Shown here piece by piece: positions 1 through 64,000 of a stretch of DNA of 64,000 nt. The notes under the pieces are model-generated. The model worked only from the letters and a program-made list of their open reading frames with translations, searched no databases and had not been told where the DNA came from. This stretch comes from Legionella quateirensis (lineage in GTDB: Bacteria; Pseudomonadota; Gammaproteobacteria; Legionellales; Legionellaceae): contig NZ_LNYR01000012.1 of NCBI RefSeq assembly GCF_001467955.1, forward strand, positions 216,325-280,324. The letters run 5' to 3'. Position numbers and translations under genes: made by a program. The stretch's first letter is position 1, and every line of letters begins with the position of its first letter.

Positions 1-2574
1 CAGCTGGCTTTCAGAAAGCTGTTCTCTTAATTCCTGTTGCTGTTTTTTTAATTGTTCGGTTTCAATGCTGTATTCTTTTTTAGTTCGAGTTGATTCCTCA
101 GCTAATTGTTTCAAATGTGCATTGTTGAGAGTAATTATCTCGTTTAATTGTTGATAGTTACGATATAACTCATCTATATGCAGATTATGATTTTGTTGCG
201 TTCTGGCTAATTGATCAATTACCTCGTTGCTTTCATTTAACTGTGATCTTAAAATTCTTAGATCTTTGATTAAATCAGCAACTTCGGGATTTATTCCTCC
301 CAAAACTATTGCTTGAAGCTTCACTTTTTGAAAAAAATCATCTTTGATATTAACTGGTTTATTATGCAGATCCCAATTCTTCTTGATTAAAATATTAGCT
401 GCAAGTTTGATTACTCTGTCTCTATGAGTGGAGAGAATATCAATATCTATATCAAGAGGCAGATCTCCTGATAGATGCTTGACATGATCAAATCCATTAA
501 TTAACGTATCAATATTGTCATACAGCTGATCCAGCTCGGTCAATGAAGAAGCATCATCTACAGTATCCAATTCAAAATACCGGTCAAGATTACATTCTTT
601 ATATAAAGTACACTCTAAAATTTGCGCTAAAGCCTGTCGTTTTTCTGGATTTTCACCATCTTGTAATGCTTCCAGTTGTTCATTTAAAACAGTCTTGATG
701 TTAATTATTGTTACAGGTGAAACTTCTTTTAATGCTTTAGCTACTGATCTGATTATATAAGAGCGTTCACTCTCCTCAGAAGCAGCTAACTCTAGTTTTT
801 CAAGGAACACCCTAACAGTTTCGTTAAATTGTGCATCTGGAACCAGATAATTTTTTAATCGATCATTAAGTTTGTTTGATTGATCAATAAGTGAGGCATG
901 GTGTATTTGTACTGAATTTTTAAAACTGGAACGTAAGATCAGTTCACATTCACCAATTATTTTATTAATAACCGCATCCTGAGGTTGTCTTTTGAATTGC
1001 TGCAAGATAGCAAAAACTTTATCAATTTCAGCTAATAAATTAGTTTTCACTTCTAAAGATAGATGATTTCGTAAATATTTCTGACTAATCGTTTCTAAAA
1101 AAACGGAGATTGCCTCGAAAGTTGTTTTACGATCTGCTTCAGAATCTAATAAAGCTTGTGAGTGCAATGATAAACTACTCGACATATCTGCTGCTTTAGG
1201 TTCTAGAGCTTGAACATATCCCGTGAATATAGTACTAAGAACATATCCTAATTGAGTAATAAGTGCGTCGGGTTGATATTCATCACTATTCAGCTTAAAT
1301 GCCATGTGTTTAAGCAAATATAAAAATGCATGTTCTTTATTAATAAATTGCCCACCTAATGATGGAGATAAAGAGTCTAAAGAAGTATAGTTGTGCCCAT
1401 CGGCATGTACATATCGAGCACCAGAACTGGATGCTTCACTGCCCAGATACGCATAAGCTGTTCCAGCCAAAAATCGGTATGCTTTATCATTAAGCTGAAT
1501 TTTTCTATACAGCTCCAGAATTAATTCGACTCGTTCTTGTTTCCCTGCCGAAAAAAATTCATTTGAAATTTCATCCAATGCCAGATGTTCCAGAGCTACA
1601 GGAGAAGTCACTCTATCAAAAAGACCGGTACTGCTGTTGATAAAATTAAGTAATTTGACAACCGTTAATTTTTGGACAAGGGAGGAATCATTGCAATTTT
1701 CATCCACTAAAATATCGTCAAACTGTTGGGTATATAGATTTCCACTCGCTGTACCATGATGTCCTGGTAAAATTAATGGTGTCTGACCATTGAATTTTAT
1801 GGGAATAAAACATCGGGTACGTTCATCACGAAAAATTAATAACTCTGCATTGGTGCAAGGTGGTTTAATATAAAATCGCTCATCCCTCCAGGCGATAAAT
1901 TTTCCGATACCTCGCCAGCTTCCTCCTGGGACTGGATCCATTAAAAACATATTGATTTTCGAAGATGATAATCTATCAGCCAGTTTTGTCCTTACCTCAA
2001 TTGACTCATTCACTTCAGCAAAGAGCTTCTTCACAGCCTTTGAAGTATAAGTACACGGTGAGTTTGCCATTATTTGAAAAATGGTTTGAGATGGTTTTGT
2101 TTGAAGTTCTGTTTTTATTCGTTCTATTTCATGGGCTATTAGTATGGATTCTACAGCTCCACGGCTATGAGCGGATATTTGAATGTTTTTTTTCCCTTCA
2201 GCAAGGGCTTTGAGTATGAGAAAAACTCCCTGGGCTATTCGCTCGCCAACCTCGGAACCAAGAGTTGTAGGCCCATTCACTACATCTACTGATGGTGTGC
2301 TGAATGATAAAGGTTGAACCATACTAAGTTCAGGATCGTGTTCACCTAGCCTGTCAGCGACCACTCGTGCCATATAAGATAAGGTTTCGCCATTGACATA
2401 GGCTCTCTGTTCTTTAGGAACTACAGTATCTTTCGTAAGTTGATGCGGGTATGTAGGTATATGAGTATATACGGTATCTGTTCCCAGCATGAACAAAAAA
2501 TAATCTGGATTTTGTGCTACTGGTTGTTCTAATAAAACTTGCAGTAGTGAGTGCAAATTATTATGTTTCGGCAT
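1..2574 (-). CDS. Large effector-like protein, hydrolase-like N-terminus and coiled-coil C-terminus (3' end outside window)
   Basis: An uninterrupted minus-strand frame runs from an ATG at 2574 to the window edge, giving 858 codons without a stop, so the C-terminus is missing. Around residues 132-140 there is a S-A-H-S-R-G-A motif that resembles the nucleophile elbow of alpha/beta hydrolases (G-H-S-x-G), followed by a hydrophobic helix. The last 80 or so visible residues are rich in Gln, Glu, Leu and Lys with a heptad-like pattern, suggesting a coiled coil. A GGAG ribosome binding site lies 7 bases before the ATG. No signal peptide or membrane segment was seen. Size, architecture and genome context fit a Dot/Icm-translocated effector, but that is inference and I do not recognise the specific family. 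Confidence 0.75.
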   Translation of the reverse strand, partial: MPKHNNLHSLLQVLLEQPVAQNPDYFLFMLGTDTVYTHIPTYPHQLTKDTVVPKEQRAYVNGETLSYMARVVADRLGEHDPELSMVQPLSFSTPSVDVVNGPTTLGSEVGERIAQGVFLILKALAEGKKNIQISAHSRGAVESILIAHEIERIKTELQTKPSQTIFQIMANSPCTYTSKAVKKLFAEVNESIEVRTKLADRLSSSKINMFLMDPVPGGSWRGIGKFIAWRDERFYIKPPCTNAELLIFRDERTRCFIPIKFNGQTPLILPGHHGTASGNLYTQQFDDILVDENCNDSSLVQKLTVVKLLNFINSSTGLFDRVTSPVALEHLALDEISNEFFSAGKQERVELILELYRKIQLNDKAYRFLAGTAYAYLGSEASSSGARYVHADGHNYTSLDSLSPSLGGQFINKEHAFLYLLKHMAFKLNSDEYQPDALITQLGYVLSTIFTGYVQALEPKAADMSSSLSLHSQALLDSEADRKTTFEAISVFLETISQKYLRNHLSLEVKTNLLAEIDKVFAILQQFKRQPQDAVINKIIGECELILRSSFKNSVQIHHASLIDQSNKLNDRLKNYLVPDAQFNETVRVFLEKLELAASEESERSYIIRSVAKALKEVSPVTIINIKTVLNEQLEALQDGENPEKRQALAQILECTLYKECNLDRYFELDTVDDASSLTELDQLYDNIDTLINGFDHVKHLSGDLPLDIDIDILSTHRDRVIKLAANILIKKNWDLHNKPVNIKDDFFQKVKLQAIVLGGINPEVADLIKDLRILRSQLNESNEVIDQLARTQQNHNLHIDELYRNYQQLNEIITLNNAHLKQLAEESTRTKKEYSIETEQLKKQQQELREQLSESQL

Positions 2575-3042
2575 GGAAAGCTCCACTTCTCAGGAGCCAA
2601 CTCGAAAAAATTCCGTTATTAATCAGTTCTTTATAGTATGTGTTTTTAGTTAAAACACTGGAATAATCTGTACAATTTACTTATGATTTATTGCAGCAAA
2701 TACTACAATTTTAAAAATCCGTTTGATTTTCGAAGCGGCATTAAGTCTAAAAAAAGTACAATTGTATGCTTTTTTCCCCGTACTGTCAATAACTGGTAAG
2801 GTGTGTTGTATCGTTGCTTTACTCTCGAATTAACCTGCATCATCAATAGAGTTTTCAAAACGTGTATCAGATCTAATCTGTATACTTGGATATAAGTTTC
2901 AAATACTCAGTTCAATCAAAAACAACGTGTTTCAAGAAAGAAGTCATGTTGTGCTGGTATTGATACTTTTTATAATGGTTGATTATGATGCAGTTTTGAA
3001 ATGAGCTTATTTATCAATGAATTCACAACTCTATACACAAGG
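2575..3042. other. Non-coding stretch upstream of the large effector gene
   Basis: AT-rich sequence with no convincing reading frame on either strand. It holds the presumed promoter of the minus-strand effector gene, with a TATAAA-like element near 2631, but no site could be assigned firmly. The DnaA-box cluster begins just after it. Confidence 0.5.
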
Positions 3043-3190
3043 TTATCCACAGAATTTGTGGATAACACAATTTAAATAGTGAAGCTACAGCTCATATATA
3101 GCGTGATTCTACAACAAACATAGTTGCAAAAGCAGCGGTAGTTTAAGAAAATATGCTTGAATTATCCACAGGTTATAACAATGTGAATAA
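3043..3190. promoter_or_regulatory. Cluster of DnaA-box sequences beside AT-rich DNA
   Basis: Three perfect consensus DnaA boxes (TTATCCACA) occur within 130 bases: 3043-3051 on the plus strand, 3057-3065 on the minus strand and 3162-3170 on the plus strand. A near-consensus box (TTATTCACA) lies on the minus strand at 3182-3190. The first two form an inverted repeat with 10-base arms around a 5-base spacer. An AT-rich stretch follows to about 3266. The motif matches are direct observation. Origin, DnaA-titration or regulatory function is inference. dnaA is not in the window. Confidence 0.65.
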
Positions 3191-3271
3191 ATTGAAAGTG
3201 GGGGAAAATTATAACAAATCTAATTTTAAATTACATTCTTAATTTGAGTTTTTTGAAATTGTATTAGTCAT

Positions 3272-3309
3272 GGGGTGTTACAATCATTGGAACGAAAAGG
3301 TACTCTAAG
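3272..3309 (+). repeat. Left terminal inverted repeat of the Tn3-family element
   Basis: 38 bases reading GGGGTGTTAC at the outer end and GGTACTCTAAG at the inner end. It is the inverted partner of 5024-5061, with 4 mismatches. The adjacent outer bases 3267-3271 are GTCAT, repeated after the right end. Confidence 0.9.
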
Positions 3310-3354
3310 TAATAATCATTAGGCCAGCTCTAGCTTCTCAGCGACATCGAGTGG

Positions 3355-3531
3355 TCACAATTGACCTTCTGCCACAACTTTAGGCAACATAAATGAAAAG
3401 TGTCCCAAGAAATTAATATGCTTCCGTCCTAATGGTGACAACCTTTGTTCATCTTCTTCATTTATCACCTCACCTTGTGCGCGTAAATAATCTACTGCAG
3501 CCTGCATGTACACTGTATTCCACAATACAAT
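3355..3531 (-). pseudogene. Tn3-family transposase (TnpA), C-terminal remnant
   Basis: The minus strand encodes about 58 residues that read like the C-terminus of Tn3 transposases: I-V-L-W-N-T-V-Y-M-Q, then A-V-D-Y-L-R-A-Q-G-E, then S-P-L-G-R-K-H-I-N. The frame ends at a TGA at 3355-3357, just inside the left terminal repeat, which is where tnpA normally ends in these transposons. Upstream of 3531 the frame is broken by a stop and no further transposase sequence was recognised. More than nine tenths of the usual ~1000-residue protein is missing, so this is a dead fragment. Confidence 0.85.
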
Positions 3532-3631
3532 TCAATGCTTGCGTATTGATGCTTTGTTAACTTTGTGATTTGAACTATCGTTGAGCACACCATAATCGGC
3601 TTTAGAATCAATTCTCCAAAACCGAGCACCA

Positions 3632-3829
3632 CCAACATCAACTGGATTAGACGCTGCACGTGCAAGGGGTAGAAGTGGGGGAAGAAAAAAAATTGCCTCT
3701 GATAATCCTAAAGTATTAACTGCTAAGCGCATGCATAAAAATCATGGGATGAGTATTGATGATATTTGTAAAACACTTAAAATATCGCGTGCCAGTTTTT
3801 ATCAAGCATATGTTCCTTTAAATTTTTAA
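3632..3829 (+). pseudogene. Serine resolvase/invertase, C-terminal remnant
   Basis: In the plus frame starting at 3632 the sequence reads A-A-R-A-R-G-R-S-G-G-R-K-K and then M-S-I-D-D-I-C-K-T-L-K-I-S-R-A-S-F-Y. This is the linker and helix-turn-helix of Hin/Tn3-type serine recombinases, ending at a TAA at 3827-3829. The catalytic N-terminal domain is absent. Its 3' end overlaps, on the opposite strand, the last codons of the acetyltransferase gene. The GNAT C-terminus is therefore encoded by former resolvase DNA. Confidence 0.85.
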
Positions 3830-4349
3830 TCATACGCACGAACCTCAAAGGAACATTGTTAGGAAGCATCACAACTTCATCAGAAACTGCCTTATAAGCT
3901 AATGTAGTGTATAGTTTAACTCCAGGAAGTGTTGCCATCATTTCTAGTTGAGTAAATCCATTTATATGTGCTTCGCGTTCACAATGTTTTAGAAGGGTAC
4001 TTCCTAAACCCTGTCTGGCAAATTTGGGATGAATAAAAAAAGCTCTTATTTTTGCTGCATCTTTTAAGGGATCGAGATATTCTGGTTCTTCTCTGCCTGC
4101 AAATTGATTGCCTCCAAATAATGTTTTACGTTTACTCCATCCCCCACAACCAGCTATTTCTCCATCTTTTTCTATAACAAAATAAGTCATATCTTTAACC
4201 AATTCAGTGTCTACACCAAATACGTACTTAATTGCACCTTCGATTTCTTGATCTGAATAAATATCTCGGCTTAACTCCCTTGCAGAGACACTAATTAATT
4301 CACTTAAGACTTTAACATCATCAATATTTGCTAATCTTATGTTAATCAT
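3777..4349 (-). CDS. GNAT-family N-acetyltransferase (transposon passenger)
   Basis: A 190-residue single-domain GNAT protein. The acetyl-CoA binding loop is visible as R-Q-G-L-G-S-T-L-L around residue 130, preceded by the usual beta-strand (I-R-A-F-F-I-H-P-K-F). The last residues run antisense over a resolvase remnant, so the C-terminus may have been extended when the element decayed. It is divergently transcribed from the Lrp/AsnC regulator across a 117-base AT-rich gap, which suggests that regulator controls it. Lrp-family partners point to an amino acid or related amine as substrate, but this is inference. It lies wholly between Tn3-type ends, so it is horizontally mobile cargo. Confidence 0.8.
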   Translation of the reverse strand: MINIRLANIDDVKVLSELISVSARELSRDIYSDQEIEGAIKYVFGVDTELVKDMTYFVIEKDGEIAGCGGWSKRKTLFGGNQFAGREEPEYLDPLKDAAKIRAFFIHPKFARQGLGSTLLKHCEREAHINGFTQLEMMATLPGVKLYTTLAYKAVSDEVVMLPNNVPLRFVRMIKNLKEHMLDKNWHAIF

Positions 4350-4466
4350 GATTTTCTCCAGGTTTTTAGGAGAAAAGAATGTAGCATAGAATTTAAATAA
4401 AAAAATTTCTTATTTATTTTATAAAAATTACTATTTATAATGTTTTATTTCTAATTTTGGTAATAT

Positions 4467-4991
4467 ATGAAAAAGAATATCAATCCTGATCAATTGAAAT
4501 TGAATAATAAAAATCACGTCAACGAATTGTTAGATAAAACAGATAGAAAAATCCTAAATATCCTTCAAAAAGATAATCAAATTACAAATCAAGCACTTGC
4601 AGATAAAGTGGGCATATCAGCTCCTCCTTGTTTTAGGCGGGTAAAACGTTTGCGTGATGAAGGTATTATTCTTCATGACGTTTCTTTAGTTGATCCTTTT
4701 AAAGTGGGTAAGCCATTAATTGTCTTTGTAAATATTACTCTTGAAAAGCAAAGAGAAGATCTTTTGGCTCATTTCGAGCGAAAAATGTCCGCGGAACCTG
4801 AGGTAATGCAATGCTATTTTGTTTCTGGTGATACTGATTATTTACTCATTATTCATGTAAAAGATATGAACGATTATAATGAATTTGCAAGAAGGGTGTT
4901 TGCTAATGAGGCGAATATCAAACAGTTTCGAAGCAGTTTTTGTCTTAACCGAACAAAATACAATACTCAAGTCGTTTTATCAGAAGATTAG
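4467..4991 (+). CDS. Lrp/AsnC-family transcriptional regulator (transposon passenger)
   Basis: A 174-residue protein with a helix-turn-helix at about residues 22-70 (L-D-K-T-D-R-K-I-L-N-I-L, then A-L-A-D-K-V-G-I-S). An Lrp-type ligand-binding (RAM) domain follows at about 85-165. It carries roughly 20 more residues at the N-terminus than typical Lrp proteins. No clear ribosome binding site precedes the ATG, so an internal start is possible. It diverges from the acetyltransferase gene and ends 32 bases before the right terminal repeat. It is likely a local regulator of the acetyltransferase and of itself, responding to an amino acid. Confidence 0.88.
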   Translation: MKKNINPDQLKLNNKNHVNELLDKTDRKILNILQKDNQITNQALADKVGISAPPCFRRVKRLRDEGIILHDVSLVDPFKVGKPLIVFVNITLEKQREDLLAHFERKMSAEPEVMQCYFVSGDTDYLLIIHVKDMNDYNEFARRVFANEANIKQFRSSFCLNRTKYNTQVVLSED

Positions 4992-5023
4992 AAAGTTGTA
5001 GGGTATCAGCAGTCAACGACTAC

Positions 5024-5061
5024 CTTAGAGTACTTTTTCGTTCAAAGGATTGTCACACCCC
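5024..5061 (-). repeat. Right terminal inverted repeat of the Tn3-family element
   Basis: Read inwards on the minus strand this begins GGGGTGTGAC and ends GTACTCTAAG. It differs from the left end at 4 of 38 positions. It is followed by GTCAT (5062-5066), the second copy of the target duplication. Confidence 0.9.
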
Positions 5062-5093
5062 GTCATCCTTTCATATTATCAGAGAAAAACGCA

Positions 5094-5558
5094 TTAACTG
5101 CTAAGGTTCTTTCTGAGGAGCATGGCATCTTCTACCCCGTTGTTATCTTTATAATAATCCTTTTTAATTTCAACGGTTTCAAAGCCTAAAGATTGATATA
5201 GGTGTATTGCAGTATAATTACTTGGCCTAACTTCCAGAACTACATTTTTTGTTTCTGTAAATTTTGACAAGGAATAAAGCACCGTTTGTAAGAGTTTGCG
5301 CCCCAATCCTTTTGACTGAAGTGGTTTAGCAATACAAAAATTTAATATATGACAACTATTGTTACTTATTCGGGAAATAATATATCCGCCAAGAATTGGA
5401 CTATCTCCATTGTTTATTTCAAGCACGCGGCAATCATAGCCAACCAAAACACAGTCTCGTAATATATCTTTACTCCATGGAGCAATATGAACATTGGTTT
5501 CAATAGAATAAACATTGTCAATATCAGATTCTTTCATACGACGAATGTTAAGTATCAT
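5094..5558 (-). CDS. rimI: Ribosomal-protein-alanine N-acetyltransferase RimI-like
   Basis: A 154-residue GNAT protein with RimI signature features: an N-terminal M-K-E-S-D-I-D segment, the acetyl-CoA loop Q-S-K-G-L-G-R-K-L-L near residue 84, and V-R-P-S-N-Y-T-A-I-H-L-Y-Q-S-L-G-F near 125-142. RimI acetylates the N-terminal alanine of ribosomal protein S18 in enterobacteria. A GGGAG ribosome binding site lies 6 bases upstream of the ATG. The 3' end lies about 30 bases from the transposon target duplication, so the element inserted just downstream of this gene without breaking it. RimI is the best match, but other small GNATs are possible. Confidence 0.75.
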   Translation of the reverse strand: MILNIRRMKESDIDNVYSIETNVHIAPWSKDILRDCVLVGYDCRVLEINNGDSPILGGYIISRISNNSCHILNFCIAKPLQSKGLGRKLLQTVLYSLSKFTETKNVVLEVRPSNYTAIHLYQSLGFETVEIKKDYYKDNNGVEDAMLLRKNLSS

Positions 5559-5952
5559 TCGATGCTCCCGGTGTTTTGCAGCTTTACATACAGATTATAG
5601 ATAGTTTTCAAATAAGTTAATAAAATAATAGCTCAACACGTGGTTAATAACCTATTAAAATGAGCATCAATTATCAATAATAACTCATTTATAATGTGCT
5701 TTTTTGGTGCTCTGCGTCATTACGTTACTTTTAAACTGCAAGGGTATTTTGAATCAATTCAAATAAATTAATTTGAGAATGTTCTTAGTGCGAAATGCAT
5801 TTAGTTAAGCGATGTACGGCGTCTACACAGCTTAACTAAAATCTTGATCTCCCTGCTTGATGAATAGACAAAATATCTCACATTGACCATTCATTTATCA
5901 GCTTTATTTTTGAAGCTTTTATCCTTATTACAATTTACTGATATTCTCCTAA
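5559..5952. other. Intergenic region between lpdA and rimI with a stem-loop
   Basis: No reading frame was recognised. 5800-5810 (TTTAGTTAAGC) and 5830-5840 (GCTTAACTAAA) are perfect 11-base inverted arms. The 19-base loop holds a shorter TGTA/TACA stem. The structure sits about 110 bases past the lpdA stop codon and lacks a T-run, so it is either a weak terminator for the pyruvate dehydrogenase operon or a regulatory site. Confidence 0.5.
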
Positions 5953-7380
5953 TTATTTCTTTTTTTTTTTGGGTAAATAAAGATCGGTAATCGTTCCTTC
6001 AAAAGCCTCAGCTGATTGAGCAATAGTTTCAGACAAAGTGGGATGAGGATGAATTGTCAATGCAATATCCTCAACATCGCAACACATTTCGATGGCTAAT
6101 GCTGTTTCTGCAATAAGATCACCCGCATTGATACCTACTATGCCAGCACCTAGAATACGGTTTGTTTCAGGACAGAACAGAAGTTTGGTCATCCCTTCTT
6201 CACGTCCCATGCTTAATGCTCGACCACTTGCAGCCCAGGGGAATGTTGCTTTTTCGTAGTTAGTGCCTTTCTCTTTTGCTTCTTTTTCAGTTAAACCAAC
6301 CCAGGCGAGTTCAGGATCAGTATAAGCAACACTGGCGATACATTTAGGTTCAAAATAATGTTTTTTACCGGCAATGACTTCAGCTGCTACTTTACCTTCC
6401 GGAATTGCTTTATGAGCCAACATAGGTTGACCTACAACATCACCAATGGCAAAAATATGCGGAACATTAGTTCTCAGTTGATTATCAACTTTAATAAATC
6501 CACGCTCATCAACGTGTACACCAGCTTTTTCAGCATTGATCGTACCACCATTAGGTTTTCGTCCAACAGAAACCAGGACTTGTTGGAAGCATAATGGTTT
6601 ATCAGTAGCGTGCTCCCCTTCCATAGATACATAAATACCGTCTTTTTTGGCTTCAACAGCGGTTACTTTGGTTTTCAGCAGGAATTTAACTCCTTTTTTA
6701 ACCATTCTCTTTTGTAATATATTAACCAAATCAGAATCAGCGCCAGGTATTAGCTGATCCATAAATTCAACAACGGTAACATCAACGCTAAGTGAAGAAT
6801 AAACAGTTGCCATTTCCAGACCAATAATACCGCCGCCTAAAACCAACAGATTACCTTTGATATCAGCAAGTTCTAAAGCACCGGTTGAACTGAATATGCG
6901 TTTATCTTCTGGAATAAAGGGTAAATTAATTGATTCAGAGCCCACAGCAATAATGGCATTTTCAAAATCAACCTCAACTGGGCCGTCTTTAGTCTCAACA
7001 GTGACTTGGTGAGTTCCTGAGAATTTGCCAACGCCAGTCAATATGTCAACTTTACGTTGTTTGGAGAGGGCTTTTAAACCACCTGTCAGTTTTGATACAA
7101 CAGAGTTTTTCCAGTTTACTAATTTTTTGTTATCCAGTTTCGGTTTTCCAAAATCAACGCCATGCTCTGCCATTTCATGAGCTTCGTCAACTACTTTTGC
7201 AATATGCAGGAGTGCTTTTGAAGGGATACAACCCACATTGAGACACACACCACCCAGTGAGTCAAATCGCTCAACCAGTACCACTTTTTTCCCCAAATCC
7301 GCAGCTCTAAAAGCCGCAGTATATCCACCTGGTCCACTGCCTAAAACCACGACATCAGTTTTAATTTTGTTAGCCATCAT
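5953..7380 (-). CDS. lpdA: Dihydrolipoamide dehydrogenase (E3)
   Basis: A 475-residue flavoprotein that reoxidises dihydrolipoamide on E2 with NAD+. Visible features are the N-terminal FAD motif (V-L-G-S-G-P-G-G-Y), the redox disulfide (C-L-N-V-G-C) near residue 47, a central NAD-binding G-G-G-I-I-G-L-E and the C-terminal active-site H-P-H-P-T. It is the last gene of the aceE-aceF-lpdA operon, 43 bases after aceF. The first of two adjacent ATG codons fits the GAGG ribosome binding site; the second (7377) is an alternative. The protein ends in five lysines encoded over an 11-base homopolymer (5960-5970), a slippage-prone end outside the fold. Confidence 0.97.
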   Translation of the reverse strand: MMANKIKTDVVVLGSGPGGYTAAFRAADLGKKVVLVERFDSLGGVCLNVGCIPSKALLHIAKVVDEAHEMAEHGVDFGKPKLDNKKLVNWKNSVVSKLTGGLKALSKQRKVDILTGVGKFSGTHQVTVETKDGPVEVDFENAIIAVGSESINLPFIPEDKRIFSSTGALELADIKGNLLVLGGGIIGLEMATVYSSLSVDVTVVEFMDQLIPGADSDLVNILQKRMVKKGVKFLLKTKVTAVEAKKDGIYVSMEGEHATDKPLCFQQVLVSVGRKPNGGTINAEKAGVHVDERGFIKVDNQLRTNVPHIFAIGDVVGQPMLAHKAIPEGKVAAEVIAGKKHYFEPKCIASVAYTDPELAWVGLTEKEAKEKGTNYEKATFPWAASGRALSMGREEGMTKLLFCPETNRILGAGIVGINAGDLIAETALAIEMCCDVEDIALTIHPHPTLSETIAQSAEAFEGTITDLYLPKKKKK

Positions 7381-7423
7381 TAATGCCTCATATTGTAAAT
7401 TATAGTTAAATTATCTCATAGAT

Positions 7424-9034
7424 TCAGAGGAGAACTCTTCTAATATCAGATAAATTATCACATATATAACGAGTAAATCGTGCAGCTTCAGCACCATCAA
7501 TTACTCTATGATCGTAAGATAAAGACAGAGGTAGCATTAATCTTGGCCTGAATTCTCCTTTATCATAAATCGGTTTAAATGAAGAACGCGATAATCCAAG
7601 AATCGCGACTTCCGGGCTATTTACTATGGGGGTAAATGAAGTACCACCAATACCTCCAAGACTGGAAATTGTAAAGCAGCCCCCAGACATATCTGCTGGC
7701 ATCAACCCTTTATCTCGCGCCTTGCCGCTTAATCGTGCCATTTCAAGAGCAATATCACTAACTGTCAGCTGATCTACATTTTTAATAACCGGTACTACCA
7801 AACCATTATTAGTCTCGACAGCAATGCCTATATTGCAATATTTTTTATAAATTAACTGTTCGCCGCTAGCATCTAACGATGAATTAAATTGCGGGTAAGC
7901 GTGTAAGGCCCTGCTAACTACTTTGCAAACAAATGCTAATATTGTCAGTTTGTAACCCGGTTCTTTGATACGTTCAGATTCTGATTTTCTAAATTTTTCT
8001 AAATCAGTGATGTCTGCCTCATCAAACTGAGTGACATGCGGAATGGTTATCCAGGAGCGATGTACATTGGCACCTGTTAATCGTTTTATTTTATTCAGTG
8101 GCTTGGATTCTATGTCACCGAATTTACTAAAATCAATTATTGGATTTGCTGGAAAATTAAAAGTACTTGCAGTCGGCTGTTCATTCAAGCGAGTCTTTAT
8201 ATAATTTTGTATGTCTTCCTTGGTAATGCGAGTTTTTCGTCCGCTACCTTTTACCAGGTGTAAATTAACCCCTAACTCTCTTGCCATTCGTCGTACTGCA
8301 GGACCTGCTGATATGACATCTGACAGCTCATTTGGTTCTGAGGCTGGTGTTATTTCTGGACGTGAAACAGCTACTGGAGTGGATTGAACCGGCTGTTCTT
8401 TAGTGTGTTCAGGTGCTTTAACGGGAGGTTCTTGTACTTCCAGATCTTCGGCCGTAGTAGCCTCCATGACTAATATTTGTGTGCCCTGTGCTACTTTATC
8501 ACCTAAATTAATTTTTAGTTCTTTAATTATCCCGGAATAAGGAGAAGGTATATCCATAGTCGCCTTATCTCCTTCAAGCGTAATCAAAGCCTGATCTTTC
8601 TCGATATTCATTCCAGGTTTTACCAGAATATCAATGACATCTACGTCGGTTGCACCACCTATGTCAGGAATGGTTACTTCGACTCTTGTGTTAGTGTTCC
8701 TGGCTATGGGTTTAGTTTCTTCAACCGTTTCAGTGGATTTACTGATTTGAGTGGTCTCAGTTAAGGTCTCATTTTTAGGGATGACAGCAGCCTGATCGGT
8801 TGATGCCACAAGGATTACATCCCCTTCGGATACTTTATCCCCAACTTTTAATGTGATCCGACTGATAGTTCCTTCTACAGGAGAAGGAATTTCCATACTC
8901 GCTTTATCCGATTCAAGAGTAATCAGCGGAGTATCAACATTTATTTGATCTCCAGCCTTAACTAATATCTCGATTACATCAACCTGAGTTGCACCGCCTA
9001 TATCAGGTATCTTTATTTCTATTTCATTTGCCAT
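7424..9034 (-). CDS. aceF: Dihydrolipoyl acetyltransferase, pyruvate dehydrogenase E2
   Basis: E2 core of pyruvate dehydrogenase, about 536 residues. Two lipoyl domains are visible, each with a lysine in a D-K-A-S/T-M motif (E-S-D-K-A-S-M near residue 44 and E-G-D-K-A-T-M near 140). A peripheral-subunit-binding domain follows near 245-285 (A-V-R-R-M-A-R-E-L-G-V). The C-terminal catalytic domain has the D-H-R-V-I-D-G active-site motif. Start chosen at 9034 because GAGGA precedes this ATG by a normal distance; an in-frame ATG at 9049 lacks a site. Two lipoyl domains is within the known range (one to three). It lies between aceE and lpdA. Confidence 0.97.
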   Translation of the reverse strand: MANEIEIKIPDIGGATQVDVIEILVKAGDQINVDTPLITLESDKASMEIPSPVEGTISRITLKVGDKVSEGDVILVASTDQAAVIPKNETLTETTQISKSTETVEETKPIARNTNTRVEVTIPDIGGATDVDVIDILVKPGMNIEKDQALITLEGDKATMDIPSPYSGIIKELKINLGDKVAQGTQILVMEATTAEDLEVQEPPVKAPEHTKEQPVQSTPVAVSRPEITPASEPNELSDVISAGPAVRRMARELGVNLHLVKGSGRKTRITKEDIQNYIKTRLNEQPTASTFNFPANPIIDFSKFGDIESKPLNKIKRLTGANVHRSWITIPHVTQFDEADITDLEKFRKSESERIKEPGYKLTILAFVCKVVSRALHAYPQFNSSLDASGEQLIYKKYCNIGIAVETNNGLVVPVIKNVDQLTVSDIALEMARLSGKARDKGLMPADMSGGCFTISSLGGIGGTSFTPIVNSPEVAILGLSRSSFKPIYDKGEFRPRLMLPLSLSYDHRVIDGAEAARFTRYICDNLSDIRRVLL

Positions 9035-9091
9035 ATCTATCCTCAGCATTCAGTTAAACTGTAGCAAAACCTTTGTACTCAGTTAGTTTAA

Positions 9092-11755
9092 CTAATGGGT
9101 AACTGGATCTAATTTATCTGGATTAATAGAGTAACGTTTTATCGCATCTACAACTTTAGATTTATCTATAGAACCTTCAGCAACCAATGCATTTAATGCT
9201 GCCAGGACTATATATTTTGCATCTACTTCAAAGAAATGTCGTAATCGTTCACGTGTGTCACTTCTTCCATAACCGTCTGTTCCTAATGTAACGTAGCGAT
9301 TGGGTACATAAGGACGAATCTGATCCGCGTAAATGCGCATATAATCTGTTGCGGCTATTACTGGTCCTTTACGATCTTTAAGCTGGGAAGCAACATACGA
9401 CTCCTGAGCTTCAGCTTCTGGATGCATCGCATTATGCCGCTCTTTGGCCAAGCCATCACGACGAAGTTCATTAAAGCTTGTTACGCTCCAAATATCCGAA
9501 GTGATTGAATAATCGTTTTCGAGCATTTCAGCTGCTTTTATCACTTCACGTAAAATAGTACCAGATCCCATTAATTGGACATGATTTTTAGATTTCTTTT
9601 TGCTGTCTTTAAATACGTACATTCCTCGAACTATGCCATCTTCGACCCCTTTTGGCATATCGGGTTGTAAATAATTTTCGTTCATTACTGTTATGTAATA
9701 GAACACGTTATCGCCCTTTTCATACATACGGTATAAACCATTCTGGATAATAACGGCCAGTTCATAGGCAAATGTAGGATCATAGGAGACGCAATTAGGT
9801 ATAGTCGAAGCATAAAGATGACTATGGCCATCTTGATGTTGTAATCCTTCTCCAGCCAATGTAGTACGTCCTGCTGTTCCTCCAAGTAAAAATCCTCGTG
9901 CCTGGATGTCACCTGCAGCCCAGGCTAAATCACCGATACGTTGGAATCCGAACATCGAATAATAGATATAAAAAGGAATCATCGTGAGTTTATTCGAGCT
10001 GTATGAAGTTGCGGCGGCAATCCATGAACAAAATGCTCCGGCTTCATTAATCCCTTCTTCAAGTATCTGTCCATCACGCGCTTCTTTGTAATACATTACC
10101 TGTTCACGATCTACCGGGGTATATAATTGACCAACTGGAGAATATATTCCGATTTGACGGAATAAGCCTTCCATACCGAAGGTTCGGCATTCATCAGGAA
10201 CAATGGGCACAATTCTGGAACTCAATTCTTTATTTTTCAGTAGTATTGATAAAATACGTACAAAAGCCATTGTTGTTGATATTTCTCTATCACCCAAGCC
10301 ATGAGTCACCGATGCAAATTCATCTAAAGGGGGAATTTGTAACGCTGGAACCTCTGTAGATCGGTGTGGTAAATATCCACCTAAAGCTTCTCTTTGCTTT
10401 TTGATGTATTTGATTTCAGGGCTATCGTCATCAGGCCTGTAAAAAGGTACTTCTGCAATTTTATCGTCACTGATGGGTATACTGAAACGATCTCTAAAAG
10501 CCTTTAATTGTTCCAGAGTCATTTTCTTTTGTTGGTGAGTAATATTCAGACCCTCACCCGCAGCACCCATTCCATAACCTTTAATGGTTTTAGCTAAAAT
10601 AACCGTAGGAGTTCCTTTATGTTCTACCGCCTGTGCATAAGCAGCGTATACTTTTTGAGGATCATGGCCACCACGATTCAGACGCCAAATCTCATCATCA
10701 CTCAGATTATCAACCATTTTCTTTAATTCGGGATATTGATTAAAGAAATGTTGTCTGACATAAGAACCGTCATTTGCTTTATAGGATTGATAGTCACCAT
10801 CAAGGCACTCTTCCATCCTTTTTTGCATCCAGCCTTCCTTATCGCGGGCAAATAGTGGATCCCAACGCCCACCCCAGATAACTTTAATCACATTCCAACC
10901 GGCACCCCTGAATAGACCTTCAAGCTCCTGTATTATTTTTCCGTTACCTCTAACGGGACCATCAAGCCTTTGTAAATTGCAATTTACAACAAAAATAAGG
11001 TTGTCCAGTTTTTCTCTGGCAGCAATACTTAATGCACCTACTGATTCTGGTTCATCCATTTCTCCATCGCCCAGGAATGCCCAGACTTTCCGACCTTCTG
11101 CTTTAATTAATCCTCTATTTTCAAGATATTTTAAAAAACGAGCCTGATAAATTGCTTGTAAGGGGCCAAGTCCCATTGATACAGTCGGAAATTGCCAAAA
11201 ATCGTGCATAAGCCAAGGATGTGGGTAAGAAGATAGCCCATCAACGTCAACTTCCTGTCTGAATTTTTGTAGTTTTGATTCAGAAAGTCGTCCCTCAAGA
11301 AATGCTCGTGCATAAATTCCTGGTGAAGAATGACCTTGAATATAGAGCAGATCACCACCATTTTCTCCATTAGGACCTTTAAAGAAATAATTAAATCCTG
11401 TTTCATATAAAGTTGAAGAAGATGCATAAGACGCGATATGCCCTCCTAATTCAGGAGCGTATTTTCCAGCCCGTAGAACCATTGCAACAGCATTCCAGCG
11501 AAGCAAGGCATTAATCCGTTTACCAAGACCCTCATCAGGAGGCATTTGTTTCTCTTCATGAGGTTTAATGGTATTTCTATAAGGAGTATTAATAGAGCTG
11601 GTTAATTTAACTCCTTCAGCATTAGCTTTATTCAAGAGTTGTTGTAAAAGAAATGCAGCACGCTCACTACCATCATTGGCAAAAACAGATTGCAGGGCAT
11701 CCAGCCATTCACGTGTTTCAATTGGATCCAAATCAAAATTAGTTTCATTTGCCAT
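9092..11755 (-). CDS. aceE: Pyruvate dehydrogenase E1 component (homodimeric type)
   Basis: An 887-residue thiamine-diphosphate enzyme that decarboxylates pyruvate and acetylates the lipoyl groups of E2. Length matches the single-chain gammaproteobacterial E1. The cofactor motif is visible as G-D-G-E-M-D-E-P near residue 228, ending in V-V-N-C-N-L-Q. G-L-Q-H-Q-D-G-H-S lies in the C-terminal half. A GGGGAA ribosome binding site precedes the ATG. The upstream lipoprotein gene ends only 26 bases before, so aceE may be co-transcribed with the kef-ampE-lipoprotein genes in addition to any promoter of its own. Confidence 0.98.
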   Translation of the reverse strand: MANETNFDLDPIETREWLDALQSVFANDGSERAAFLLQQLLNKANAEGVKLTSSINTPYRNTIKPHEEKQMPPDEGLGKRINALLRWNAVAMVLRAGKYAPELGGHIASYASSSTLYETGFNYFFKGPNGENGGDLLYIQGHSSPGIYARAFLEGRLSESKLQKFRQEVDVDGLSSYPHPWLMHDFWQFPTVSMGLGPLQAIYQARFLKYLENRGLIKAEGRKVWAFLGDGEMDEPESVGALSIAAREKLDNLIFVVNCNLQRLDGPVRGNGKIIQELEGLFRGAGWNVIKVIWGGRWDPLFARDKEGWMQKRMEECLDGDYQSYKANDGSYVRQHFFNQYPELKKMVDNLSDDEIWRLNRGGHDPQKVYAAYAQAVEHKGTPTVILAKTIKGYGMGAAGEGLNITHQQKKMTLEQLKAFRDRFSIPISDDKIAEVPFYRPDDDSPEIKYIKKQREALGGYLPHRSTEVPALQIPPLDEFASVTHGLGDREISTTMAFVRILSILLKNKELSSRIVPIVPDECRTFGMEGLFRQIGIYSPVGQLYTPVDREQVMYYKEARDGQILEEGINEAGAFCSWIAAATSYSSNKLTMIPFYIYYSMFGFQRIGDLAWAAGDIQARGFLLGGTAGRTTLAGEGLQHQDGHSHLYASTIPNCVSYDPTFAYELAVIIQNGLYRMYEKGDNVFYYITVMNENYLQPDMPKGVEDGIVRGMYVFKDSKKKSKNHVQLMGSGTILREVIKAAEMLENDYSITSDIWSVTSFNELRRDGLAKERHNAMHPEAEAQESYVASQLKDRKGPVIAATDYMRIYADQIRPYVPNRYVTLGTDGYGRSDTRERLRHFFEVDAKYIVLAALNALVAEGSIDKSKVVDAIKRYSINPDKLDPVTH

Positions 11756-11781
11756 GAAAAAGTTCCCCGACTTTCAAAATT

Positions 11782-12171
11782 TTATGTACAGTATGGTACA
11801 GCTTGTAATCGTTTTTGTATTACACCAGTACAACCTTGTTTGCAGGTTAAGTAGTCCGATGTACAGTTACACGTTACTTTGCGGCATTGTAGTGGATCAC
11901 GGTAAGAATTCAACCCACGTGACACATATCCCCCTTGAACTTGTTTGTCATGCACATATCCCAGGTAATTCATTGCTGCCTCATCTGATGCAATTAATGA
12001 ACATCTTGGGCAGTTATTGGAACACTGTTGCTTGCATGAATCGGCACGCTGCTCACATAATTGCAAACATTGGCTTAGTTCCTTGGACTTACCTATGCCG
12101 GGTTGTTGCGTAGCACAACCCGATAGCACCAAAAGTACTATGCAAAAAATGAAGCGTAAAAAGTAGTTCAT
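11782..12171 (-). CDS. Small cysteine-rich lipoprotein
   Basis: A 129-residue protein with a lipobox (L-V-L-S-G-C, Cys near residue 19), so it should be a lipidated envelope protein. The mature part is packed with cysteines in C-x3-C and C-x2-C spacing (C-L-Q-L-C, C-K-Q-Q-C, C-P-R-C, C-N-C), about 14 in all. This suggests disulfide bonding or metal binding. I do not recognise a family. It sits between ampE and aceE on the same strand with short gaps (37 and 26 bases). Confidence 0.8.
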   Translation of the reverse strand: MNYFLRFIFCIVLLVLSGCATQQPGIGKSKELSQCLQLCEQRADSCKQQCSNNCPRCSLIASDEAAMNYLGYVHDKQVQGGYVSRGLNSYRDPLQCRKVTCNCTSDYLTCKQGCTGVIQKRLQAVPYCT

Positions 12172-12208
12172 AGTTTAGTCCTACAATAAATTATGGTGAA
12201 TTACATCT

Positions 12209-12961
12209 TTAGAGCCATGCAATTAATGTAAATAACGCAATGAAAACCACTAATACTATAGCCGCATGTTCTACCAAGGCTTCAGCATTGGGTATCGGTA
12301 TATCATCAGATTCATTGATTCGAACAGCTTGTAAACCACATTCACTTAATATTTGGTTGTTGGAATCAGGGTTGTTAAGAAAATATTGCATAAAGGTTGC
12401 AAAACCACGTTGAAAATTCCCTACCAATAAAAACAGTAAAGCGGTAATACGTGCAGGTACCCATTCAAGGATTTCAGTAACCTGTTTAGCCTGCGAGCTT
12501 ACTTCATCATAGTTTTTGCATAATGTGAATAATCTATAAATCAAAACAGCAATTGGTCCAGCGAGTATATACCAGAAAATGACAGCAAATAATTGACTGT
12601 TTACCAGGGCAAAATAATCACCGATAAATTCACTGTGGTTATTTTTTGAATCAGTTTCAGAAAGAGGATAAAAAGCATTCTGAGGACCAAGGCAATAGAA
12701 AAAAATCAAAGTACTTAAAAGTAATCCTGTAAAACCAAAAAAAAGATTATGAAAAATTAGATAAATAATTGAAGTAGTTAAAACAATGGGCAGTATTAAT
12801 GCGGCTAAATACAGCCATGGATTGTTATTATGAGAGCGCTTCTCAACAGCATTGGTTATAACTAAAAAATAATCTCCAAACCATGAAAATCGTTGATAGG
12901 ATAGCGAATGGATCAAAAAGCGTTCACTAAGCAAGCACAATACTACAACCAGTAATTTCAT
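12209..12961 (-). CDS. AmpE-like inner-membrane protein
   Basis: A 250-residue protein with about four hydrophobic segments and the AmpE layout: an N-terminal helix containing S-E-R-F, a polar stretch, then I-L-E-W-V-P-A-R-I-T near residue 165, followed by a C-terminal helix. E. coli AmpE has W-V-P-V-R-L at the same place. AmpE is a membrane partner of the AmpD amidase in beta-lactamase and muropeptide signalling, but its mechanism is poorly known and no ampD lies nearby. Four bases separate it from the end of the Kef gene, so the two are probably translated together. Confidence 0.75.
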   Translation of the reverse strand: MKLLVVVLCLLSERFLIHSLSYQRFSWFGDYFLVITNAVEKRSHNNNPWLYLAALILPIVLTTSIIYLIFHNLFFGFTGLLLSTLIFFYCLGPQNAFYPLSETDSKNNHSEFIGDYFALVNSQLFAVIFWYILAGPIAVLIYRLFTLCKNYDEVSSQAKQVTEILEWVPARITALLFLLVGNFQRGFATFMQYFLNNPDSNNQILSECGLQAVRINESDDIPIPNAEALVEHAAIVLVVFIALFTLIAWL

Positions 12962-12965
12962 AATA

Positions 12966-14138
12966 TTAATCCTTACGCATTTTATCTGAAAGGGCTATGG
13001 GTGTTGGGTATTTCAATACTACAAGGTACGATGAAACTATAAAAGTTAAAATAGTCGTTGCCTGGATTAAATTGGAAGCGACATCAGAGATGAGTTTAGT
13101 ACTTAAAGCAATACTTGCAACAAGTAATGAAAACTCACTTCCCTGTCCAAGTCGTACACCTACTTCTTTGGCAACTTGTTTTTTCTCACCTGCTCTGAAC
13201 AGCAGGATATAAAATAATAATGGTTTAATAATTAGGATTAATGCGGCAAGAATTACCGCTGGAATAACTACTTGCGCGGCATAACTGAAATTAAACGTTG
13301 CTCCAATTGTAAAGAAAAACATAACCAGGAAAAAATCCCTTAAAGGCTTCAAGCTTTCTGCTATAAATAGAGAAATGGGACTTGCTGCCAAAGCTACACC
13401 GGCCACGAAAGCACCTATATCTTCTGAAAGCCCTAATTTTTGTGCAAGTACAGATAATCCGAGACACCACCCTATCGACAGTAGAAAGACATATTCCTGG
13501 GTTCTATCGAAACGTGCGAGCAGTTTTATTAATATGTAACGTTCAAATGCAAAAGCAAATAAACATAATGCTGGAAGTGCAATAAGAACCAGCATTAAAT
13601 CATCTAGCGATAATCCACCTCCCTGATGGGCTCCATTAATCAGGATTAATATAATTATCGCAATGACGTCCTGCATTAACAAGACACTTATCATTACTTC
13701 ACCCGTGTGCTGATGATGCAAGATGGTTGTGGGAAGTAACTTTAAGCCTATGATGGTACTTGAGAACATCATTGATGCACCGAGAACCCATGATTCTGTA
13801 ACAGTAAGTCCAAACCATCTTCCTATGCCATAAGCTATGCCTGCAAAGAGAACAGAGCTTACTATCGCTATCCAGGTCACTTTCTTTAACATGTGAACCA
13901 GATTTTGTGGCTGCAAATGAAGACCGAGTAAAAAAAGAAGGAACACAATTCCTATATCGCCAATTTGCTGTACGGTAGTTACATCGGATACCAGTTTTAA
14001 ACCCCAAGGACCAAATACGGCACCCAATAAGATATAAGCAACCAGTAAGGATTGTCTGGTGTACAAAACCAGAGTGGAAAAGAATGCAGCCCCAGCAAAT
14101 ATTAAAAATATTGTATAAAATACAGAGCCATTATGCAT
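12966..14138 (-). CDS. Kef-type cation:proton antiporter, membrane domain only
   Basis: A 390-residue CPA2-family antiporter with 11-13 predicted membrane helices. Family landmarks include F-G-P-W-G-L-K-L near residue 43, S-S-T-I-I-G-L-K near 128 and G-A-F-V-A-G-V-A-L-A near 245. It lacks the cytoplasmic NAD-binding (RCK/TrkA-N) domain of KefB/KefC, so it is not gated in the usual way. First gene of a probable operon with ampE and the lipoprotein. K+ or Na+ exchange is the family role; the ion cannot be told from sequence. Confidence 0.88.
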   Translation of the reverse strand: MHNGSVFYTIFLIFAGAAFFSTLVLYTRQSLLVAYILLGAVFGPWGLKLVSDVTTVQQIGDIGIVFLLFLLGLHLQPQNLVHMLKKVTWIAIVSSVLFAGIAYGIGRWFGLTVTESWVLGASMMFSSTIIGLKLLPTTILHHQHTGEVMISVLLMQDVIAIIILILINGAHQGGGLSLDDLMLVLIALPALCLFAFAFERYILIKLLARFDRTQEYVFLLSIGWCLGLSVLAQKLGLSEDIGAFVAGVALAASPISLFIAESLKPLRDFFLVMFFFTIGATFNFSYAAQVVIPAVILAALILIIKPLLFYILLFRAGEKKQVAKEVGVRLGQGSEFSLLVASIALSTKLISDVASNLIQATTILTFIVSSYLVVLKYPTPIALSDKMRKD

Positions 14139-14370
14139 TGGTAGAGTGCCTCATAAATAAATTGGATATTGATAATCAGATTTTTATGTAATTTTATCCA
14201 TTAATCCCTGAATTAGCTATTAATTATTCTGTTTCCGGACTTAATTTATTAATATTGAAAAATATAGCGGTATTCAGTTTGTTTTATAAGATTACAGTCA
14301 ACAGAATAATTGTCGTAATCACATATTAAATATTCAAACTGAAAACAGCACGCACAGATTCATTTTTTTG

Positions 14371-14393
14371 GATCCGGGGTATAAACCCGGATC
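14371..14393. terminator. Stem-loop downstream of rlpA
   Basis: Perfect 8-base arms GATCCGGG and CCCGGATC around a 7-base loop, 9 bases beyond the rlpA stop codon. On the rlpA strand it is followed by an A-run rather than a T-run, so it may stabilise the 3' end instead of being an efficient terminator. Confidence 0.55.
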
Positions 14394-14402
14394 AATGCAT
14401 TA

Positions 14403-15242
14403 TTATATTAATACCGAAAAGGAGCCTGTTACCCCATTTTGGGCTAATTTAGTTTTGAGGTTATCCGACATGGCTTTATTACCAAAAGGCCCGACTCGTA
14501 CAACATAGTGTTGCTGATAATGCTCAATAAAAACAGGTGATGGTGTAATATGAACCAATTTTTCTTTAAGTTTTTTTGCAAGAGCTTCGGATGAAAATGC
14601 GCCCGCTTGAAGATAATAATGCGCAACACCAGCAGGTCCCTTCAATGTTTCAATTTCTACATTCGCGGTGCCTTTGGGAAATACGCCCAATTTTAGAGCA
14701 GCTGCATAGGACAGATCGATGACACGATCTGCGTGAAAAGGACCTCTATCGTTTACTTTAACTACAGCTGAACGACCATTATCCAGATTTTTTACTTTGA
14801 CATAAGTGGGTAATGGCAGTGTTTTATGGGCTGCTGTCATTACATACATATTATACGGCTCACCACTGGAGGTTCGTTGTTTGTGAAATTTTGTACCATA
14901 CCACGATGCAACGCCTCTTGTTTTATATCCGCTAGAACTTTTCATTACTTTATATGCCCTTCCATCAACATAATATTCCGAAGGATTTCCATAGCGGCTT
15001 AGAGGTTCGTTGGCAGGTACAGGCTCTTTAAAACTGAGTTTCTTTTGTTGGGAAGGAGCCCCATCCTGTTGAATGGTATATCGATTATTTTTATTTTTAT
15101 ATCGGTCATAAACCGAACCTTGCTGGTATTGGCGAGAATGATTTGAATTGTTCTTTCCAGAAGATGTTGATGATGAATCGGGGGAGTTAGTAGTTTGACA
15201 ACTTGAAAGTAAAATAGTTAAAACTATAAGTATTTTTCGCAT
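14403..15242 (-). CDS. rlpA: RlpA-type septal lytic transglycosylase lipoprotein
   Basis: A 279-residue lipoprotein (lipobox L-L-S-S-C near residue 14). A Ser/Asn-rich low-complexity linker follows. The double-psi beta-barrel domain lies at about 108-205 (G-V-A-S-W-Y-G, R-T-S-S-G-E-P-Y, V-N-D-R-G-P-F). A C-terminal SPOR domain at about 208-279 binds denuded peptidoglycan at the septum. RlpA cleaves glycan strands lacking stem peptides in Pseudomonas. It diverges from dacA, another cell-wall gene, across a 192-base gap. Confidence 0.95.
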   Translation of the reverse strand: MRKILIVLTILLSSCQTTNSPDSSSTSSGKNNSNHSRQYQQGSVYDRYKNKNNRYTIQQDGAPSQQKKLSFKEPVPANEPLSRYGNPSEYYVDGRAYKVMKSSSGYKTRGVASWYGTKFHKQRTSSGEPYNMYVMTAAHKTLPLPTYVKVKNLDNGRSAVVKVNDRGPFHADRVIDLSYAAALKLGVFPKGTANVEIETLKGPAGVAHYYLQAGAFSSEALAKKLKEKLVHITPSPVFIEHYQQHYVVRVGPFGNKAMSDNLKTKLAQNGVTGSFSVLI

Positions 15243-15434
15243 GTTCTCTTAATTTTTATTATTATTTTTTTCTAATATACCTAAATTTATAAAGAATTCG
15301 TAGTTTTGTATTTAATTAATTTGGAATATTGGAAAATCACTGAAAATATTATCAATATTTGCATCATGCTATTTGGATGCCTGCAAAAGGCTGTGTTAAG
15401 ATAACACCATTTTGCAACTACTTCAGGTAACAAC

Positions 15435-16655
15435 ATGACTAAAGCCACGTCTTTTTTATTGACGACCCTGTTTTTTATTACATTATTTGTACAATCCAGC
15501 AATTCGGTTGCCGAGGACTCTTTACCCACAGACCTGGCGAAACCCTCCCCTACTATATCAAACAAACCACTAGTAACTCCTGCTGCCCCTATTTTAAACG
15601 CCAAAGCATATATTCTTATTGATGTGAATAGTGGAAAAATTATTGCTGAAAAAAACAGTGATGAGCGTTTACCTCCTGCAAGCTTGACTAAAATGATGAC
15701 TTTGTATGTAGTTTCTAATGCGCTGCATCATGAACAAATTCATTTAAACGACAGTGTTCGAGTGAGCCGTGATGCATGGAAAATTGGCGGTTCGCGCATG
15801 TTTATTAAAGAAGGCCAACAAGTTTCAGTCGAAGAATTGTTAAAAGGTATTATTGTTGATTCAGGAAATGATGCCTGTGTCGCAATGGCCGAACACATTG
15901 GTGGAACTGAAGGAGCCTTTACTGAAATAATGAACCAGCAGGCTCAAAACCTGGGAATGAAGAACAGTCATTTTACTGACAGTACCGGGCTTCCTGATCC
16001 TAATTTATATACAACGGCAAAAGATTTGGCCATTTTGGGTCGTGCGTTGGTCTCTGACTTCCCTCAATATTATGGATGGTATAAACAAAAATGGTTTACT
16101 TATAATGGAATCCGTCAACCTAACAGAAATCGTTTGTTATGGCGTGATAACCAGGTAGATGGAATAAAAACTGGCCATACTAATGAAGCTGGATTTTGCC
16201 TTGTTTCATCTGCAAAACGCGACAACATGCGTTTACTGGCAGTTGTACTTGGTGAGCCAAATGATTCATCACGTGCTGACGATAGTGAAAAGTTACTCAA
16301 TTATGGATTTAGATTTTTTGAAACACACCAACTCTACAAATCGGGTCAATCCATAACGGAACTTCCTCTTTATAAAGGATCAGTAGATAAAGTTACAGTT
16401 GGTTTGACTGATGATCAGTTTATTACGATACCCGCAGGTCAATACCAAAGACTTAATATTTCAACCAAAATACCTGCTTATTTGCAGGCTCCCGTTAAGA
16501 AAGGGGATAAAGTTGGTGATTTGGTTGTTCAATTTGATAACAATATTATTTCAACTCGACCACTTTACGCCCTTCAAACAATCGAAACTGGCGGTTTTTA
16601 CACGCGTACTAAGGATTCAATTCGCTTGGCCTTCAAACGATGGTTTGGTTCTTAG
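15435..16655 (+). CDS. dacA: D-alanyl-D-alanine carboxypeptidase (PBP5/6 type)
   Basis: A 406-residue periplasmic serine peptidase that trims the terminal D-Ala of peptidoglycan stem peptides. It has an N-terminal signal peptide, the S-x-x-K nucleophile in A-S-L-T-K-M near residue 78, S-G-N near 140 and K-T-G-H near 244. A PBP5-type C-terminal beta domain ends in a basic amphipathic helix (D-S-I-R-L-A-F-K-R-W) for membrane attachment. First gene of a plus-strand run with dat, ybeD, lipB and lssY at gaps of 12 bases or less, so probably one transcript. Confidence 0.96.
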   Translation: MTKATSFLLTTLFFITLFVQSSNSVAEDSLPTDLAKPSPTISNKPLVTPAAPILNAKAYILIDVNSGKIIAEKNSDERLPPASLTKMMTLYVVSNALHHEQIHLNDSVRVSRDAWKIGGSRMFIKEGQQVSVEELLKGIIVDSGNDACVAMAEHIGGTEGAFTEIMNQQAQNLGMKNSHFTDSTGLPDPNLYTTAKDLAILGRALVSDFPQYYGWYKQKWFTYNGIRQPNRNRLLWRDNQVDGIKTGHTNEAGFCLVSSAKRDNMRLLAVVLGEPNDSSRADDSEKLLNYGFRFFETHQLYKSGQSITELPLYKGSVDKVTVGLTDDQFITIPAGQYQRLNISTKIPAYLQAPVKKGDKVGDLVVQFDNNIISTRPLYALQTIETGGFYTRTKDSIRLAFKRWFGS

Positions 16656-16667
16656 GGTTATCGATAG

Positions 16668-17504
16668 ATGAATATCGCATATGTTAATGGAGAATACTGT
16701 AATCTGACGGACGCCAAAATTTCAATCTTTGATCGAGGTTTTCTTTTTGGCGATGCTGTCTATGAAGTATTACCCGTTTATCATGGCCAGCCTTATTTTG
16801 TAGAACGGCATATAGATCGTCTCAATTCTAATTTGCAAAAAATTAAAATTGAGACGCCCGATATGGATTGGAATAAACTAATACATAAACTTATTTCTGA
16901 AAATAATGGTGGTGATTTACAGATATACATTCAGGTTACTCGAGGTAATCAAGGCGCTCGTAAGCACGATATTCCATCCCAAATTAAACCTTCCGTTATT
17001 GCATTTACGCTACATACTTCCTATCCAACTCAACAGGAAAAAGAGCGAGGACTTAATGCAAAATTGATAGAAGATATTCGTTGGGATCGTTGTGATATAA
17101 AGACAACCTCACTGCTCGCCAATATACTACTGAATGATGAAGCTGTATCCTCAGGTTTTCATACCTCGATTCTGGTACGCGATGGACTTGTAACAGAAGG
17201 AAGTACATCAAATGTATTTATTGTTACTCATGACAATGTAATTAAAACTCCTAAATTAACTCATTTCTGTTTACCAGGAGTCACTCGACAAGTAGCTATT
17301 GAGTTAATAAATCAGTTAAATTTGAATTTTATTGAAGATAATATTGAGTCTTCTGAATTATTTAATGCAAAGGAACTTTGGATCAGCAGTACTACCAAAG
17401 AAATTTTTCCAATTACCAGACTTAATGATTCACTCATTAATCAAGGTCATGTTGGAGATTATTGGCGTATAATAAATGAATCATATCAACGATTAATACA
17501 TTAA
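16668..17504 (+). CDS. dat: D-amino-acid aminotransferase (class IV PLP)
   Basis: A 278-residue fold-type IV aminotransferase. The N-terminal Y-V-N-G-E-Y, then I-F-D-R-G-F-L-F-G-D-A-V-Y-E, and the PLP lysine in D-I-K-T-T-S-L-L-A-N near residue 145 match D-alanine transaminases. E-G-S-T-S-N-V-F near 185 is the family cofactor loop. The enzyme interconverts D-Ala and D-Glu with their keto acids. Placement 12 bases after dacA suggests reuse of D-Ala released from the wall. A branched-chain aminotransferase (IlvE) is less likely because the length and the R-x-H arrangement fit Dat. Confidence 0.9.
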   Translation: MNIAYVNGEYCNLTDAKISIFDRGFLFGDAVYEVLPVYHGQPYFVERHIDRLNSNLQKIKIETPDMDWNKLIHKLISENNGGDLQIYIQVTRGNQGARKHDIPSQIKPSVIAFTLHTSYPTQQEKERGLNAKLIEDIRWDRCDIKTTSLLANILLNDEAVSSGFHTSILVRDGLVTEGSTSNVFIVTHDNVIKTPKLTHFCLPGVTRQVAIELINQLNLNFIEDNIESSELFNAKELWISSTTKEIFPITRLNDSLINQGHVGDYWRIINESYQRLIH

Positions 17505-17507
17505 ATT

Positions 17508-17771
17508 ATGACTAAAAAATCAATTATAGAATTTCCATGTGATTTTCCCATTAAAATTATCGGTGTTAACTCCGAGATTTTTCTGGAAGAAATCAGAATG
17601 ATAGTCAATGAGCACTTTCCTGATTTTAATCATGATAATTTGACTCATAAATTAAGTGAAAAGAGCAGCTATTTGGCAATTACTGTAACTGTATATGCCA
17701 TAAACCAGGAAATGCTCGATTCATTTTATCAGGATCTCACCAAACATCCTGATGTGAAGATGGTTTTATGA
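17508..17771 (+). CDS. ybeD: YbeD/DUF493 family protein
   Basis: An 87-residue protein whose ending ([14 protein letters not shown]) and start ([13 protein letters not shown]) match YbeD. YbeD has a ferredoxin-like ACT-type fold and usually sits beside lipB; its function is not known. It overlaps lipB by 4 bases (ATGA), a sign of translational coupling. Confidence 0.93.
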
Positions 17772-18373
17772 TGAATATTCACAACCTGGGCATACAGGAG
17801 TACGATGAAGTTTGGCATCGAATGAAAGAGTTCACTATTAACAGGGATGAACACAGTACCGATGAACTCTGGTTATTACAACATTTCCCTGTTTATACAC
17901 AAGGACAGGCAGGAAAACCAGAACATATACTCAATTCCAATGCTATTAAAATTGTACAATCAGATCGTGGTGGACAGGTAACTTATCACGGTCCTGGACA
18001 GTTAGTAGCATATGTATTGATGGATATACGAAGACGGAATCTTGGAATAAGAACTTTGGTTTCTCAGCTGGAACAGGTTCTGATAACTACCTTGGCTCAT
18101 TATTCAATATCAGCCACTACTCGATGTGGAGCTCCTGGAGTCTATGTATCTGATAAAAAAATAGCTTCTATTGGTTTAAGAGTAAAAAATGGTTGCACAT
18201 ATCATGGAATTGCCTTAAACATTGATATGGACTTAACCCCATTTTCAGGAATTAATCCCTGCGGATACGCCAAAATGGAAATGACACAGATGAGTTATTT
18301 TTATCCGGAAATTCGACTCGAAGAAGTAAGTCAGTGTTTTGAACAAAGTTTTATTAATCAATTTTGCCAATGA
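17768..18373 (+). CDS. lipB: Lipoyl(octanoyl) transferase
   Basis: A 201-residue LipB that moves octanoate from acyl carrier protein to lipoyl domains such as those of AceF. Visible motifs: [12 protein letters not shown] near residue 70, the catalytic lysine region D-K-K-I-A-S-I-G near 136, and the acyl-accepting cysteine in G-I-N-P-C-G-Y near 168. Two consecutive ATG codons (17768, 17771) are possible starts; the first overlaps the ybeD stop. lipA was not seen in the window. Confidence 0.96.
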
Positions 18374-18379
18374 GATACT

Positions 18380-20428
18380 ATGAATTTGTTCGCTGATTAT
18401 GTTCATCCACTTACCAGCTGGTTACAGGCAAATCCCCATTGGTCTTTGTTTATAACGTTCATTATTGCCTTAACAGAATCATTAGCAATAATAGGAAGCA
18501 TAGTCCCTGGTTCAGTAACCATGACTGCGATTGGAATACTTGCAGGTTCCGGGATCATGCGTATTGATTTTACTCTGATTGCCGCAACTTTAGGCGCAGT
18601 ATGCGGTGATAGTCTTAGTTACTTTTTAGGTTATTTTTACAGCGATCAACTGCTTGAAGTCTGGCCCTTTAAAAAATATCCTAATCTACTCAAATATGGT
18701 AAGGAGTTCTTTTCAAAACATGGTGGCAAAAGTGTTTTGATTGGTCGTTTTGTTGGACCCTTGAGATCCATTATTCCTGTTATTGCTGGAATAATGCATA
18801 TGAAACAATGGCGATTTTTGATTGCAAATGTATTATCCGCAATAGGATGGTCTTTTTTATATGTTATGCCAGGAGTTTTGATTGGCACAGCAGGACACGA
18901 ACTATCTACTGAAGGAGCTACTCGCTTATTTATTCTAATATTAGTTATTCTTGTTGGAGTTTGGTTCACCAGTATTTTTATAAAATCAGCCTTTCTCAAA
19001 ATCAATTTATTTTTAAAAAATAATTTACATGGTTTCTGGCTCAGTTCAAAAAATAATTCAAAATTATTCAGTTTATTTAATGCCATAACTCCTGAAGATG
19101 AAAAGGATCATTATCCTACCGCAGGATTATTGTTGTTAACGGTGTTTTTTTTATTTTTGTTTATAGTCCTGCTCGCATTAGGTATGACGACACAATGGCT
19201 CCAGGCCATTAATATCCCAATACACCTGTTCACTCAAAGTTTACATACGTCCCTACTAGAGTCCATATTCATCATTTGTGCGCAATTAACCAGCACACTT
19301 ACTTTATCAGGATTATTTCTGGTTTGCTGTATATGGGCGTTCTGTCATCGTAATTATAAGATAATAGCTTATTTAAGCAGTGTATTATTTTTTAGTGTGG
19401 TCATTGTCGTTTTACTGTCTTATGTATATTGCACTCCAAGACCACAGGGGTTGCTGGTAACTATGCCTGGTTCATCATTTCCGGTAACGAATCTTGTTCT
19501 GGCTACAGCATTGTATGGATTTATTTTATTTTACATTAACAACAGCCATTCACTACTGACCAACACATTCAGAACCATTATATTAATCTTTCTTGGATTA
19601 AGCGGTTTTGCGGTAATTTATTTAGGAGATTATTGGCTTACTGATGTAGTAGCAGGTTATTTACTTGGTATTATCGTTTGTTTAATTCATTGGATTATCT
19701 ACAGAAAATCAAATTATATAGCCGCGAAAAAAGGAGAGTCTGTAGAAAAAATGTCAACGGTATTGGTTACCATCATTGTTTTCACTGCCCTCTCAACCAA
19801 TATGAATTACAAAATTCTCGTACATAATCATGCCCCCTATCATAAAGAGTATACATTGACAGAGAATGCATGGTGGAACCAATTAAACCCTGTTTTACCC
19901 CTATACAGATTAAACAGGATAGGTCACAGAATTAGTCTGTTAAATCTACAATATTACGGTAATCTGGATTTGTTGGTAACCAGTTTGGAGCAGCATGGAT
20001 GGAAGTCTCATAGCGAGTCATTCTTTACAAAACTACTTTTAAGAATGAACAAATCAAATGAAGGAATCAAACTACCTTTACTTGCTCAGTTATTCGAAAA
20101 CAAACGCCCGGCCCTACTGATGACTTATCAGGATAAAAAATCAAAGTTGATTCTGGAGTTGACTTTATGGGAGTCCAATTACTTTATCAATAATTTCGAA
20201 CATCCTATATGGATAGGTACTGTTCATCAAAACGTCCATAATAAGGACAAGCAAAAGAGCAACCACAGTTCGTTAAATCAACTGATAAATCCAATTCCTT
20301 TTATTCTTCCCGCATTAAATCAATTTACCCTAAGACGTATAGAAGTACCTCAGGACATGATTAGAACCAGCTCCTATCCTACCTCTCCCTACATACTGCT
20401 AATAAGAAATCCTGACCTATTGAATTGA
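18380..20428 (+). CDS. lssY: LssY: DedA-like / PAP2 phosphatase / LssY-C fusion membrane protein
   Basis: A 682-residue protein with three parts. Residues 1-200 are a DedA/SNARE-associated membrane domain (A-L-T-E-S-L-A-I-I-G-S, then G-R-F-V-G-P-L-R-S-I-I-P). Residues 240-440 are a PAP2 phosphatase domain with degenerate motifs (C-T-P-R-P near 353, then the P-G-S-S-F-P and Y-L-G-D-Y-W-L-T-D-V motifs). Residues 470-680 are a soluble LssY C-terminal domain (Y-R-L-N-R-I-G-H, then R-R-I-E-V-P). DedA proteins flip lipids and PAP2 enzymes dephosphorylate them, so a lipid-linked phosphate is the likely substrate. The name follows the Legionella lss locus that continues downstream. Confidence 0.9.
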   Translation: MNLFADYVHPLTSWLQANPHWSLFITFIIALTESLAIIGSIVPGSVTMTAIGILAGSGIMRIDFTLIAATLGAVCGDSLSYFLGYFYSDQLLEVWPFKKYPNLLKYGKEFFSKHGGKSVLIGRFVGPLRSIIPVIAGIMHMKQWRFLIANVLSAIGWSFLYVMPGVLIGTAGHELSTEGATRLFILILVILVGVWFTSIFIKSAFLKINLFLKNNLHGFWLSSKNNSKLFSLFNAITPEDEKDHYPTAGLLLLTVFFLFLFIVLLALGMTTQWLQAINIPIHLFTQSLHTSLLESIFIICAQLTSTLTLSGLFLVCCIWAFCHRNYKIIAYLSSVLFFSVVIVVLLSYVYCTPRPQGLLVTMPGSSFPVTNLVLATALYGFILFYINNSHSLLTNTFRTIILIFLGLSGFAVIYLGDYWLTDVVAGYLLGIIVCLIHWIIYRKSNYIAAKKGESVEKMSTVLVTIIVFTALSTNMNYKILVHNHAPYHKEYTLTENAWWNQLNPVLPLYRLNRIGHRISLLNLQYYGNLDLLVTSLEQHGWKSHSESFFTKLLLRMNKSNEGIKLPLLAQLFENKRPALLMTYQDKKSKLILELTLWESNYFINNFEHPIWIGTVHQNVHNKDKQKSNHSSLNQLINPIPFILPALNQFTLRRIEVPQDMIRTSSYPTSPYILLIRNPDLLN

Positions 20429-20629
20429 ATATGGCTGTTTTTTAATACCATTCGATTTATTCGTTTTATTGTGCTGTTTTATGTTAATAGATTAACGTTG
20501 AAGTTGTTTAATTGATTTAACCTTGTTAAATATATCAAAGCTGAACATGCTACTAGCTATGATATTAAATTACTGATATAAATATAGAACTTTTATAAAA
20601 TAACCATCGAATAACAAGGGAATGGATCA

Positions 20630-21244
20630 ATGTACAACTTAGCTAAAGTTATCCACTGTCTTTTTCCATTAATGGCTTTAGTACTTTTAATTATTGGAAT
20701 CAAAAGAAAAGCAATTTATTATGTTATCTCAGCATTATGGTTAAGTCTTATCGCATTAGTTATACATTTCCAAAGTTCTGGCGGCGAAATTCTCGGCAGT
20801 TATTTTAATTATGTGAATGCTGCAATCTATTCTGCCAATTTGATAATCCTTTTTGTTGCGTTAGTTAAGGTAATTGATCATTTAAGCAGTGATAGCTCTC
20901 TGTTCCGATACGTTAGTACGTTCATTCAATCAGTTATTGTAATTGGAAGTATTCTGCTCATTACGAATCTCTGGATTAATGCTTATTTTATTGAAAATAG
21001 AATGACAGGAACTCCTGTAATGCAGGTTGCATTGCTACAGAAACCTGAATATTGTTCCTATAGATACATATTTTATAAGGTCGCATCTGATGGTTCAGTG
21101 CTTTATCTATGTCCCAATCATTATGGATTAGTACCTTCCATAGGACGTTTGGAGATAAGCCCCGATTTTATTACGACACAATTATCTGTACCGAGTAAAA
21201 AGCAAATGTTATTGTTACAAAAAAAAAGAGTAGAAACGAATTAG
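20630..21244 (+). CDS. Membrane protein of the lss locus
   Basis: A 204-residue protein with four predicted membrane helices in the first 125 residues and a soluble C-terminal tail. No catalytic motif or known family was recognised. It precedes the L,D-transpeptidase-like gene and the type I transporter genes on the same strand, where L. pneumophila has lssZ, so it may be the counterpart. AAGGGA lies 8 bases before the ATG. It follows a 201-base gap after lssY that holds nothing recognisable. Confidence 0.75.
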   Translation: MYNLAKVIHCLFPLMALVLLIIGIKRKAIYYVISALWLSLIALVIHFQSSGGEILGSYFNYVNAAIYSANLIILFVALVKVIDHLSSDSSLFRYVSTFIQSVIVIGSILLITNLWINAYFIENRMTGTPVMQVALLQKPEYCSYRYIFYKVASDGSVLYLCPNHYGLVPSIGRLEISPDFITTQLSVPSKKQMLLLQKKRVETN

Positions 21245-21318
21245 AGAATTAATTTTGCAAATTGTTCTTAAGAATATTATTTGATACTATGCCTATAATT
21301 TACGAATCCAGTACTTAC

Positions 21319-22020
21319 ATGAGACGTTTGATTTTTATAGTTTTTGTCTTCCTATCCCTAAGCGCTTATTCAATGGCGCCAAAATTGAATTGGGATAATG
21401 CTATAGATCATGCAATAAAACGTTATGGATTGAGAGTAGAACCTCAGTTGATTTCATTTTTTTCCAAAGCTGGTGTTAGTTATCCTCCACGAGAGATAGC
21501 ATTACTTGCATTCAAATCTGAACGCAAGATAGAGCTGTGGGCGAAAAATCCAAATCAGGACTGGACACATATACATAATTATCCTTTAACTGGATTTAGT
21601 GGTCGATTAGGTCCTAAGCTACGCGAAAATGATAAACAAATTCCTGAAGGCGTATATAAACTGGTTAATTTTAACCCATTTAGCAGCATGCATTTATCTA
21701 TGATGATTAATTATCCTAATAGTTTTGATCGTGAAAAGGGATATTTGGATGGTCGTAGGGAATTAGGGAATAATATTTTTATCCATGGGCGCAATTTATC
21801 TGTAGGATGTCTGGCAATAGGTGATCTGGCTATTGATCAGTTGTTTATATTGGCCAGACGAGTTGGATTAAATAATATAAAACTCATTATTGCTCCAAAT
21901 GATTTGCGTCATCAAAAACCATCAACTTCTACATTTGCTCAACCAAGATGGTTGCCTGAACTCTATAAACAGATATCTGAATCGTTAAAGCCTTTTAACA
22001 AACCTAAATATACTGTTTGA
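21319..22020 (+). CDS. L,D-transpeptidase (YkuD/YafK-like) exported protein
   Basis: About 233 residues. Start set at 21319 because the protein then opens with a clean signal peptide (M-R-R-L-I-F-I-V-F-V-F-L-S-L-S-A-Y-S). In-frame upstream TTG (21262) and ATG (21289) codons add a polar leader before it. The YkuD catalytic motif is visible as I-H-G-R-N-L-S-V-G-C-L-A-I near residue 157 (His, Ser-x-Gly-Cys), with the family G-P-K-L-R-E-N-D-K-Q-I-P-E-G before it. Such enzymes cross-link or cleave peptidoglycan or attach proteins to it. In the lss locus it may help the secretion machinery pass the wall, which is inference. Confidence 0.85.
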   Translation: MRRLIFIVFVFLSLSAYSMAPKLNWDNAIDHAIKRYGLRVEPQLISFFSKAGVSYPPREIALLAFKSERKIELWAKNPNQDWTHIHNYPLTGFSGRLGPKLRENDKQIPEGVYKLVNFNPFSSMHLSMMINYPNSFDREKGYLDGRRELGNNIFIHGRNLSVGCLAIGDLAIDQLFILARRVGLNNIKLIIAPNDLRHQKPSTSTFAQPRWLPELYKQISESLKPFNKPKYTV

Positions 22021-22085
22021 GTATAAAAATCACAAATTATTTGATTTAAGTATATACTTATTTAAAACAATAAATTTTGGATACT

Positions 22086-24245
22086 ATGACAACTCCACGA
22101 AGGCAATCATGGTCTCACATTGATCTTGGCGACACAGCTGAAAATGATCCGCTTTTAGCATGCCTTGTTTTGCTTACAAGGTATTATCAAAACCCATTCT
22201 CTCCCCTATCCCTTGTGGCGCGTCTACCCTTGGTTGATAATAAACTCACCGTTGAATTGTTTCCAAGATCTGCCGGGCGTGCTTCACTTGATGCTGAGTT
22301 AAAAACTATAAAACCTGAGAATATTGATGAAGAAGATATTCCTCTGGTATTACTTAAAAATGATGGTAGTGCTGTTTTATTGATTTTGGATGACGAAGGA
22401 AAGAAAACAATACTTGATCCAAAGACTCCAGATACTCGCATTGAACTTAACGATGTTGCCTCCGAGCTAAGTGGCCAGGTTATATTAGTGACTCAGCAAT
22501 TTAAACATTCCCACCGATCTCAGGAAACATTAAAAAAAGAGTCTAAAAACTGGTTTTGGAGTGTCATGATTAAATCATGGCCACTTTATTCTGAAGTGCT
22601 GCTTGCATCTTTGTTAGTTAACATCTTTGCTCTGGTTATTCCCTTATTCACCATGAATGTGTATGACCGGGTTGTACCTAATCATGCTATAGATACAATG
22701 TGGGTTTTAGCCAGTGGTGTTGCTGTAGTCTTTATTTTCGATATGCTGCTAAAAACGTTACGATCCTACTTCATTGATGTAGCAAATAAACACAGTGATC
22801 TTGAGTTATCGGCTGTTATTTTTCAGCAGGTACTAGGATTAAGCATGTCTAATAGACCGCGTTCTGTTGGTTCATTAGCAAACACGGTGCAATCGTTTGA
22901 GATGTTCAGAGATTTCATCACGTCAAGCACAATGACGATATTAGTCGATCTTCCTTTCGTATGTATCTTTTTATTTGTCGTATATTTAATTGGCGGCAGT
23001 CTATTCTGGATACCCTTTCTTGTAATACCCATTATTTTAATTATTGGTCTCCTTCTTCAATGGCCATTAATTCGATTAACTAGAAAGGCTTATCAATACG
23101 CTTCTGAAAAACAAGCTACCTTATTTGAATCCTTATCAACAATCGAAACGGTCAAAACAACAGGTGCTGAGTCTATTCTGCAATCCCGATGGGAAAGAAT
23201 TGTTAATGAAGCATCGAAAAATGCCATGCATTTAAGACTGGTATCGAATACAAGTATCAGTATCACCAATCTTGCAACTCAAGTAGCAACTATAGCAATT
23301 GTTATTGCTGGTGTTTATATGATTTCGAATAATGAATTAACTACTGGGGGTTTGATTGCTTGTACCATATTAACAGGTCGTGCCTTGGCGCCTATGGCAC
23401 AGGTTTCAACTTTATTTACACGCTATTTCCAATCAATGAACGCTTTAGAGTCATTAAATAATATCATGCAACTGGAGACTGATATCAGCGAGGATGCTCG
23501 TTTTCTTCACAGACCGGCATTAAAAGGCGATATCGAGTTTAAGCACGTTTCATTTCATTATAAAGACGACGATGTTAACGTTCTTGAAAACATTAATTTT
23601 AAAATAAAAACTGGAGAGCGTGTTGCAATAATCGGACGTGTTGGTTCAGGTAAGTCAACACTGGGCAAGTTATTGTTAAAACTATACACACCAACGGAAG
23701 GCACCATTCTCATGGATGGTACAGATTATAAACAAATTAATCCGGATGATTTGCGCCAACAAATTGGTTATGTGCCTCAGGACGTTATTTTGTTTTATGG
23801 TAGCATTAGAGATAATATTTGTGTTGGCGCGCCCTTTATTCATGACAGCGCCCTTTTAAACGCAGCTGAAATAGCCGGAGTTACCCAGTTTACTAATAAT
23901 CACCCGAAAGGCTTTGATCGACCTGTCGGTGAAAAAGGCTCAGAACTATCTGGAGGCCAAAGACAATCGATTGCGGTTGCCCGGTCCTTGATTATGCGTC
24001 CTAATATTTTACTTTTGGATGAACCCACTTCTGCCATGGATGATAACAATGAACGGCAAATTAAAAAAAGATTACATGAGTATCTTGATGATAATCATAC
24101 TTTAATTTTAATTACTCATAAATTGTCCATGCTTGAGTTGGTCAATAGAATAATTGTTTTGGAAAATGGTAAAGTAATTGCTGATGGCGCCAAAGAAGCA
24201 GTGCTCAATGCCCTTAAAGCCGGCGTGACTATAAGGAAACAATAA
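22086..24245 (+). CDS. lssB: Type I secretion ABC transporter LssB (C39-like N-domain)
   Basis: About 719 residues. The N-terminal C39-like domain (D-P-L-L-A-C-L-V-L-L near residue 20) lacks the D-C-G catalytic pattern of bacteriocin peptidases, so it should dock substrate rather than cut it, as in RTX exporters. Six membrane helices follow (about 165-440), then the ATPase with Walker A (G-R-V-G-S-G-K-S-T), signature (L-S-G-G-Q-R-Q) and Walker B (I-L-L-L-D-E-P-T-S). ATG at 22086 is preferred over a TTG at 22077. lssD follows after one base. No TolC-type outer-membrane partner and no RTX substrate are in the window. Confidence 0.95.
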   Translation: MTTPRRQSWSHIDLGDTAENDPLLACLVLLTRYYQNPFSPLSLVARLPLVDNKLTVELFPRSAGRASLDAELKTIKPENIDEEDIPLVLLKNDGSAVLLILDDEGKKTILDPKTPDTRIELNDVASELSGQVILVTQQFKHSHRSQETLKKESKNWFWSVMIKSWPLYSEVLLASLLVNIFALVIPLFTMNVYDRVVPNHAIDTMWVLASGVAVVFIFDMLLKTLRSYFIDVANKHSDLELSAVIFQQVLGLSMSNRPRSVGSLANTVQSFEMFRDFITSSTMTILVDLPFVCIFLFVVYLIGGSLFWIPFLVIPIILIIGLLLQWPLIRLTRKAYQYASEKQATLFESLSTIETVKTTGAESILQSRWERIVNEASKNAMHLRLVSNTSISITNLATQVATIAIVIAGVYMISNNELTTGGLIACTILTGRALAPMAQVSTLFTRYFQSMNALESLNNIMQLETDISEDARFLHRPALKGDIEFKHVSFHYKDDDVNVLENINFKIKTGERVAIIGRVGSGKSTLGKLLLKLYTPTEGTILMDGTDYKQINPDDLRQQIGYVPQDVILFYGSIRDNICVGAPFIHDSALLNAAEIAGVTQFTNNHPKGFDRPVGEKGSELSGGQRQSIAVARSLIMRPNILLLDEPTSAMDDNNERQIKKRLHEYLDDNHTLILITHKLSMLELVNRIIVLENGKVIADGAKEAVLNALKAGVTIRKQ

Positions 24246-24246
24246 C

Positions 24247-25380
24247 ATGAGTAAAACTCACAAGTCTCGAGCCTTTACCCATATTATTTTATGGACATCT
24301 GCAGTATTCATTTTAGTCGCTATAATATGGGCTAATTACGCAATACTAGATGAAGTGACCACTGGTGAAGGAAAGGTTATACCATCCAGTGAGATACAGG
24401 TCATCCAGAATCTTGAAGGTGGAATCATACAGAAGATCTTTGTAAAAGAAGGTGAAATAGTTAAGAAAGATCAAATATTGATGCAAATTGACAATACTCG
24501 ATTTATGTCAAGTTATGCGGAAGCAGAGAAAAAAATTGATTCACTAAAGTTGGAAATTATAAGGATTAATGCGGAAATTAGTCAAACTCAACCTGTTTTT
24601 CCGGAGGATCTTAAAAAGAATTATCCAAACCTGGTTAAAGACCAGCAATCACTTTACGAATCACGAATGAGAGAATTAGTGCAATTACAAAAATCTCTTG
24701 AATTAGCCCAAAAAGAATTAGACATGACTCGACCATTATTAAAAAATGGTTCTGTTTCTGAAGTTGAAGTAATCCGTCTGGATCGTACTGTAAACGAAAT
24801 AAAGGGAAATATTGATAAATTTAAATCCGATGAATTGGATAAATTAAATAAAGCCAGAGGCGATCTTTCGGCTTTAATTGAAGCAAATAAAGCCGACAAG
24901 GATCGTTTAACTCGAACTACAGTAAGATCACCGGTTTACGGGATTATAAAGCAAATTAAAACAACTACTATCGGCGGTGTGGTTCAACCAGGAAGTGATA
25001 TCATTGAAGTCGTTCCTCTTGATGATACACTCTTGATTGAAGCTAAAATAAGACCATCCGATATTGGGTTTATACATCCAGGACAAAAAGCTGTGGTAAA
25101 AATTACGGCCTATGATTTTTCAATCTATGGAGGACTTGAAGGTGAAGTCGAGCAAATTAGTGCTGACACTATCATAGATGAAAATGATAAAAAAAATGAA
25201 AGTTATTATGTAATACGAGTTCGTACTTATAAAAATCACTTGGGAACCGCTCAAAAACCATTGCCAATTATTCCTGGTATGCTCGCTACTGTTGACATAC
25301 TTACTGGTAAGAAATCAGTTTTAGAGTACATACTTAAACCCATAATAAAAGCCAAACATTCCGCACTACGTGAACGTTAA
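24247..25380 (+). CDS. lssD: Type I secretion membrane fusion protein LssD (HlyD family)
   Basis: A 377-residue periplasmic adaptor. One N-terminal membrane helix (about 12-32) is followed by a lipoyl-type half motif (G-E-G-K-V-I-P-S-S near residue 42, then V-I-Q-N-L-E-G-G-I-I), a coiled-coil hairpin (about 90-215, rich in Leu, Lys and Glu), the second half motif (V-R-S-P-V-Y-G-I-I) and a beta-barrel domain (V-P-L-D-D-T-L-L-I-E-A). It links LssB to an outer-membrane channel. It is the last gene of the lss run. Confidence 0.95.
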   Translation: MSKTHKSRAFTHIILWTSAVFILVAIIWANYAILDEVTTGEGKVIPSSEIQVIQNLEGGIIQKIFVKEGEIVKKDQILMQIDNTRFMSSYAEAEKKIDSLKLEIIRINAEISQTQPVFPEDLKKNYPNLVKDQQSLYESRMRELVQLQKSLELAQKELDMTRPLLKNGSVSEVEVIRLDRTVNEIKGNIDKFKSDELDKLNKARGDLSALIEANKADKDRLTRTTVRSPVYGIIKQIKTTTIGGVVQPGSDIIEVVPLDDTLLIEAKIRPSDIGFIHPGQKAVVKITAYDFSIYGGLEGEVEQISADTIIDENDKKNESYYVIRVRTYKNHLGTAQKPLPIIPGMLATVDILTGKKSVLEYILKPIIKAKHSALRER

Positions 25381-25464
25381 GCTGCTCGCTGACCTTGATA
25401 ACAGCCTCTGTTCAAATAGAACGTTCACTCTCATCGTCCGGACTTTCTGCCCTAAACAACCTAT

Positions 25465-26034
25465 TTATTTGGATGGTTCCACAAGAAACTGACTAACGCC
25501 TATGCCGCGCGGCAAATTTAGTGAGGGTGCACGGACAATCAACATCGTTACCATACTATTTTGCTGTACATATTCACTACGACTTTGGTAAGTAATCAAG
25601 AGAGGTATTTGCACTCGCCAGGAATAAACGCCATCCAACAAACCCTTCTGTAGAATAACAGGTGCTCGAGTTGCTACTGCTGATACAATTAATTTCTTCG
25701 ATTGCACAACCTTTTCGTTTCCAGATTCTTTTAATGATTTTAAAAATAGACTATACCCTTGTTCTGTAAAAAAAGAAGATAAGTGTTGCAATTGTGTTTT
25801 TTGATTCTGAAAATTATAGCTAAATGCCGAAACAGCTGCTTCATTTGCCCAAACAAGTACCGCAACATCTGATTGATTTGCTTTGGTTAAGTCATCATTT
25901 TGTAATGAACATGGGCATGATTTATTCATGGAGGCGTCACTGTTATTTGATGCTGGCAATTGAGCAGTAACTGCCCATGTGGCCAGACAAAGGCCCCAAC
26001 AAAATATCCCTAACGTAATTGATTTAATTTTCAT
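25465..26034 (-). CDS. Secreted DotI/IcmL-like protein
   Basis: About 189 residues. Start at 26034 follows a GAGGA site and gives a clear signal peptide (M-K-I-K-S-I-T-L-G-I-F-C-W-G-L). The mature domain resembles the periplasmic part of DotI/IcmL: W-A-N-E-A-A-V-S-A-F-S-Y-N-F near residue 70, then F-F-T-E-Q-G-Y, and V-P-L-L-type strands ending N-S-M-V-T-M-L-I-V-R. Real DotI has a transmembrane anchor and sits in the Dot/Icm inner-membrane complex; this copy is an orphan with a cleavable signal and a C-P-C motif. IcmL-like paralogues are common in Legionella and their role is unknown. Confidence 0.75.
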   Translation of the reverse strand: MKIKSITLGIFCWGLCLATWAVTAQLPASNNSDASMNKSCPCSLQNDDLTKANQSDVAVLVWANEAAVSAFSYNFQNQKTQLQHLSSFFTEQGYSLFLKSLKESGNEKVVQSKKLIVSAVATRAPVILQKGLLDGVYSWRVQIPLLITYQSRSEYVQQNSMVTMLIVRAPSLNLPRGIGVSQFLVEPSK

Positions 26035-26076
26035 ATGAATTTCCTCATCAGCTGCAATATTGCTCTGTGAAAGCAT

Positions 26077-26737
26077 ATTGAAAACAAAAAGATCTGCACG
26101 GTGATTGTCTCTGTCCAGGCCTGCAAGTCAGAAATTTACGGACAGTTCTTGACTACGTTAACATCATTCTTCAAAAAACAATTCCGGGATGATCTTTCCT
26201 CGTAATAAATCCATATCGTTGCAATATCCTTAAGGTTTGTAAGCATTTTATGGGAAATACTACCTATTTTGCTTTCTAAGGTGAATTTTTGGCAAGCCTG
26301 CATTCTAACCAATACCCGTTTTCCCAGTCAAATTTTTCGACCATATATTAACCAAACTATTGATAAATTTAACACAACCGGTTAGCGTTGCCTTCATCTT
26401 TTTTTCAGGATGAAAATCCATGAGCGGTAGTGAGCGTAGCTGGTCCGCCAAGCCCAGTAACCAGAATTAGAGGTCCGGCCCCGATCTTGGGAAAAAGGTA
26501 TCAAATCTCGAATGGTTCAAATCTTATGCGAGCGTCCCAATATCACTTTAGCAATTTTATGACTAGAAAAAGTTTACAACTAATTTTAATCAACGCGTGT
26601 GCCTATCCTAGCAAAATTTTTTGCCCACAAAATGTAAAGTAATTTACCGTCAATATCTTTCATTGGGATTAATTTATCTTCCTCTTCAGTCGAAGAATAT
26701 GCCAGTCTCAAAAACGATCATTTTGTGAAAGTGATTT
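26077..26737. other. Intergenic region without a convincing gene
   Basis: About 660 bases between the IcmL-like gene and the kinase-like gene. A higher-GC patch at 26410-26500 stands out against the AT-rich background and may be a scrap of a lost gene, but neither strand gives a recognisable protein. Short frames here look like chance. Confidence 0.4.
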
Positions 26738-26760
26738 GCCGGGCTAATTGTTAGCCCGGC
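26738..26760 (-). terminator. Hairpin containing the stop codon of the kinase-like gene
   Basis: Perfect 10-base arms GCCGGGCTAA and TTAGCCCGGC around a 3-base loop. Read on the minus strand, the stem begins in the last codons and the TAA stop (26751-26753) lies inside it. There is no long T-run afterwards. The strong stem suggests a terminator or 3'-end stabiliser. Confidence 0.65.
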
Positions 26761-27980
26761 CTTGCTGAATTGTCTGAGAAATCTAATAATATATCAGAGG
26801 TTGTTTGCCTGTTTTTGCAAATACCCATATCAAAAAAACCTATCCCACAAAGGGCTGTTGCAATTCCAATACCCGTCACTACTAATCCTGTTACACCTAA
26901 AGTTGCAGAATTAAGCACTATAAATGAGATAGCTAAAGCGGCAATCCCTACAACGCCAATAAAACCACTTAAGACTATCATACTAATATCCATCGTTGAC
27001 AAAGAAGATGTTTCTGTTGTTTGATAGGATTGTACATCAGAGTGTTTAGTTGATGAGTGTTTTGTAAAACTTTTATGAAGTTCATCGTTCTCAGTTTCTA
27101 TAATCTCCTTTTTACTGTTAAGCACTTCTATATAAGCATCTCGCCTGGTCGTGAGAACTGTGTAAATATTATCTCTAGCTTTTTGAGATAAATTAGGAAT
27201 CTTCTCATTGAAAATAACTGAATGAAGAGCCTCATTGGATAATGTGCTTACTCGCTCCATACCATCGATAACTTGCCTAGGAGAACTATATTGAAATATC
27301 TCAGTGTTTTTACCACGATCTCCCCAGTAAAAAAATCCACTCTCGCCTTTTAATAATTTAGTTAAATTAGTTAAATATTGTTTAAACCCATATCCTGAGG
27401 AATCATTATAATTACAGTACCCTGGATCAATTTTAACAAGTTGGCAGTATTCATCATATTCGACTAATCCTACATTTTGTAAGGTGTTGCCCACTGCATC
27501 CCAATCTCCTAGAAAAGCAAATACTGCAACATTTTCATAAAGGCCAATAATTGGTTTATTCTGATTATTACGGGTATGTTTTGCTAAAACATATTGTTTA
27601 GGAAAGCTTTCCATGTGCGTCTTTGTATCAAAAACTATTATCCTATCCTTTGCAGTTAATTTTCCTCCCATCCAAATCAATAAATCTTTGTAACCAGGTT
27701 CAATACGAGAGACTAAAATAGAATATTTTCCTTTTTCATCTGGAAGAATATACGTTTTAGGAACTTTTACCCCACATAACTCCAATAGGTCATAACTTAA
27801 TTTCTCTAACGCACAATTTTCTTCCGCATTGAAGTTTTGAAATTTTTTCAAAGCAAAATTTTTATGTTCATTAGATTTTGTTTTTTTAACAGTAATAATT
27901 GGTGTTGAATTACCGCCCACGAGTTGTTGCTTTGTATCCTTAAATCGCTTTCTCGGCAGAATTATATTTTTTTGGGTCAT
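26751..27980 (-). CDS. Kinase-like effector candidate with C-terminal membrane hairpin
   Basis: A 409-residue protein. Residues 40-240 have the order of a HipA/PI3-PI4-kinase-like fold: A-L-E-K-L-S-Y-D-L-L-E-L-C-G-V near 57, S-I-L-V-S-R-I near 87, then a catalytic-loop-like G-D-W-D-A-V-G-N-T-L-Q-N-V-G near 158 and V-K-I-D-P-G near 182 in the place of a metal-binding Asp. Two hydrophobic helices at about 330-385 would form a membrane hairpin, and there is no signal peptide. This layout (soluble enzyme plus late hairpin) is common among Dot/Icm effectors that anchor in host membranes. Kinase activity and translocation are inference. Confidence 0.65.
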   Translation of the reverse strand: MTQKNIILPRKRFKDTKQQLVGGNSTPIITVKKTKSNEHKNFALKKFQNFNAEENCALEKLSYDLLELCGVKVPKTYILPDEKGKYSILVSRIEPGYKDLLIWMGGKLTAKDRIIVFDTKTHMESFPKQYVLAKHTRNNQNKPIIGLYENVAVFAFLGDWDAVGNTLQNVGLVEYDEYCQLVKIDPGYCNYNDSSGYGFKQYLTNLTKLLKGESGFFYWGDRGKNTEIFQYSSPRQVIDGMERVSTLSNEALHSVIFNEKIPNLSQKARDNIYTVLTTRRDAYIEVLNSKKEIIETENDELHKSFTKHSSTKHSDVQSYQTTETSSLSTMDISMIVLSGFIGVVGIAALAISFIVLNSATLGVTGLVVTGIGIATALCGIGFFDMGICKNRQTTSDILLDFSDNSARPG

Positions 27981-28094
27981 AATTTGTAAAACATAAAATT
28001 AAATAATGATTATTATAAATATGTTTCCTTAACGTAATCTTAAGCATAGGAATGTGCGTCGGTAAAAGGGTGGTTTTATAATGTAATAAGCCGC

Positions 28095-31000
28095 TTAATC
28101 CCCTTTTGCGGGCGGCAAGTCGATTATTTTTAGGGTGTACATATCCATTAAACATTTATAAATAAATGCCTTATTGATACTTGGTAAATCGGAATTTGAG
28201 CGCAGTTTTACTAAGTTACAAAATTGTGAATTATCTAGTTTTGTTTCCTGCTCAATATCTCCGGGTTTTTCCCATTTGTAAATGATATGCAAGGGTGAGT
28301 ATTTATTTTTTATACCTGTTAATCGTTCCAAGCGTTTGGTAAATTCATGATACCATTCTTCATAATGTTCAATTCTCTCTAATTTATAGCCTAATTGTTC
28401 TATCCAATTAATAATGACATCAAAGTTTACTGAACTATTTCCTTTTGGATTAGTAACAAGGTAGGTAGCATGCCCCGTTGCTGCAATTAATACATCATCT
28501 GCTATGATGTTTGCAATAAAGTCAACTGGGAGACCATCAAAAGAAGGTTTAAGGCTTTTTTCATTGGCAACTTGATAAAATGAATCAGGTGCTATTCCTG
28601 TAATTATTAGTCCTGCTATTAATCGGGTAAAAAAATCTTCGGCATTTATTTCACCGGAATATGTACTATGGGCGAGAATCATTCCACAACGGAATATATG
28701 TACAGGAAGATTAAACTCCTCACTGAAATTTTTTAGTAAAACCTCCCCTGCCCATTTGCTGGTTGCATACCCCTCTGCATAACTTCTTCCGTTATAACGA
28801 ATTGGCCATTGTTTGCGAATATCTTCTGTTTCTAAAATAATAGAGCGATCGTGTAATCCTCTGGAAACTGCAACACTGGAAATAAAACTTATTCGCTTCA
28901 ATTTATTTTTAATTGCAAAACGAATGACTTCCACTGTTCCCATTACGTTAGTTTCAAATAATTGCTCGTAGGAAAATACATGATTTACAAGTGCTCCATT
29001 GTGCAAAACCATATCGACTTCAGTTGCCAATAAATTATATATTTCATCACTTAAACCAAAGTTCGGCGAGGTTAAATCTGCAGCATAGACAATGAGATGT
29101 TTTTGGGCTAGTTGGCTAAAGCGATCTTTAAGTGTTGATTCACTGTGTTGAAAACAATGTAACATTCGATCACGGGCCTGGATGTCATCTTGTGCTCTAA
29201 CGAAACATATTAATGTTCCACCATTAATTGATAACCTCTCTAATAAAGCCAGTGCTAGAAATCGTCCCAGATAACCATTTGCACCTGTTAATAATACAAT
29301 GGAACGTTGTTCCACTTTTTTTTCTTTCAATAATTGTTTAGCATGTTCTAGTTCATGGGCATTAAAAAATGTCGACAACTTTAAATCACTAGCAAACAGT
29401 TTAATATCTTCTGGTGTGTTTGCTTTATATGGGTGTACATCTGAAAAAGAAATTGCATGCGTTTTGATACTCGCTGCTGTGCCTTGACGTTTATTGTTCA
29501 CATCTTTGATTAAACTTTTTATTCTGTAAGTAGGATTTAAAACGAGACTAACGGGTATTGAAACTGAATAAATATTTTTAATCATATGTGTCAATCTTAC
29601 AGCATCCAATGAATCGCCACCTAATTCAACAAAACTGGAATTGCCAAATTCACCATTTTGTACACCAAGAATGGCGCAGATCATTTGTTCTGTACTTGAA
29701 TCTGTATGCTCTACCCTGACTAGCTCTCCAAGTTGCTTTTGTTCAATGTGCTCATACAGTTCTTCCAGTGATTTTTTATATTTTTTCTTTAAATTGGTTC
29801 GTGCTAATTTATTACTTTCTGTTATCAATTGATTTTCTTGAGAAAATGGTTCCATTTCCACGATTAAGTCTAATGGGATTTCATAAGATCGTAGCTTTGC
29901 GGATTTGGCAATTGAATGAATCTCCTGAAGCAGGATTTGTTTCATATGCAGTGTATCTGGAGGTAAACCTTGTTCAACGAGCTTCTCTTTTATAAGACTG
30001 ATATTGGGTACTACAACAGATAATAGATAAGAGCGCAGACTACTTCCATAGAGGTATATTTGATTAATTAATCTGCCGCCACTTGAAAAAATATGCTCTA
30101 AACGCAACAAAGTAACAAATTCACCATTTCCTAATTTAATTACATTTTTTACCCTATCGATCAAAAACAGGTTGTTAGGTGCGTGTTCTTCAACAATATC
30201 ACCTGTTTTAATATATCCATCTGCATCAAATAAATCTGCAGTCGCACTCGGATCTTGATAGTAGCCAATCACAGCGCGATTGGTTTTCATATATAACTCA
30301 CCACGGGGATAAGGTTTATCCGTGGTGAAATAATTGAGTTCAGGTACGCTCACCAGTTTATAATCTAGTACATTTTGAGGTGATGTTTGATTATTTAATA
30401 GCAGAATACCTAGTTCCGTAGAACCATAGACATCAATCACGGGTATATCAAAACACCGCTTTAAAAAACTCATTACTTCAGGTGAAGTCGGGGCTGATGC
30501 TGTAATGGCAATAGACAGTCGGTCACCTAAAATTTTGTATTTCATTTCAGATATTATTTCATTTTCTACATCTAACCTTTTGGAATTTTTAGTGGTTTGC
30601 AAACGATTACTTACATTAATTTGAAAATTCTGATAAATCATTTCAGAAATTCGTGGAATGAGATATAAAACAGTGGGTCTTACAAGAAGAATGTCTTCAA
30701 AAAAAGTAGACATATCTGATTCTAAAGTAAAATAAGTAATTCCTCCCAGCATAAAAGAATTTATAACAATCATTCGTCCAAACATATGATTTAGCGGCAT
30801 AAAATTAAGTGAAATTGTAGGAATATCAGGATCATAATTATAAAATCCAGGTTTACCCCATAATTCTCTCCATGCTTTTTCTGTGATCATTGCACCTTTG
30901 GGTACACCGGTACTTCCTGAAGTGTAAACCAGTGTTACAAGTTGATCTGCCCCTTTTTGTGGAAGGATTTTTTCCAAAGCAACAGTTTGTTTTCCCAAAC

Positions 31001-31562
31001 TCTCTAAATCATCCAAGGTCAGTATGTGACAATTTATTTTTTTGTTTCTAAACATTGTCCGCATTGTATTGATCAGCTCGGATTGTTCGTCATCTTCTAA
31101 ATGACAGTCGATCACAATAATGCTGTTCACTGATGAGCAATGCGTTACTGCATTACAAATCAAATTTAATTGTTTTAAACTGGCAACCAAACATCTCATA
31201 TTGGTATCTATAACAATTTTTGTCAGTTCTTGTTCTCGCATATTTGTTTGTAATGGAACAGAGATAGCACTTAGATAGAGACAAGACAGTTCAGCTAAAA
31301 CAAACTCGGGACTACCGAATGCGCAAATACCCACAAAATCATTTGGACCCACAAGATTTGAATTATTCCATCCAGTAGCAATGTATGATATTCGATGCCA
31401 AACTTGCTTATAGTTTAGAGTTTCAAATTCGGGTAAATAATTTATTTTATTTCTATGATTAATTTTTATGAGTTCTGTTTTACGAAAACCAAGTGCGGGC
31501 TTCATTTCATAATTTTTACAATAATGTTCAATTAGCTCAATACAACTTAGTGTAGTTTCCAT
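28095..31562 (-). CDS. Carboxylic acid reductase (adenylation-carrier-reductase)
   Basis: A 1155-residue three-domain enzyme of the carboxylic acid reductase type. The adenylation domain (1-620) has the A3 motif Y-T-S-G-S-T-G-V-P-K-G near residue 213 and Y-G-S-T-E-L-G. A carrier domain has the phosphopantetheine serine in E-L-G-G-D-S-L-D-A near 648. The NADPH thioester-reductase domain has L-T-G-A-N-G-Y-L-G near 758 and the catalytic Y-A-T-S-K near 930. CARs reduce an acid to the aldehyde with ATP and NADPH and need a phosphopantetheinyl transferase, which is not in the window. Length equals Nocardia/Mycobacterium CARs. Last gene of a four-gene minus-strand cassette, 152 bases after the FAD enzyme. 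The substrate is unknown. Confidence 0.88.
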   Translation of the reverse strand: METTLSCIELIEHYCKNYEMKPALGFRKTELIKINHRNKINYLPEFETLNYKQVWHRISYIATGWNNSNLVGPNDFVGICAFGSPEFVLAELSCLYLSAISVPLQTNMREQELTKIVIDTNMRCLVASLKQLNLICNAVTHCSSVNSIIVIDCHLEDDEQSELINTMRTMFRNKKINCHILTLDDLESLGKQTVALEKILPQKGADQLVTLVYTSGSTGVPKGAMITEKAWRELWGKPGFYNYDPDIPTISLNFMPLNHMFGRMIVINSFMLGGITYFTLESDMSTFFEDILLVRPTVLYLIPRISEMIYQNFQINVSNRLQTTKNSKRLDVENEIISEMKYKILGDRLSIAITASAPTSPEVMSFLKRCFDIPVIDVYGSTELGILLLNNQTSPQNVLDYKLVSVPELNYFTTDKPYPRGELYMKTNRAVIGYYQDPSATADLFDADGYIKTGDIVEEHAPNNLFLIDRVKNVIKLGNGEFVTLLRLEHIFSSGGRLINQIYLYGSSLRSYLLSVVVPNISLIKEKLVEQGLPPDTLHMKQILLQEIHSIAKSAKLRSYEIPLDLIVEMEPFSQENQLITESNKLARTNLKKKYKKSLEELYEHIEQKQLGELVRVEHTDSSTEQMICAILGVQNGEFGNSSFVELGGDSLDAVRLTHMIKNIYSVSIPVSLVLNPTYRIKSLIKDVNNKRQGTAASIKTHAISFSDVHPYKANTPEDIKLFASDLKLSTFFNAHELEHAKQLLKEKKVEQRSIVLLTGANGYLGRFLALALLERLSINGGTLICFVRAQDDIQARDRMLHCFQHSESTLKDRFSQLAQKHLIVYAADLTSPNFGLSDEIYNLLATEVDMVLHNGALVNHVFSYEQLFETNVMGTVEVIRFAIKNKLKRISFISSVAVSRGLHDRSIILETEDIRKQWPIRYNGRSYAEGYATSKWAGEVLLKNFSEEFNLPVHIFRCGMILAHSTYSGEINAEDFFTRLIAGLIITGIAPDSFYQVANEKSLKPSFDGLPVDFIANIIADDVLIAATGHATYLVTNPKGNSSVNFDVIINWIEQLGYKLERIEHYEEWYHEFTKRLERLTGIKNKYSPLHIIYKWEKPGDIEQETKLDNSQFCNLVKLRSNSDLPSINKAFIYKCLMDMYTLKIIDLPPAKGD

Positions 31563-31714
31563 TAGCCTACTCTATTAAAATTGGCTCTATGTGCCTTTGC
31601 GGTAAAAGCCTAAATTGAGTATAGTACCCTCGATTGAAAATTGAAAATGATACAAAAATTACCTAGTGAAGTAGTAAAAGTGGCTTGGGAGTATGAATGA
31701 CATAACGCCCAGAT

Positions 31715-32836
31715 TCAGTCGTCATTTTGCGAGATAGAATATCTATTGGGTGATAATTTATTAGCAATATCATTCTTAACCGAACCCTGTTGAATGATTA
31801 GGTCAAAGGCAAGCTGCGAGAAAAATGGAGCAAGTTTATTACCGTATCCACCAAAACCAGTGTACCAAAATAATCCCTTTTTATTGGCATCAAAACCAAT
31901 CAAAGGAAGTGAATCTTCGGTGATGGTTTTTACGCCCACCCAAGTCGATCTTAAGAAAGGCATTGGCAATGTGACTTGTTTGAGTAAATCAAGCATGTGT
32001 TCAATGGCTTTTTTATCAGGCACCGAAGATGAGTTGAGATTGTTTATCGCCTTTTTTGAGCTGTTGGAGGCCAAAATAAACTCATTGTTTTGGTGCAACT
32101 TGGGTTTTATGAAAAAATTCATCGCATCGTCAGTGATGGCAGGGATATAGTTGGCTTCCTCTGTTAACCCATCAAAACCAATCAAAGCACAGTCTTGACG
32201 TTGCAGATGAACATATGGATTTTTAAATAATTGATTGGTCCATGGTCCGGTTGCATTAACCACTATGGGCGAGCTGTAGGTAGTTGATGCTGTTTTTATC
32301 TGCCAGCAGTTTTGTTGTTTCTGAATGTTTAGGACGGATTCAAACGGATGAAGATCCAGGTTTTTACAACTCTGGAAGGCATATAAGTATTCCTTTTTTA
32401 TGCATTCTATTTCCAGATCGAAATAGTTTTTTTCAAAATAGAGGGTTTTGAATTGATTAAAATCAATTAAACGCTTTGTGGCCTCAATGGTTTCTGAAAC
32501 AAAGCCATAGTTAGATAGAGCATTAACTGAAGATATAGGAATGAGGTCTTTGTAGTTGGGGTCGCTCATCTGCCCGGAGGGAAACAAAGAGGTAATCAGG
32601 CGACCACGTGGTTTGATAATGTTTGGATTTAGGTTGTTGTAGAAATTGATACACTCTTGCAGATAGGGGGTAAAGAGTCCTGAAGAATAAGACGATGAAA
32701 ACCCTGCTAGCGATTGCGATGTGGTGCCTCCAAAAAAATCTTGTTGTTCAATAAGAATCACTTTGTGGGATTGCATGCATCGATAGGCCAATGAAAGCCC
32801 GGCTATGCCACCACCAATGATTATGATATCGTGCAT
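31715..32836 (-). CDS. FAD-dependent amine/amino-acid oxidase (DAO family)
   Basis: A 373-residue flavoprotein of the D-amino-acid oxidase/glycine oxidase family. It opens with the FAD motif I-I-I-G-G-G-I-A-G-L-S-L-A-Y and carries V-V-N-A-T-G-P-W near residue 192 and the C-terminal F-W-Y-T-G-F-G-G-Y-G that closes the FAD site. No signal peptide was seen. It lies 70 bases after the GHMP kinase gene and before the carboxylic acid reductase on the same strand, which suggests it oxidises an amino-acid intermediate of the same route. The reaction cannot be read from sequence. Confidence 0.85.
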   Translation of the reverse strand: MHDIIIIGGGIAGLSLAYRCMQSHKVILIEQQDFFGGTTSQSLAGFSSSYSSGLFTPYLQECINFYNNLNPNIIKPRGRLITSLFPSGQMSDPNYKDLIPISSVNALSNYGFVSETIEATKRLIDFNQFKTLYFEKNYFDLEIECIKKEYLYAFQSCKNLDLHPFESVLNIQKQQNCWQIKTASTTYSSPIVVNATGPWTNQLFKNPYVHLQRQDCALIGFDGLTEEANYIPAITDDAMNFFIKPKLHQNNEFILASNSSKKAINNLNSSSVPDKKAIEHMLDLLKQVTLPMPFLRSTWVGVKTITEDSLPLIGFDANKKGLFWYTGFGGYGNKLAPFFSQLAFDLIIQQGSVKNDIANKLSPNRYSISQNDD

Positions 32837-32906
32837 GAGCCTCTCCCTTGTATAAACTATGAACAGTCAGGGTGAGCAACTTTTTGGGTAAACGTCCAAC
32901 AAGTTC

Positions 32907-33782
32907 CTAATCTTTAATTCCAAAATCGGTTCGAAAGATCAGCGGTTTCAACCCTTGTTTAATCAAATAACTTTTAATGTAATCCACTTTGTTTTGAAGC
33001 TCATGGTCTTTAAGGGAAATATAGACTCCAGCGCAAGAACCACTATGAGAACCAATTACCCCATAAACAACTTTGTCATCCATCAGTTGTTTTAACTGTT
33101 TCACATATCGGTTCGGATTGCGTTTTTGGTTCATAATGAAACTTGTGGTTGTGATAGACCCAAATAATTCCTCATCTCCATGCTCACAGGAATAGATGAA
33201 ATCTTTCAATAAATTGGCATAGCGTTCCTGTTCACGCTTAGAATAATACACTGTCTTATTGTATTGAATTGTATCGACGATTTTGTCATCAAATACCCCC
33301 ACAATCACCATGTCAGAAATAATGTTTTTAATAAAATAAATCGGTTCAGAAGTATAATGATTAAACACCAGTAATCCCTGGTATAAAGTACTGTCTGAGG
33401 GTTCTATTTGCGATAAAATTTGTCCACATAGTTCATTAGAATACTTATTTCCAGCCATCAGATTTAACGCACGAAAAAAGGCAACCAGGTCACAAGTTGA
33501 ACTTCCGAGCCCAACTCCGCGAGGTATCACACTGTCAAACATTATTCTATTGTCGATTGTAGTGTGCGCCAGAGAATTAAATAACTCTAAAAACTGTGCT
33601 TTCTTGAACTCCAGAATTTGGTCTTTAACGAATATGTGTTTGAATATACGACAGATACATCGCACAGTGATTGGACAAGACACTAAAAAGGGAGTGTTGG
33701 ATGGCAACCATCCTTGCACAAGTTCTCCGAAATGAGCGTAAGATACACCTTCATAGTATTCGTCATTAGAGATCCTGTCCAT
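32907..33782 (-). CDS. GHMP kinase resembling PduX (L-threonine kinase)
   Basis: A 291-residue GHMP-superfamily kinase. The N-terminal A-H-F-G-E-L-V-Q-G-W matches the G-E-L-V-Q-G motif typical of PduX-type threonine kinases. The ATP loop is P-R-G-V-G-L-G-S-S-T-C-D near residue 86. The C-terminal G-S-H-S-G-S-C-A-G-V is the GHMP motif 3. PduX makes O-phospho-L-threonine for cobalamin side-chain synthesis, but no cobalamin gene is nearby. It overlaps the threonine-synthase-like gene by 17 bases, so the two products likely work in sequence. Homoserine or another hydroxy-amino acid are alternative substrates. Confidence 0.8.
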   Translation of the reverse strand: MDRISNDEYYEGVSYAHFGELVQGWLPSNTPFLVSCPITVRCICRIFKHIFVKDQILEFKKAQFLELFNSLAHTTIDNRIMFDSVIPRGVGLGSSTCDLVAFFRALNLMAGNKYSNELCGQILSQIEPSDSTLYQGLLVFNHYTSEPIYFIKNIISDMVIVGVFDDKIVDTIQYNKTVYYSKREQERYANLLKDFIYSCEHGDEELFGSITTTSFIMNQKRNPNRYVKQLKQLMDDKVVYGVIGSHSGSCAGVYISLKDHELQNKVDYIKSYLIKQGLKPLIFRTDFGIKD

Positions 33783-34905
33783 GATATAATCCCCCAGTCA
33801 ACATTGCGACACATCTATCGCCAGGTTGAATCCAGCCCGTGTTTTTTAATTTCTCAAAAGCAGCCACTGTAGCGGCAGAAGTATGACATGCATTGACGTA
33901 TTTTTTTGCCAGAAAATTAAAACTGTGTTCTATCTCGTCCTGGGTTACCATACAAAAACAGCCCTTGGTTTCATCGACCACCTGTTTGACATAAGGATAT
34001 GATTTTTTAGGATTGCTGCGTAAAATTGCTTTGGCTGATCCCACGGGATCTTCTGGAATATAAGATTCGATGATCTCATCTGCCCCTTCAGTATAGGAGA
34101 GACACATGGGTTGGCAGGTATCTTGTTGTACACAAACAATTTTGGGGATTTTCTTGATAAAGCCTTGTTTATAAAGCAACTTTACGAGACTGTGAAACCC
34201 AATAATGCCCATACCACTGGAGACTGCTTGAATAAACACATCCACATCCCAATCCATTCGTAATAAACTTTCAAGGTATGAGGTTTTTAAACCTTCACGT
34301 CTGAAGGGATTAAAGAACCCTCCTTCATAAAAAATATGTTCTTTTTTAGAAAATTCCATGCAGGCCTCATCTGCAGCTGAGAGGTTATTTTCTGCTACAT
34401 GGACTGTTGCATAGGGATTGGTAAAATAAAGTCTTTGTGCATGAAGTGTTGATGCAAAAATATGAACTCGTAAGGCACCCTGAACTTGATTGGCCCAATA
34501 CATGTAGCTTGAGCCTGTGTTTCCCGAAGAAACCAAAGTAACTTCTTTGCAACCCAAGGCAATTAAACTGGGAACAGACATGACACATTGCCTGTATTTG
34601 GTACTGATACTGGGTAATACTCCTTCGTTCTTCCCATACAAGATGCCCTCACCTTCTACTAATGGAATCAAAGGAGTTTCTGTACAATCATAAAACGGAT
34701 GAAATAAAATCGGTAAAATTTTATGAAAACGCCAGATCCCGGAATAGCGCATGTCTATGGAAAACGCAGTATCTGGATAGTCGCAGGCGATGAGTCCATT
34801 GCACGCTTTACAATGAAAGTTGAGGCTTAAAGAATCCTCCTTGCCACATTTTAAACAAATAAATCGGCAGTCAGGGTTAAGTTGGACTTGTTTCATATCA
34901 TTCAT
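33766..34905 (-). CDS. Threonine-synthase-like PLP enzyme with N-terminal zinc ribbon
   Basis: About 379 residues, fold-type II PLP enzyme. The N-terminus has two Cys pairs, C-L-K-C near residue 17 and C-K-A-C near 30, as in zinc-ribbon threonine synthases. The likely PLP lysine is in S-I-S-T-K-Y-R, where threonine synthases have S-F-K-D-R. The phosphate-binding loop is S-S-G-N-T-G-S-S. The altered lysine motif argues against ordinary threonine synthesis. Start at 34905 follows AGAGG by 6 bases; the frame extends to a GTG at 34929 without a site. First gene of the cassette, overlapping the GHMP kinase. It probably acts on the O-phospho amino acid made by that kinase (elimination or replacement), which is inference. 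Confidence 0.82.
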   Translation of the reverse strand: MNDMKQVQLNPDCRFICLKCGKEDSLSLNFHCKACNGLIACDYPDTAFSIDMRYSGIWRFHKILPILFHPFYDCTETPLIPLVEGEGILYGKNEGVLPSISTKYRQCVMSVPSLIALGCKEVTLVSSGNTGSSYMYWANQVQGALRVHIFASTLHAQRLYFTNPYATVHVAENNLSAADEACMEFSKKEHIFYEGGFFNPFRREGLKTSYLESLLRMDWDVDVFIQAVSSGMGIIGFHSLVKLLYKQGFIKKIPKIVCVQQDTCQPMCLSYTEGADEIIESYIPEDPVGSAKAILRSNPKKSYPYVKQVVDETKGCFCMVTQDEIEHSFNFLAKKYVNACHTSAATVAAFEKLKNTGWIQPGDRCVAMLTGGLYHGQDL

Positions 34906-35236
34906 TGAACACCTCTTGATTAAAGGCACTAATCATGGATTTTTTGTACAAATACTGATGATTCAACATGTGCAATGTCTTGACTTATTTATTCAATCTC
35001 ATAGAGCCATAGTTTGTGTCATTCAGTACCCTATAGGGATCTCTAAATTAGTCTCTAAAAGTGGATAATTGAAACCTCAAAAAACTATTAAACTACCCTA
35101 AGTGTTGACCATGTTGTGCTTTTTTTCAAGACACTGCTCGACATAATCGATTCGTAGTGCCATCTCCTGTCAAATGCATTTAATATTATGTTCGCTCGGA
35201 CAGGATTCGCTTATTATATCGGTGAGATGTATCAGA
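34906..35236. other. Intergenic region upstream of the biosynthetic cassette
   Basis: About 330 bases that should hold the cassette promoter on the minus strand, but no convincing -35/-10 pair was found. A short minus-strand frame near 35103-35165 (reading M-A-L-R-I-D-Y-V-E-Q-C) has purines directly before its ATG but is only 21 codons and was not called. T-rich stretches are present. Confidence 0.35.
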
Positions 35237-36349
35237 CTATTGGTTTTGAGGTTTTTTATTTAGCAGACGATTAAATGTATCCAGACAGACGGGTTTATTT
35301 TCTCTAGTCTGAAAATAACTGAGTGGTGTAAGCAGTGCAATATTCATATTTAAAGCAGGACAAAGTGTTACCCACTCTGCAAAACATTGTTCATTTATTT
35401 CATATTTGCCGTATCCCGTTTCTGCATTACCCAGTTTGCAAAAAGCAATAGATGCCATCGCATTTTCAAAGGTTGAATTTTGATTAGTCCAGATGTATTG
35501 CTTATCAATATGAAACAAATATCGAGTACCACAGAATATTAGCGCCATCTTTAATCCAGTTTGGTATCGTTCATTAAATTCAGTTTTGTAAATATCTTCT
35601 TGACGAATACGTTCCTCCAATTGTGATAATCGTCCTTGTGCAATATCCTGATAAAACCAAATCATTCGGCGAATGGCAATAGCAGTATTCAAAGTTACTC
35701 TGTCAGGAGTTGCATCACCATATTTTCCTTCCAAAAAATCCTTGCTATGAGTCGAACCATGAGCCAACTTGAAGGCAACAAACAACCTGTCTACTGACAG
35801 TTGAGTTAAGCCAAAGTTAGTTTGATCATTAAATCTGACTCCGTTTTTCGTTGTTAGTTTTAACAAATTATACCAACGCTGCAAATTGGTATCAGGTCTG
35901 CTTGTGGATATTGAGTGGCCACTCATGTCAGTGACATTGGTAGGATCACCACTGCTTTCTTTTAGAATCATGGCAAGTACATGGGCATATTTTAAAGGCA
36001 AATTTTCTTTGAAATAATGGTGTTGTGCATTGGCCATATGCTGATATATTACAAAGTTCTGAAAAACAAGCATCCTGAGACTATAGTCTATTGCATTACA
36101 TTTCGGGTCTTGCTCTTCAGCCATCACCTCAGCAACATGTTCGGTCAGGCTTTCAACCTGTTCTTCATCAGGCAAACCAACGATATCAGGGAGCCAACCA
36201 TTTTCATCGGGGTCTATTTCCTCTGGTAAACTGAATTGTTCCATAACTGACTGAGGGGCATCATCTCCAAAAAGTGGAAAAGTAAATCCCATCAATAAAG
36301 CAAAATAAACACACAAAGAAATTTTATTGTACTGTTTTTTCAAGTTCAT
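35237..36349 (-). CDS. Exported protein with lysozyme/transglycosylase-like region
   Basis: A 370-residue protein with a Sec signal peptide (basic N-terminus, hydrophobic core at about 9-28). Residues 120-190 resemble the SLT lysozyme fold: A-H-V-L-A-M-I-L-K-E-S-S-G-D-P near residue 125 offers a candidate catalytic Glu before Ser, and N-F-G-L-T-Q-L-S near 180 resembles the usual G-L-M-Q. The rest, including a Cys-containing C-terminal part, is unrecognised. It could be a periplasmic muramidase; the match is short. It diverges from the FAD monooxygenase gene, with a large palindrome between them. Confidence 0.6.
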   Translation of the reverse strand: MNLKKQYNKISLCVYFALLMGFTFPLFGDDAPQSVMEQFSLPEEIDPDENGWLPDIVGLPDEEQVESLTEHVAEVMAEEQDPKCNAIDYSLRMLVFQNFVIYQHMANAQHHYFKENLPLKYAHVLAMILKESSGDPTNVTDMSGHSISTSRPDTNLQRWYNLLKLTTKNGVRFNDQTNFGLTQLSVDRLFVAFKLAHGSTHSKDFLEGKYGDATPDRVTLNTAIAIRRMIWFYQDIAQGRLSQLEERIRQEDIYKTEFNERYQTGLKMALIFCGTRYLFHIDKQYIWTNQNSTFENAMASIAFCKLGNAETGYGKYEINEQCFAEWVTLCPALNMNIALLTPLSYFQTRENKPVCLDTFNRLLNKKPQNQ

Positions 36350-36380
36350 AAGCTACACCCTTCTGTATTGAGTATAGCTC

Positions 36381-36430
36381 ATATGATTTTAGAGTCAGGG
36401 TAAATTCATTTATCCTGAATCAGATCATAT
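36381..36430. promoter_or_regulatory. Nested palindrome between divergent genes
   Basis: Outer arms ATATGAT (36381-36387) and ATCATAT (36424-36430) enclose inner arms TCAGGGTAAA (36395-36404) and TTTATCCTGA (36409-36418), which pair with one G-T wobble around a 4-base loop. It lies 32 bases before the exported protein gene start and about 190 bases before the monooxygenase gene. A regulator-binding site or leader structure is likely, because both flanking genes read away from it. Confidence 0.45.
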
Positions 36431-36622
36431 CGATTCATTGAAGAGATACTACAATACGTGTTACTATTGGATGAGCGGTAAAGTGACCTCTCATTAATTT
36501 TCGATTGTTGTATATAAACTTCCTTAATTGAAATAACTGCGGTACCTCATAAATAGAAATAGCTCCTACTTGTACTGAATGTACATCCAAATTTTTAATA
36601 TAAACATGAATAAGAAGCAAAT

Positions 36623-37840
36623 ATGTTAACTAATCCATTAAAAAATACACGAATTCTGATTTCTGGTGCAAGCATAGCAGGGCCAGCTCTAGCCTATTGG
36701 CTACAACGCTATGGTTTTACAGTAACAGTTATAGAACAGTCTCAGCAATTAAGAACTGGGGGATACAAAGTTGATACTCGAGGAAAATGCATCGATGTTC
36801 TTAAAGCGATGGGATTATATGAACAAGTCAAGAAATGTCATGTTCATACAAAATCAGCGATATTCGTTGATGATGAAGGCAACACTGTTATGGAAATGCC
36901 CGCTTCTGAATTGGGAATGCGAGAAAAAGATGATGTAGAACTTCTAAGAGGAGATTTATCAAATCTTCTTTATGAAGCATCGCGACATACCTGTGATTAT
37001 ATATTGGGTGACTCCATTAAATCCATCAATCAAACTGATGATGAAATTGAAGTTCAATTTGTACATGGACAATCCAGAACATTTGATCTGCTTGTTGGGG
37101 CTGATGGTATCCATTCAAATGTGCGCAGGCAAATATTTGGTGATGAACAGAAGTTTTTATATGATCTCGGACACTATTATTATGGTATTTACAGCGTTGA
37201 AAATTATTTGGATTTCGCAAATGAAGAAGTTTTTTACTCGAAAAATAATATGCAGATTAACATGTCATTTACTAATAAACAGGATGCTTTTAAAGTAATT
37301 TATCTCTTTCAAGATACCCAATTAATCTTTAATTATCGAGATGTTGAACAGCACAAGGCGACACTTAATAAACACTACCAACACGGTAAATGGGAGACTC
37401 CTGCTTTATTAAAAGCCATGGATAGCGCTTCTGATTTTTATTTTGACGCAGTAAGACAAGTCCGGATGCAGAGTTGGTCTAAAGGCCGAGTTGTCTTGGT
37501 TGGCGATGCGGCTTATAGCCCTGCATTAACTTCAGGCCAAGGAAGTAGTATTGCTATTGTAGGAGCCTATGTGTTGGCCGGAGAGCTGTTTGCTGCTGGT
37601 GGAAATTATGAAATCGCTTTTGGTTCTTATCAACAACTCATGAGCAATTATGTAAAATTGAATCAAGACTTAGGTGAAGCCGTGATGCAGTTCATACTTC
37701 CGAAAAGCAAATCTCGAATTTCTGGATGGATAAATAAATTGAGCTCCTGGGTATTGCCAAAGGATTATGCGATAAAAAAACTTCGACAACAATTTCTTAT
37801 GGCATCAAACGGAATTAAACTTAAAGACTATGCCATATAG
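36623..37840 (+). CDS. FAD-dependent monooxygenase (TetX/PHBH class A type)
   Basis: A 405-residue class A flavin monooxygenase. The N-terminal FAD motif is I-S-G-A-S-I-A-G-P-A-L-A-Y. The D-G motif is L-V-G-A-D-G-I-H-S-N-V-R-R near residue 155, and the G-D motif is V-L-V-G-D-A-A-Y-S-P near 293. It most resembles TetX-like and related antibiotic- or aromatic-hydroxylating enzymes; the substrate cannot be told. No signal peptide. It converges with the 29-residue peptide gene, separated by a hairpin at 37891-37911. Confidence 0.88.
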   Translation: MLTNPLKNTRILISGASIAGPALAYWLQRYGFTVTVIEQSQQLRTGGYKVDTRGKCIDVLKAMGLYEQVKKCHVHTKSAIFVDDEGNTVMEMPASELGMREKDDVELLRGDLSNLLYEASRHTCDYILGDSIKSINQTDDEIEVQFVHGQSRTFDLLVGADGIHSNVRRQIFGDEQKFLYDLGHYYYGIYSVENYLDFANEEVFYSKNNMQINMSFTNKQDAFKVIYLFQDTQLIFNYRDVEQHKATLNKHYQHGKWETPALLKAMDSASDFYFDAVRQVRMQSWSKGRVVLVGDAAYSPALTSGQGSSIAIVGAYVLAGELFAAGGNYEIAFGSYQQLMSNYVKLNQDLGEAVMQFILPKSKSRISGWINKLSSWVLPKDYAIKKLRQQFLMASNGIKLKDYAI

Positions 37841-37890
37841 GCTTCCATTGAAGAAATCTGGTAAATATTCAATTGTTTCAAGTTAATTTT

Positions 37891-37911
37891 GGGGACGATT
37901 CTTTCGTCCCC
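37891..37911. terminator. Hairpin between convergent genes
   Basis: Perfect 8-base arms GGGGACGA and TCGTCCCC around a 5-base loop, 50 bases after the monooxygenase stop and 73 bases after the end of the peptide gene on the other strand. The position suggests a shared terminator. Neither side has a strong T-run. Confidence 0.65.
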
Positions 37912-37984
37912 TGTTGAAGCAGCTGACTGTTCTTATCTGGATTGAAATTGCTTAAATTAGAGTATACATGACTTGATCGTAGGC

Positions 37985-38074
37985 CTATCCGACACAAGTA
38001 CCAGGGCCACACCAACCTTGATTTATTTTCAGAATTTTTTGTTGGATTATCTTGTTTATAATCTGATCTTTCAT
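37985..38074 (-). CDS. 29-residue peptide with C-terminal Trp/Cys/Gly/Pro core
   Basis: A short gene with strong expression signals. A near-consensus sigma-70 promoter lies upstream (38114-38142). The site AAGGGAG lies 7 bases before the ATG. The first 18 residues are Lys, Ile and Gln rich and would make an amphipathic helix. The last 10 are G-W-C-G-P-G-T-C-V-G. A Lys/Ile helical leader followed by a compact Cys core looks like a precursor of a modified peptide (RiPP), but no maturase, protease or exporter was recognised beside it. A signalling, metal-binding or toxic peptide are alternatives. The nearest enzymes are the convergent FAD monooxygenase and the upstream phosphoribosyltransferase. 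Confidence 0.65.
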   Translation of the reverse strand: MKDQIINKIIQQKILKINQGWCGPGTCVG

Positions 38075-38113
38075 GAATATTCTCCCTTTAAATGTAAATG
38101 CATGTGCAGTTAA

Positions 38114-38142
38114 AGAATATAAAACCTATAAAAATCAGTCAA
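38114..38142 (-). promoter_or_regulatory. Sigma-70 promoter of the 29-residue peptide
   Basis: On the minus strand, TTGACT (38142-38137) and TATTCT (38119-38114) are separated by exactly 17 bases. The predicted transcript start is about 30 bases before the peptide's ATG. Confidence 0.6.
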
Positions 38143-38294
38143 TTAGTTACCAGGTAGTAACCTCCCAAGAGATTCAGGCGAGAGATACTGAAGCAGATTT
38201 GAATCCTGCTCCAGATGCTGATGATGGGAAAATCCCGAGTTTATTGAGAAGTGACACTTTGTGTAACGATACTGCCGAAAACGCAAAAGTCTAC

Positions 38295-38855
38295 TTATTC
38301 GTGTTCAGGATGCACAACAAAAATACCTGGCGCATTGCGTAGGTATTCATGGTAATCCATGCCATATCCAAAGATGTAATGATCCTCTACCTCAAGTCCC
38401 ACAAAGTCAGCCTTTTGCAGACCATTAGTCACTCTTTTGCGATATTTATCTACCAATACAGCACTGTAAACTTGTTTTGCACCCATGGCCTTAATTTCTT
38501 CAATAATTGCAGCTAGCGTTACTCCACCATCAAGTATGTCATCCACTATTAATACAGTTCGATCTTCTAAATTAACAGAAGGTTTAACCTTCCAATGAAT
38601 TTCACCTCCAGTGATATCCCCTCTATAGCGAGTTGCATGAACATAATCCACTTCTAAAGGGAAATCCAGACGATGCAGCAAGTTGCCTAAGGGAACCAAT
38701 CCGCCAATCATGACACATAAAATGACTGGATTTTGATCCTGTAGTTTTTCATGGATTTTAATGGCCATTCTATCAAGCGCTGCTTCTACTTCATTGGTAG
38801 TAAATAAACAGGTTGATTTTTCATAAACTTCCTTTATTTTACTAGGGATAGTCAT
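38295..38855 (-). CDS. hpt: Hypoxanthine-type phosphoribosyltransferase
   Basis: A 186-residue purine salvage enzyme that joins hypoxanthine or guanine to PRPP. The PRPP-binding motif is [14 protein letters not shown] near residue 96, and the N-terminal loop is [16 protein letters not shown] near 45. The C-terminal G-Y-G-M-D-Y matches hypoxanthine-guanine enzymes. Substrate range (hypoxanthine, guanine, xanthine) cannot be fixed from sequence. The peptide gene follows 220 bases downstream on the same strand from its own promoter. Confidence 0.9.
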
Positions 38856-38919
38856 TTAGTTTCCTTCGATATAGAGACTGATTTGTTATAGAACATGAAT
38901 GGTCTAACTCAAAAATAAA

Positions 38920-39246
38920 TTAATCTTTTATTTTACCTGTTCCTGGAAATGGACTGACTTTGTTTCCATACCCCAGATTGTCCTTGACTTTAGCTGTACC
39001 TTGTTTTGTTACTTCATCGATTCGAAAGATTGAATGCATAGGTATAAACGTACGTTTAACACCGTTAAATTCCATTTTCAGCTTCTCTTCAGAAGGATCT
39101 ACAACCAATGCCGTTTGTTCACCAAATACCAATTCCTCAACTTCAAGAAACCCAAACATTTCACTTTCTTTAATAGATCGTGCATATATCTCATAAATTG
39201 CTTCTTGATTAGCAAAAGTGATTTTAAACAATGTTTTTTTCGTCAT
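38920..39246 (-). CDS. DUF1820 family protein
   Basis: A 108-residue soluble protein whose N-terminal K-I-T-F-A-N-Q-E-A-I-Y-E-I-Y-A-R and middle M-E-F-N-G-V-K-R-T-F-I-P-M-H-S-I-F-R-I match DUF1820, a small gammaproteobacterial family of unknown function. Gene order beside hpt has no obvious functional meaning. Confidence 0.85.
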   Translation of the reverse strand: MTKKTLFKITFANQEAIYEIYARSIKESEMFGFLEVEELVFGEQTALVVDPSEEKLKMEFNGVKRTFIPMHSIFRIDEVTKQGTAKVKDNLGYGNKVSPFPGTGKIKD

Positions 39247-39323
39247 GAATTTAACCTTTTCTTAAAGCAAACTGAAGTATACAAAAATATGAGTGTATTG
39301 TTCAAATAATTATACATTAATAA

Positions 39324-40067
39324 TTAATTCGTTGCTGGTTGCAAGGGTGATTTATACTCTTTAACAATGGGTTGTTCTACCGGTTGAGTTAATAGAGATG
39401 GGCTAATGTATTCATATTTCTGTGCAATATAGCAATAAAATCCAGAGGGGAATGGCCAAATCATCTTACCCACCTCATCAAAAAAGGTCAGTTTATTTAG
39501 AATAGATTTTTTATTAATAGGCGGAATATAACCAAAATTGTTTAACGAGCATTGCCTGTAGCCTCTTTGTAGAAAAATTCTATTAAGATTAAAGGCAGTA
39601 CGCATTTTAATTTTACGATTATCATAACAATGTAATAATCCGCATTTCATTGCGGCACCCCATAAACTCCAGGGATTGATATTTAATAATACGACAAGGC
39701 CCATAGGTTTAAGAATTCGATCAATTTCATCAATCAGGGTATAGCTGTTATCAAAAGGTTCTAAAACCAGAGGTGCAATCACACAGTCAAGACTGTTTCT
39801 ATTTAATGGTATTTGGCTAAATGAGCATTCCAGACTGAATTTTTTATGAAGATCAAACGGAGAAGCTAACCATTTGTTGCTATAACGTAATGAATCCATC
39901 CAGGGATTATCACCACAATTACCCAGTTGTAACAGAGTATCCCCTTTTAAACATTCTTTTAGAGGTTCTAATTGATTGGCAAACTCGTGCACAACAGACA
40001 AGCCAAGTGGAGTTTGAAACCACAAGTTTAGAGCTTGATAATGTTTTAACTGCTGAGCGATCAACAA
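39324..40067 (-). CDS. Class I SAM-dependent methyltransferase
   Basis: A 247-residue protein with a weak SAM-binding motif I (L-L-Q-L-G-N-C-G-D near residue 43) and a post-motif D-C-V-I-A-P-L-V-L-E near 96. L-K-P-M-G-L-V-V-L-L-N-I-N-P-W-S-L-W-G is typical of a group often located beside the glyoxalase II gene. The first codon of the frame is TTG (40067), with AGG about 9 bases before it. Substrate unknown. Confidence 0.8.
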   Translation of the reverse strand: MLIAQQLKHYQALNLWFQTPLGLSVVHEFANQLEPLKECLKGDTLLQLGNCGDNPWMDSLRYSNKWLASPFDLHKKFSLECSFSQIPLNRNSLDCVIAPLVLEPFDNSYTLIDEIDRILKPMGLVVLLNINPWSLWGAAMKCGLLHCYDNRKIKMRTAFNLNRIFLQRGYRQCSLNNFGYIPPINKKSILNKLTFFDEVGKMIWPFPSGFYCYIAQKYEYISPSLLTQPVEQPIVKEYKSPLQPATN

Positions 40068-40450
40068 AATAGTACCTGTTTTTAATGGTTATTTATTCAT
40101 TTATCTACAATACAACGAGATTCAGATGCAGACAATTCATTTTGTAGATTTAAATTCTTCTCTATAAATTATTATAAAAGAAGTTCACTTATACATAACG
40201 TACTTTATATTTCATCCATTCAAGTAGCATCATTTCTCGATAAATGCATTCAAAACGCAGTGAACCTTCTTAATATTTAGGCACGGCAAGGTCCCGCATT
40301 ACATTCTCGATGAGGTTTCACGTACTTTTACTAAAGATATCAAATATATAACTTAACTATAGGATTAAATGTTAATTTGTGAGTAAAATTCGTGAAATTA
40401 AATGAGTTTTTAACTATAGTTAGAAATAATATACACTTTGAATATTAAAT
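40068..40450. other. Intergenic region upstream of pilB
   Basis: About 380 AT-rich bases between divergent genes. It should contain the promoters of the methyltransferase and of pilBCD. I looked for a sigma-54 GG-N10-GC pattern around the only GC-rich patch (40280-40300) and found none with correct spacing. Confidence 0.4.
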
Positions 40451-42175
40451 ATGGTTCTGATAACGGACGAACAGAGACTGCAGGGTATCGGGCAACTTCT
40501 TGTCCTTGAAAAGCTATTAGAAAAATCTAAGGCTATTGATTATTATAAATCGGCAGCTTCTGAAAAAATTTCTTTAATCCAATATTTAGTAAAAAATAAT
40601 ATATTGACTGCTGAACAAATTGCTTTAACTGCGGCACAAAACTTTGGTGTGCCAATGATTGATCTTAATTGTATTGATGTAGATGCCATTCCAGCCAATT
40701 TAGTTAACGAAAAATTGATTCGACGTCACTCAATGATTCCTTTATTTACAAGGGGCAGTAATTTATACCTTGCAACGGATGACCCCAGTAAACAAACGTC
40801 GCTTAAAGAAATACAGTTTCATACAGGGTTAAATACTAATGCGATCGTAGTTGAAACCGATAAGCTGTCTGTATTAATCGAACGGTTATTGACTGCAAAA
40901 GAAAGTCAGGGTTTATCTGAATATGTTGATGACTCCAATGACCTGGAAGGCCTGGAAATCAGTGCGGATGATGAGGAACATGAAGGTGAGGTCTCTACTT
41001 CGGTTACTGATGACGCCCCTATTGTAAAATTTGTTAATAAAATATTGCTGGATGCCATTAAACAAGGTGCGTCAGATATCCATTTCGAACCCTATGAGCG
41101 CGAATATCGTATTCGCTACAGACAAGACGGTATTCTACATGAAGTAGCTACGCCTCCAGTTAGTTTGTCATCTCGTATTACTGCACGCATAAAAGTAATG
41201 TCCTGTCTTGATATTTCGGAACGAAGAATTCCACAAGATGGCGGTTTTAAAATGAAGATTTCTAAAGCCCGATCCATTGATTTCAGGGTCAGTACCTGCC
41301 CTACTTCGGGTGGAGAAAAGGTTGTCATGAGGATTCTTGATCCCGGAGCAGCCAAATTAGGGATTGAAGCCCTTGGCTTTAGCCCTATTCAACGATCACA
41401 TTTCGTTAAAGCCATTGAGCGTCCTCAGGGCATGATTCTGGTAACTGGGCCTACTGGAAGTGGTAAAACAGTTACGTTATATACTGCATTGAATATACTC
41501 AACACCATTGAAGTCAATATATCAACTGCTGAGGATCCCGTTGAAATTAAAGTTCCAGGGATTAATCAGGTTAATATTAATCCAAAAGCTGGTTTAACCT
41601 TCTCAGGAGCCTTACGCTCCTTTCTACGCCAAGATCCAGATATTATAATGGTTGGGGAGATTAGAGACTTTGAAACGGCTGAAATCGCAATTAAAGCCGC
41701 ACAAACGGGCCATTTAGTCCTATCAACCCTTCATACAAATAGTGCTGCAGAAACCTTAAACCGGTTAGTTAATATGGGTATCCCGACTTTTAATATAGCC
41801 AGTTCAGTGACAATTATAATTGCCCAGCGCCTGGCAAGAAAGTTATGTGAACATTGTAAAGTAGTTCGAGATGATTTCACTAATCAGGGTTTATTGGAGC
41901 TGGGTTTTAAAGAAAGTGATTTGCAGGATATCAAATTATATAAATCTGTGGGCTGCAATCAATGTACGAATGGTTATCGTGGACGTGTTGGACTTTTTGA
42001 AGTACTTCCCATGACTAAAACACTAGGTCAACTCATTATGTCTGGAGGAAATTCTTTGGAAATTTTAAAACTGGCCCAATCTGAAGGAATGCTTACTATT
42101 TTTGAATCCGGTTTGGAAAAGGTGAGACAAGGAATTACCACCATAGAGGAGGTCAATCGGGTAACCGTTGATTAA
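40451..42175 (+). CDS. pilB: Type IV pilus assembly ATPase PilB
   Basis: A 574-residue extension ATPase of type IV pili. The N-terminal T2SSE domain lies at about 20-150. Walker A is G-P-T-G-S-G-K-T-V near residue 335. The Asp box and Walker B region G-A-L-R-S-F-L-R-Q-D-P-D-I-I-M-V-G-E-I-R and the His box H-L-V-L-S-T-L-H-T-N follow. A tetracysteine zinc site is formed by C-E-H-C near 474 and C-N-Q-C near 502. It powers pilus extension at the inner membrane and is needed for natural competence in Legionella. Confidence 0.97.
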   Translation: MVLITDEQRLQGIGQLLVLEKLLEKSKAIDYYKSAASEKISLIQYLVKNNILTAEQIALTAAQNFGVPMIDLNCIDVDAIPANLVNEKLIRRHSMIPLFTRGSNLYLATDDPSKQTSLKEIQFHTGLNTNAIVVETDKLSVLIERLLTAKESQGLSEYVDDSNDLEGLEISADDEEHEGEVSTSVTDDAPIVKFVNKILLDAIKQGASDIHFEPYEREYRIRYRQDGILHEVATPPVSLSSRITARIKVMSCLDISERRIPQDGGFKMKISKARSIDFRVSTCPTSGGEKVVMRILDPGAAKLGIEALGFSPIQRSHFVKAIERPQGMILVTGPTGSGKTVTLYTALNILNTIEVNISTAEDPVEIKVPGINQVNINPKAGLTFSGALRSFLRQDPDIIMVGEIRDFETAEIAIKAAQTGHLVLSTLHTNSAAETLNRLVNMGIPTFNIASSVTIIIAQRLARKLCEHCKVVRDDFTNQGLLELGFKESDLQDIKLYKSVGCNQCTNGYRGRVGLFEVLPMTKTLGQLIMSGGNSLEILKLAQSEGMLTIFESGLEKVRQGITTIEEVNRVTVD

Positions 42176-42179
42176 TTTC

Positions 42180-43400
42180 ATGGATAAAAAAGCTAATCCA
42201 GTACTTACATTTCATTATGAAGGAATTAATAAATCGGGCCAAAAAATGATTGGCGAAATTGAGGCAAGAAGCTTGGCCATTGCTAAAGCAGACCTAAGAA
42301 AGCAAGGTATTGTCGCCAATAAAGTAGTAAAGAAAAGAAAACCTTTTTTTGATAGAAAAAATAAAAAAATTAAACCAGGAGATATCACAGTATTCAGCCG
42401 TCAGTTAGCTACTATGATCGAGGCGGGAATTCCTCTGGTACAATCATTTGATATAGTTGCAAAGGGACAATCCAATAAACGACTTAAAGATCTGATTGAG
42501 ACGATTAAGCATGATGTTGAAACAGGTCTTACTTTATCTGAAGCTTTAGTCAAGCACCCTGCTTTTTTCAATGAATTATTTTGTAATCTTGTTGATGCTG
42601 GTGAAAAATCAGGTTCTCTGGATGTGATGTTGGATAAAGTTGCAACTTACAAAGAAAAAATTGAAACCATAAAAAAGAAAATTAAAAAAGCGCTCACCTA
42701 TCCAATTGCTGTTATGGTTGTTGCCCTAATCGTAACTGCTGGATTATTGATCTTTGTTGTTCCTCAATTTGAATCCTTGTTTAAAGGTTTTGGGGCTGAT
42801 TTGCCTGCATTGACCGCCGCGGTAGTTCAAATGTCGAAATTTATGCAGGCTTACTGGTATTATGTATTTGGTACTTTGGGCGCTCTTATTTATGCTTTAC
42901 TCTATGCAAAAAATCATTCGCCTAATTTTGCGCAAAATATGGATAGAATTTTATTAAAAGTTCCTGTAATCGGACCTATCCTTGAAAAAGCAGCTATAGC
43001 ACGATTTACACGAACTTTATCCATCACTTTTGCTGCAGGACTACCTCTTGTTGAAGCCTTAAAATCTGTTGCTGGAGCAACGGGTAATATCATATTTGCC
43101 AATGCCACGGAACAAATTCGCGAAGAAGTTTCTACTGGACAACAAATGAATATGGCGATGGAAAATACCCATCTTTTTCCTAATATGGTGATTCAGATGG
43201 TTGCAATTGGTGAGGAATCGGGCGCATTAGAAAAGATGCTCGGAAAAGTAGCGGATTTTTACGAAGAAGATGTCGATAATGCAGTAGATGCTTTAAGTAG
43301 TTTATTGGAACCTATAATTATGTCAATATTGGGTATTCTGGTTGGCGGTTTAGTAGTTGCTATGTACCTGCCTATCTTTAAACTGGGATCCGCCGTCTAA
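42180..43400 (+). CDS. pilC: Type IV pilus inner-membrane platform PilC
   Basis: About 406 residues with two T2SSF domains (about 70-190 and 275-398; F-S-R-Q-L-A-T-M-I-E-A-G-I-P-L near 76 and F-T-R-T-L-S-I-T-F-A-A-G-L-P-L near 275) and three membrane helices. ATG at 42180 is preferred over a TTG at 42168 that would overlap pilB. It is the platform that PilB turns to insert pilins. Confidence 0.97.
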   Translation: MDKKANPVLTFHYEGINKSGQKMIGEIEARSLAIAKADLRKQGIVANKVVKKRKPFFDRKNKKIKPGDITVFSRQLATMIEAGIPLVQSFDIVAKGQSNKRLKDLIETIKHDVETGLTLSEALVKHPAFFNELFCNLVDAGEKSGSLDVMLDKVATYKEKIETIKKKIKKALTYPIAVMVVALIVTAGLLIFVVPQFESLFKGFGADLPALTAAVVQMSKFMQAYWYYVFGTLGALIYALLYAKNHSPNFAQNMDRILLKVPVIGPILEKAAIARFTRTLSITFAAGLPLVEALKSVAGATGNIIFANATEQIREEVSTGQQMNMAMENTHLFPNMVIQMVAIGEESGALEKMLGKVADFYEEDVDNAVDALSSLLEPIIMSILGILVGGLVVAMYLPIFKLGSAV

Positions 43401-43441
43401 TCTAAAGAATGATTCAGAACATAAAAGGAATTGAACTCTAA

Positions 43442-44305
43442 ATGATACACGAATTATTAAACTATAATCCTGCTTTGATGTATCTGATCATCATCATTAT
43501 TTCACTGGCCATAGGTAGCTTGCTCAATGTAATCATTTACCGCCTGCCAATCATGTTACAAACAGAATGGAGGGAGCAGTGCTGTGAGTTGTTGGATATT
43601 AAGGATAAAAAGAAACAGCCGAATCTTAATTTATTTTTGCCCAGATCTTTTTGTCCTGAATGTAAAACTCAGGTTAAGGCATGGCAGAACATCCCTATTC
43701 TTAGCTATTTGTTATTAAGAGGCCGTTGTTTTTCCTGTAAGCATCCCATCTCGCTGCGTTACCCCTTTATAGAATTGCTAACGATGCTGTTGTCCTTATT
43801 TGCAAGTTGGCATTTTGGATTTACTTTACAATTGCTTTTTGTTTTATTAGGAATTTGGACGTTAATTTCATTAATCTTTATAGATCTGGATCATCAACTA
43901 TTACCTGACAGCCTGACACTAGGGTTTCTCTGGATCGGTCTGATTGCCAACACCCAGAATTTATTTGTACCTCTTCCTGTTGCTGTTTTGAGTTGTGCTG
44001 GTGCGTATGTAGGGCTATGGCTGTTTATCCAGTTGTTCTATTTAATTACCGGTAAAGTTGGAATGGGACATGGTGATTTTAAGCTGTTCGCTGCATTTGG
44101 AGCCTGGTTCGGCTGGGTATATCTACCCTTAATTCTCTTGCTCTCATCAATTAGCGGAGCAATTATTGGTATGATCTATTTGCATGTAAGCAAACAATCA
44201 AGAGATACAACGATACCTTTTGGACCTTTTCTATGTGTCGCTGGACTGATTTCCATGTTTTGGGGACACGCAATAATTTCCTGGTATTTACAGTTTTGGC
44301 TGTAA
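43442..44305 (+). CDS. pilD: Prepilin peptidase/methyltransferase PilD
   Basis: A 287-residue aspartyl membrane protease that cleaves and N-methylates type IV pilins and type II pseudopilins. Two C-x-x-C pairs (C-P-E-C near 74 and C-F-S-C near 98) form the zinc site. The G-M-G-H-G-D motif near 212 holds one catalytic Asp; the other lies in F-I-D-L-D-H near 141. In Legionella one PilD serves both pili and type II secretion. The gene starts 41 bases after pilC. Confidence 0.97.
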   Translation: MIHELLNYNPALMYLIIIIISLAIGSLLNVIIYRLPIMLQTEWREQCCELLDIKDKKKQPNLNLFLPRSFCPECKTQVKAWQNIPILSYLLLRGRCFSCKHPISLRYPFIELLTMLLSLFASWHFGFTLQLLFVLLGIWTLISLIFIDLDHQLLPDSLTLGFLWIGLIANTQNLFVPLPVAVLSCAGAYVGLWLFIQLFYLITGKVGMGHGDFKLFAAFGAWFGWVYLPLILLLSSISGAIIGMIYLHVSKQSRDTTIPFGPFLCVAGLISMFWGHAIISWYLQFWL

Positions 44306-44312
44306 GTCTATC

Positions 44313-44766
44313 GGCACCCTGCCGATTGCAGGAGATAACTCACTTCGTTCGTGATCTGAGATATCCCTTCATAATACTAACGACGATAATGTTCTACTAT
44401 TCAGTATAAACCTTCGTCATTGCGAACAAAGTGAAGCAATCCAGAACACAGTCCAATAAGGCTCCTTTCTAGATTGCTTCGCGTTGCTCGCAATGACGGG
44501 TATTTATAGGGCCATTAAGACTTAAATAAATTCCTTTTCGGATTTAAAAATTATGAAGGGATTACTCAGTTCGTGATGACGTTTCTTCGTGGTACGTCAT
44601 CACGATCGTAGTAAATCTCTCGATGCAGGTTCCTTGCCTCATTGAGGAGATCCCTCACTACACTCGGGATGACGGTTGAATTTCGTCATCCTGAAGGTAG
44701 TGAAGGATCTTCCTATGCAGGCACCTTGCCGTTTGCAGGAGATCTCTCACTTCGTTCGAGATGACG
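44313..44766. repeat. Intergenic block of dispersed repeats
   Basis: Three direct copies of a ~45-base unit occur at 44313-44356, 44625-44675 and 44719-44766. The first and last share G-C-A-C-C-C/T-T-G-C-C-G-A/T-T-T-G-C-A-G-G-A-G-A-T, then CTCACTTCGTTCG. A segment CGTCATCCTGA...GTGAAGGATC (44685-44711) separates the second and third. A related copy lies at 49681-49708. Such repeats are spread through many Legionella intergenic regions. No gene is present here. Confidence 0.75.
44415..44498. repeat. 30-base imperfect inverted repeat
   Basis: Arms at 44415-44444 (starting CGTCATTGCGAAC) and 44469-44498 (ending CTCGCAATGACG) are inverted copies with 26 of 30 matches and a 24-base spacer. It resembles a miniature insertion or a fold-back repeat and lies within the repeat block between pilD and the next gene. 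Confidence 0.8.
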
Positions 44767-44792
44767 TTTCTTTATCCGAATTGTAAGAAAAG

Positions 44793-46184
44793 TTACTTGT
44801 TCGTATTATATTGACTTCCAGCTAAACTACTCTTTAAACTCTCTTTAACTTCTTCGAACTCAGCCACTAATGGAGTGGTTGCATAAGTAAATAAAGTACA
44901 TTTAGATCCCGTCAGAAAATTAGTGACATGTATCAATGCATTTGCAAGAGTTTTTAATAAATTAGTTAAATAATCTCCCCAACCCAATTCTTTTTCCAAT
45001 AATGGTTTTGCTTTGTGAATTGCATCAGTACACTTATCAATAAATATCTTTTGAGGTTTACCCTTGTTCTCTGTGTAATCCGTGATGGATTGCAGATACT
45101 CATTGGTTGCCATGGATAATGTATTTGCTAATCGCCGAGCTTCTTCCAATACCTTAGGGTTTATGTGCTTATCGTGTTCCAATAATTTAATTCTATTCAA
45201 ACAATCTGCAATCGTAGAATTTAGTTCCGCTTTTACATCTTTATAGGAAACAATAATTCCATCGATGGATAACTTTCTTTGAATAGTCAAATCAAAATAT
45301 GAAGCCCAAGATTTGATTTCTGTTTCTTCAGGTAAATTCTGAATTATTGATTTAAGGTCCCAATATTTGAGTGAAAAGTCGTTAACAATATTGAACAGTA
45401 CATCATTAGTATTCTGTTGCCACAAGTTAAACAAGGTTTGCGGGTTTGCATATTCTTTATGAGCGCCAACGAGCATGTTTCCCTTGGGTGAACGACCATC
45501 AATATAATTACCCGTACTGTATTGATAAATGTTAATTAGAATTCCTATTCGAATTTTACCAATAAGTTGATACATTTCCTTCAATCGTTCGGGTGCAGTA
45601 TCCTCTGGAGTCTGTGTGAGATCACGTATTCGATGTATCCATGCCACCAGTTCATTAAACTTGTTTATTGGAATGAATTGATCCAGAGGTATAGTTTTTG
45701 TAAATAAAGGGATACGATGTATTGGCGTCGGATTGTTAAGTATATTTGTGTATGCCTCATCATCTTTAACCCATTCTGACAATTCTTCTGTACCAGGTAT
45801 TAACCTCAAGTTTTTATAATAGTCAGTACTTAAATTTAATTTCTCTTTTGACATACCATAATGGAGAGACTTATTAGCTTGACAAGCTGATGATATCCCC
45901 AGTAGTTCATCGGGTTTTTTATAAATTGGATTAACGCCAATTTTAAGGTTAATCAGATGATTTTTTCCTGTAAAATCAGTTGCCAGAGAGTGAAATGAAG
46001 TATGGCATCTAATTAATCTGATCTTACCTATTGTACTGTACATGTCAGCCAAAGTTTTATCAGAAAGATCATCGCGATATATTCTTTGATTGTTCATTCG
46101 ATGAATCCAATCAGTTAATAATCTGAACTCCGCCAAAGAAACGGCTTGGTTTAATTTAAACGCGGGCTTAGATAACTGGGGCAT
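44793..46184 (-). CDS. Effector candidate with internal duplication
   Basis: A 463-residue protein of no recognised family. It contains two related ~42-residue segments: F-R-L-L-T-D-W-I-H-R...M-Y-S-T-I-G-K-I-R-L near 20-57 and F-N-E-L-V-A-W-I-H-R...M-Y-Q-L-I-G-K-I-R-I near 175-215, so the N-terminal half arose by duplication. The C-terminal half is helical, with a hydrophobic stretch near 405-435. The end (E-F-E-E-V-K-E-S-L-K-S-S) resembles the Glu-rich E-block found in many Dot/Icm substrates. No signal peptide. Translocation is inference. Confidence 0.65.
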   Translation of the reverse strand: MPQLSKPAFKLNQAVSLAEFRLLTDWIHRMNNQRIYRDDLSDKTLADMYSTIGKIRLIRCHTSFHSLATDFTGKNHLINLKIGVNPIYKKPDELLGISSACQANKSLHYGMSKEKLNLSTDYYKNLRLIPGTEELSEWVKDDEAYTNILNNPTPIHRIPLFTKTIPLDQFIPINKFNELVAWIHRIRDLTQTPEDTAPERLKEMYQLIGKIRIGILINIYQYSTGNYIDGRSPKGNMLVGAHKEYANPQTLFNLWQQNTNDVLFNIVNDFSLKYWDLKSIIQNLPEETEIKSWASYFDLTIQRKLSIDGIIVSYKDVKAELNSTIADCLNRIKLLEHDKHINPKVLEEARRLANTLSMATNEYLQSITDYTENKGKPQKIFIDKCTDAIHKAKPLLEKELGWGDYLTNLLKTLANALIHVTNFLTGSKCTLFTYATTPLVAEFEEVKESLKSSLAGSQYNTNK

Positions 46185-46331
46185 AGGAATTTAACTCCAT
46201 TGAAAATGTTGCCATATTGTACTATAAAGCAAAAAAACAATCAAATTTAGGGGGTGTAAGTTTATTGAAGAGTTGCACTAGTATTATCTGGCAGACTTGA
46301 TAGTCGGAATCTACCAGAGCAAAGCGCAGAT

Positions 46332-46925
46332 TTAATGTGATGGTTTTCTTCGTTGCATAATTGCAGAAAAAAACTCAGGTTTATTCAATCCCATAGAGGC
46401 GAAAATTTGCGGAATTTTATCCCAACTTCCTTCCTGCTCAATACTTTCAACAATCAGCTCAAATCCCTTATCTTTATCTACATCAAGTCCCCAGCCATTA
46501 ATCAAGCAGAGTCCTCTTAGTCTTTTTGCAGCAATATGACCTAATTTTTCAGCCGCCAATAAATGTGCATGTGCTTCTTCATAGAGTTGCTGACTTCTTT
46601 TCAGGTTTGCTGGACTATTAAATACGCCTTCATTGTCTAGATTTTGTCTGTATTTAGCTTCATCAATAAAGATTTGGGCTAATTGGTAATGAGCGGCGGA
46701 GTCATCCAGATCGGCTGCTTTACGATAACATTCAATTAACATGATTTCAGAATAAGGAAAATTTTTGTTACCTTTCAGTTTTTTGAATAATCCGGCCAAC
46801 TCATAATAACAAAGAATTTCTCTTTTAATGACTTCATCTCCAGGTTGATTATTTACCCGGTTGTTTTGCATGGCTTTTATCTTTTTGGTCAGTCGTTTTA
46901 TTTTCCAACGTTTCATATTGAACAT
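46332..46925 (-). CDS. Sel1/TPR-like repeat protein
   Basis: About 197 residues, start at 46925 because AGGAG precedes it by 6 bases; an ATG at 46940 has no site. A Lys-rich N-terminus is followed by helical repeat units of the Sel1/TPR kind (A-A-H-Y-Q-L-A-Q-I-F near 80, then A-A-K-R-L-R-G-L-C-L-I-N-G-W-G near 130). Such repeats mediate protein contacts. It follows the membrane protein gene by 17 bases, so they may form a pair. Confidence 0.65.
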   Translation of the reverse strand: MFNMKRWKIKRLTKKIKAMQNNRVNNQPGDEVIKREILCYYELAGLFKKLKGNKNFPYSEIMLIECYRKAADLDDSAAHYQLAQIFIDEAKYRQNLDNEGVFNSPANLKRSQQLYEEAHAHLLAAEKLGHIAAKRLRGLCLINGWGLDVDKDKGFELIVESIEQEGSWDKIPQIFASMGLNKPEFFSAIMQRRKPSH

Positions 46926-46942
46926 GAATACTCCTGTCATTG

Positions 46943-47401
46943 TTATGCGGTGCTTTGAATGATAATTTGTAATAAAAATATAACAGCAACAATTAATATC
47001 ATTAATAAAATTATTTTAGCTGCTAATCCTAATGATTCTTTAACTTCTTTCTGATGTTCTATAGTAGTTTCTTTTTCAAGTTCAGGACTTACTTTTTTAG
47101 CAAGACCCAATATTTGATCATCAATGTAATTGGAAATATAGTATGAGATGTAGCCAGCAAGTAAACTGGGCAAAAAGAATATCAACCAGGTAATGACCCT
47201 ACTGGCTGGTTCAGTGTACTCATATCGATTTTCAAAAAACATGATTATATTACTAACCAAATCAGGTACATCATAATACAGATTCCATATCAAAAATGGC
47301 AGGATGTACATACTGAAGAAAAATAATCCCAACGCCAGGATCAAACTAATAATTCCCAATACATACAATTTGTTATTAATGGAATATCTATCTTGCTCCA
47401 T
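46943..47401 (-). CDS. Small membrane protein
   Basis: A 152-residue protein with three hydrophobic helices (about 12-38, 68-92 and 124-148) and a charged segment (Lys/Glu, about 100-122) between the second and third. No family recognised. Same strand as, and just upstream of, the Sel1-like gene. Confidence 0.7.
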   Translation of the reverse strand: MEQDRYSINNKLYVLGIISLILALGLFFFSMYILPFLIWNLYYDVPDLVSNIIMFFENRYEYTEPASRVITWLIFFLPSLLAGYISYYISNYIDDQILGLAKKVSPELEKETTIEHQKEVKESLGLAAKIILLMILIVAVIFLLQIIIQSTA

Positions 47402-47538
47402 GATACCCTTCCGCAGTGTTATATATACTAAGTATATCTAATTTTAAGATAGCAGATGGGTACAAATAAGTACACTTACTGGTTATATTTCATAATTCGT
47501 TTAAAATTCATAGTTTATCTTATACTTTAAGGATTTAT

Positions 47539-48354
47539 ATGAAACGTCAGGTTTTTATGCTTTCTGATGGAACAGGGATAACTGCAGAGACTTTAGGAAA
47601 CAGTCTTATTACGCAATTTGAAAATATTGAATTTGAAAAACAAACCATACCTTACATCGACTCGCTTCAAAAAGCTGAGAATGTGATTCAGCGTGTAAAT
47701 CAATCCTTTGAACAACAAGGTATTAAACCTTTGGTATTTATGACTTTAGTAAATCCTGAAATTCGTCAATTGTTTAAAAATGCTAATGCCTGTGTATTTG
47801 ATTTGTTCAGTACCTTTATTGGCCCATTAGAAAATGAACTAAATGAAAAATCATCTTATACCGTAGGTAGAACTCATGGCGTAGCCAACGATAAATCATA
47901 CACACATAGAATAGAAGCTGTTGATTTTGCCTTGTCCCATGATGATGGAGTTAAAACTCGAGGTTATGATAAAGCCGATATCATTTTGATTGGTGTTTCA
48001 CGATGCGGAAAAACACCAAGTTGTTTGTATATGGCCTTGCAATATGGAATATTGGCTGCAAATTATCCCTTCACAGAGGATGATCTCATCGGTTTTCATT
48101 TACCTGAAGTATTAAAGCCTTATAAGCATAAGTTATTTGGACTCACTATTGATACACATAGATTACAACAGATTCGATCCGAGCGTAGACCCAATAGCAA
48201 GTATGCGTCTTCAGAACAATGCCGATTGGAGGTTACTGAAGTCGAAGCAATGTATCAAAAGGAAGGAATTCCCTATATCAATTCCACGAAGTACTCTATT
48301 GAGGAAATCGCAACAAAAGTGTTGGCTTCTGCTGGGCTGCAACGAAAAATATAG
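47539..48354 (+). CDS. ppsR: PEP synthase regulatory kinase/pyrophosphorylase PpsR
   Basis: A 271-residue DUF299 protein that inactivates phosphoenolpyruvate synthase with ADP and reactivates it with inorganic phosphate. It starts M-L-S-D-G-T-G-I-T-A-E-T-L and has the P-loop-like G-V-S-R-C-G-K-T-P-S near residue 152 that marks the family. The target gene ppsA is not in the window. No other assignment fits. Confidence 0.95.
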   Translation: MKRQVFMLSDGTGITAETLGNSLITQFENIEFEKQTIPYIDSLQKAENVIQRVNQSFEQQGIKPLVFMTLVNPEIRQLFKNANACVFDLFSTFIGPLENELNEKSSYTVGRTHGVANDKSYTHRIEAVDFALSHDDGVKTRGYDKADIILIGVSRCGKTPSCLYMALQYGILAANYPFTEDDLIGFHLPEVLKPYKHKLFGLTIDTHRLQQIRSERRPNSKYASSEQCRLEVTEVEAMYQKEGIPYINSTKYSIEEIATKVLASAGLQRKI

Positions 48355-48387
48355 ACTATGATGACAACTCAATAATTTATTTCCAAC

Positions 48388-48410
48388 ATCCCGCGAATTG
48401 TTTGCGGGAT
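48388..48410 (+). terminator. Stem-loop downstream of ppsR
   Basis: Arms ATCCCGC and GCGGGAT around a 9-base loop, 33 bases after the ppsR stop codon. There is no T-run, so efficiency is uncertain. Confidence 0.5.
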
Positions 48411-48477
48411 TATGAGAGCCAGTATTATTAAGCAATGTTAGTCACTGGACTGATTTAATTTTAATGATCAATTGATT

Positions 48478-49497
48478 CTATTCAGGTTTATTTCTAATTT
48501 CATTAGATTGAGCTGGCTTATCCTTTATTTCACTGACAATATCTCTCAAACGATGAGAGAAAATACCTTTTGGCCAATCGTTGACTTCTTCTGGAGTCAA
48601 TTGTTGCTCTGCTTTCTTTATACAAGTTTCAATATAGGATTTATAACTTTGTCCCGTTGCTGGTTTTGTCGTTACCAATGCATTGATCATTTGTTCACTG
48701 AAATGGCATTTACTGGCTTTACGTTCATCTTTTAAATTTATACCTACAGTATCTGTCTCTACAAAAAGTGTTTTTCTGTAATTTAATAATTGCCGAATTG
48801 CATCTTCTCGCGCAGTAGAAAACGGTTCTTCTTGAAAATCATTGCTATGTAAACGTTCTTGAAGTTGTTCCATATTGGCCTTATCTAATTCTGTAAGAAA
48901 CTTAGGGAATCGCTCATTGATCAGTTGTTCGTTTTTCGTCCACTCTTCCGAGTATGCTTTTGCCGGTTTCAGTTTATCAACCCAACTAAGCACGCTATCA
49001 ATCGCTTTAAATACAATATTCTGCACATGCTCAGCAATCTTAAGTGGTTTAACTGCCCCACTAAAAGTCGGGTTGTGATGACTATGCAATAGATTATTCA
49101 GTGCATCGTAAACCGATTCATTTGCCTTGGTATTGGAATAGTTTTCCAGAACATTTTTAAGAGTTAATCCTCTGAGCTCCCCATTTGAACTGTCTCGGTA
49201 ATCAAGTACAGCAAAAACATCCTCATCATTTATATCCGAAATATACAAACCTTTATTAGGGATAAATTCAATTTTCATATCATTAATTTTTATATTTTTT
49301 AATATATTGCATTGGCTGTTTGCATATTCTTCTTTCCCCTTATTGGATTGGATAGCATGAATATTGTCCCAAAATGTTGAAAAGGTTTGAGGTGTTTGGG
49401 TGTTTTCAGTAAATAAACTCATTCCCCAAGTATTTTTAGTTTGATCTTGAAATTGCTTGCTGCGATAAAAAAAAATATCTTCCACTTTGCTTTTCAT
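48478..49497 (-). CDS. Hypothetical protein, possible effector
   Basis: A 339-residue soluble, charged protein of no recognised family, without signal peptide or membrane helices. The C-terminus is rich in Lys, Glu and Asn. The N-terminal W-G-M-S-L-F-T-E segment and a helical middle (about 190-290) are visible. Orphan, AT-rich gene with a lineage-specific look next to intergenic repeats, as expected for a Legionella effector. That role is a guess. Confidence 0.55.
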   Translation of the reverse strand: MKSKVEDIFFYRSKQFQDQTKNTWGMSLFTENTQTPQTFSTFWDNIHAIQSNKGKEEYANSQCNILKNIKINDMKIEFIPNKGLYISDINDEDVFAVLDYRDSSNGELRGLTLKNVLENYSNTKANESVYDALNNLLHSHHNPTFSGAVKPLKIAEHVQNIVFKAIDSVLSWVDKLKPAKAYSEEWTKNEQLINERFPKFLTELDKANMEQLQERLHSNDFQEEPFSTAREDAIRQLLNYRKTLFVETDTVGINLKDERKASKCHFSEQMINALVTTKPATGQSYKSYIETCIKKAEQQLTPEEVNDWPKGIFSHRLRDIVSEIKDKPAQSNEIRNKPE

Positions 49498-50004
49498 ATA
49501 CAGCCTCTAGAAGGATAATTGCACACTGAACACCATACAGTGGTACATGATTAAAACAGATCTTATTTGACAATTATAGGCCAAATTCAGATCAGCAGAA
49601 TAATTAGAATCTAAAGTATAAATATTGTTGATAACACCATAATTTCCATATCCTGAATTTAGTTAGGGATTTCAAAATACAGGCACATTACCGGTTTCAG
49701 GAGATCTGTTGGGATAATTGATGAGTTAAGTACTGTTCATTTTCTTGTTTGAGTTTTTTATAAGTAACTGTTTGGGGGAATACACCTATCAATGAATTTG
49801 AAATTGCCATAACTGAGCTTTTTAAAAAGAAGAGCTCAATATGAAATCAAAAGAAGAATATCGGGAACTAATGAAAATAACGGTTTAATATGCACCTAAT
49901 CCCATGATAAATCCTGCTTCTTTAGTATAAATAATATTGACTGTCCTATAAAAAAAATTGACTATATAGTTAGTTAATAATACAAGCACTTGTCTGGATA
50001 TTAT
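49498..50004. other. Intergenic region with a dispersed repeat copy
   Basis: About 500 bases. 49681-49708 (AGGCACATTACCGG, then TTTCAGGAGATCTG) is a diverged copy of the unit repeated at 44719. 49817-49842 holds inverted TGAGCT/AGCTCA arms. A 15-codon frame at 49841-49888 was not called as a gene. Confidence 0.45.
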
Positions 50005-51057
50005 TTGAACATAAAAAACAAGTATAAGGGAATGATTTTCATTAGCCTCAGCGCCGTTATTTCGAGTGCTGCCACCCCAGTTACCGCAAAATTAATTCAA
50101 ATTGGAAATGAACACCTGATTAATGGTCATAACCCTATTTCTTTTTGTAATTTACTATTTGTTGGCAATTTAATCGCACTTATTACACTGTATCTTCTTT
50201 ATTTTAAGGAGAACCGAACATTTAAAATGAAATCAATATCCAGAAGAAATTGGATTTGGATAACATTGTCAGCATTCTCATCCGGCGTTCTTACTCCAAC
50301 ATTATATTTCCTCGGAATCATGAATACTGACGTTGTCAATGTGGTTATTATTTCAACGTTCCAAATTCCTTTAACGTTGTTTTTTGGATGGTTATTTTTA
50401 AATGAAAAACCTCTACCTAAAGTTTTGATTGGTTCAGTATTTACCCTCCTTGGCCTTATTACTATAGCAGTATTACAAAAATGGGGTTTTACTTCAGAGG
50501 CTACACCACGTGTGTTAGCTTCTGCCAATCAATCTGAAGGTGCTTTAAATAGTTTTATGAAATCCCATGCTTACTCCGGAGAGATTTGCGTATTTCTTGC
50601 CGTGTTCAGCAGTACTTTCTCTGGTTTAATTGGGTTACATACAAGTAAAATAATTCCACTAGGAATGTTAAATCTTTTCCGCATGGGTCTGGGTGTGGTC
50701 TTTTTCTTTTATATTGCGCTAGCTATGTTCGGCTGGGGACATTTTGATGACATTTTCTCAGAATTCTTATGGGGATGGATGTTGATTTATGGTGGGATAA
50801 TCGTAGCTTTTAATACCTACTTCAAATTTCTAGGTTTGAAGTATGCAAAAATTGATGAAATATCGATAAGTTCTACTTTAATACCTATTTTCTCATTGTA
50901 TTTTTCTTATCAGATTATGAATAATCTTCCCAATAAATCTCAACTTATAGGAACCATTTTAATTATAATAGGCCTCTTTATTGGCTTGATTGGAAAACTG
51001 GAGTCAACAAATAAATCCAAGATGCCTGATAAACCCCCTTGTTACCCTGGATTATAA
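50005..51057 (+). CDS. EamA/DMT-superfamily transporter
   Basis: A protein of about 350 residues with ten predicted membrane helices arranged as two EamA repeats (G-V-L-T-P-T-L-Y-F-L-G-I near 95 and L-G-L-K-Y-A-K-I-D-E-I-S-I-S near 285), a metabolite exporter or importer. The start is uncertain: TTG at 50005 gives a short basic leader before helix 1. ATG at 50032 and TTG at 49990 are alternatives. None has a strong ribosome binding site. Substrate unknown. Confidence 0.85.
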   Translation: MNIKNKYKGMIFISLSAVISSAATPVTAKLIQIGNEHLINGHNPISFCNLLFVGNLIALITLYLLYFKENRTFKMKSISRRNWIWITLSAFSSGVLTPTLYFLGIMNTDVVNVVIISTFQIPLTLFFGWLFLNEKPLPKVLIGSVFTLLGLITIAVLQKWGFTSEATPRVLASANQSEGALNSFMKSHAYSGEICVFLAVFSSTFSGLIGLHTSKIIPLGMLNLFRMGLGVVFFFYIALAMFGWGHFDDIFSEFLWGWMLIYGGIIVAFNTYFKFLGLKYAKIDEISISSTLIPIFSLYFSYQIMNNLPNKSQLIGTILIIIGLFIGLIGKLESTNKSKMPDKPPCYPGL

Positions 51058-51296
51058 GATTCATTAGACTCTCAAGGCGGCATTTATTCACCGAGTGAGC
51101 CAACATTAAAGAAATCGTCTAATGCTGCCGTTGACGAAATGATCTCAATAAATCAAACGTTAAAATGGTAACACATCCTAATGAGACGAAGTAAACAACA
51201 GAACTTAGCAGTAATTGCAGCAAGCCCCTGGCTTATCCCGATTAACAATATGATTTGTTGTTACACAAAACAAATCAAGGGCTTTTGAAGTTTATA

Positions 51297-51320
51297 TCAG
51301 GCAATTAAATCATTGCCTGA
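51297..51320 (-). terminator. Stem-loop after prpD
   Basis: Arms TCAGGCAAT and ATTGCCTGA (9 bases each) around a 6-base loop, 13 bases beyond the prpD stop codon on the minus strand, where the prp operon should end. Confidence 0.65.
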
Positions 51321-51332
51321 GCTCTCAGCAAG

Positions 51333-52781
51333 TTAGTGTACAACCCATAACGCCATAAAATCACTAACCTTCATAGCAGCAAGAGTATTGGTATCACTCA
51401 TTGCATTCATGATCTGTTCTACTCGGTTAGCTGGTAATCGTGAACTCAGGTTATTCTTGAACTTGGATATCAAAACAGGAATTCCTTCTTCACGTCGTCG
51501 TTTATGACCAATTGGATACTCTACAGTGATTAATTCACTTTCTGTACCGTCATTGAAAACAAGTTTGATGCTGTTTGCTATAGATCGTTTTTCCGGATCA
51601 TGATATTCACGAGAAAAACGCTCATTTTCTGTGACGTGCATTTTGGCTCTTAAAGCATCTATCCTTGGATCTGTTGCTACTGTATTTTCATAATGTTCCG
51701 CTTTTAAATCACCAAAGAGTAAACCAATTGCCACCATATACTGCAGGCAATGATCTCTATCAGCGGGATTATGCAAAGCACCTTGTTTACTGATTATACG
51801 TATAGCAGACTCATGTGTTACCAACTCAATTCGTGCAATATCATTGTATCGCTGAGTCACTAAAGGATGTAATGCAACAGCACATTCTACGGCTGTTTGC
51901 GCATGAAACTCTGCCGGATAGGAAAGTTTAAAAAGAACATTTTCCATGACATAACTGCCATAAGAGCGTTGAAATTTAAACGGTTTTTTATCAAATAAAA
52001 CATCATAAAATCCCCAGGTAGGAGCACTTAATGCACTGGGATAACCCATTTCACCTGTTTTAGCAATTAAAGCCAGACGAACTGCACGTGATGTGGCATC
52101 TCCTGCGGCCCATGATTTTCTGGAGCCTGCATTGGGCGCATGTCGATATGTTCTTAAACTTTGGCCATCAACAAAAACCTGCGACAAAGTTCTTAACATC
52201 ATATCGCGATCGGCGCCGAAGAGTTGCGCTGCAACAGCTGCACTGGCAATTTTAACGAGAAATACATGGTCTAATCCTACACGGTTAAAGCTATTTTCCA
52301 GAGCAAGACAACCTTGAATTTCATGAGCTTTAATCATTGCGGTGAGTACATCCTGCATTAAAATTGGCGCACGTCCCTTACCACAATGTTCTCTACATAA
52401 ATAATCTGCAACAGCTAATATAGCACCCAAATTATCCGATGGATGCCCCCACTCAGCTGCAAGCCATGTATCATTGAAATCCAGCCAACGAATCATAGTT
52501 CCAATATTAAAGGCTGCCTGAACAGGATCCAGTTCATAATTGGTTCCAGGAACACGAGCTCCGCCTGAAAGTGTGGCTCCAGGGACTATGGGTCCCATGA
52601 GTTTTGTACACTCGGAAAAATTTAGCGCCAATAGACCACAGCCTAAAGTATCCATTAAACAGAGACGTGCTGTCTCATAAGCAAGTACACTATCTACTTT
52701 AGTGTTTAAAACATAATCAGCAATATCCGCGATAACCTGATCGTAATCAGGTTTAACATTATCTTCTACATAACTGCTCAT
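51333..52781 (-). CDS. prpD: 2-methylcitrate dehydratase PrpD
   Basis: A protein of about 482 residues of the MmgE/PrpD family. It converts 2-methylcitrate to 2-methyl-cis-aconitate in the methylcitrate cycle that disposes of propionyl-CoA. Family signatures are visible: D-T-L-G-C-G-L-L near residue 40, W-L-D-F-N-D-T-W near 95, S-Y-G-S-Y-V-M-E-N near 275. Start at 52781 follows AGAGG and lies one base after prpC; an upstream extension to 52829 overlaps prpC. No acnD or prpE is in the window. Confidence 0.95.
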
Positions 52782-52782
52782 A

Positions 52783-53901
52783 TTAACCTCTGTTCTTAAT
52801 TTCAATGAATGCTCTTTGTTCTGGTCCAATATATTCTGAAGTAGGCCTGATTAATTTATTATTGGCTCTCTGTTCGAATACATGTGCAGACCAACCTGTG
52901 ATTCGGGACATCACAAAAATAGGAGTAAACAAATGTGTAGGTATACCGCAATAATGATATGCAGAGGCACTATAGAAATCGAGATTGGGGAACAATTTCT
53001 TTTCACTCCACATGACCTCTTCTATGCGTTCAGAAATGTGGTACAACATCAGGTCACCCTTTGCTTCACCTAACCTGAAGGACCACTTTTTAATGATATC
53101 AGAACGCGGATCACTTGTTGTATAGACCCTATGCCCAAATCCCATGATTAACGCTTTATTCGCCAGCATCTGCTTTAACCCTGCTTCGGCTTCATCAGGT
53201 GTCTTGAATTGTTCAATCAGTTCCATTGCCGCTTCATTAGCACCACCATGCAAAGGCCCACGCAAAGTTCCAATCGCGCTGGTTATCGCAGAATAAAAAT
53301 CAGACAATGTAGCTGCTGTGACTCGTGCAGCAAAGGTTGATGCATTAAATTCATGTTCTGCATAGAGTATGAGTGACACATTCATCATATCCGATTCGAT
53401 TTTGCTGGGTTTTCTATTATGCAATAAAGCCAGGAAATGACCACCAACGGTATTCTCATCACTGTAACCGGAAATTTCCCTATTCTCATAATGATAGGCA
53501 TACCAATAACACATAATTCCAGGGAATAACGCCAATAGCCTATCTGCAATTTCGTATTGTTGCGAAAAATTTTCTTCAGGTTCAATATTACCCAAAAAAG
53601 AACAGCCGGTTCTTAACACATCCATAGGGTGTGTGTTTTTGGGAATCAACTTCAATACGGTTTTTAATTGCTCCGGTAAGCCTCTCAGACTTATCAGTTT
53701 TTTTGTATACTTATCCAGTTCACTTTGTGTTGGAAGATGGCCATAATTCAATAAATAAGCAACCTCTTCAAAGCTTGCATATTCAGCTAAATCGTCAATT
53801 GAATAACCTCGGTAATTTAAACCTTTACCTGCCAGGCCAACAGTAGCAATTGCTGATTGTCCAGCAACAACACCGGCTAAACCTCCACTCTTACTACTCA
53901 T
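52783..53901 (-). CDS. prpC: 2-methylcitrate synthase PrpC
   Basis: A 372-residue citrate-synthase-family enzyme joining propionyl-CoA and oxaloacetate. Active-site histidines lie in G-P-L-H-G-G-A-N-E near residue 217 and G-F-G-H-R-V-Y near 256. It is shorter than housekeeping GltA (~430) and lies between prpB and prpD, which supports methylcitrate synthase. The gene overlaps prpB by 8 bases. Confidence 0.95.
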
Positions 53902-54775
53902 TTTCTTCCTCCATCAGTTGGTCCAGTTTTTCTTCGTATTTGTGATATCCAAGAATAGTGTACAGTTCCTCTCGTGTTTGCATTGCATCAAGAACTGACT
54001 TTTGCGTGCCTTGTTGGACTATAGTTTCATAGGTTGTTAGTGCCGCTTGCGACATTGCTCTAAAAGCACTCAGCGGATAGAGAATTAATGAGACACCCGC
54101 ATCATTGAGTTCATCTCTGGTAAATAATGGTGTTTTACCAAACTCAGTAATATTAGCCAGAACGGGTACTTTAATACTTTGAGTAAATGTTCGATAGTCA
54201 TCCAAAGTCGTCATTGCCTCAGGAAATATCATATCAGCGCCCAGTTCAACACACAGTTGAGCACGGTCTATCGCTGAACTCATTCCTTCAACTGCATAAG
54301 CGTCAGTTCTTGCCATAATGACAAAATCAGGATTCTTCCGGGCATCAACCGCGGCTTTAATTCGATCGCCCATTTCCTTTTCTGAGACAATAGCTTTATT
54401 AGGCCTATGTCCACATCGCTTAGCTAATACCTGATCTTCGATATGAATGGCAGCTACACCTGCTTTTTCCATCAACTTGATTGTTTGAGCAATATTAAAG
54501 GCATGTCCCCATCCAGTATCGACGTCAACTAAAAGGGGTAATGGAGATACATCGGTTATACGTCGCGCATCCTCCAGAACTTGCGATAAACTAGTCATTC
54601 CAAGATCGGGTAAACCAAAGGATGCATTAGCTACGCCAGCACCCGAAAGATAGATGGCTTTACATCCAGCTGATTCAGCTAACATTGCAGTATAAGCATT
54701 GATGGTACCCAAGACCTGTAGCGGTCTATTATCCTCCACTGCAAGTCTGAACGCTTTTCCCATTGAACTGGTCAT
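53894..54775 (-). CDS. prpB: 2-methylisocitrate lyase PrpB
   Basis: A 293-residue isocitrate-lyase-family enzyme that splits 2-methylisocitrate into pyruvate and succinate. Motifs: V-D-V-D-T-G-W-G near residue 83, catalytic K-R-C-G-H near 119, M-A-R-T-D near 155. AGGAG precedes the ATG. First gene of the prpB-prpC-prpD operon; the pyruvate formed can feed the pyruvate dehydrogenase complex encoded in the same window. Confidence 0.95.
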
Positions 54776-54845
54776 TCCATATTACTCCTTTGACCTAAAG
54801 GGTTATTATTATGCTCTAATGAGAAGTCCATCTCAATCGATTTTA

Positions 54846-55631
54846 CTAAATTACTAAATGTCCTTTGAGATACCATCGGCAATAACCAGAAATAAACACA
54901 CGATTATCCATTAACTCGCAAAATAACTCCCCTTTTCTGTGTAAGCCCTGAATCGCACGTAAATTGGATTTATTTAATTTATTTGCCCAGAATGGTGTTA
55001 AAACACAGTGAGCGGAGCCGGTTACAGGATCTTCCGAAATACTGTGCCTTGGATAAAAGCAACGAGAATAGAAATCAGCCTCAGTACATGCAGAGGTAAT
55101 TATTAAGCCTCGTTTAGGCAGTTTAATGAGCTTTTTTAAGTCAATTTGAGCGTTAATGACCTGTGCCTCATTGGCGAGAAGGATCAAATAATCGAGATCA
55201 CTGTCGTATGTTTCTAATACAGGTTGATCGATAAGCTGTGTAATATTCTCTGAAGAATGGGTGTTAACATAATTCAACCTGGGAAAATCAAGAGTAAGTC
55301 GGTCTTTCCTTCTTAATACAGAAAGTTGTCCACTCATACTATTAAAGGTGATGATATCAGTTGAACATCTCTCTAATTCAAACAAGACAAAGCCAGCAGC
55401 TAGCGTTGCATGTCCACACAGGGAGATTTCTCCATTTGGGGTGAACCAGCGTATATGGAATCCATTATGGGCTTCAATGATAAAAGCCGTTTCAGATAAA
55501 TTATTTTCTGCGGCTATTGCCAGAAGCAGCTCGTCATTGAGCCAATCATCAAGTAAACATACAGCTGCTGGATTTCCATGAAATACTTTATCAGTAAACG
55601 CATCAATTTGAAAAAAGTCAATACTATGCAC
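54846..55631 (-). CDS. PhzF-family isomerase/epimerase-like protein
   Basis: A 261-residue protein with the PhzF fold signature: the start I-D-A-F-T-D-K-V-F-H-G-N-P-A-A-V-C, catalytic Glu in N-L-S-E-T-A-F near residue 44, and E-I-S-L-C-G-H-A-T near 71. D-P-V-T-G-S-A-H-C near 198 completes the diaminopimelate-epimerase-like second half. Substrate unknown. It ends upstream of prpB on the same strand with a 70-base gap, and may be co-transcribed. Confidence 0.88.
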   Translation of the reverse strand: MHSIDFFQIDAFTDKVFHGNPAAVCLLDDWLNDELLLAIAAENNLSETAFIIEAHNGFHIRWFTPNGEISLCGHATLAAGFVLFELERCSTDIITFNSMSGQLSVLRRKDRLTLDFPRLNYVNTHSSENITQLIDQPVLETYDSDLDYLILLANEAQVINAQIDLKKLIKLPKRGLIITSACTEADFYSRCFYPRHSISEDPVTGSAHCVLTPFWANKLNKSNLRAIQGLHRKGELFCELMDNRVFISGYCRWYLKGHLVI

Positions 55632-55788
55632 AATCTGCTCACATGATGAAAATGTTGATTATAGCTGATAAAGAAAGTTCAAGTTAAGCCTGAGTTATTA
55701 ATTAAATAAATACCACTAACAATTTAATAATTTATCACTGAATCGTCAACACATCGGGGGGATGAATTTCAGGTTTTTCCTAATAAAA

Positions 55789-57795
55789 TCAATACATTCC
55801 ACGAGTTATGTTTTTTCGCAAAAACCGACTGGGTGCTATTGCATGAATAAGACTTCTTGGCAGGCAACTGATTTCATTATTGATTAATGAAGACAACCAC
55901 TCAGAACATAATGGGATAGTAGTTAACCCTCGGGAGCCAAATCCAGCACAAACGAATAGTCCAGGAATATAAGGGCCAGGTTGTGCAATCCATCTTTTGG
56001 AGTTTGATTCTAAACCTGAAAATAACTCAATAAATTCACTTTCTTTTGCAACAGGACCTACCGCAGGAAGATAGTCCGGGGTAGAAGCCCTGACCGCTGC
56101 CCAATGATCAATAATTTCTTTAGACCATAAATCTGGCGATGAGATTTTCACCAGTTTATTTAAATTGCTTATATCATCCTCGGTAAAAGTGTGTTCAGAG
56201 AAATCACCAAGGTTATAACTGGCACCAAAATAATGCATCCCATTTATAGCAGGTAAAACATGCCCTTCTCCACATAGAGGAATTTTAAGTTTCGAGCTGT
56301 CAGGTGTTGAGCGAATTGAAGACATTTGTCCTCGAATGTGCTTAATCGGTAGATCTTTTAATTCACTGAACGAATTTATCTTGTTTCCAGTGCATAAAAT
56401 TAAAGCGTCTGCAGATTTATTATTAACGATCCAGCTTGAACCATCAAAGTGAAAAGAATCAACCGGTGTGTTTTCGTTCAAAAGGATTTCTTTTCTATCA
56501 ACTAAAATCTGACAAAGACGCGGTGAGTTAATCCATCCTGAATGAGGTATAAAAAGACCTGACTGACTGATATTCAAGCCAGACAATTCTGACGCTTTAT
56601 CTGGATCTACTAGTTCCCCTAGTTCGGGATAATAGTGCAGCCAATTTTTAAGATTTTGTTGGGCGTGCTGTTCTTTTTGGTTATAAGCCAATAATAGCGA
56701 TCCGCTTAAACAACCAAGCTCTGGATGATGTTTAATCAGATCATTATAAACTCTACTCGCATAAAGAAATGATGAAAGCATTAACTGAGTTAATGGTGAT
56801 TTATAAGCAGACAATTTGGGAAATAATACAGCTTGATGATTGGCTGAAGCCGCCGCACCCACCGTCGTTTTTTCCTCGAATAGTGTTACCATCCAACCCC
56901 TGTTGGCTAAACAATGGGCAATGAAACACCCAGCAAGTCCACCTCCAACTATGTGTACTGATTTATTTGAAGATTTAAAAGGAATACCTGTATGCCAGGG
57001 TGTTTGACGATGCTTTATTCTATAGGGCTGTGACTTTTTATAGGTACCTGTAAGCATGTGGCGTTTGGGACCAAAACCCTTTTTCTTTTCTATTGTAAAG
57101 CCTGCTTTGGACAAAGCGGCTTTTACTACACCAGCTGCAGTGTATGTTGCAAAAGTAGAATCTTCTTGCGATAACATGGCTAATATTGAAAAGAGAGAAT
57201 ATGACCACATCTCCTCATTTTTGGATGGAGAAAAACCATCCAGATACCACGCATTGATGTATTTAGATCGTAATTTTGGTTCCAGTTGAGAATCACCACA
57301 AACTAATAATTGCTCAAAACACTCCAGTGCATCACCCAACATCAGAGTAAGTTTAACTCGACCGTTACAAAATGATAAGTAGTGGTATCCTTGTGTGAGA
57401 ACAGGGTATTGTTCCAGCAATTGATTCGTTTGTATCGATAGTTCAGGCCAAAGAGTTAAACAGTCTTCTATATCAGTCAATTGTAAGGGATGTTTTTCAC
57501 ATGAAAAATAGTGCAAATGTGCTGAATTTGGTGCGTATTCTTCCCACAATTTTAAAGTCAGAAGAAAATTTAAACCTGTACCAAACCCAGTTTCTCCAAT
57601 ATTAAATAATGAATAAATATTCTGGGGAAGTTCTGACCATCTATTGATGAGATTATTCCCATCAACAAATACGTAACGACTTTGTTTGATCCCACTTTCA
57701 GCAGAGTTATATACATCATTGAAGTGTTTAGAACATGGCAAATCATTGATCCACTCAAGATCTGCCGTTTTAATTGGTACAAATGGACTACTCAA
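55789..57795 (-). CDS. mnmC: Bifunctional tRNA 5-methylaminomethyl-2-thiouridine enzyme MnmC
   Basis: A 668-residue fusion that completes the wobble uridine modification of tRNA. The N-terminal methyltransferase domain (1-240) has G-E-T-G-F-G-T-G-L-N-F near 70 and D-G-F-S-P-S-K-N near 190. The C-terminal FAD oxidase (270-660) opens with V-H-I-V-G-G-G-L-A-G. Both domains are intact. The start overlaps the end of the POT transporter gene by 8 bases. Confidence 0.96.
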   Translation of the reverse strand: MSSPFVPIKTADLEWINDLPCSKHFNDVYNSAESGIKQSRYVFVDGNNLINRWSELPQNIYSLFNIGETGFGTGLNFLLTLKLWEEYAPNSAHLHYFSCEKHPLQLTDIEDCLTLWPELSIQTNQLLEQYPVLTQGYHYLSFCNGRVKLTLMLGDALECFEQLLVCGDSQLEPKLRSKYINAWYLDGFSPSKNEEMWSYSLFSILAMLSQEDSTFATYTAAGVVKAALSKAGFTIEKKKGFGPKRHMLTGTYKKSQPYRIKHRQTPWHTGIPFKSSNKSVHIVGGGLAGCFIAHCLANRGWMVTLFEEKTTVGAAASANHQAVLFPKLSAYKSPLTQLMLSSFLYASRVYNDLIKHHPELGCLSGSLLLAYNQKEQHAQQNLKNWLHYYPELGELVDPDKASELSGLNISQSGLFIPHSGWINSPRLCQILVDRKEILLNENTPVDSFHFDGSSWIVNNKSADALILCTGNKINSFSELKDLPIKHIRGQMSSIRSTPDSSKLKIPLCGEGHVLPAINGMHYFGASYNLGDFSEHTFTEDDISNLNKLVKISSPDLWSKEIIDHWAAVRASTPDYLPAVGPVAKESEFIELFSGLESNSKRWIAQPGPYIPGLFVCAGFGSRGLTTIPLCSEWLSSLINNEISCLPRSLIHAIAPSRFLRKNITRGMY

Positions 57796-59314
57796 ATACA
57801 GTCACTCTCTCGGTTACATTAACATTAGTATCTTTCACAAATTCATGCTTTTTTTCCTGAATTAACTTCCTTAATTTGGGAACAAGCATTAATAGTATAA
57901 ATGAGGATCCTATAGCAAATAAACCCAAACATAAAAACACCCTGCTGTATCCTGTGTTAGTAAGTAATGCTGATGTACTGTTCTGCCCAACTATCATTAG
58001 ATTTGAACTGTAGCTAGACAAGGTTGCCCCTACTCCAGTAATCAGCATCCACATCCCCATCATTACACCTTGAAGTGATGTCGGAGCCAGATAGCCTATC
58101 ATGGCATAACCAATTGGAGAGATTAAAAGTTCCCCGATGCTTTGCAAAACAAAGCTGGCAACTATCCAGCCAGGATTAACCATCCCTGTGGAACTCGCAT
58201 AAACAATTCCCAATGGAAGTATTGCAAAAGCCAACCCAATACAAAATAAAGCGAGAGCAAATTGCGTCGGGATATTGATTTGTACTCCTTTCGTACGCAT
58301 TCGGGAAAAGAGTACTCCCAATAAAGGACCGCCAATAACTATAGCTACAGTGTTGATATTTTGGAACCATTGGGGAGGAATAATCCAGTTACCATATTCT
58401 CTTTGCACATTATGATCTATAAATACCGTTAAACCCATTGGCCCTATTTGATACAGCATCCAAAAAATAGCACCAACAATCATCAGAATGGCAAAGGCCA
58501 GTATTTTATCCTTAGCTTCTTTTGTAGGTTGTTGATAGGCAATATAAAATGTCAATGCCAACATACATATACCTGTAGCAATGACCAGTTTATTAGCCCA
58601 ATCAGCATATTGCAGCATTTGGCTTAACAAAAACGGAAGTACAATAATGAAGCCAACTCCCAAAGCAGTGGCTTTCTTCTGAGAGTGTTTATCTTTTCTG
58701 GAATAGGTTGTTTCCTTATCCGCCAATTGGTTCCAACAATAAAGACAAATAAGCAAGGCAAATAAATTTCCAAGACTACTAAGCAGGAAGAGTCTTTGAT
58801 AATTTTGGGTTATTTGAAATACACCACTTAGGCTGAATCCTATGAAAAAGCCTATATTCATACCAGCATAATTCCATAAAAATGCGGTTTCACGTCGAGT
58901 GTCATTAGGTGAAAATCTTTGAGTGAGCATGCAATTGAGACAGGTTACATTCAATCCTGACCCTGTTAAAAACGCAGCAAGACCGTAATACAGATAGTTA
59001 ATTCCGCCAATAGATAATAAGATGCAGCCTACAACCTGAGCTATCATACCAACACAGAAAAGGGATCTGTTTGACAATAATCGCCCACCCCAGAAACCTC
59101 CAAGTAAATGCAGCGCAAAATTAAATGCAATAAAAACACCCATAATGCTGTTTGCTGTAGTAACTTGAAGTCCCAGTTTTCCTTTCATGTATAAAACTAA
59201 TGTCGAGTAAAGAACACTAAAACTAAGCGTCGAAACTACTTGTATGAAAAAAAGCGCAATAGTCCCCTCGGGAATTGTATTCCATAGCGCTCTTTGTTTA
59301 CCCAATATCGACAT
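57788..59314 (-). CDS. POT/PTR-family proton-dependent oligopeptide transporter
   Basis: A 508-residue major facilitator with about 14 predicted membrane helices. The POT motifs are degenerate: G-V-F-I-A-F-N-F-A-L-H-L-L-G-G-F-W-G-G-R near residue 65 in the place of the G-G-x-x-A-D motif, and S-I-G-E-L-L-I-S-P-I-G near 390 in the place of the E-x-C-E-R-F region. A di/tripeptide importer is likely. It overlaps mnmC by 8 bases, probably only for compactness. Confidence 0.88.
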   Translation of the reverse strand: MSILGKQRALWNTIPEGTIALFFIQVVSTLSFSVLYSTLVLYMKGKLGLQVTTANSIMGVFIAFNFALHLLGGFWGGRLLSNRSLFCVGMIAQVVGCILLSIGGINYLYYGLAAFLTGSGLNVTCLNCMLTQRFSPNDTRRETAFLWNYAGMNIGFFIGFSLSGVFQITQNYQRLFLLSSLGNLFALLICLYCWNQLADKETTYSRKDKHSQKKATALGVGFIIVLPFLLSQMLQYADWANKLVIATGICMLALTFYIAYQQPTKEAKDKILAFAILMIVGAIFWMLYQIGPMGLTVFIDHNVQREYGNWIIPPQWFQNINTVAIVIGGPLLGVLFSRMRTKGVQINIPTQFALALFCIGLAFAILPLGIVYASSTGMVNPGWIVASFVLQSIGELLISPIGYAMIGYLAPTSLQGVMMGMWMLITGVGATLSSYSSNLMIVGQNSTSALLTNTGYSRVFLCLGLFAIGSSFILLMLVPKLRKLIQEKKHEFVKDTNVNVTERVTVFE

Positions 59315-59442
59315 GATATGCTTTCCTTAGCCAGCTGATTTATACCCAAGAATGACATGGAGAAAAACGACTGTCTAGTATTTTAAAATTTAAACTGTCC
59401 ACGAATAATCTATTGAAATTAGAGCAAGTTAAAATAACACTA

Positions 59443-60741
59443 TTACCCCTTTAATTTCTTCAATACTCGCTCTGCCGCATTTTGAGTTTTAAGTATTTCC
59501 TGTTCACCATGCGCACTGGAAACAAAACCAGCCTCATACATTGAGGGTGCAAAATATACTCCATTTTCCAACATACCATGAAAGAATTGTTTGAATAATT
59601 GCTCATCTGAGGAGGCGACATCACCATAATCACTGACCTCGTTTTTATCAGTAAAACAAAATCCAAACATTCCACCTAATGATGCGGTGAATATCGGAAT
59701 TTGTAATGATTGGGCAACATCAGACAGTGCTGAAATCAAGTTACTGGTTGTTTCATTTAATTGGTTAAAAAATCCGGGCTGTTCTATTTCATTCAAGGTA
59801 GCCAAACCTGCTGCCATAGCCAGCGGATTACCAGAAAGAGTTCCGGCCTGATAGACAGGGCCTTCAGGAGCCAGAAAAGACATGATTTCCGAACTTCCCC
59901 CTAATGCGCCAACAGGCATTCCACCACCAATCACTTTGCCAAAAGTGGTGATATCCGGTTTAATTCCAAATAAACCTTGAGCTCCATGTAAACCGACTCT
60001 AAATCCGGTCATTACTTCATCAAAAATTAATACGGCATGATATTTATCACAAAGCTCGCGCAGGCCTTTTAAAAAACCCGGTTTAGGAAGGATAAATCCC
60101 ATATTGCCAGCAACTGGCTCCAAAATAACTGTTGCGATATCATCAGGATATTTTTCAAACAATTGAGCGACCTGATCAAGGTCATTAAAGTCAGCTGTTA
60201 ACGTATGTTCAGTGATGCTTGCAGGAATTCCCGGTGTTGATGGGATACCGAGGGTGAGCAGGCCAGAGCCCGCTTTTACGAGCAAGCTATCACTATGACC
60301 ATGATAGCACCCATTAAATTTGATAAATTTGTTTCTATTGGTATACCCTCGAGCCAGTCTGATCGCTGTCATTGTTGCTTCGGTACCTGAATTAACCATT
60401 CGCACTTTTTCAATTGAAGGGACAAGCGATATAATTTTTTTAGCTAATAGTATTTCAAGTTCTGTTGGTGCGCCAAAACTCATTCCACTATGCAGGACAT
60501 GGTTTACGGCTTCAATTACTTTCGGATGACAATGTCCGAGAATAAGCGGCCCCCAAGAACCCACATAATCGATGTAGTGATTATTATCTTCATCGATTAA
60601 ATAAGCACCTATACCTTGCTTAAAAAACAGAGGATCTCCACCTACTCCTTTGAATGCTCGTACGGGGGAATTAACACCACCTGGAATAACTGTTTGGGCC
60701 TGAACAAATAAATCGGATGATCGAGACATAAGAAAACTCAC
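59443..60741 (-). CDS. hemL: Glutamate-1-semialdehyde 2,1-aminomutase
   Basis: A 432-residue PLP enzyme making 5-aminolevulinate for haem. The start ([20 protein letters not shown]) and the PLP lysine in [11 protein letters not shown] near 268 are typical. hemJ, a later haem step, lies 650 bases away, with rubredoxin between. Confidence 0.97.
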
Positions 60742-61059
60742 ATTTCTAAATTAAAAATAAATACAATTAATGCAAAATACCAAGGTCTGTTGCTAACTCA
60801 TTGTGCCATGAGAGTAAAAAACGCCAACATACCGCGGCTTGACTGAGGTATCCAGTTCGCGCCTGAATAGCGCACCACATCAGAGTTGGAGAACAATTGA
60901 CGACAAATCCCTCCTGGTGCTTCTTTTAGAAGCACTTTCATGTACTGATGTTACAATTATTTAATTGGTTTAGCAAAAAAAACAACACCGATTCCAGGTT
61001 TAACTTTACTTAATGCGCAACAGTAGATAAATTACCCATTTTTTTAACGAGTATTCATT
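60742..61059. repeat. hemL-rubredoxin intergenic region with repeat elements
   Basis: 318 bases. 60829-60851 (ATACCGCGG...GAGGTAT) is a decayed palindromic repeat of the type common in Legionella intergenic DNA. 60917-60935 is a perfect hairpin with arms GTGCTTCT and AGAAGCAC around a 3-base loop. The region must also hold the divergent promoters of hemL and the rubredoxin gene, but none was placed. Confidence 0.55.
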
Positions 61060-61236
61060 ATGCAAGAGTATAAAAAGTACATATGCGTCATCTGCGGATT
61101 TATTTATGATGAGGCTGAAGGATGGCCAGAAGATGGTATAGAACCAGGTACATTGTGGGCTGACGTCCCTGAAAACTGGTTTTGTCCTGACTGTGGGGCC
61201 GGGAAAGAAGATTTTGACATGGTTGAAATGGATTAA
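61060..61236 (+). CDS. rubA: Rubredoxin
   Basis: A 58-residue iron protein. The two C-x-x-C knuckles are C-V-I-C-G near residue 9 and C-P-D-C-G near 43, with the conserved [12 protein letters not shown] near 17 and W-F-C-P. It carries electrons to a partner such as an alkane hydroxylase or oxygen-detoxifying reductase; no partner gene is adjacent. Divergent from hemL. Confidence 0.95.
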
Positions 61237-61249
61237 TATTAAATCATTG

Positions 61250-61320
61250 GGGTGTGTTGACAATTCCGATTTCGACGTCGCGCGACGTTGGAAAAAATTT
61301 AATGAATTGTCAACACACCC
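61250..61320. mobile_element. 71-bp MITE-like element
   Basis: Perfect 17-base terminal inverted repeats (61250-61266, GGGTGTGTTGACAATTC, and 61304-61320) flank a core that contains a perfect 14-base palindrome, ACGTCGCGCGACGT (61275-61288). It is too short to code. The ends resemble insertion-sequence termini, so it is probably a miniature derivative. No clear target duplication. It begins 14 bases after the rubredoxin stop codon and may act as its terminator. Confidence 0.65.
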
Positions 61321-61338
61321 TGATAGGAACGCCCTGCT

Positions 61339-61374
61339 ATCCCTGTTTATTCTAATGAGCATCAATACAGGGAT
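61339..61374 (-). terminator. Stem-loop between rubredoxin and hemJ
   Basis: Arms ATCCCTGT (61339-61346) and ACAGGGAT (61367-61374) with a 20-base loop, 22 bases beyond the hemJ stop codon on the minus strand. The long loop makes it a weak terminator candidate. Confidence 0.35.
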
Positions 61375-61395
61375 GAGGTTGCTGCTCAGTTGAAA

Positions 61396-61818
61396 TCAAA
61401 AGGGTTTAACCACAACCAAAATAACAATAGAAATAAGCAATAACGTCGGTAACTCATTGAATATCCGATAAAACCGGGATGATTTTATATTTTTGTCCTG
61501 GGCAAAAGTTTTAAGATAAAAACCGCAGGTTAAATGATAAATCCATAAAAGAAGAACCAATGATAATTTGGCATGCATCCATCCGGCTTTCAGATAGTAG
61601 TCCATATTGAAATAGATCAACCACAAACCAAACACCGTTGTCAGAATAGCCGCAGGCCAGGTAATCCCGTAATAGAGTCTTCGTTCCATTATCTTAAATC
61701 GATCAAGGCTTATGCTATCCTCAGTGACAGAGTGGTATACAAATAGTCTGGGTAAATAGAACAAACCTGCAAACCAAGCTACAAGTGCAATAATATGAAA
61801 AGCTTTGATTAATAACAT
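61396..61818 (-). CDS. hemJ: Protoporphyrinogen IX oxidase HemJ (UPF0093)
   Basis: A 140-residue membrane protein with four helices. The conserved His near residue 8 (K-A-F-H-I-I-A), the W-F-A-G-L-F-Y-L-P-R-L-F-V-Y-H segment and the Lys in G-W-M-H-A-K-L near 83 match HemJ. It oxidises protoporphyrinogen IX in bacteria lacking HemG/HemY. It follows terC on the same strand after 12 bases. Confidence 0.92.
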   Translation of the reverse strand: MLLIKAFHIIALVAWFAGLFYLPRLFVYHSVTEDSISLDRFKIMERRLYYGITWPAAILTTVFGLWLIYFNMDYYLKAGWMHAKLSLVLLLWIYHLTCGFYLKTFAQDKNIKSSRFYRIFNELPTLLLISIVILVVVKPF

Positions 61819-61830
61819 ACTACTTCCTCG

Positions 61831-62550
61831 TCATTTTTTTCGTTTATTTCTTGAACGTTTCAGTAAATTCAAAGATTCGACCCCTAAAGAGAATCCCATT
61901 GCAAAATATAAATAACCTCTTGGAATATGGAATGAAAAACCATCTGCTACCAGAACTGTACCAATCAGGATCAAGTAACTTAGTGCCAGCATTTTTATAG
62001 TAGGATGTTTCGAGATAAAGTCACTGACTGGTTCACTAGCATAGATCATGATAATGATGGCACAGGTTATAGCAAGCGCCATTACCCAGAAACGTGTAGT
62101 TAATCCAACAGCCGTTAATACGCTATCCAGGGAAAAAATAACATCCAGTAATGCGATTTGGATAATGACTCCTCTGAAAGTAGCCGCTGAAGTTGAATTT
62201 TTAGGCACAGATGCTGTTCTGGATTCATTTGTGACGTCCTGATGAATTTCATCAGTTGACTTCCAAATCAAAAACGCGCCACCCAGACAAAGAAATATAT
62301 CTCGTGCTGAAAATGTAAAACTTCCTATTGAAAACAAAGGTTTTACCAGTTTTACCATGTATACTGCCGAGGCTAGTAATATCAACCGAGTCATCCAGGC
62401 AAAGGTAAGTCCCCATCTTCGTGCTTTTTTTCTTTTTTCCTGAGGTAATTTTTCAGTTAGTATCGATAAAATGACCAGGTTATCTATACCTAAAACGACT
62501 TCAAGAATAATTAATGCAATTAAACTCAAGAATATATCAAAAAATTCCAT
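61831..62550 (-). CDS. TerC-family integral membrane protein
   Basis: A 239-residue protein with seven predicted membrane helices. The TerC acidic motifs are visible: L-E-V-V-L-G-I-D-N-L-V-I near residue 16 and L-D-V-I-F-S-L-D-S-V near 135, which probably bind metal ions. Relatives affect manganese or tellurite handling. It precedes hemJ by 12 bases and diverges from pcnB. Confidence 0.92.
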   Translation of the reverse strand: MEFFDIFLSLIALIILEVVLGIDNLVILSILTEKLPQEKRKKARRWGLTFAWMTRLILLASAVYMVKLVKPLFSIGSFTFSARDIFLCLGGAFLIWKSTDEIHQDVTNESRTASVPKNSTSAATFRGVIIQIALLDVIFSLDSVLTAVGLTTRFWVMALAITCAIIIMIYASEPVSDFISKHPTIKMLALSYLILIGTVLVADGFSFHIPRGYLYFAMGFSLGVESLNLLKRSRNKRKK

Positions 62551-62675
62551 ATCCTATCCCTGTAATTTTTTAGTTGAACCATTCTCTCTAAAATATTTGT
62601 AAAGGTAAATGATTCACTTTATTCATTTGCTTCGTTATAATTATTTGCGTTTAATCAAACAAGTGAGAATCAGCA

Positions 62676-64000
62676 ATCATCAAATTCATCAAAAAGCTGT
62701 TAAAGAAAAACAGGGCTCATAAACCCCCTGTGGATTCAGCTTATATAATACCACGAACCAAGCATTCAATATCCAAAACAGATATTAGTACTAATGCTAT
62801 AAAAGTACTTAATCGCTTGATAAGCAGCGGATTTCAAGCATATCTTGTTGGTGGTAGCGTTCGTGATTTGTTACTTCATAAAGCGCCCAAAGATTTTGAT
62901 GTGGCTACTAATGCAACGCCTAATGAAATTAAAAACCTGTTTAGGAATGGTCGGATAATTGGTCGTCGCTTTAAACTGGTACACATTTTATTTCATAGAG
63001 AAATTATTGAAGTTGCAACATTTAGAGGACATGATGCTGTAGATGCCAGCCAACAAACAAATGAGCGCGGCATGCTTGTTCGAGATAATGTTTATGGTTC
63101 ACTTGATGAAGATGCATGGCGAAGAGATTTCACCATAAATTCTTTATACTATAACATTGATGATTCAACGATTATCGACTTTACCGGCGGGGTTAATGAT
63201 GTACAGCAGAAATTAATTCGAATGATTGGAGATCCTGTAACACGATATAAAGAGGATCCCGTTCGAATGCTGCGAGCTATCAGATTTAGTGCTAAATTAC
63301 AATTTAAGCTGGCTCCGGAAACAGAAGCCCCCTTCCCGGATATCAGTCATTTGATTACGCATGTTTCCAATTCTCGTTTATTTGATGAAATGACCAAGTT
63401 GTATCAATGTGGCGAAGCAGAAACAGTACAAAAATTATTAATCCAATATGGCTTATTTGAACATCTATGCCCCCAGACTTCAGTATTATTTCAAAGTGAC
63501 TATCCAGTGCATGCTTTGCTGGGTATCGCCTTGGAAAATACGGATACTCGTATCAGAGATAATAAACCCGTCACCCCAGCATTTCTATTTGCGGTGTTAT
63601 TATGGTTTCCAATGATTGAAATCTCAAAAAAATTACAAAGTGAAGGCATGGACCCTTTACCTGCAATAGAGAAGGCTATGTCTCTGACTATAGCAGAGCA
63701 AAATAAAATAATTTCCATCCCGAAACGTTATAGCCAGGTAATCAGGGAAATATGGTTGTTACAATATCGATTTTCGAAAAGATTGGGTGGGCGTGCTTTT
63801 AATTTGCTCCAACATCCACGATTCAGAGCCGCATTTGATTTTATGGCCCTAAGAGCTTTGGCTGGCGATGAGTCAATTGAGTTGGCGCAATGGTGGACGA
63901 ACTTTCAGGAAGTGGATGAAACTGAACAAGCAAAAATGGTGACTCTTCTTACCCCAGCTTCTTCATCCAAGCCACGACGAAGACGCAAGCCCAAACCTGC
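62676..64000 (+). CDS. pcnB: Poly(A) polymerase PcnB (3' end outside window, probable non-AUG start)
   Basis: At least 430 residues of a poly(A) polymerase I. The nucleotidyltransferase motif L-V-G-G-S-V-R-D-L-L lies in the first 70 residues, then D-F-D-V-A-T-N-A-T and R-R-D-F-T-I-N-S-L-Y. The conserved I-I-P-R segment matches E. coli PcnB. After the in-frame stop at 62664-62666 there is no ATG before the conserved domain. An ATC at 62676 has a GTGAG site 8 bases upstream and gives an E. coli-like basic N-terminus. GTG at 62730 is the other choice, with no near site. E. coli pcnB starts with AUU, so a rare start fits. The C-terminus is truncated after an Arg/Lys-rich stretch. Confidence 0.93.
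   Translation, partial: MIKFIKKLLKKNRAHKPPVDSAYIIPRTKHSISKTDISTNAIKVLNRLISSGFQAYLVGGSVRDLLLHKAPKDFDVATNATPNEIKNLFRNGRIIGRRFKLVHILFHREIIEVATFRGHDAVDASQQTNERGMLVRDNVYGSLDEDAWRRDFTINSLYYNIDDSTIIDFTGGVNDVQQKLIRMIGDPVTRYKEDPVRMLRAIRFSAKLQFKLAPETEAPFPDISHLITHVSNSRLFDEMTKLYQCGEAETVQKLLIQYGLFEHLCPQTSVLFQSDYPVHALLGIALENTDTRIRDNKPVTPAFLFAVLLWFPMIEISKKLQSEGMDPLPAIEKAMSLTIAEQNKIISIPKRYSQVIREIWLLQYRFSKRLGGRAFNLLQHPRFRAAFDFMALRALAGDESIELAQWWTNFQEVDETEQAKMVTLLTPASSSKPRRRRKPKP

What the first reader, a model, noticed from the sequence alone, without database searches (positions are those of the whole stretch)
28095..34905. Four-gene cassette that looks like an undescribed amino-acid-derived biosynthetic pathway
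Seen: four minus-strand genes in order - threonine-synthase-like PLP enzyme, PduX-like GHMP kinase (17-base overlap), DAO-type FAD oxidase, full-length carboxylic acid reductase - with no cobalamin, threonine or other pathway genes around. Known: PduX phosphorylates threonine; threonine synthases eliminate phosphate from a phospho-amino acid; CARs reduce an acid to an aldehyde with a carrier-bound intermediate. Inference: the kinase activates a hydroxy-amino acid, the PLP enzyme eliminates or replaces the phosphate, the flavoenzyme oxidises the amine and the reductase makes an aldehyde. The PLP-lysine motif (S-T-K-Y-R instead of F-K-D-R) argues against normal threonine synthesis. I know of no named pathway with this set.
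Basis: partly seen in the sequence, partly recalled or inferred. Interest (0 to 1): 0.87.

Follow-up and report, generated by a model that had tools for sequence, protein, structure and literature searches.

The report
Mobile four-gene amino-acid pathway in Legionella
Three Legionella species carry the same four enzyme genes in the same order, one of them at a different chromosomal place, and together they look like a small, undescribed pathway that turns an activated amino acid into an aldehyde, though the product is unknown.

Summary
The four genes are real, intact and in the order described. They behave as one inherited unit. In 143 family genomes, strong matches to PLP enzyme, kinase and oxidase occur only in the same 3; the reductase is in those 3 plus one 36% copy elsewhere. 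In L. moravica the unit sits at another locus, and the window's locus is empty there. dN/dS is 0.07-0.25. Ordinary threonine synthesis is disfavoured: the genome has its own thrB-thrC, and the PLP enzyme changes 29 of 71 positions conserved in 28 homologues. The kinase's nearest outside relatives mostly lie beside SbnA/cysteine-synthase-like enzymes, often with an argininosuccinate-lyase homologue, as in 2,3-diamino-acid pathways. The Legionella kinase is a long, separate branch, so this is analogy, not membership. Best reading: phosphorylation of serine or threonine, PLP elimination or replacement of phosphate, FAD oxidation, CAR reduction to an aldehyde. Substrate, step order and product are inferred. 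No structure prediction could be run.

The parts
33766..34905 (-). Threonine-synthase-fold PLP enzyme (379 aa from ATG 34905; longest ORF reaches GTG 34929)
   Evidence: PALP 96 bits; best NCBIfam PRK08197 122.2 bits, cut-off 303; 96% and 89% identical in L. bononiensis and L. moravica; start supported by conserved GAGGTG
32907..33782 (-). GHMP-fold small-molecule kinase, 291 aa, overlapping the PLP gene by 17 bases
   Evidence: GHMP_kinases_N 33.5 bits; among the 78 non-Legionella loci kept, at most 34% identity
31715..32836 (-). DAO-family FAD oxidoreductase, 373 aa
   Evidence: PF01266 96 bits; distant to D-arginine dehydrogenase and glycine oxidase; Lys303 where these have Arg
28095..31562 (-). 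Carboxylic acid reductase: adenylation, carrier and reductase domains, 1155 aa
   Evidence: NF041592 1070.8 bits, cut-off 1300; solved CARs aligned over residues 16-1146; motifs at residues 213, 647, 760 and 932
34906..35133 (-). Conserved leader/promoter region upstream of the PLP gene
   Evidence: DNA similarity to the L. moravica cassette ends at 35133, to the L. bononiensis one at 35142; no Rfam match; folding no better than shuffles
31563..31714 (-). Gap before the CAR with a conserved TATACT block, a possible promoter of its own
   Evidence: alignment; consensus match TTTTCA-18-TATACT at 31647-31618, 9 of 12 (such matches are no more frequent in the region than in shuffles)

Best explanation
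A horizontally moving, four-gene biosynthetic cassette. Inferred scheme: the GHMP kinase phosphorylates a small hydroxy-amino acid, most likely L-threonine or L-serine. The threonine-synthase-fold PLP enzyme expels the phosphate and either adds a nucleophile at the beta carbon or releases the elimination product. The FAD enzyme oxidises a C-N bond of that product. The carboxylic acid reductase, armed by the cell's phosphopantetheinyl transferase, reduces a carboxyl group to an aldehyde. Shown: gene content, unity, change of place, purifying selection, intact CAR motifs. Inferred: all chemistry, step order and substrate.
For: PLP enzyme, kinase and DAO in the same 3 of 143 family genomes (two further weak PLP matches are other enzymes or fragments), CAR in those 3 plus one 36% copy. 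Same order in L. bononiensis and L. moravica; different flanks in L. moravica; shared DNA limited to about 28106-35133. The window's site is empty in L. moravica, with the HlyD-like gene and the gene at 35237-36349 about 50 bp apart. dN/dS 0.07-0.25 for the four genes. Kinase relatives: of 78 non-Legionella loci kept, 64 hold an SbnA/CysK-like PALP, 42 of them also an argininosuccinate-lyase homologue; three PLP partners scanned resemble the SbnA model, below its cut-off. Own thrB-thrC. One phosphopantetheinyl transferase match in each of 3 genomes (compare PMC5126622, abstract and passages seen).
Against: No activity, substrate or product is known. The kinase is on a very long branch of its own, so its substrate may differ. 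Its PLP partner is not of the SbnA type, and no lyase is present. In 15 of the 64 loci counted the PALP is only 29-33% identical and on the opposite strand (my count), so may be unrelated; 14 of 78 have neither PALP nor lyase. dN/dS is higher for DAO and CAR than for kinase and PLP enzyme, so the two pairs may be less tightly coupled. The CAR may have its own promoter. No outside cassette with all four was seen.
Confidence: 0.5

Rival explanations
1. 2,3-diamino-acid route with oxidative release: the kinase makes O-phospho-Ser/Thr, the PLP enzyme adds an amino acid as amine nucleophile (as SbnA does with glutamate), and the FAD enzyme, in place of a lyase or SbnB, cleaves the secondary amine to free the diamino acid; the CAR then makes the aldehyde.
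For: Kinase kin sit with SbnA-like enzymes; SbnA uses O-phosphoserine and glutamate (PMC12414870, abstract and passages seen); DAO-family relatives include a sarcosine oxidase and dimethylglycine dehydrogenase, which act on secondary or tertiary amines (chemistry recalled).
Against: The PLP enzyme is threonine-synthase-like, not SbnA-like; the CAR scores 1070.8 bits on the CAR model against 62.2 on the amino-acid adenylation model; no relative that I examined shows an oxidase in place of the lyase (the 22 loci with PALP but no lyase were not all annotated).
Confidence: 0.2
2. Spare threonine (or threonine-like) synthesis: homoserine kinase plus threonine synthase paralogues.
For: The PLP enzyme's best models and best solved relatives are threonine synthases.
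Against: Own thrB-thrC at another place; of 71 positions conserved in at least 24 of 28 homologues, 29 are changed and 5 are gaps, including F110T, G114Q, G381L, L382Y, K383H; all threonine-synthase models far below cut-off; DAO and CAR unexplained.
Confidence: 0.08
3. Sulfonate or thiol replacement: the PLP enzyme works like archaeal cysteate synthase (a threonine-synthase descendant that uses O-phosphoserine and sulfite; lineage and reaction recalled), feeding a sulfonated or thio amino acid to oxidase and reductase.
For: Cysteate synthase model TIGR03844 at 87 bits, cut-off 324.9, and solved cysteate synthase 9k3c at E 7e-4.
Against: Scores below those of threonine synthases; no sulfite or sulfonate genes among the 13 flanking genes scanned.
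Confidence: 0.1
4. Four genes thrown together on a mobile segment without a shared pathway.
For: Different dN/dS in the two halves, possible separate CAR promoter.
Against: Order, 17-base overlap and all-or-none presence kept over a dS of about 0.7-1.1 between lineages at different loci.
Confidence: 0.12

Closest known systems
2,3-diaminobutyrate modules of uridyl-peptide and lipopeptide clusters (PacQ/S/T, Dab genes; names recalled)
   Same: GHMP-family kinase encoded beside a fold-type-II PLP enzyme, in several loci next to peptide-synthetase genes.
   Different: There the PLP enzyme is SbnA/cysteine-synthase-like, with argininosuccinate-lyase and ATP-grasp partners; here a threonine-synthase-like enzyme, an FAD oxidase and a CAR.
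SbnI-SbnA-SbnB of staphyloferrin B (PMC12414870, abstract and passages seen)
   Same: Serine kinase, then a PLP enzyme that expels phosphate.
   Different: SbnI is not a GHMP kinase and SbnB not a DAO flavoenzyme (both recalled); no CAR.
Threonine synthase (ThrC) and cysteate synthase
   Same: PALP fold, catalytic lysine, Gly-Asn loop and the P-x-R-x-x-G-x-K-T stretch.
   Different: Below all curated cut-offs; many near-invariant residues changed.
Carboxylic acid reductases of Nocardia, Mycobacterium and Segniliparus (organisms of the solved chains recalled)
   Same: Full-length domain order and motifs.
   Different: Below the NF041592 cut-off; sits beside an amino-acid-kinase-like/PLP pair.

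Membership tests
Threonine synthase | Curated score of a threonine-synthase model | tested here: not met
   Best 122.2 bits against 303
Threonine synthase | Near-invariant residues of the family kept | tested here: not met
   Of 71 positions 37 kept, 29 changed, 5 gaps, against 28 homologues found by similarity, functions untested
Threonine synthase | Makes threonine from O-phosphohomoserine | not testable with these tools
   A separate thrB-thrC exists
2,3-diamino-acid module | GHMP kinase of this family | tested here: inconclusive
   Homologous, at most 34% identity among the loci kept, own long branch
2,3-diamino-acid module | SbnA-type PLP enzyme | tested here: not met
   No SbnA model among the 7 families matched by the window enzyme
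2,3-diamino-acid module | Argininosuccinate-lyase homologue or SbnB | tested here: not met
   None among the four cassette genes
PduX L-threonine kinase | Cobalamin or Pdu context | tested here: not met
   None among the 13 flanking genes scanned
PduX L-threonine kinase | Phosphorylates L-threonine | not testable with these tools
   -
Carboxylic acid reductase | Adenylation, carrier and reductase domains with motifs | tested here: met
Carboxylic acid reductase | Curated NF041592 cut-off | tested here: not met
   1070.8 against 1300 bits, nearly end-to-end match
Carboxylic acid reductase | Phosphopantetheinyl transferase available | tested here: met
   One PF01648 match in each of 3 genomes
DAO-type amino-acid oxidase | DAO domain | tested here: met
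   PF01266 96 bits
DAO-type amino-acid oxidase | Carboxylate-binding arginine (role recalled) | tested here: not met
   Lys303 in all three species where D-arginine dehydrogenase and glycine oxidase have Arg; the sarcosine oxidase chain 1y56_B has Tyr there, so the Arg is not universal

The most novel reading that the evidence does not exclude
A self-contained 7-kb pathway new to biochemistry: phospho-activation of serine or threonine, beta-replacement by a threonine-synthase-derived (not SbnA-type) PLP enzyme, flavin oxidation of the new C-N bond and reduction to an amino-acid-derived aldehyde, traded among Legionella as one unit.
Probability: 0.3. Interest if true: 0.75.

Novelty: new variant of a known kind. 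Interest (0 to 1): 0.55.

Why it matters
If true, it adds a compact route from a common amino acid to a reactive aldehyde and shows a threonine-synthase fold recruited for secondary metabolism. It would also give a small, clearly bounded cassette for a genus in which many biosynthetic clusters are predicted but few products are known (PMC5126622, abstract and passages seen).

Tried and rejected
Considered and rejected: housekeeping threonine synthesis (own thrB-thrC); a cobalamin role (no such genes among the 13 flanking genes scanned); the neighbouring FAD_binding_3 monooxygenase at 36623-37840 and the gene at 35237-36349 as members (beside the cassette in L. bononiensis but not in L. moravica; the second is in 37 of 143 genomes). 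Led nowhere: viral contigs with the PLP enzyme (no relative); DNA similarity to plasmids (none); class and phylum samples for the PLP enzyme (best 30% identity); Rfam; leader folding (z -0.21); paper searches for the gene set (none; 51: one unrelated paper); PHROGs on four flanking proteins (weak hits of unknown function for one of four). The kinase tree did not place the Legionella branch and warned of long branches meeting; one row (L019) was labelled 'none' there although one search shows lyase-model matches.

Limits: the single genome-contig scan kept the best 80 of 315 confirmed loci; the other 235 were not seen, so a distant cassette could have been missed. It started from the kinase only. 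PLP relatives with another kinase were sought only in samples of 369 and 398 genomes (limits E 1e-12 and 1e-15) and in plasmids. The CAR search of the family scored only 5 first-look candidates per genome in the rows shown, at E 1e-40.

None is full length.

Full report
What is there. Four minus-strand genes fill 28095-34905 as described: CAR, DAO-type FAD oxidase, GHMP kinase and PALP enzyme, the last two overlapping by 17 bases. Pfam and NCBIfam agree with the names at family level. The CAR has its adenylation, carrier (LGGDSL) and reductase (GANGYLG, YATSKW) motifs and aligns with solved CARs over residues 16-1146.

One unit. In 143 genomes of the family the kinase is found in 3; the PLP enzyme strongly in the same 3, with two weak matches in other genera (E 4e-6 and 7e-4); the oxidase in the same 3 at E <= 1e-15; and the CAR, at E <= 1e-40, in those 3 plus one copy of 36% identity whose neighbours are different. 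Order and strand are kept; identities to the window are 96/89% (PLP), 93/82% (kinase), 80/69% (oxidase) and 85/69% (CAR). dN/dS over the three pairs is 0.07-0.09 for the PLP enzyme, 0.09-0.11 for the kinase, 0.20-0.25 for the oxidase and 0.20-0.24 for the CAR.

Mobility. In L. moravica the genes beside the cassette are different. DNA similarity between the two units runs from 28106 to 35133 with one break between oxidase and CAR. The window's own site is empty in L. moravica: the HlyD-like gene and the gene at 35237-36349 lie about 50 bp apart there. The cassette therefore occupies different places in the two lineages. No tRNA was found in 20000-45000. GC of the four genes is 34-40% against 36.8% for the window, so composition does not mark a foreign source.

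Not the threonine pathway. The genome has a thrC over its curated cut-off (247.1 against 167.1 bits), with a 313-aa gene overlapping it that I take for homoserine kinase from its sequence and place (not scored). The cassette's PLP enzyme reaches no curated cut-off. Against 28 homologues found by similarity, functions untested, 71 positions are conserved in at least 24; the window keeps 37, changes 29 and has gaps at 5. Changed positions include residues around the lysine (S107, I108, T110, Q114 for T, G, F, G) and the C-terminal L-Y-H (381-383) for G-L-K. The lysine (111), arginine 113, Gly-Asn 136-137 and the P-x-R-x-x-G-x-K-T stretch (208-216) are kept, so it should still be an active PLP enzyme (inference).

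Kin of the kinase. A scan of genome contigs of 84,980 species with a kinase alignment confirmed 315 loci and returned the best 80, two of them the Legionella ones. Of the other 78, 64 hold an SbnA/cysteine-synthase-like PALP, 42 of these also an argininosuccinate-lyase homologue; 14 hold neither (six of these loci are under 11 kb). None of the 78 holds a relative of the window's PLP enzyme or oxidase at E 1e-3; for the CAR, five show only partial matches of 39-60 bits. Three PLP partners were scanned (Sinorhizobium, Streptomyces and Paraburkholderia plasmids): the SbnA model is best for two and second for the fusion protein, each below its cut-off. In 15 of the 64 the PALP is weak (29-33%) and on the opposite strand (my count). 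One further kinase lies near a CobD/HisC-like gene. That related clusters make 2,3-diaminobutyrate (DABA) is from the literature: DABA from threonine and ammonia (PMC10714638, passages seen), and a mureidomycin gene homologous to npsG, proposed for DABA, whose mutant lost the antibiotic activity (PMC4572928, passages seen); the Pac and Dab gene names are recalled. In a tree of 87 kinases the three Legionella proteins form one branch of length 7.4 that joins no group. So the kin suggest a serine or threonine kinase, but do not prove it.

Oxidase and reductase. The oxidase is a distant DAO-family member; in all three species Lys303 stands where D-arginine dehydrogenase and glycine oxidase have Arg, while the sarcosine oxidase chain 1y56_B has Tyr; the Arg (recalled) binds the substrate carboxylate. 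The CAR scores far better on the CAR model (1070.8 bits) than on the general amino-acid adenylation model (62.2 bits), so it more likely acts on an acid without a free alpha-amino group; this would put it after the oxidase (inference). One phosphopantetheinyl transferase match occurs in each of the three genomes, in line with the single broad enzyme reported for the genus (PMC5126622, abstract and passages seen, supplement not).

Mechanism and doubt. Best reading: kinase, then PLP elimination or replacement of phosphate, then flavin oxidation, then reduction to an aldehyde. Only the gene facts are shown. The structure predictor was busy at each of 12 attempts (listed in Tried and rejected), so active sites were judged by alignment only. 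One paper names both Legionella and carboxylic acid reductase, on vanillin production (listing seen). The gene set was not found in print (no paper; one unrelated; 15 of 28 listed; 12 of 2,519 listed) gave no paper on it among the titles listed.

Noticed in passing
L028:2264-8879 and L039:1183-8948: Chloroflexi and Acidobacteriia MAGs hold a parallel cluster: the same kinase family with two PALP enzymes, an AMP ligase and a halogenase-like FAD enzyme (domains scanned in L028 only, L039 judged by eye).
   Followed up: partly
L031:7965-11870: In a Chitinophagaceae MAG the kinase lies among what look by eye like surface-polysaccharide genes, with a CobD/HisC-like gene nearby on the other strand.
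   Followed up: partly
L115:6222-11047: Another Legionellaceae genome (same genus as the window's) has a CAR (36% identical) next to an ORF that looks by eye like a condensation-type acyltransferase; the cassette kinase was not found in that genome.
   Followed up: no
L013, L014, L088, L095: Rhizobial plasmids and contigs carry the kinase with an SbnA-like enzyme and an ATP-grasp/lyase protein; in the two annotated records the kinase is called hypothetical.
   Followed up: no
window 25465-27980: Two ORFs between the secretion genes and the cassette; the longer has no Pfam family and the shorter no PHROGs family; L. bononiensis has other ORFs at that place.
   Followed up: no
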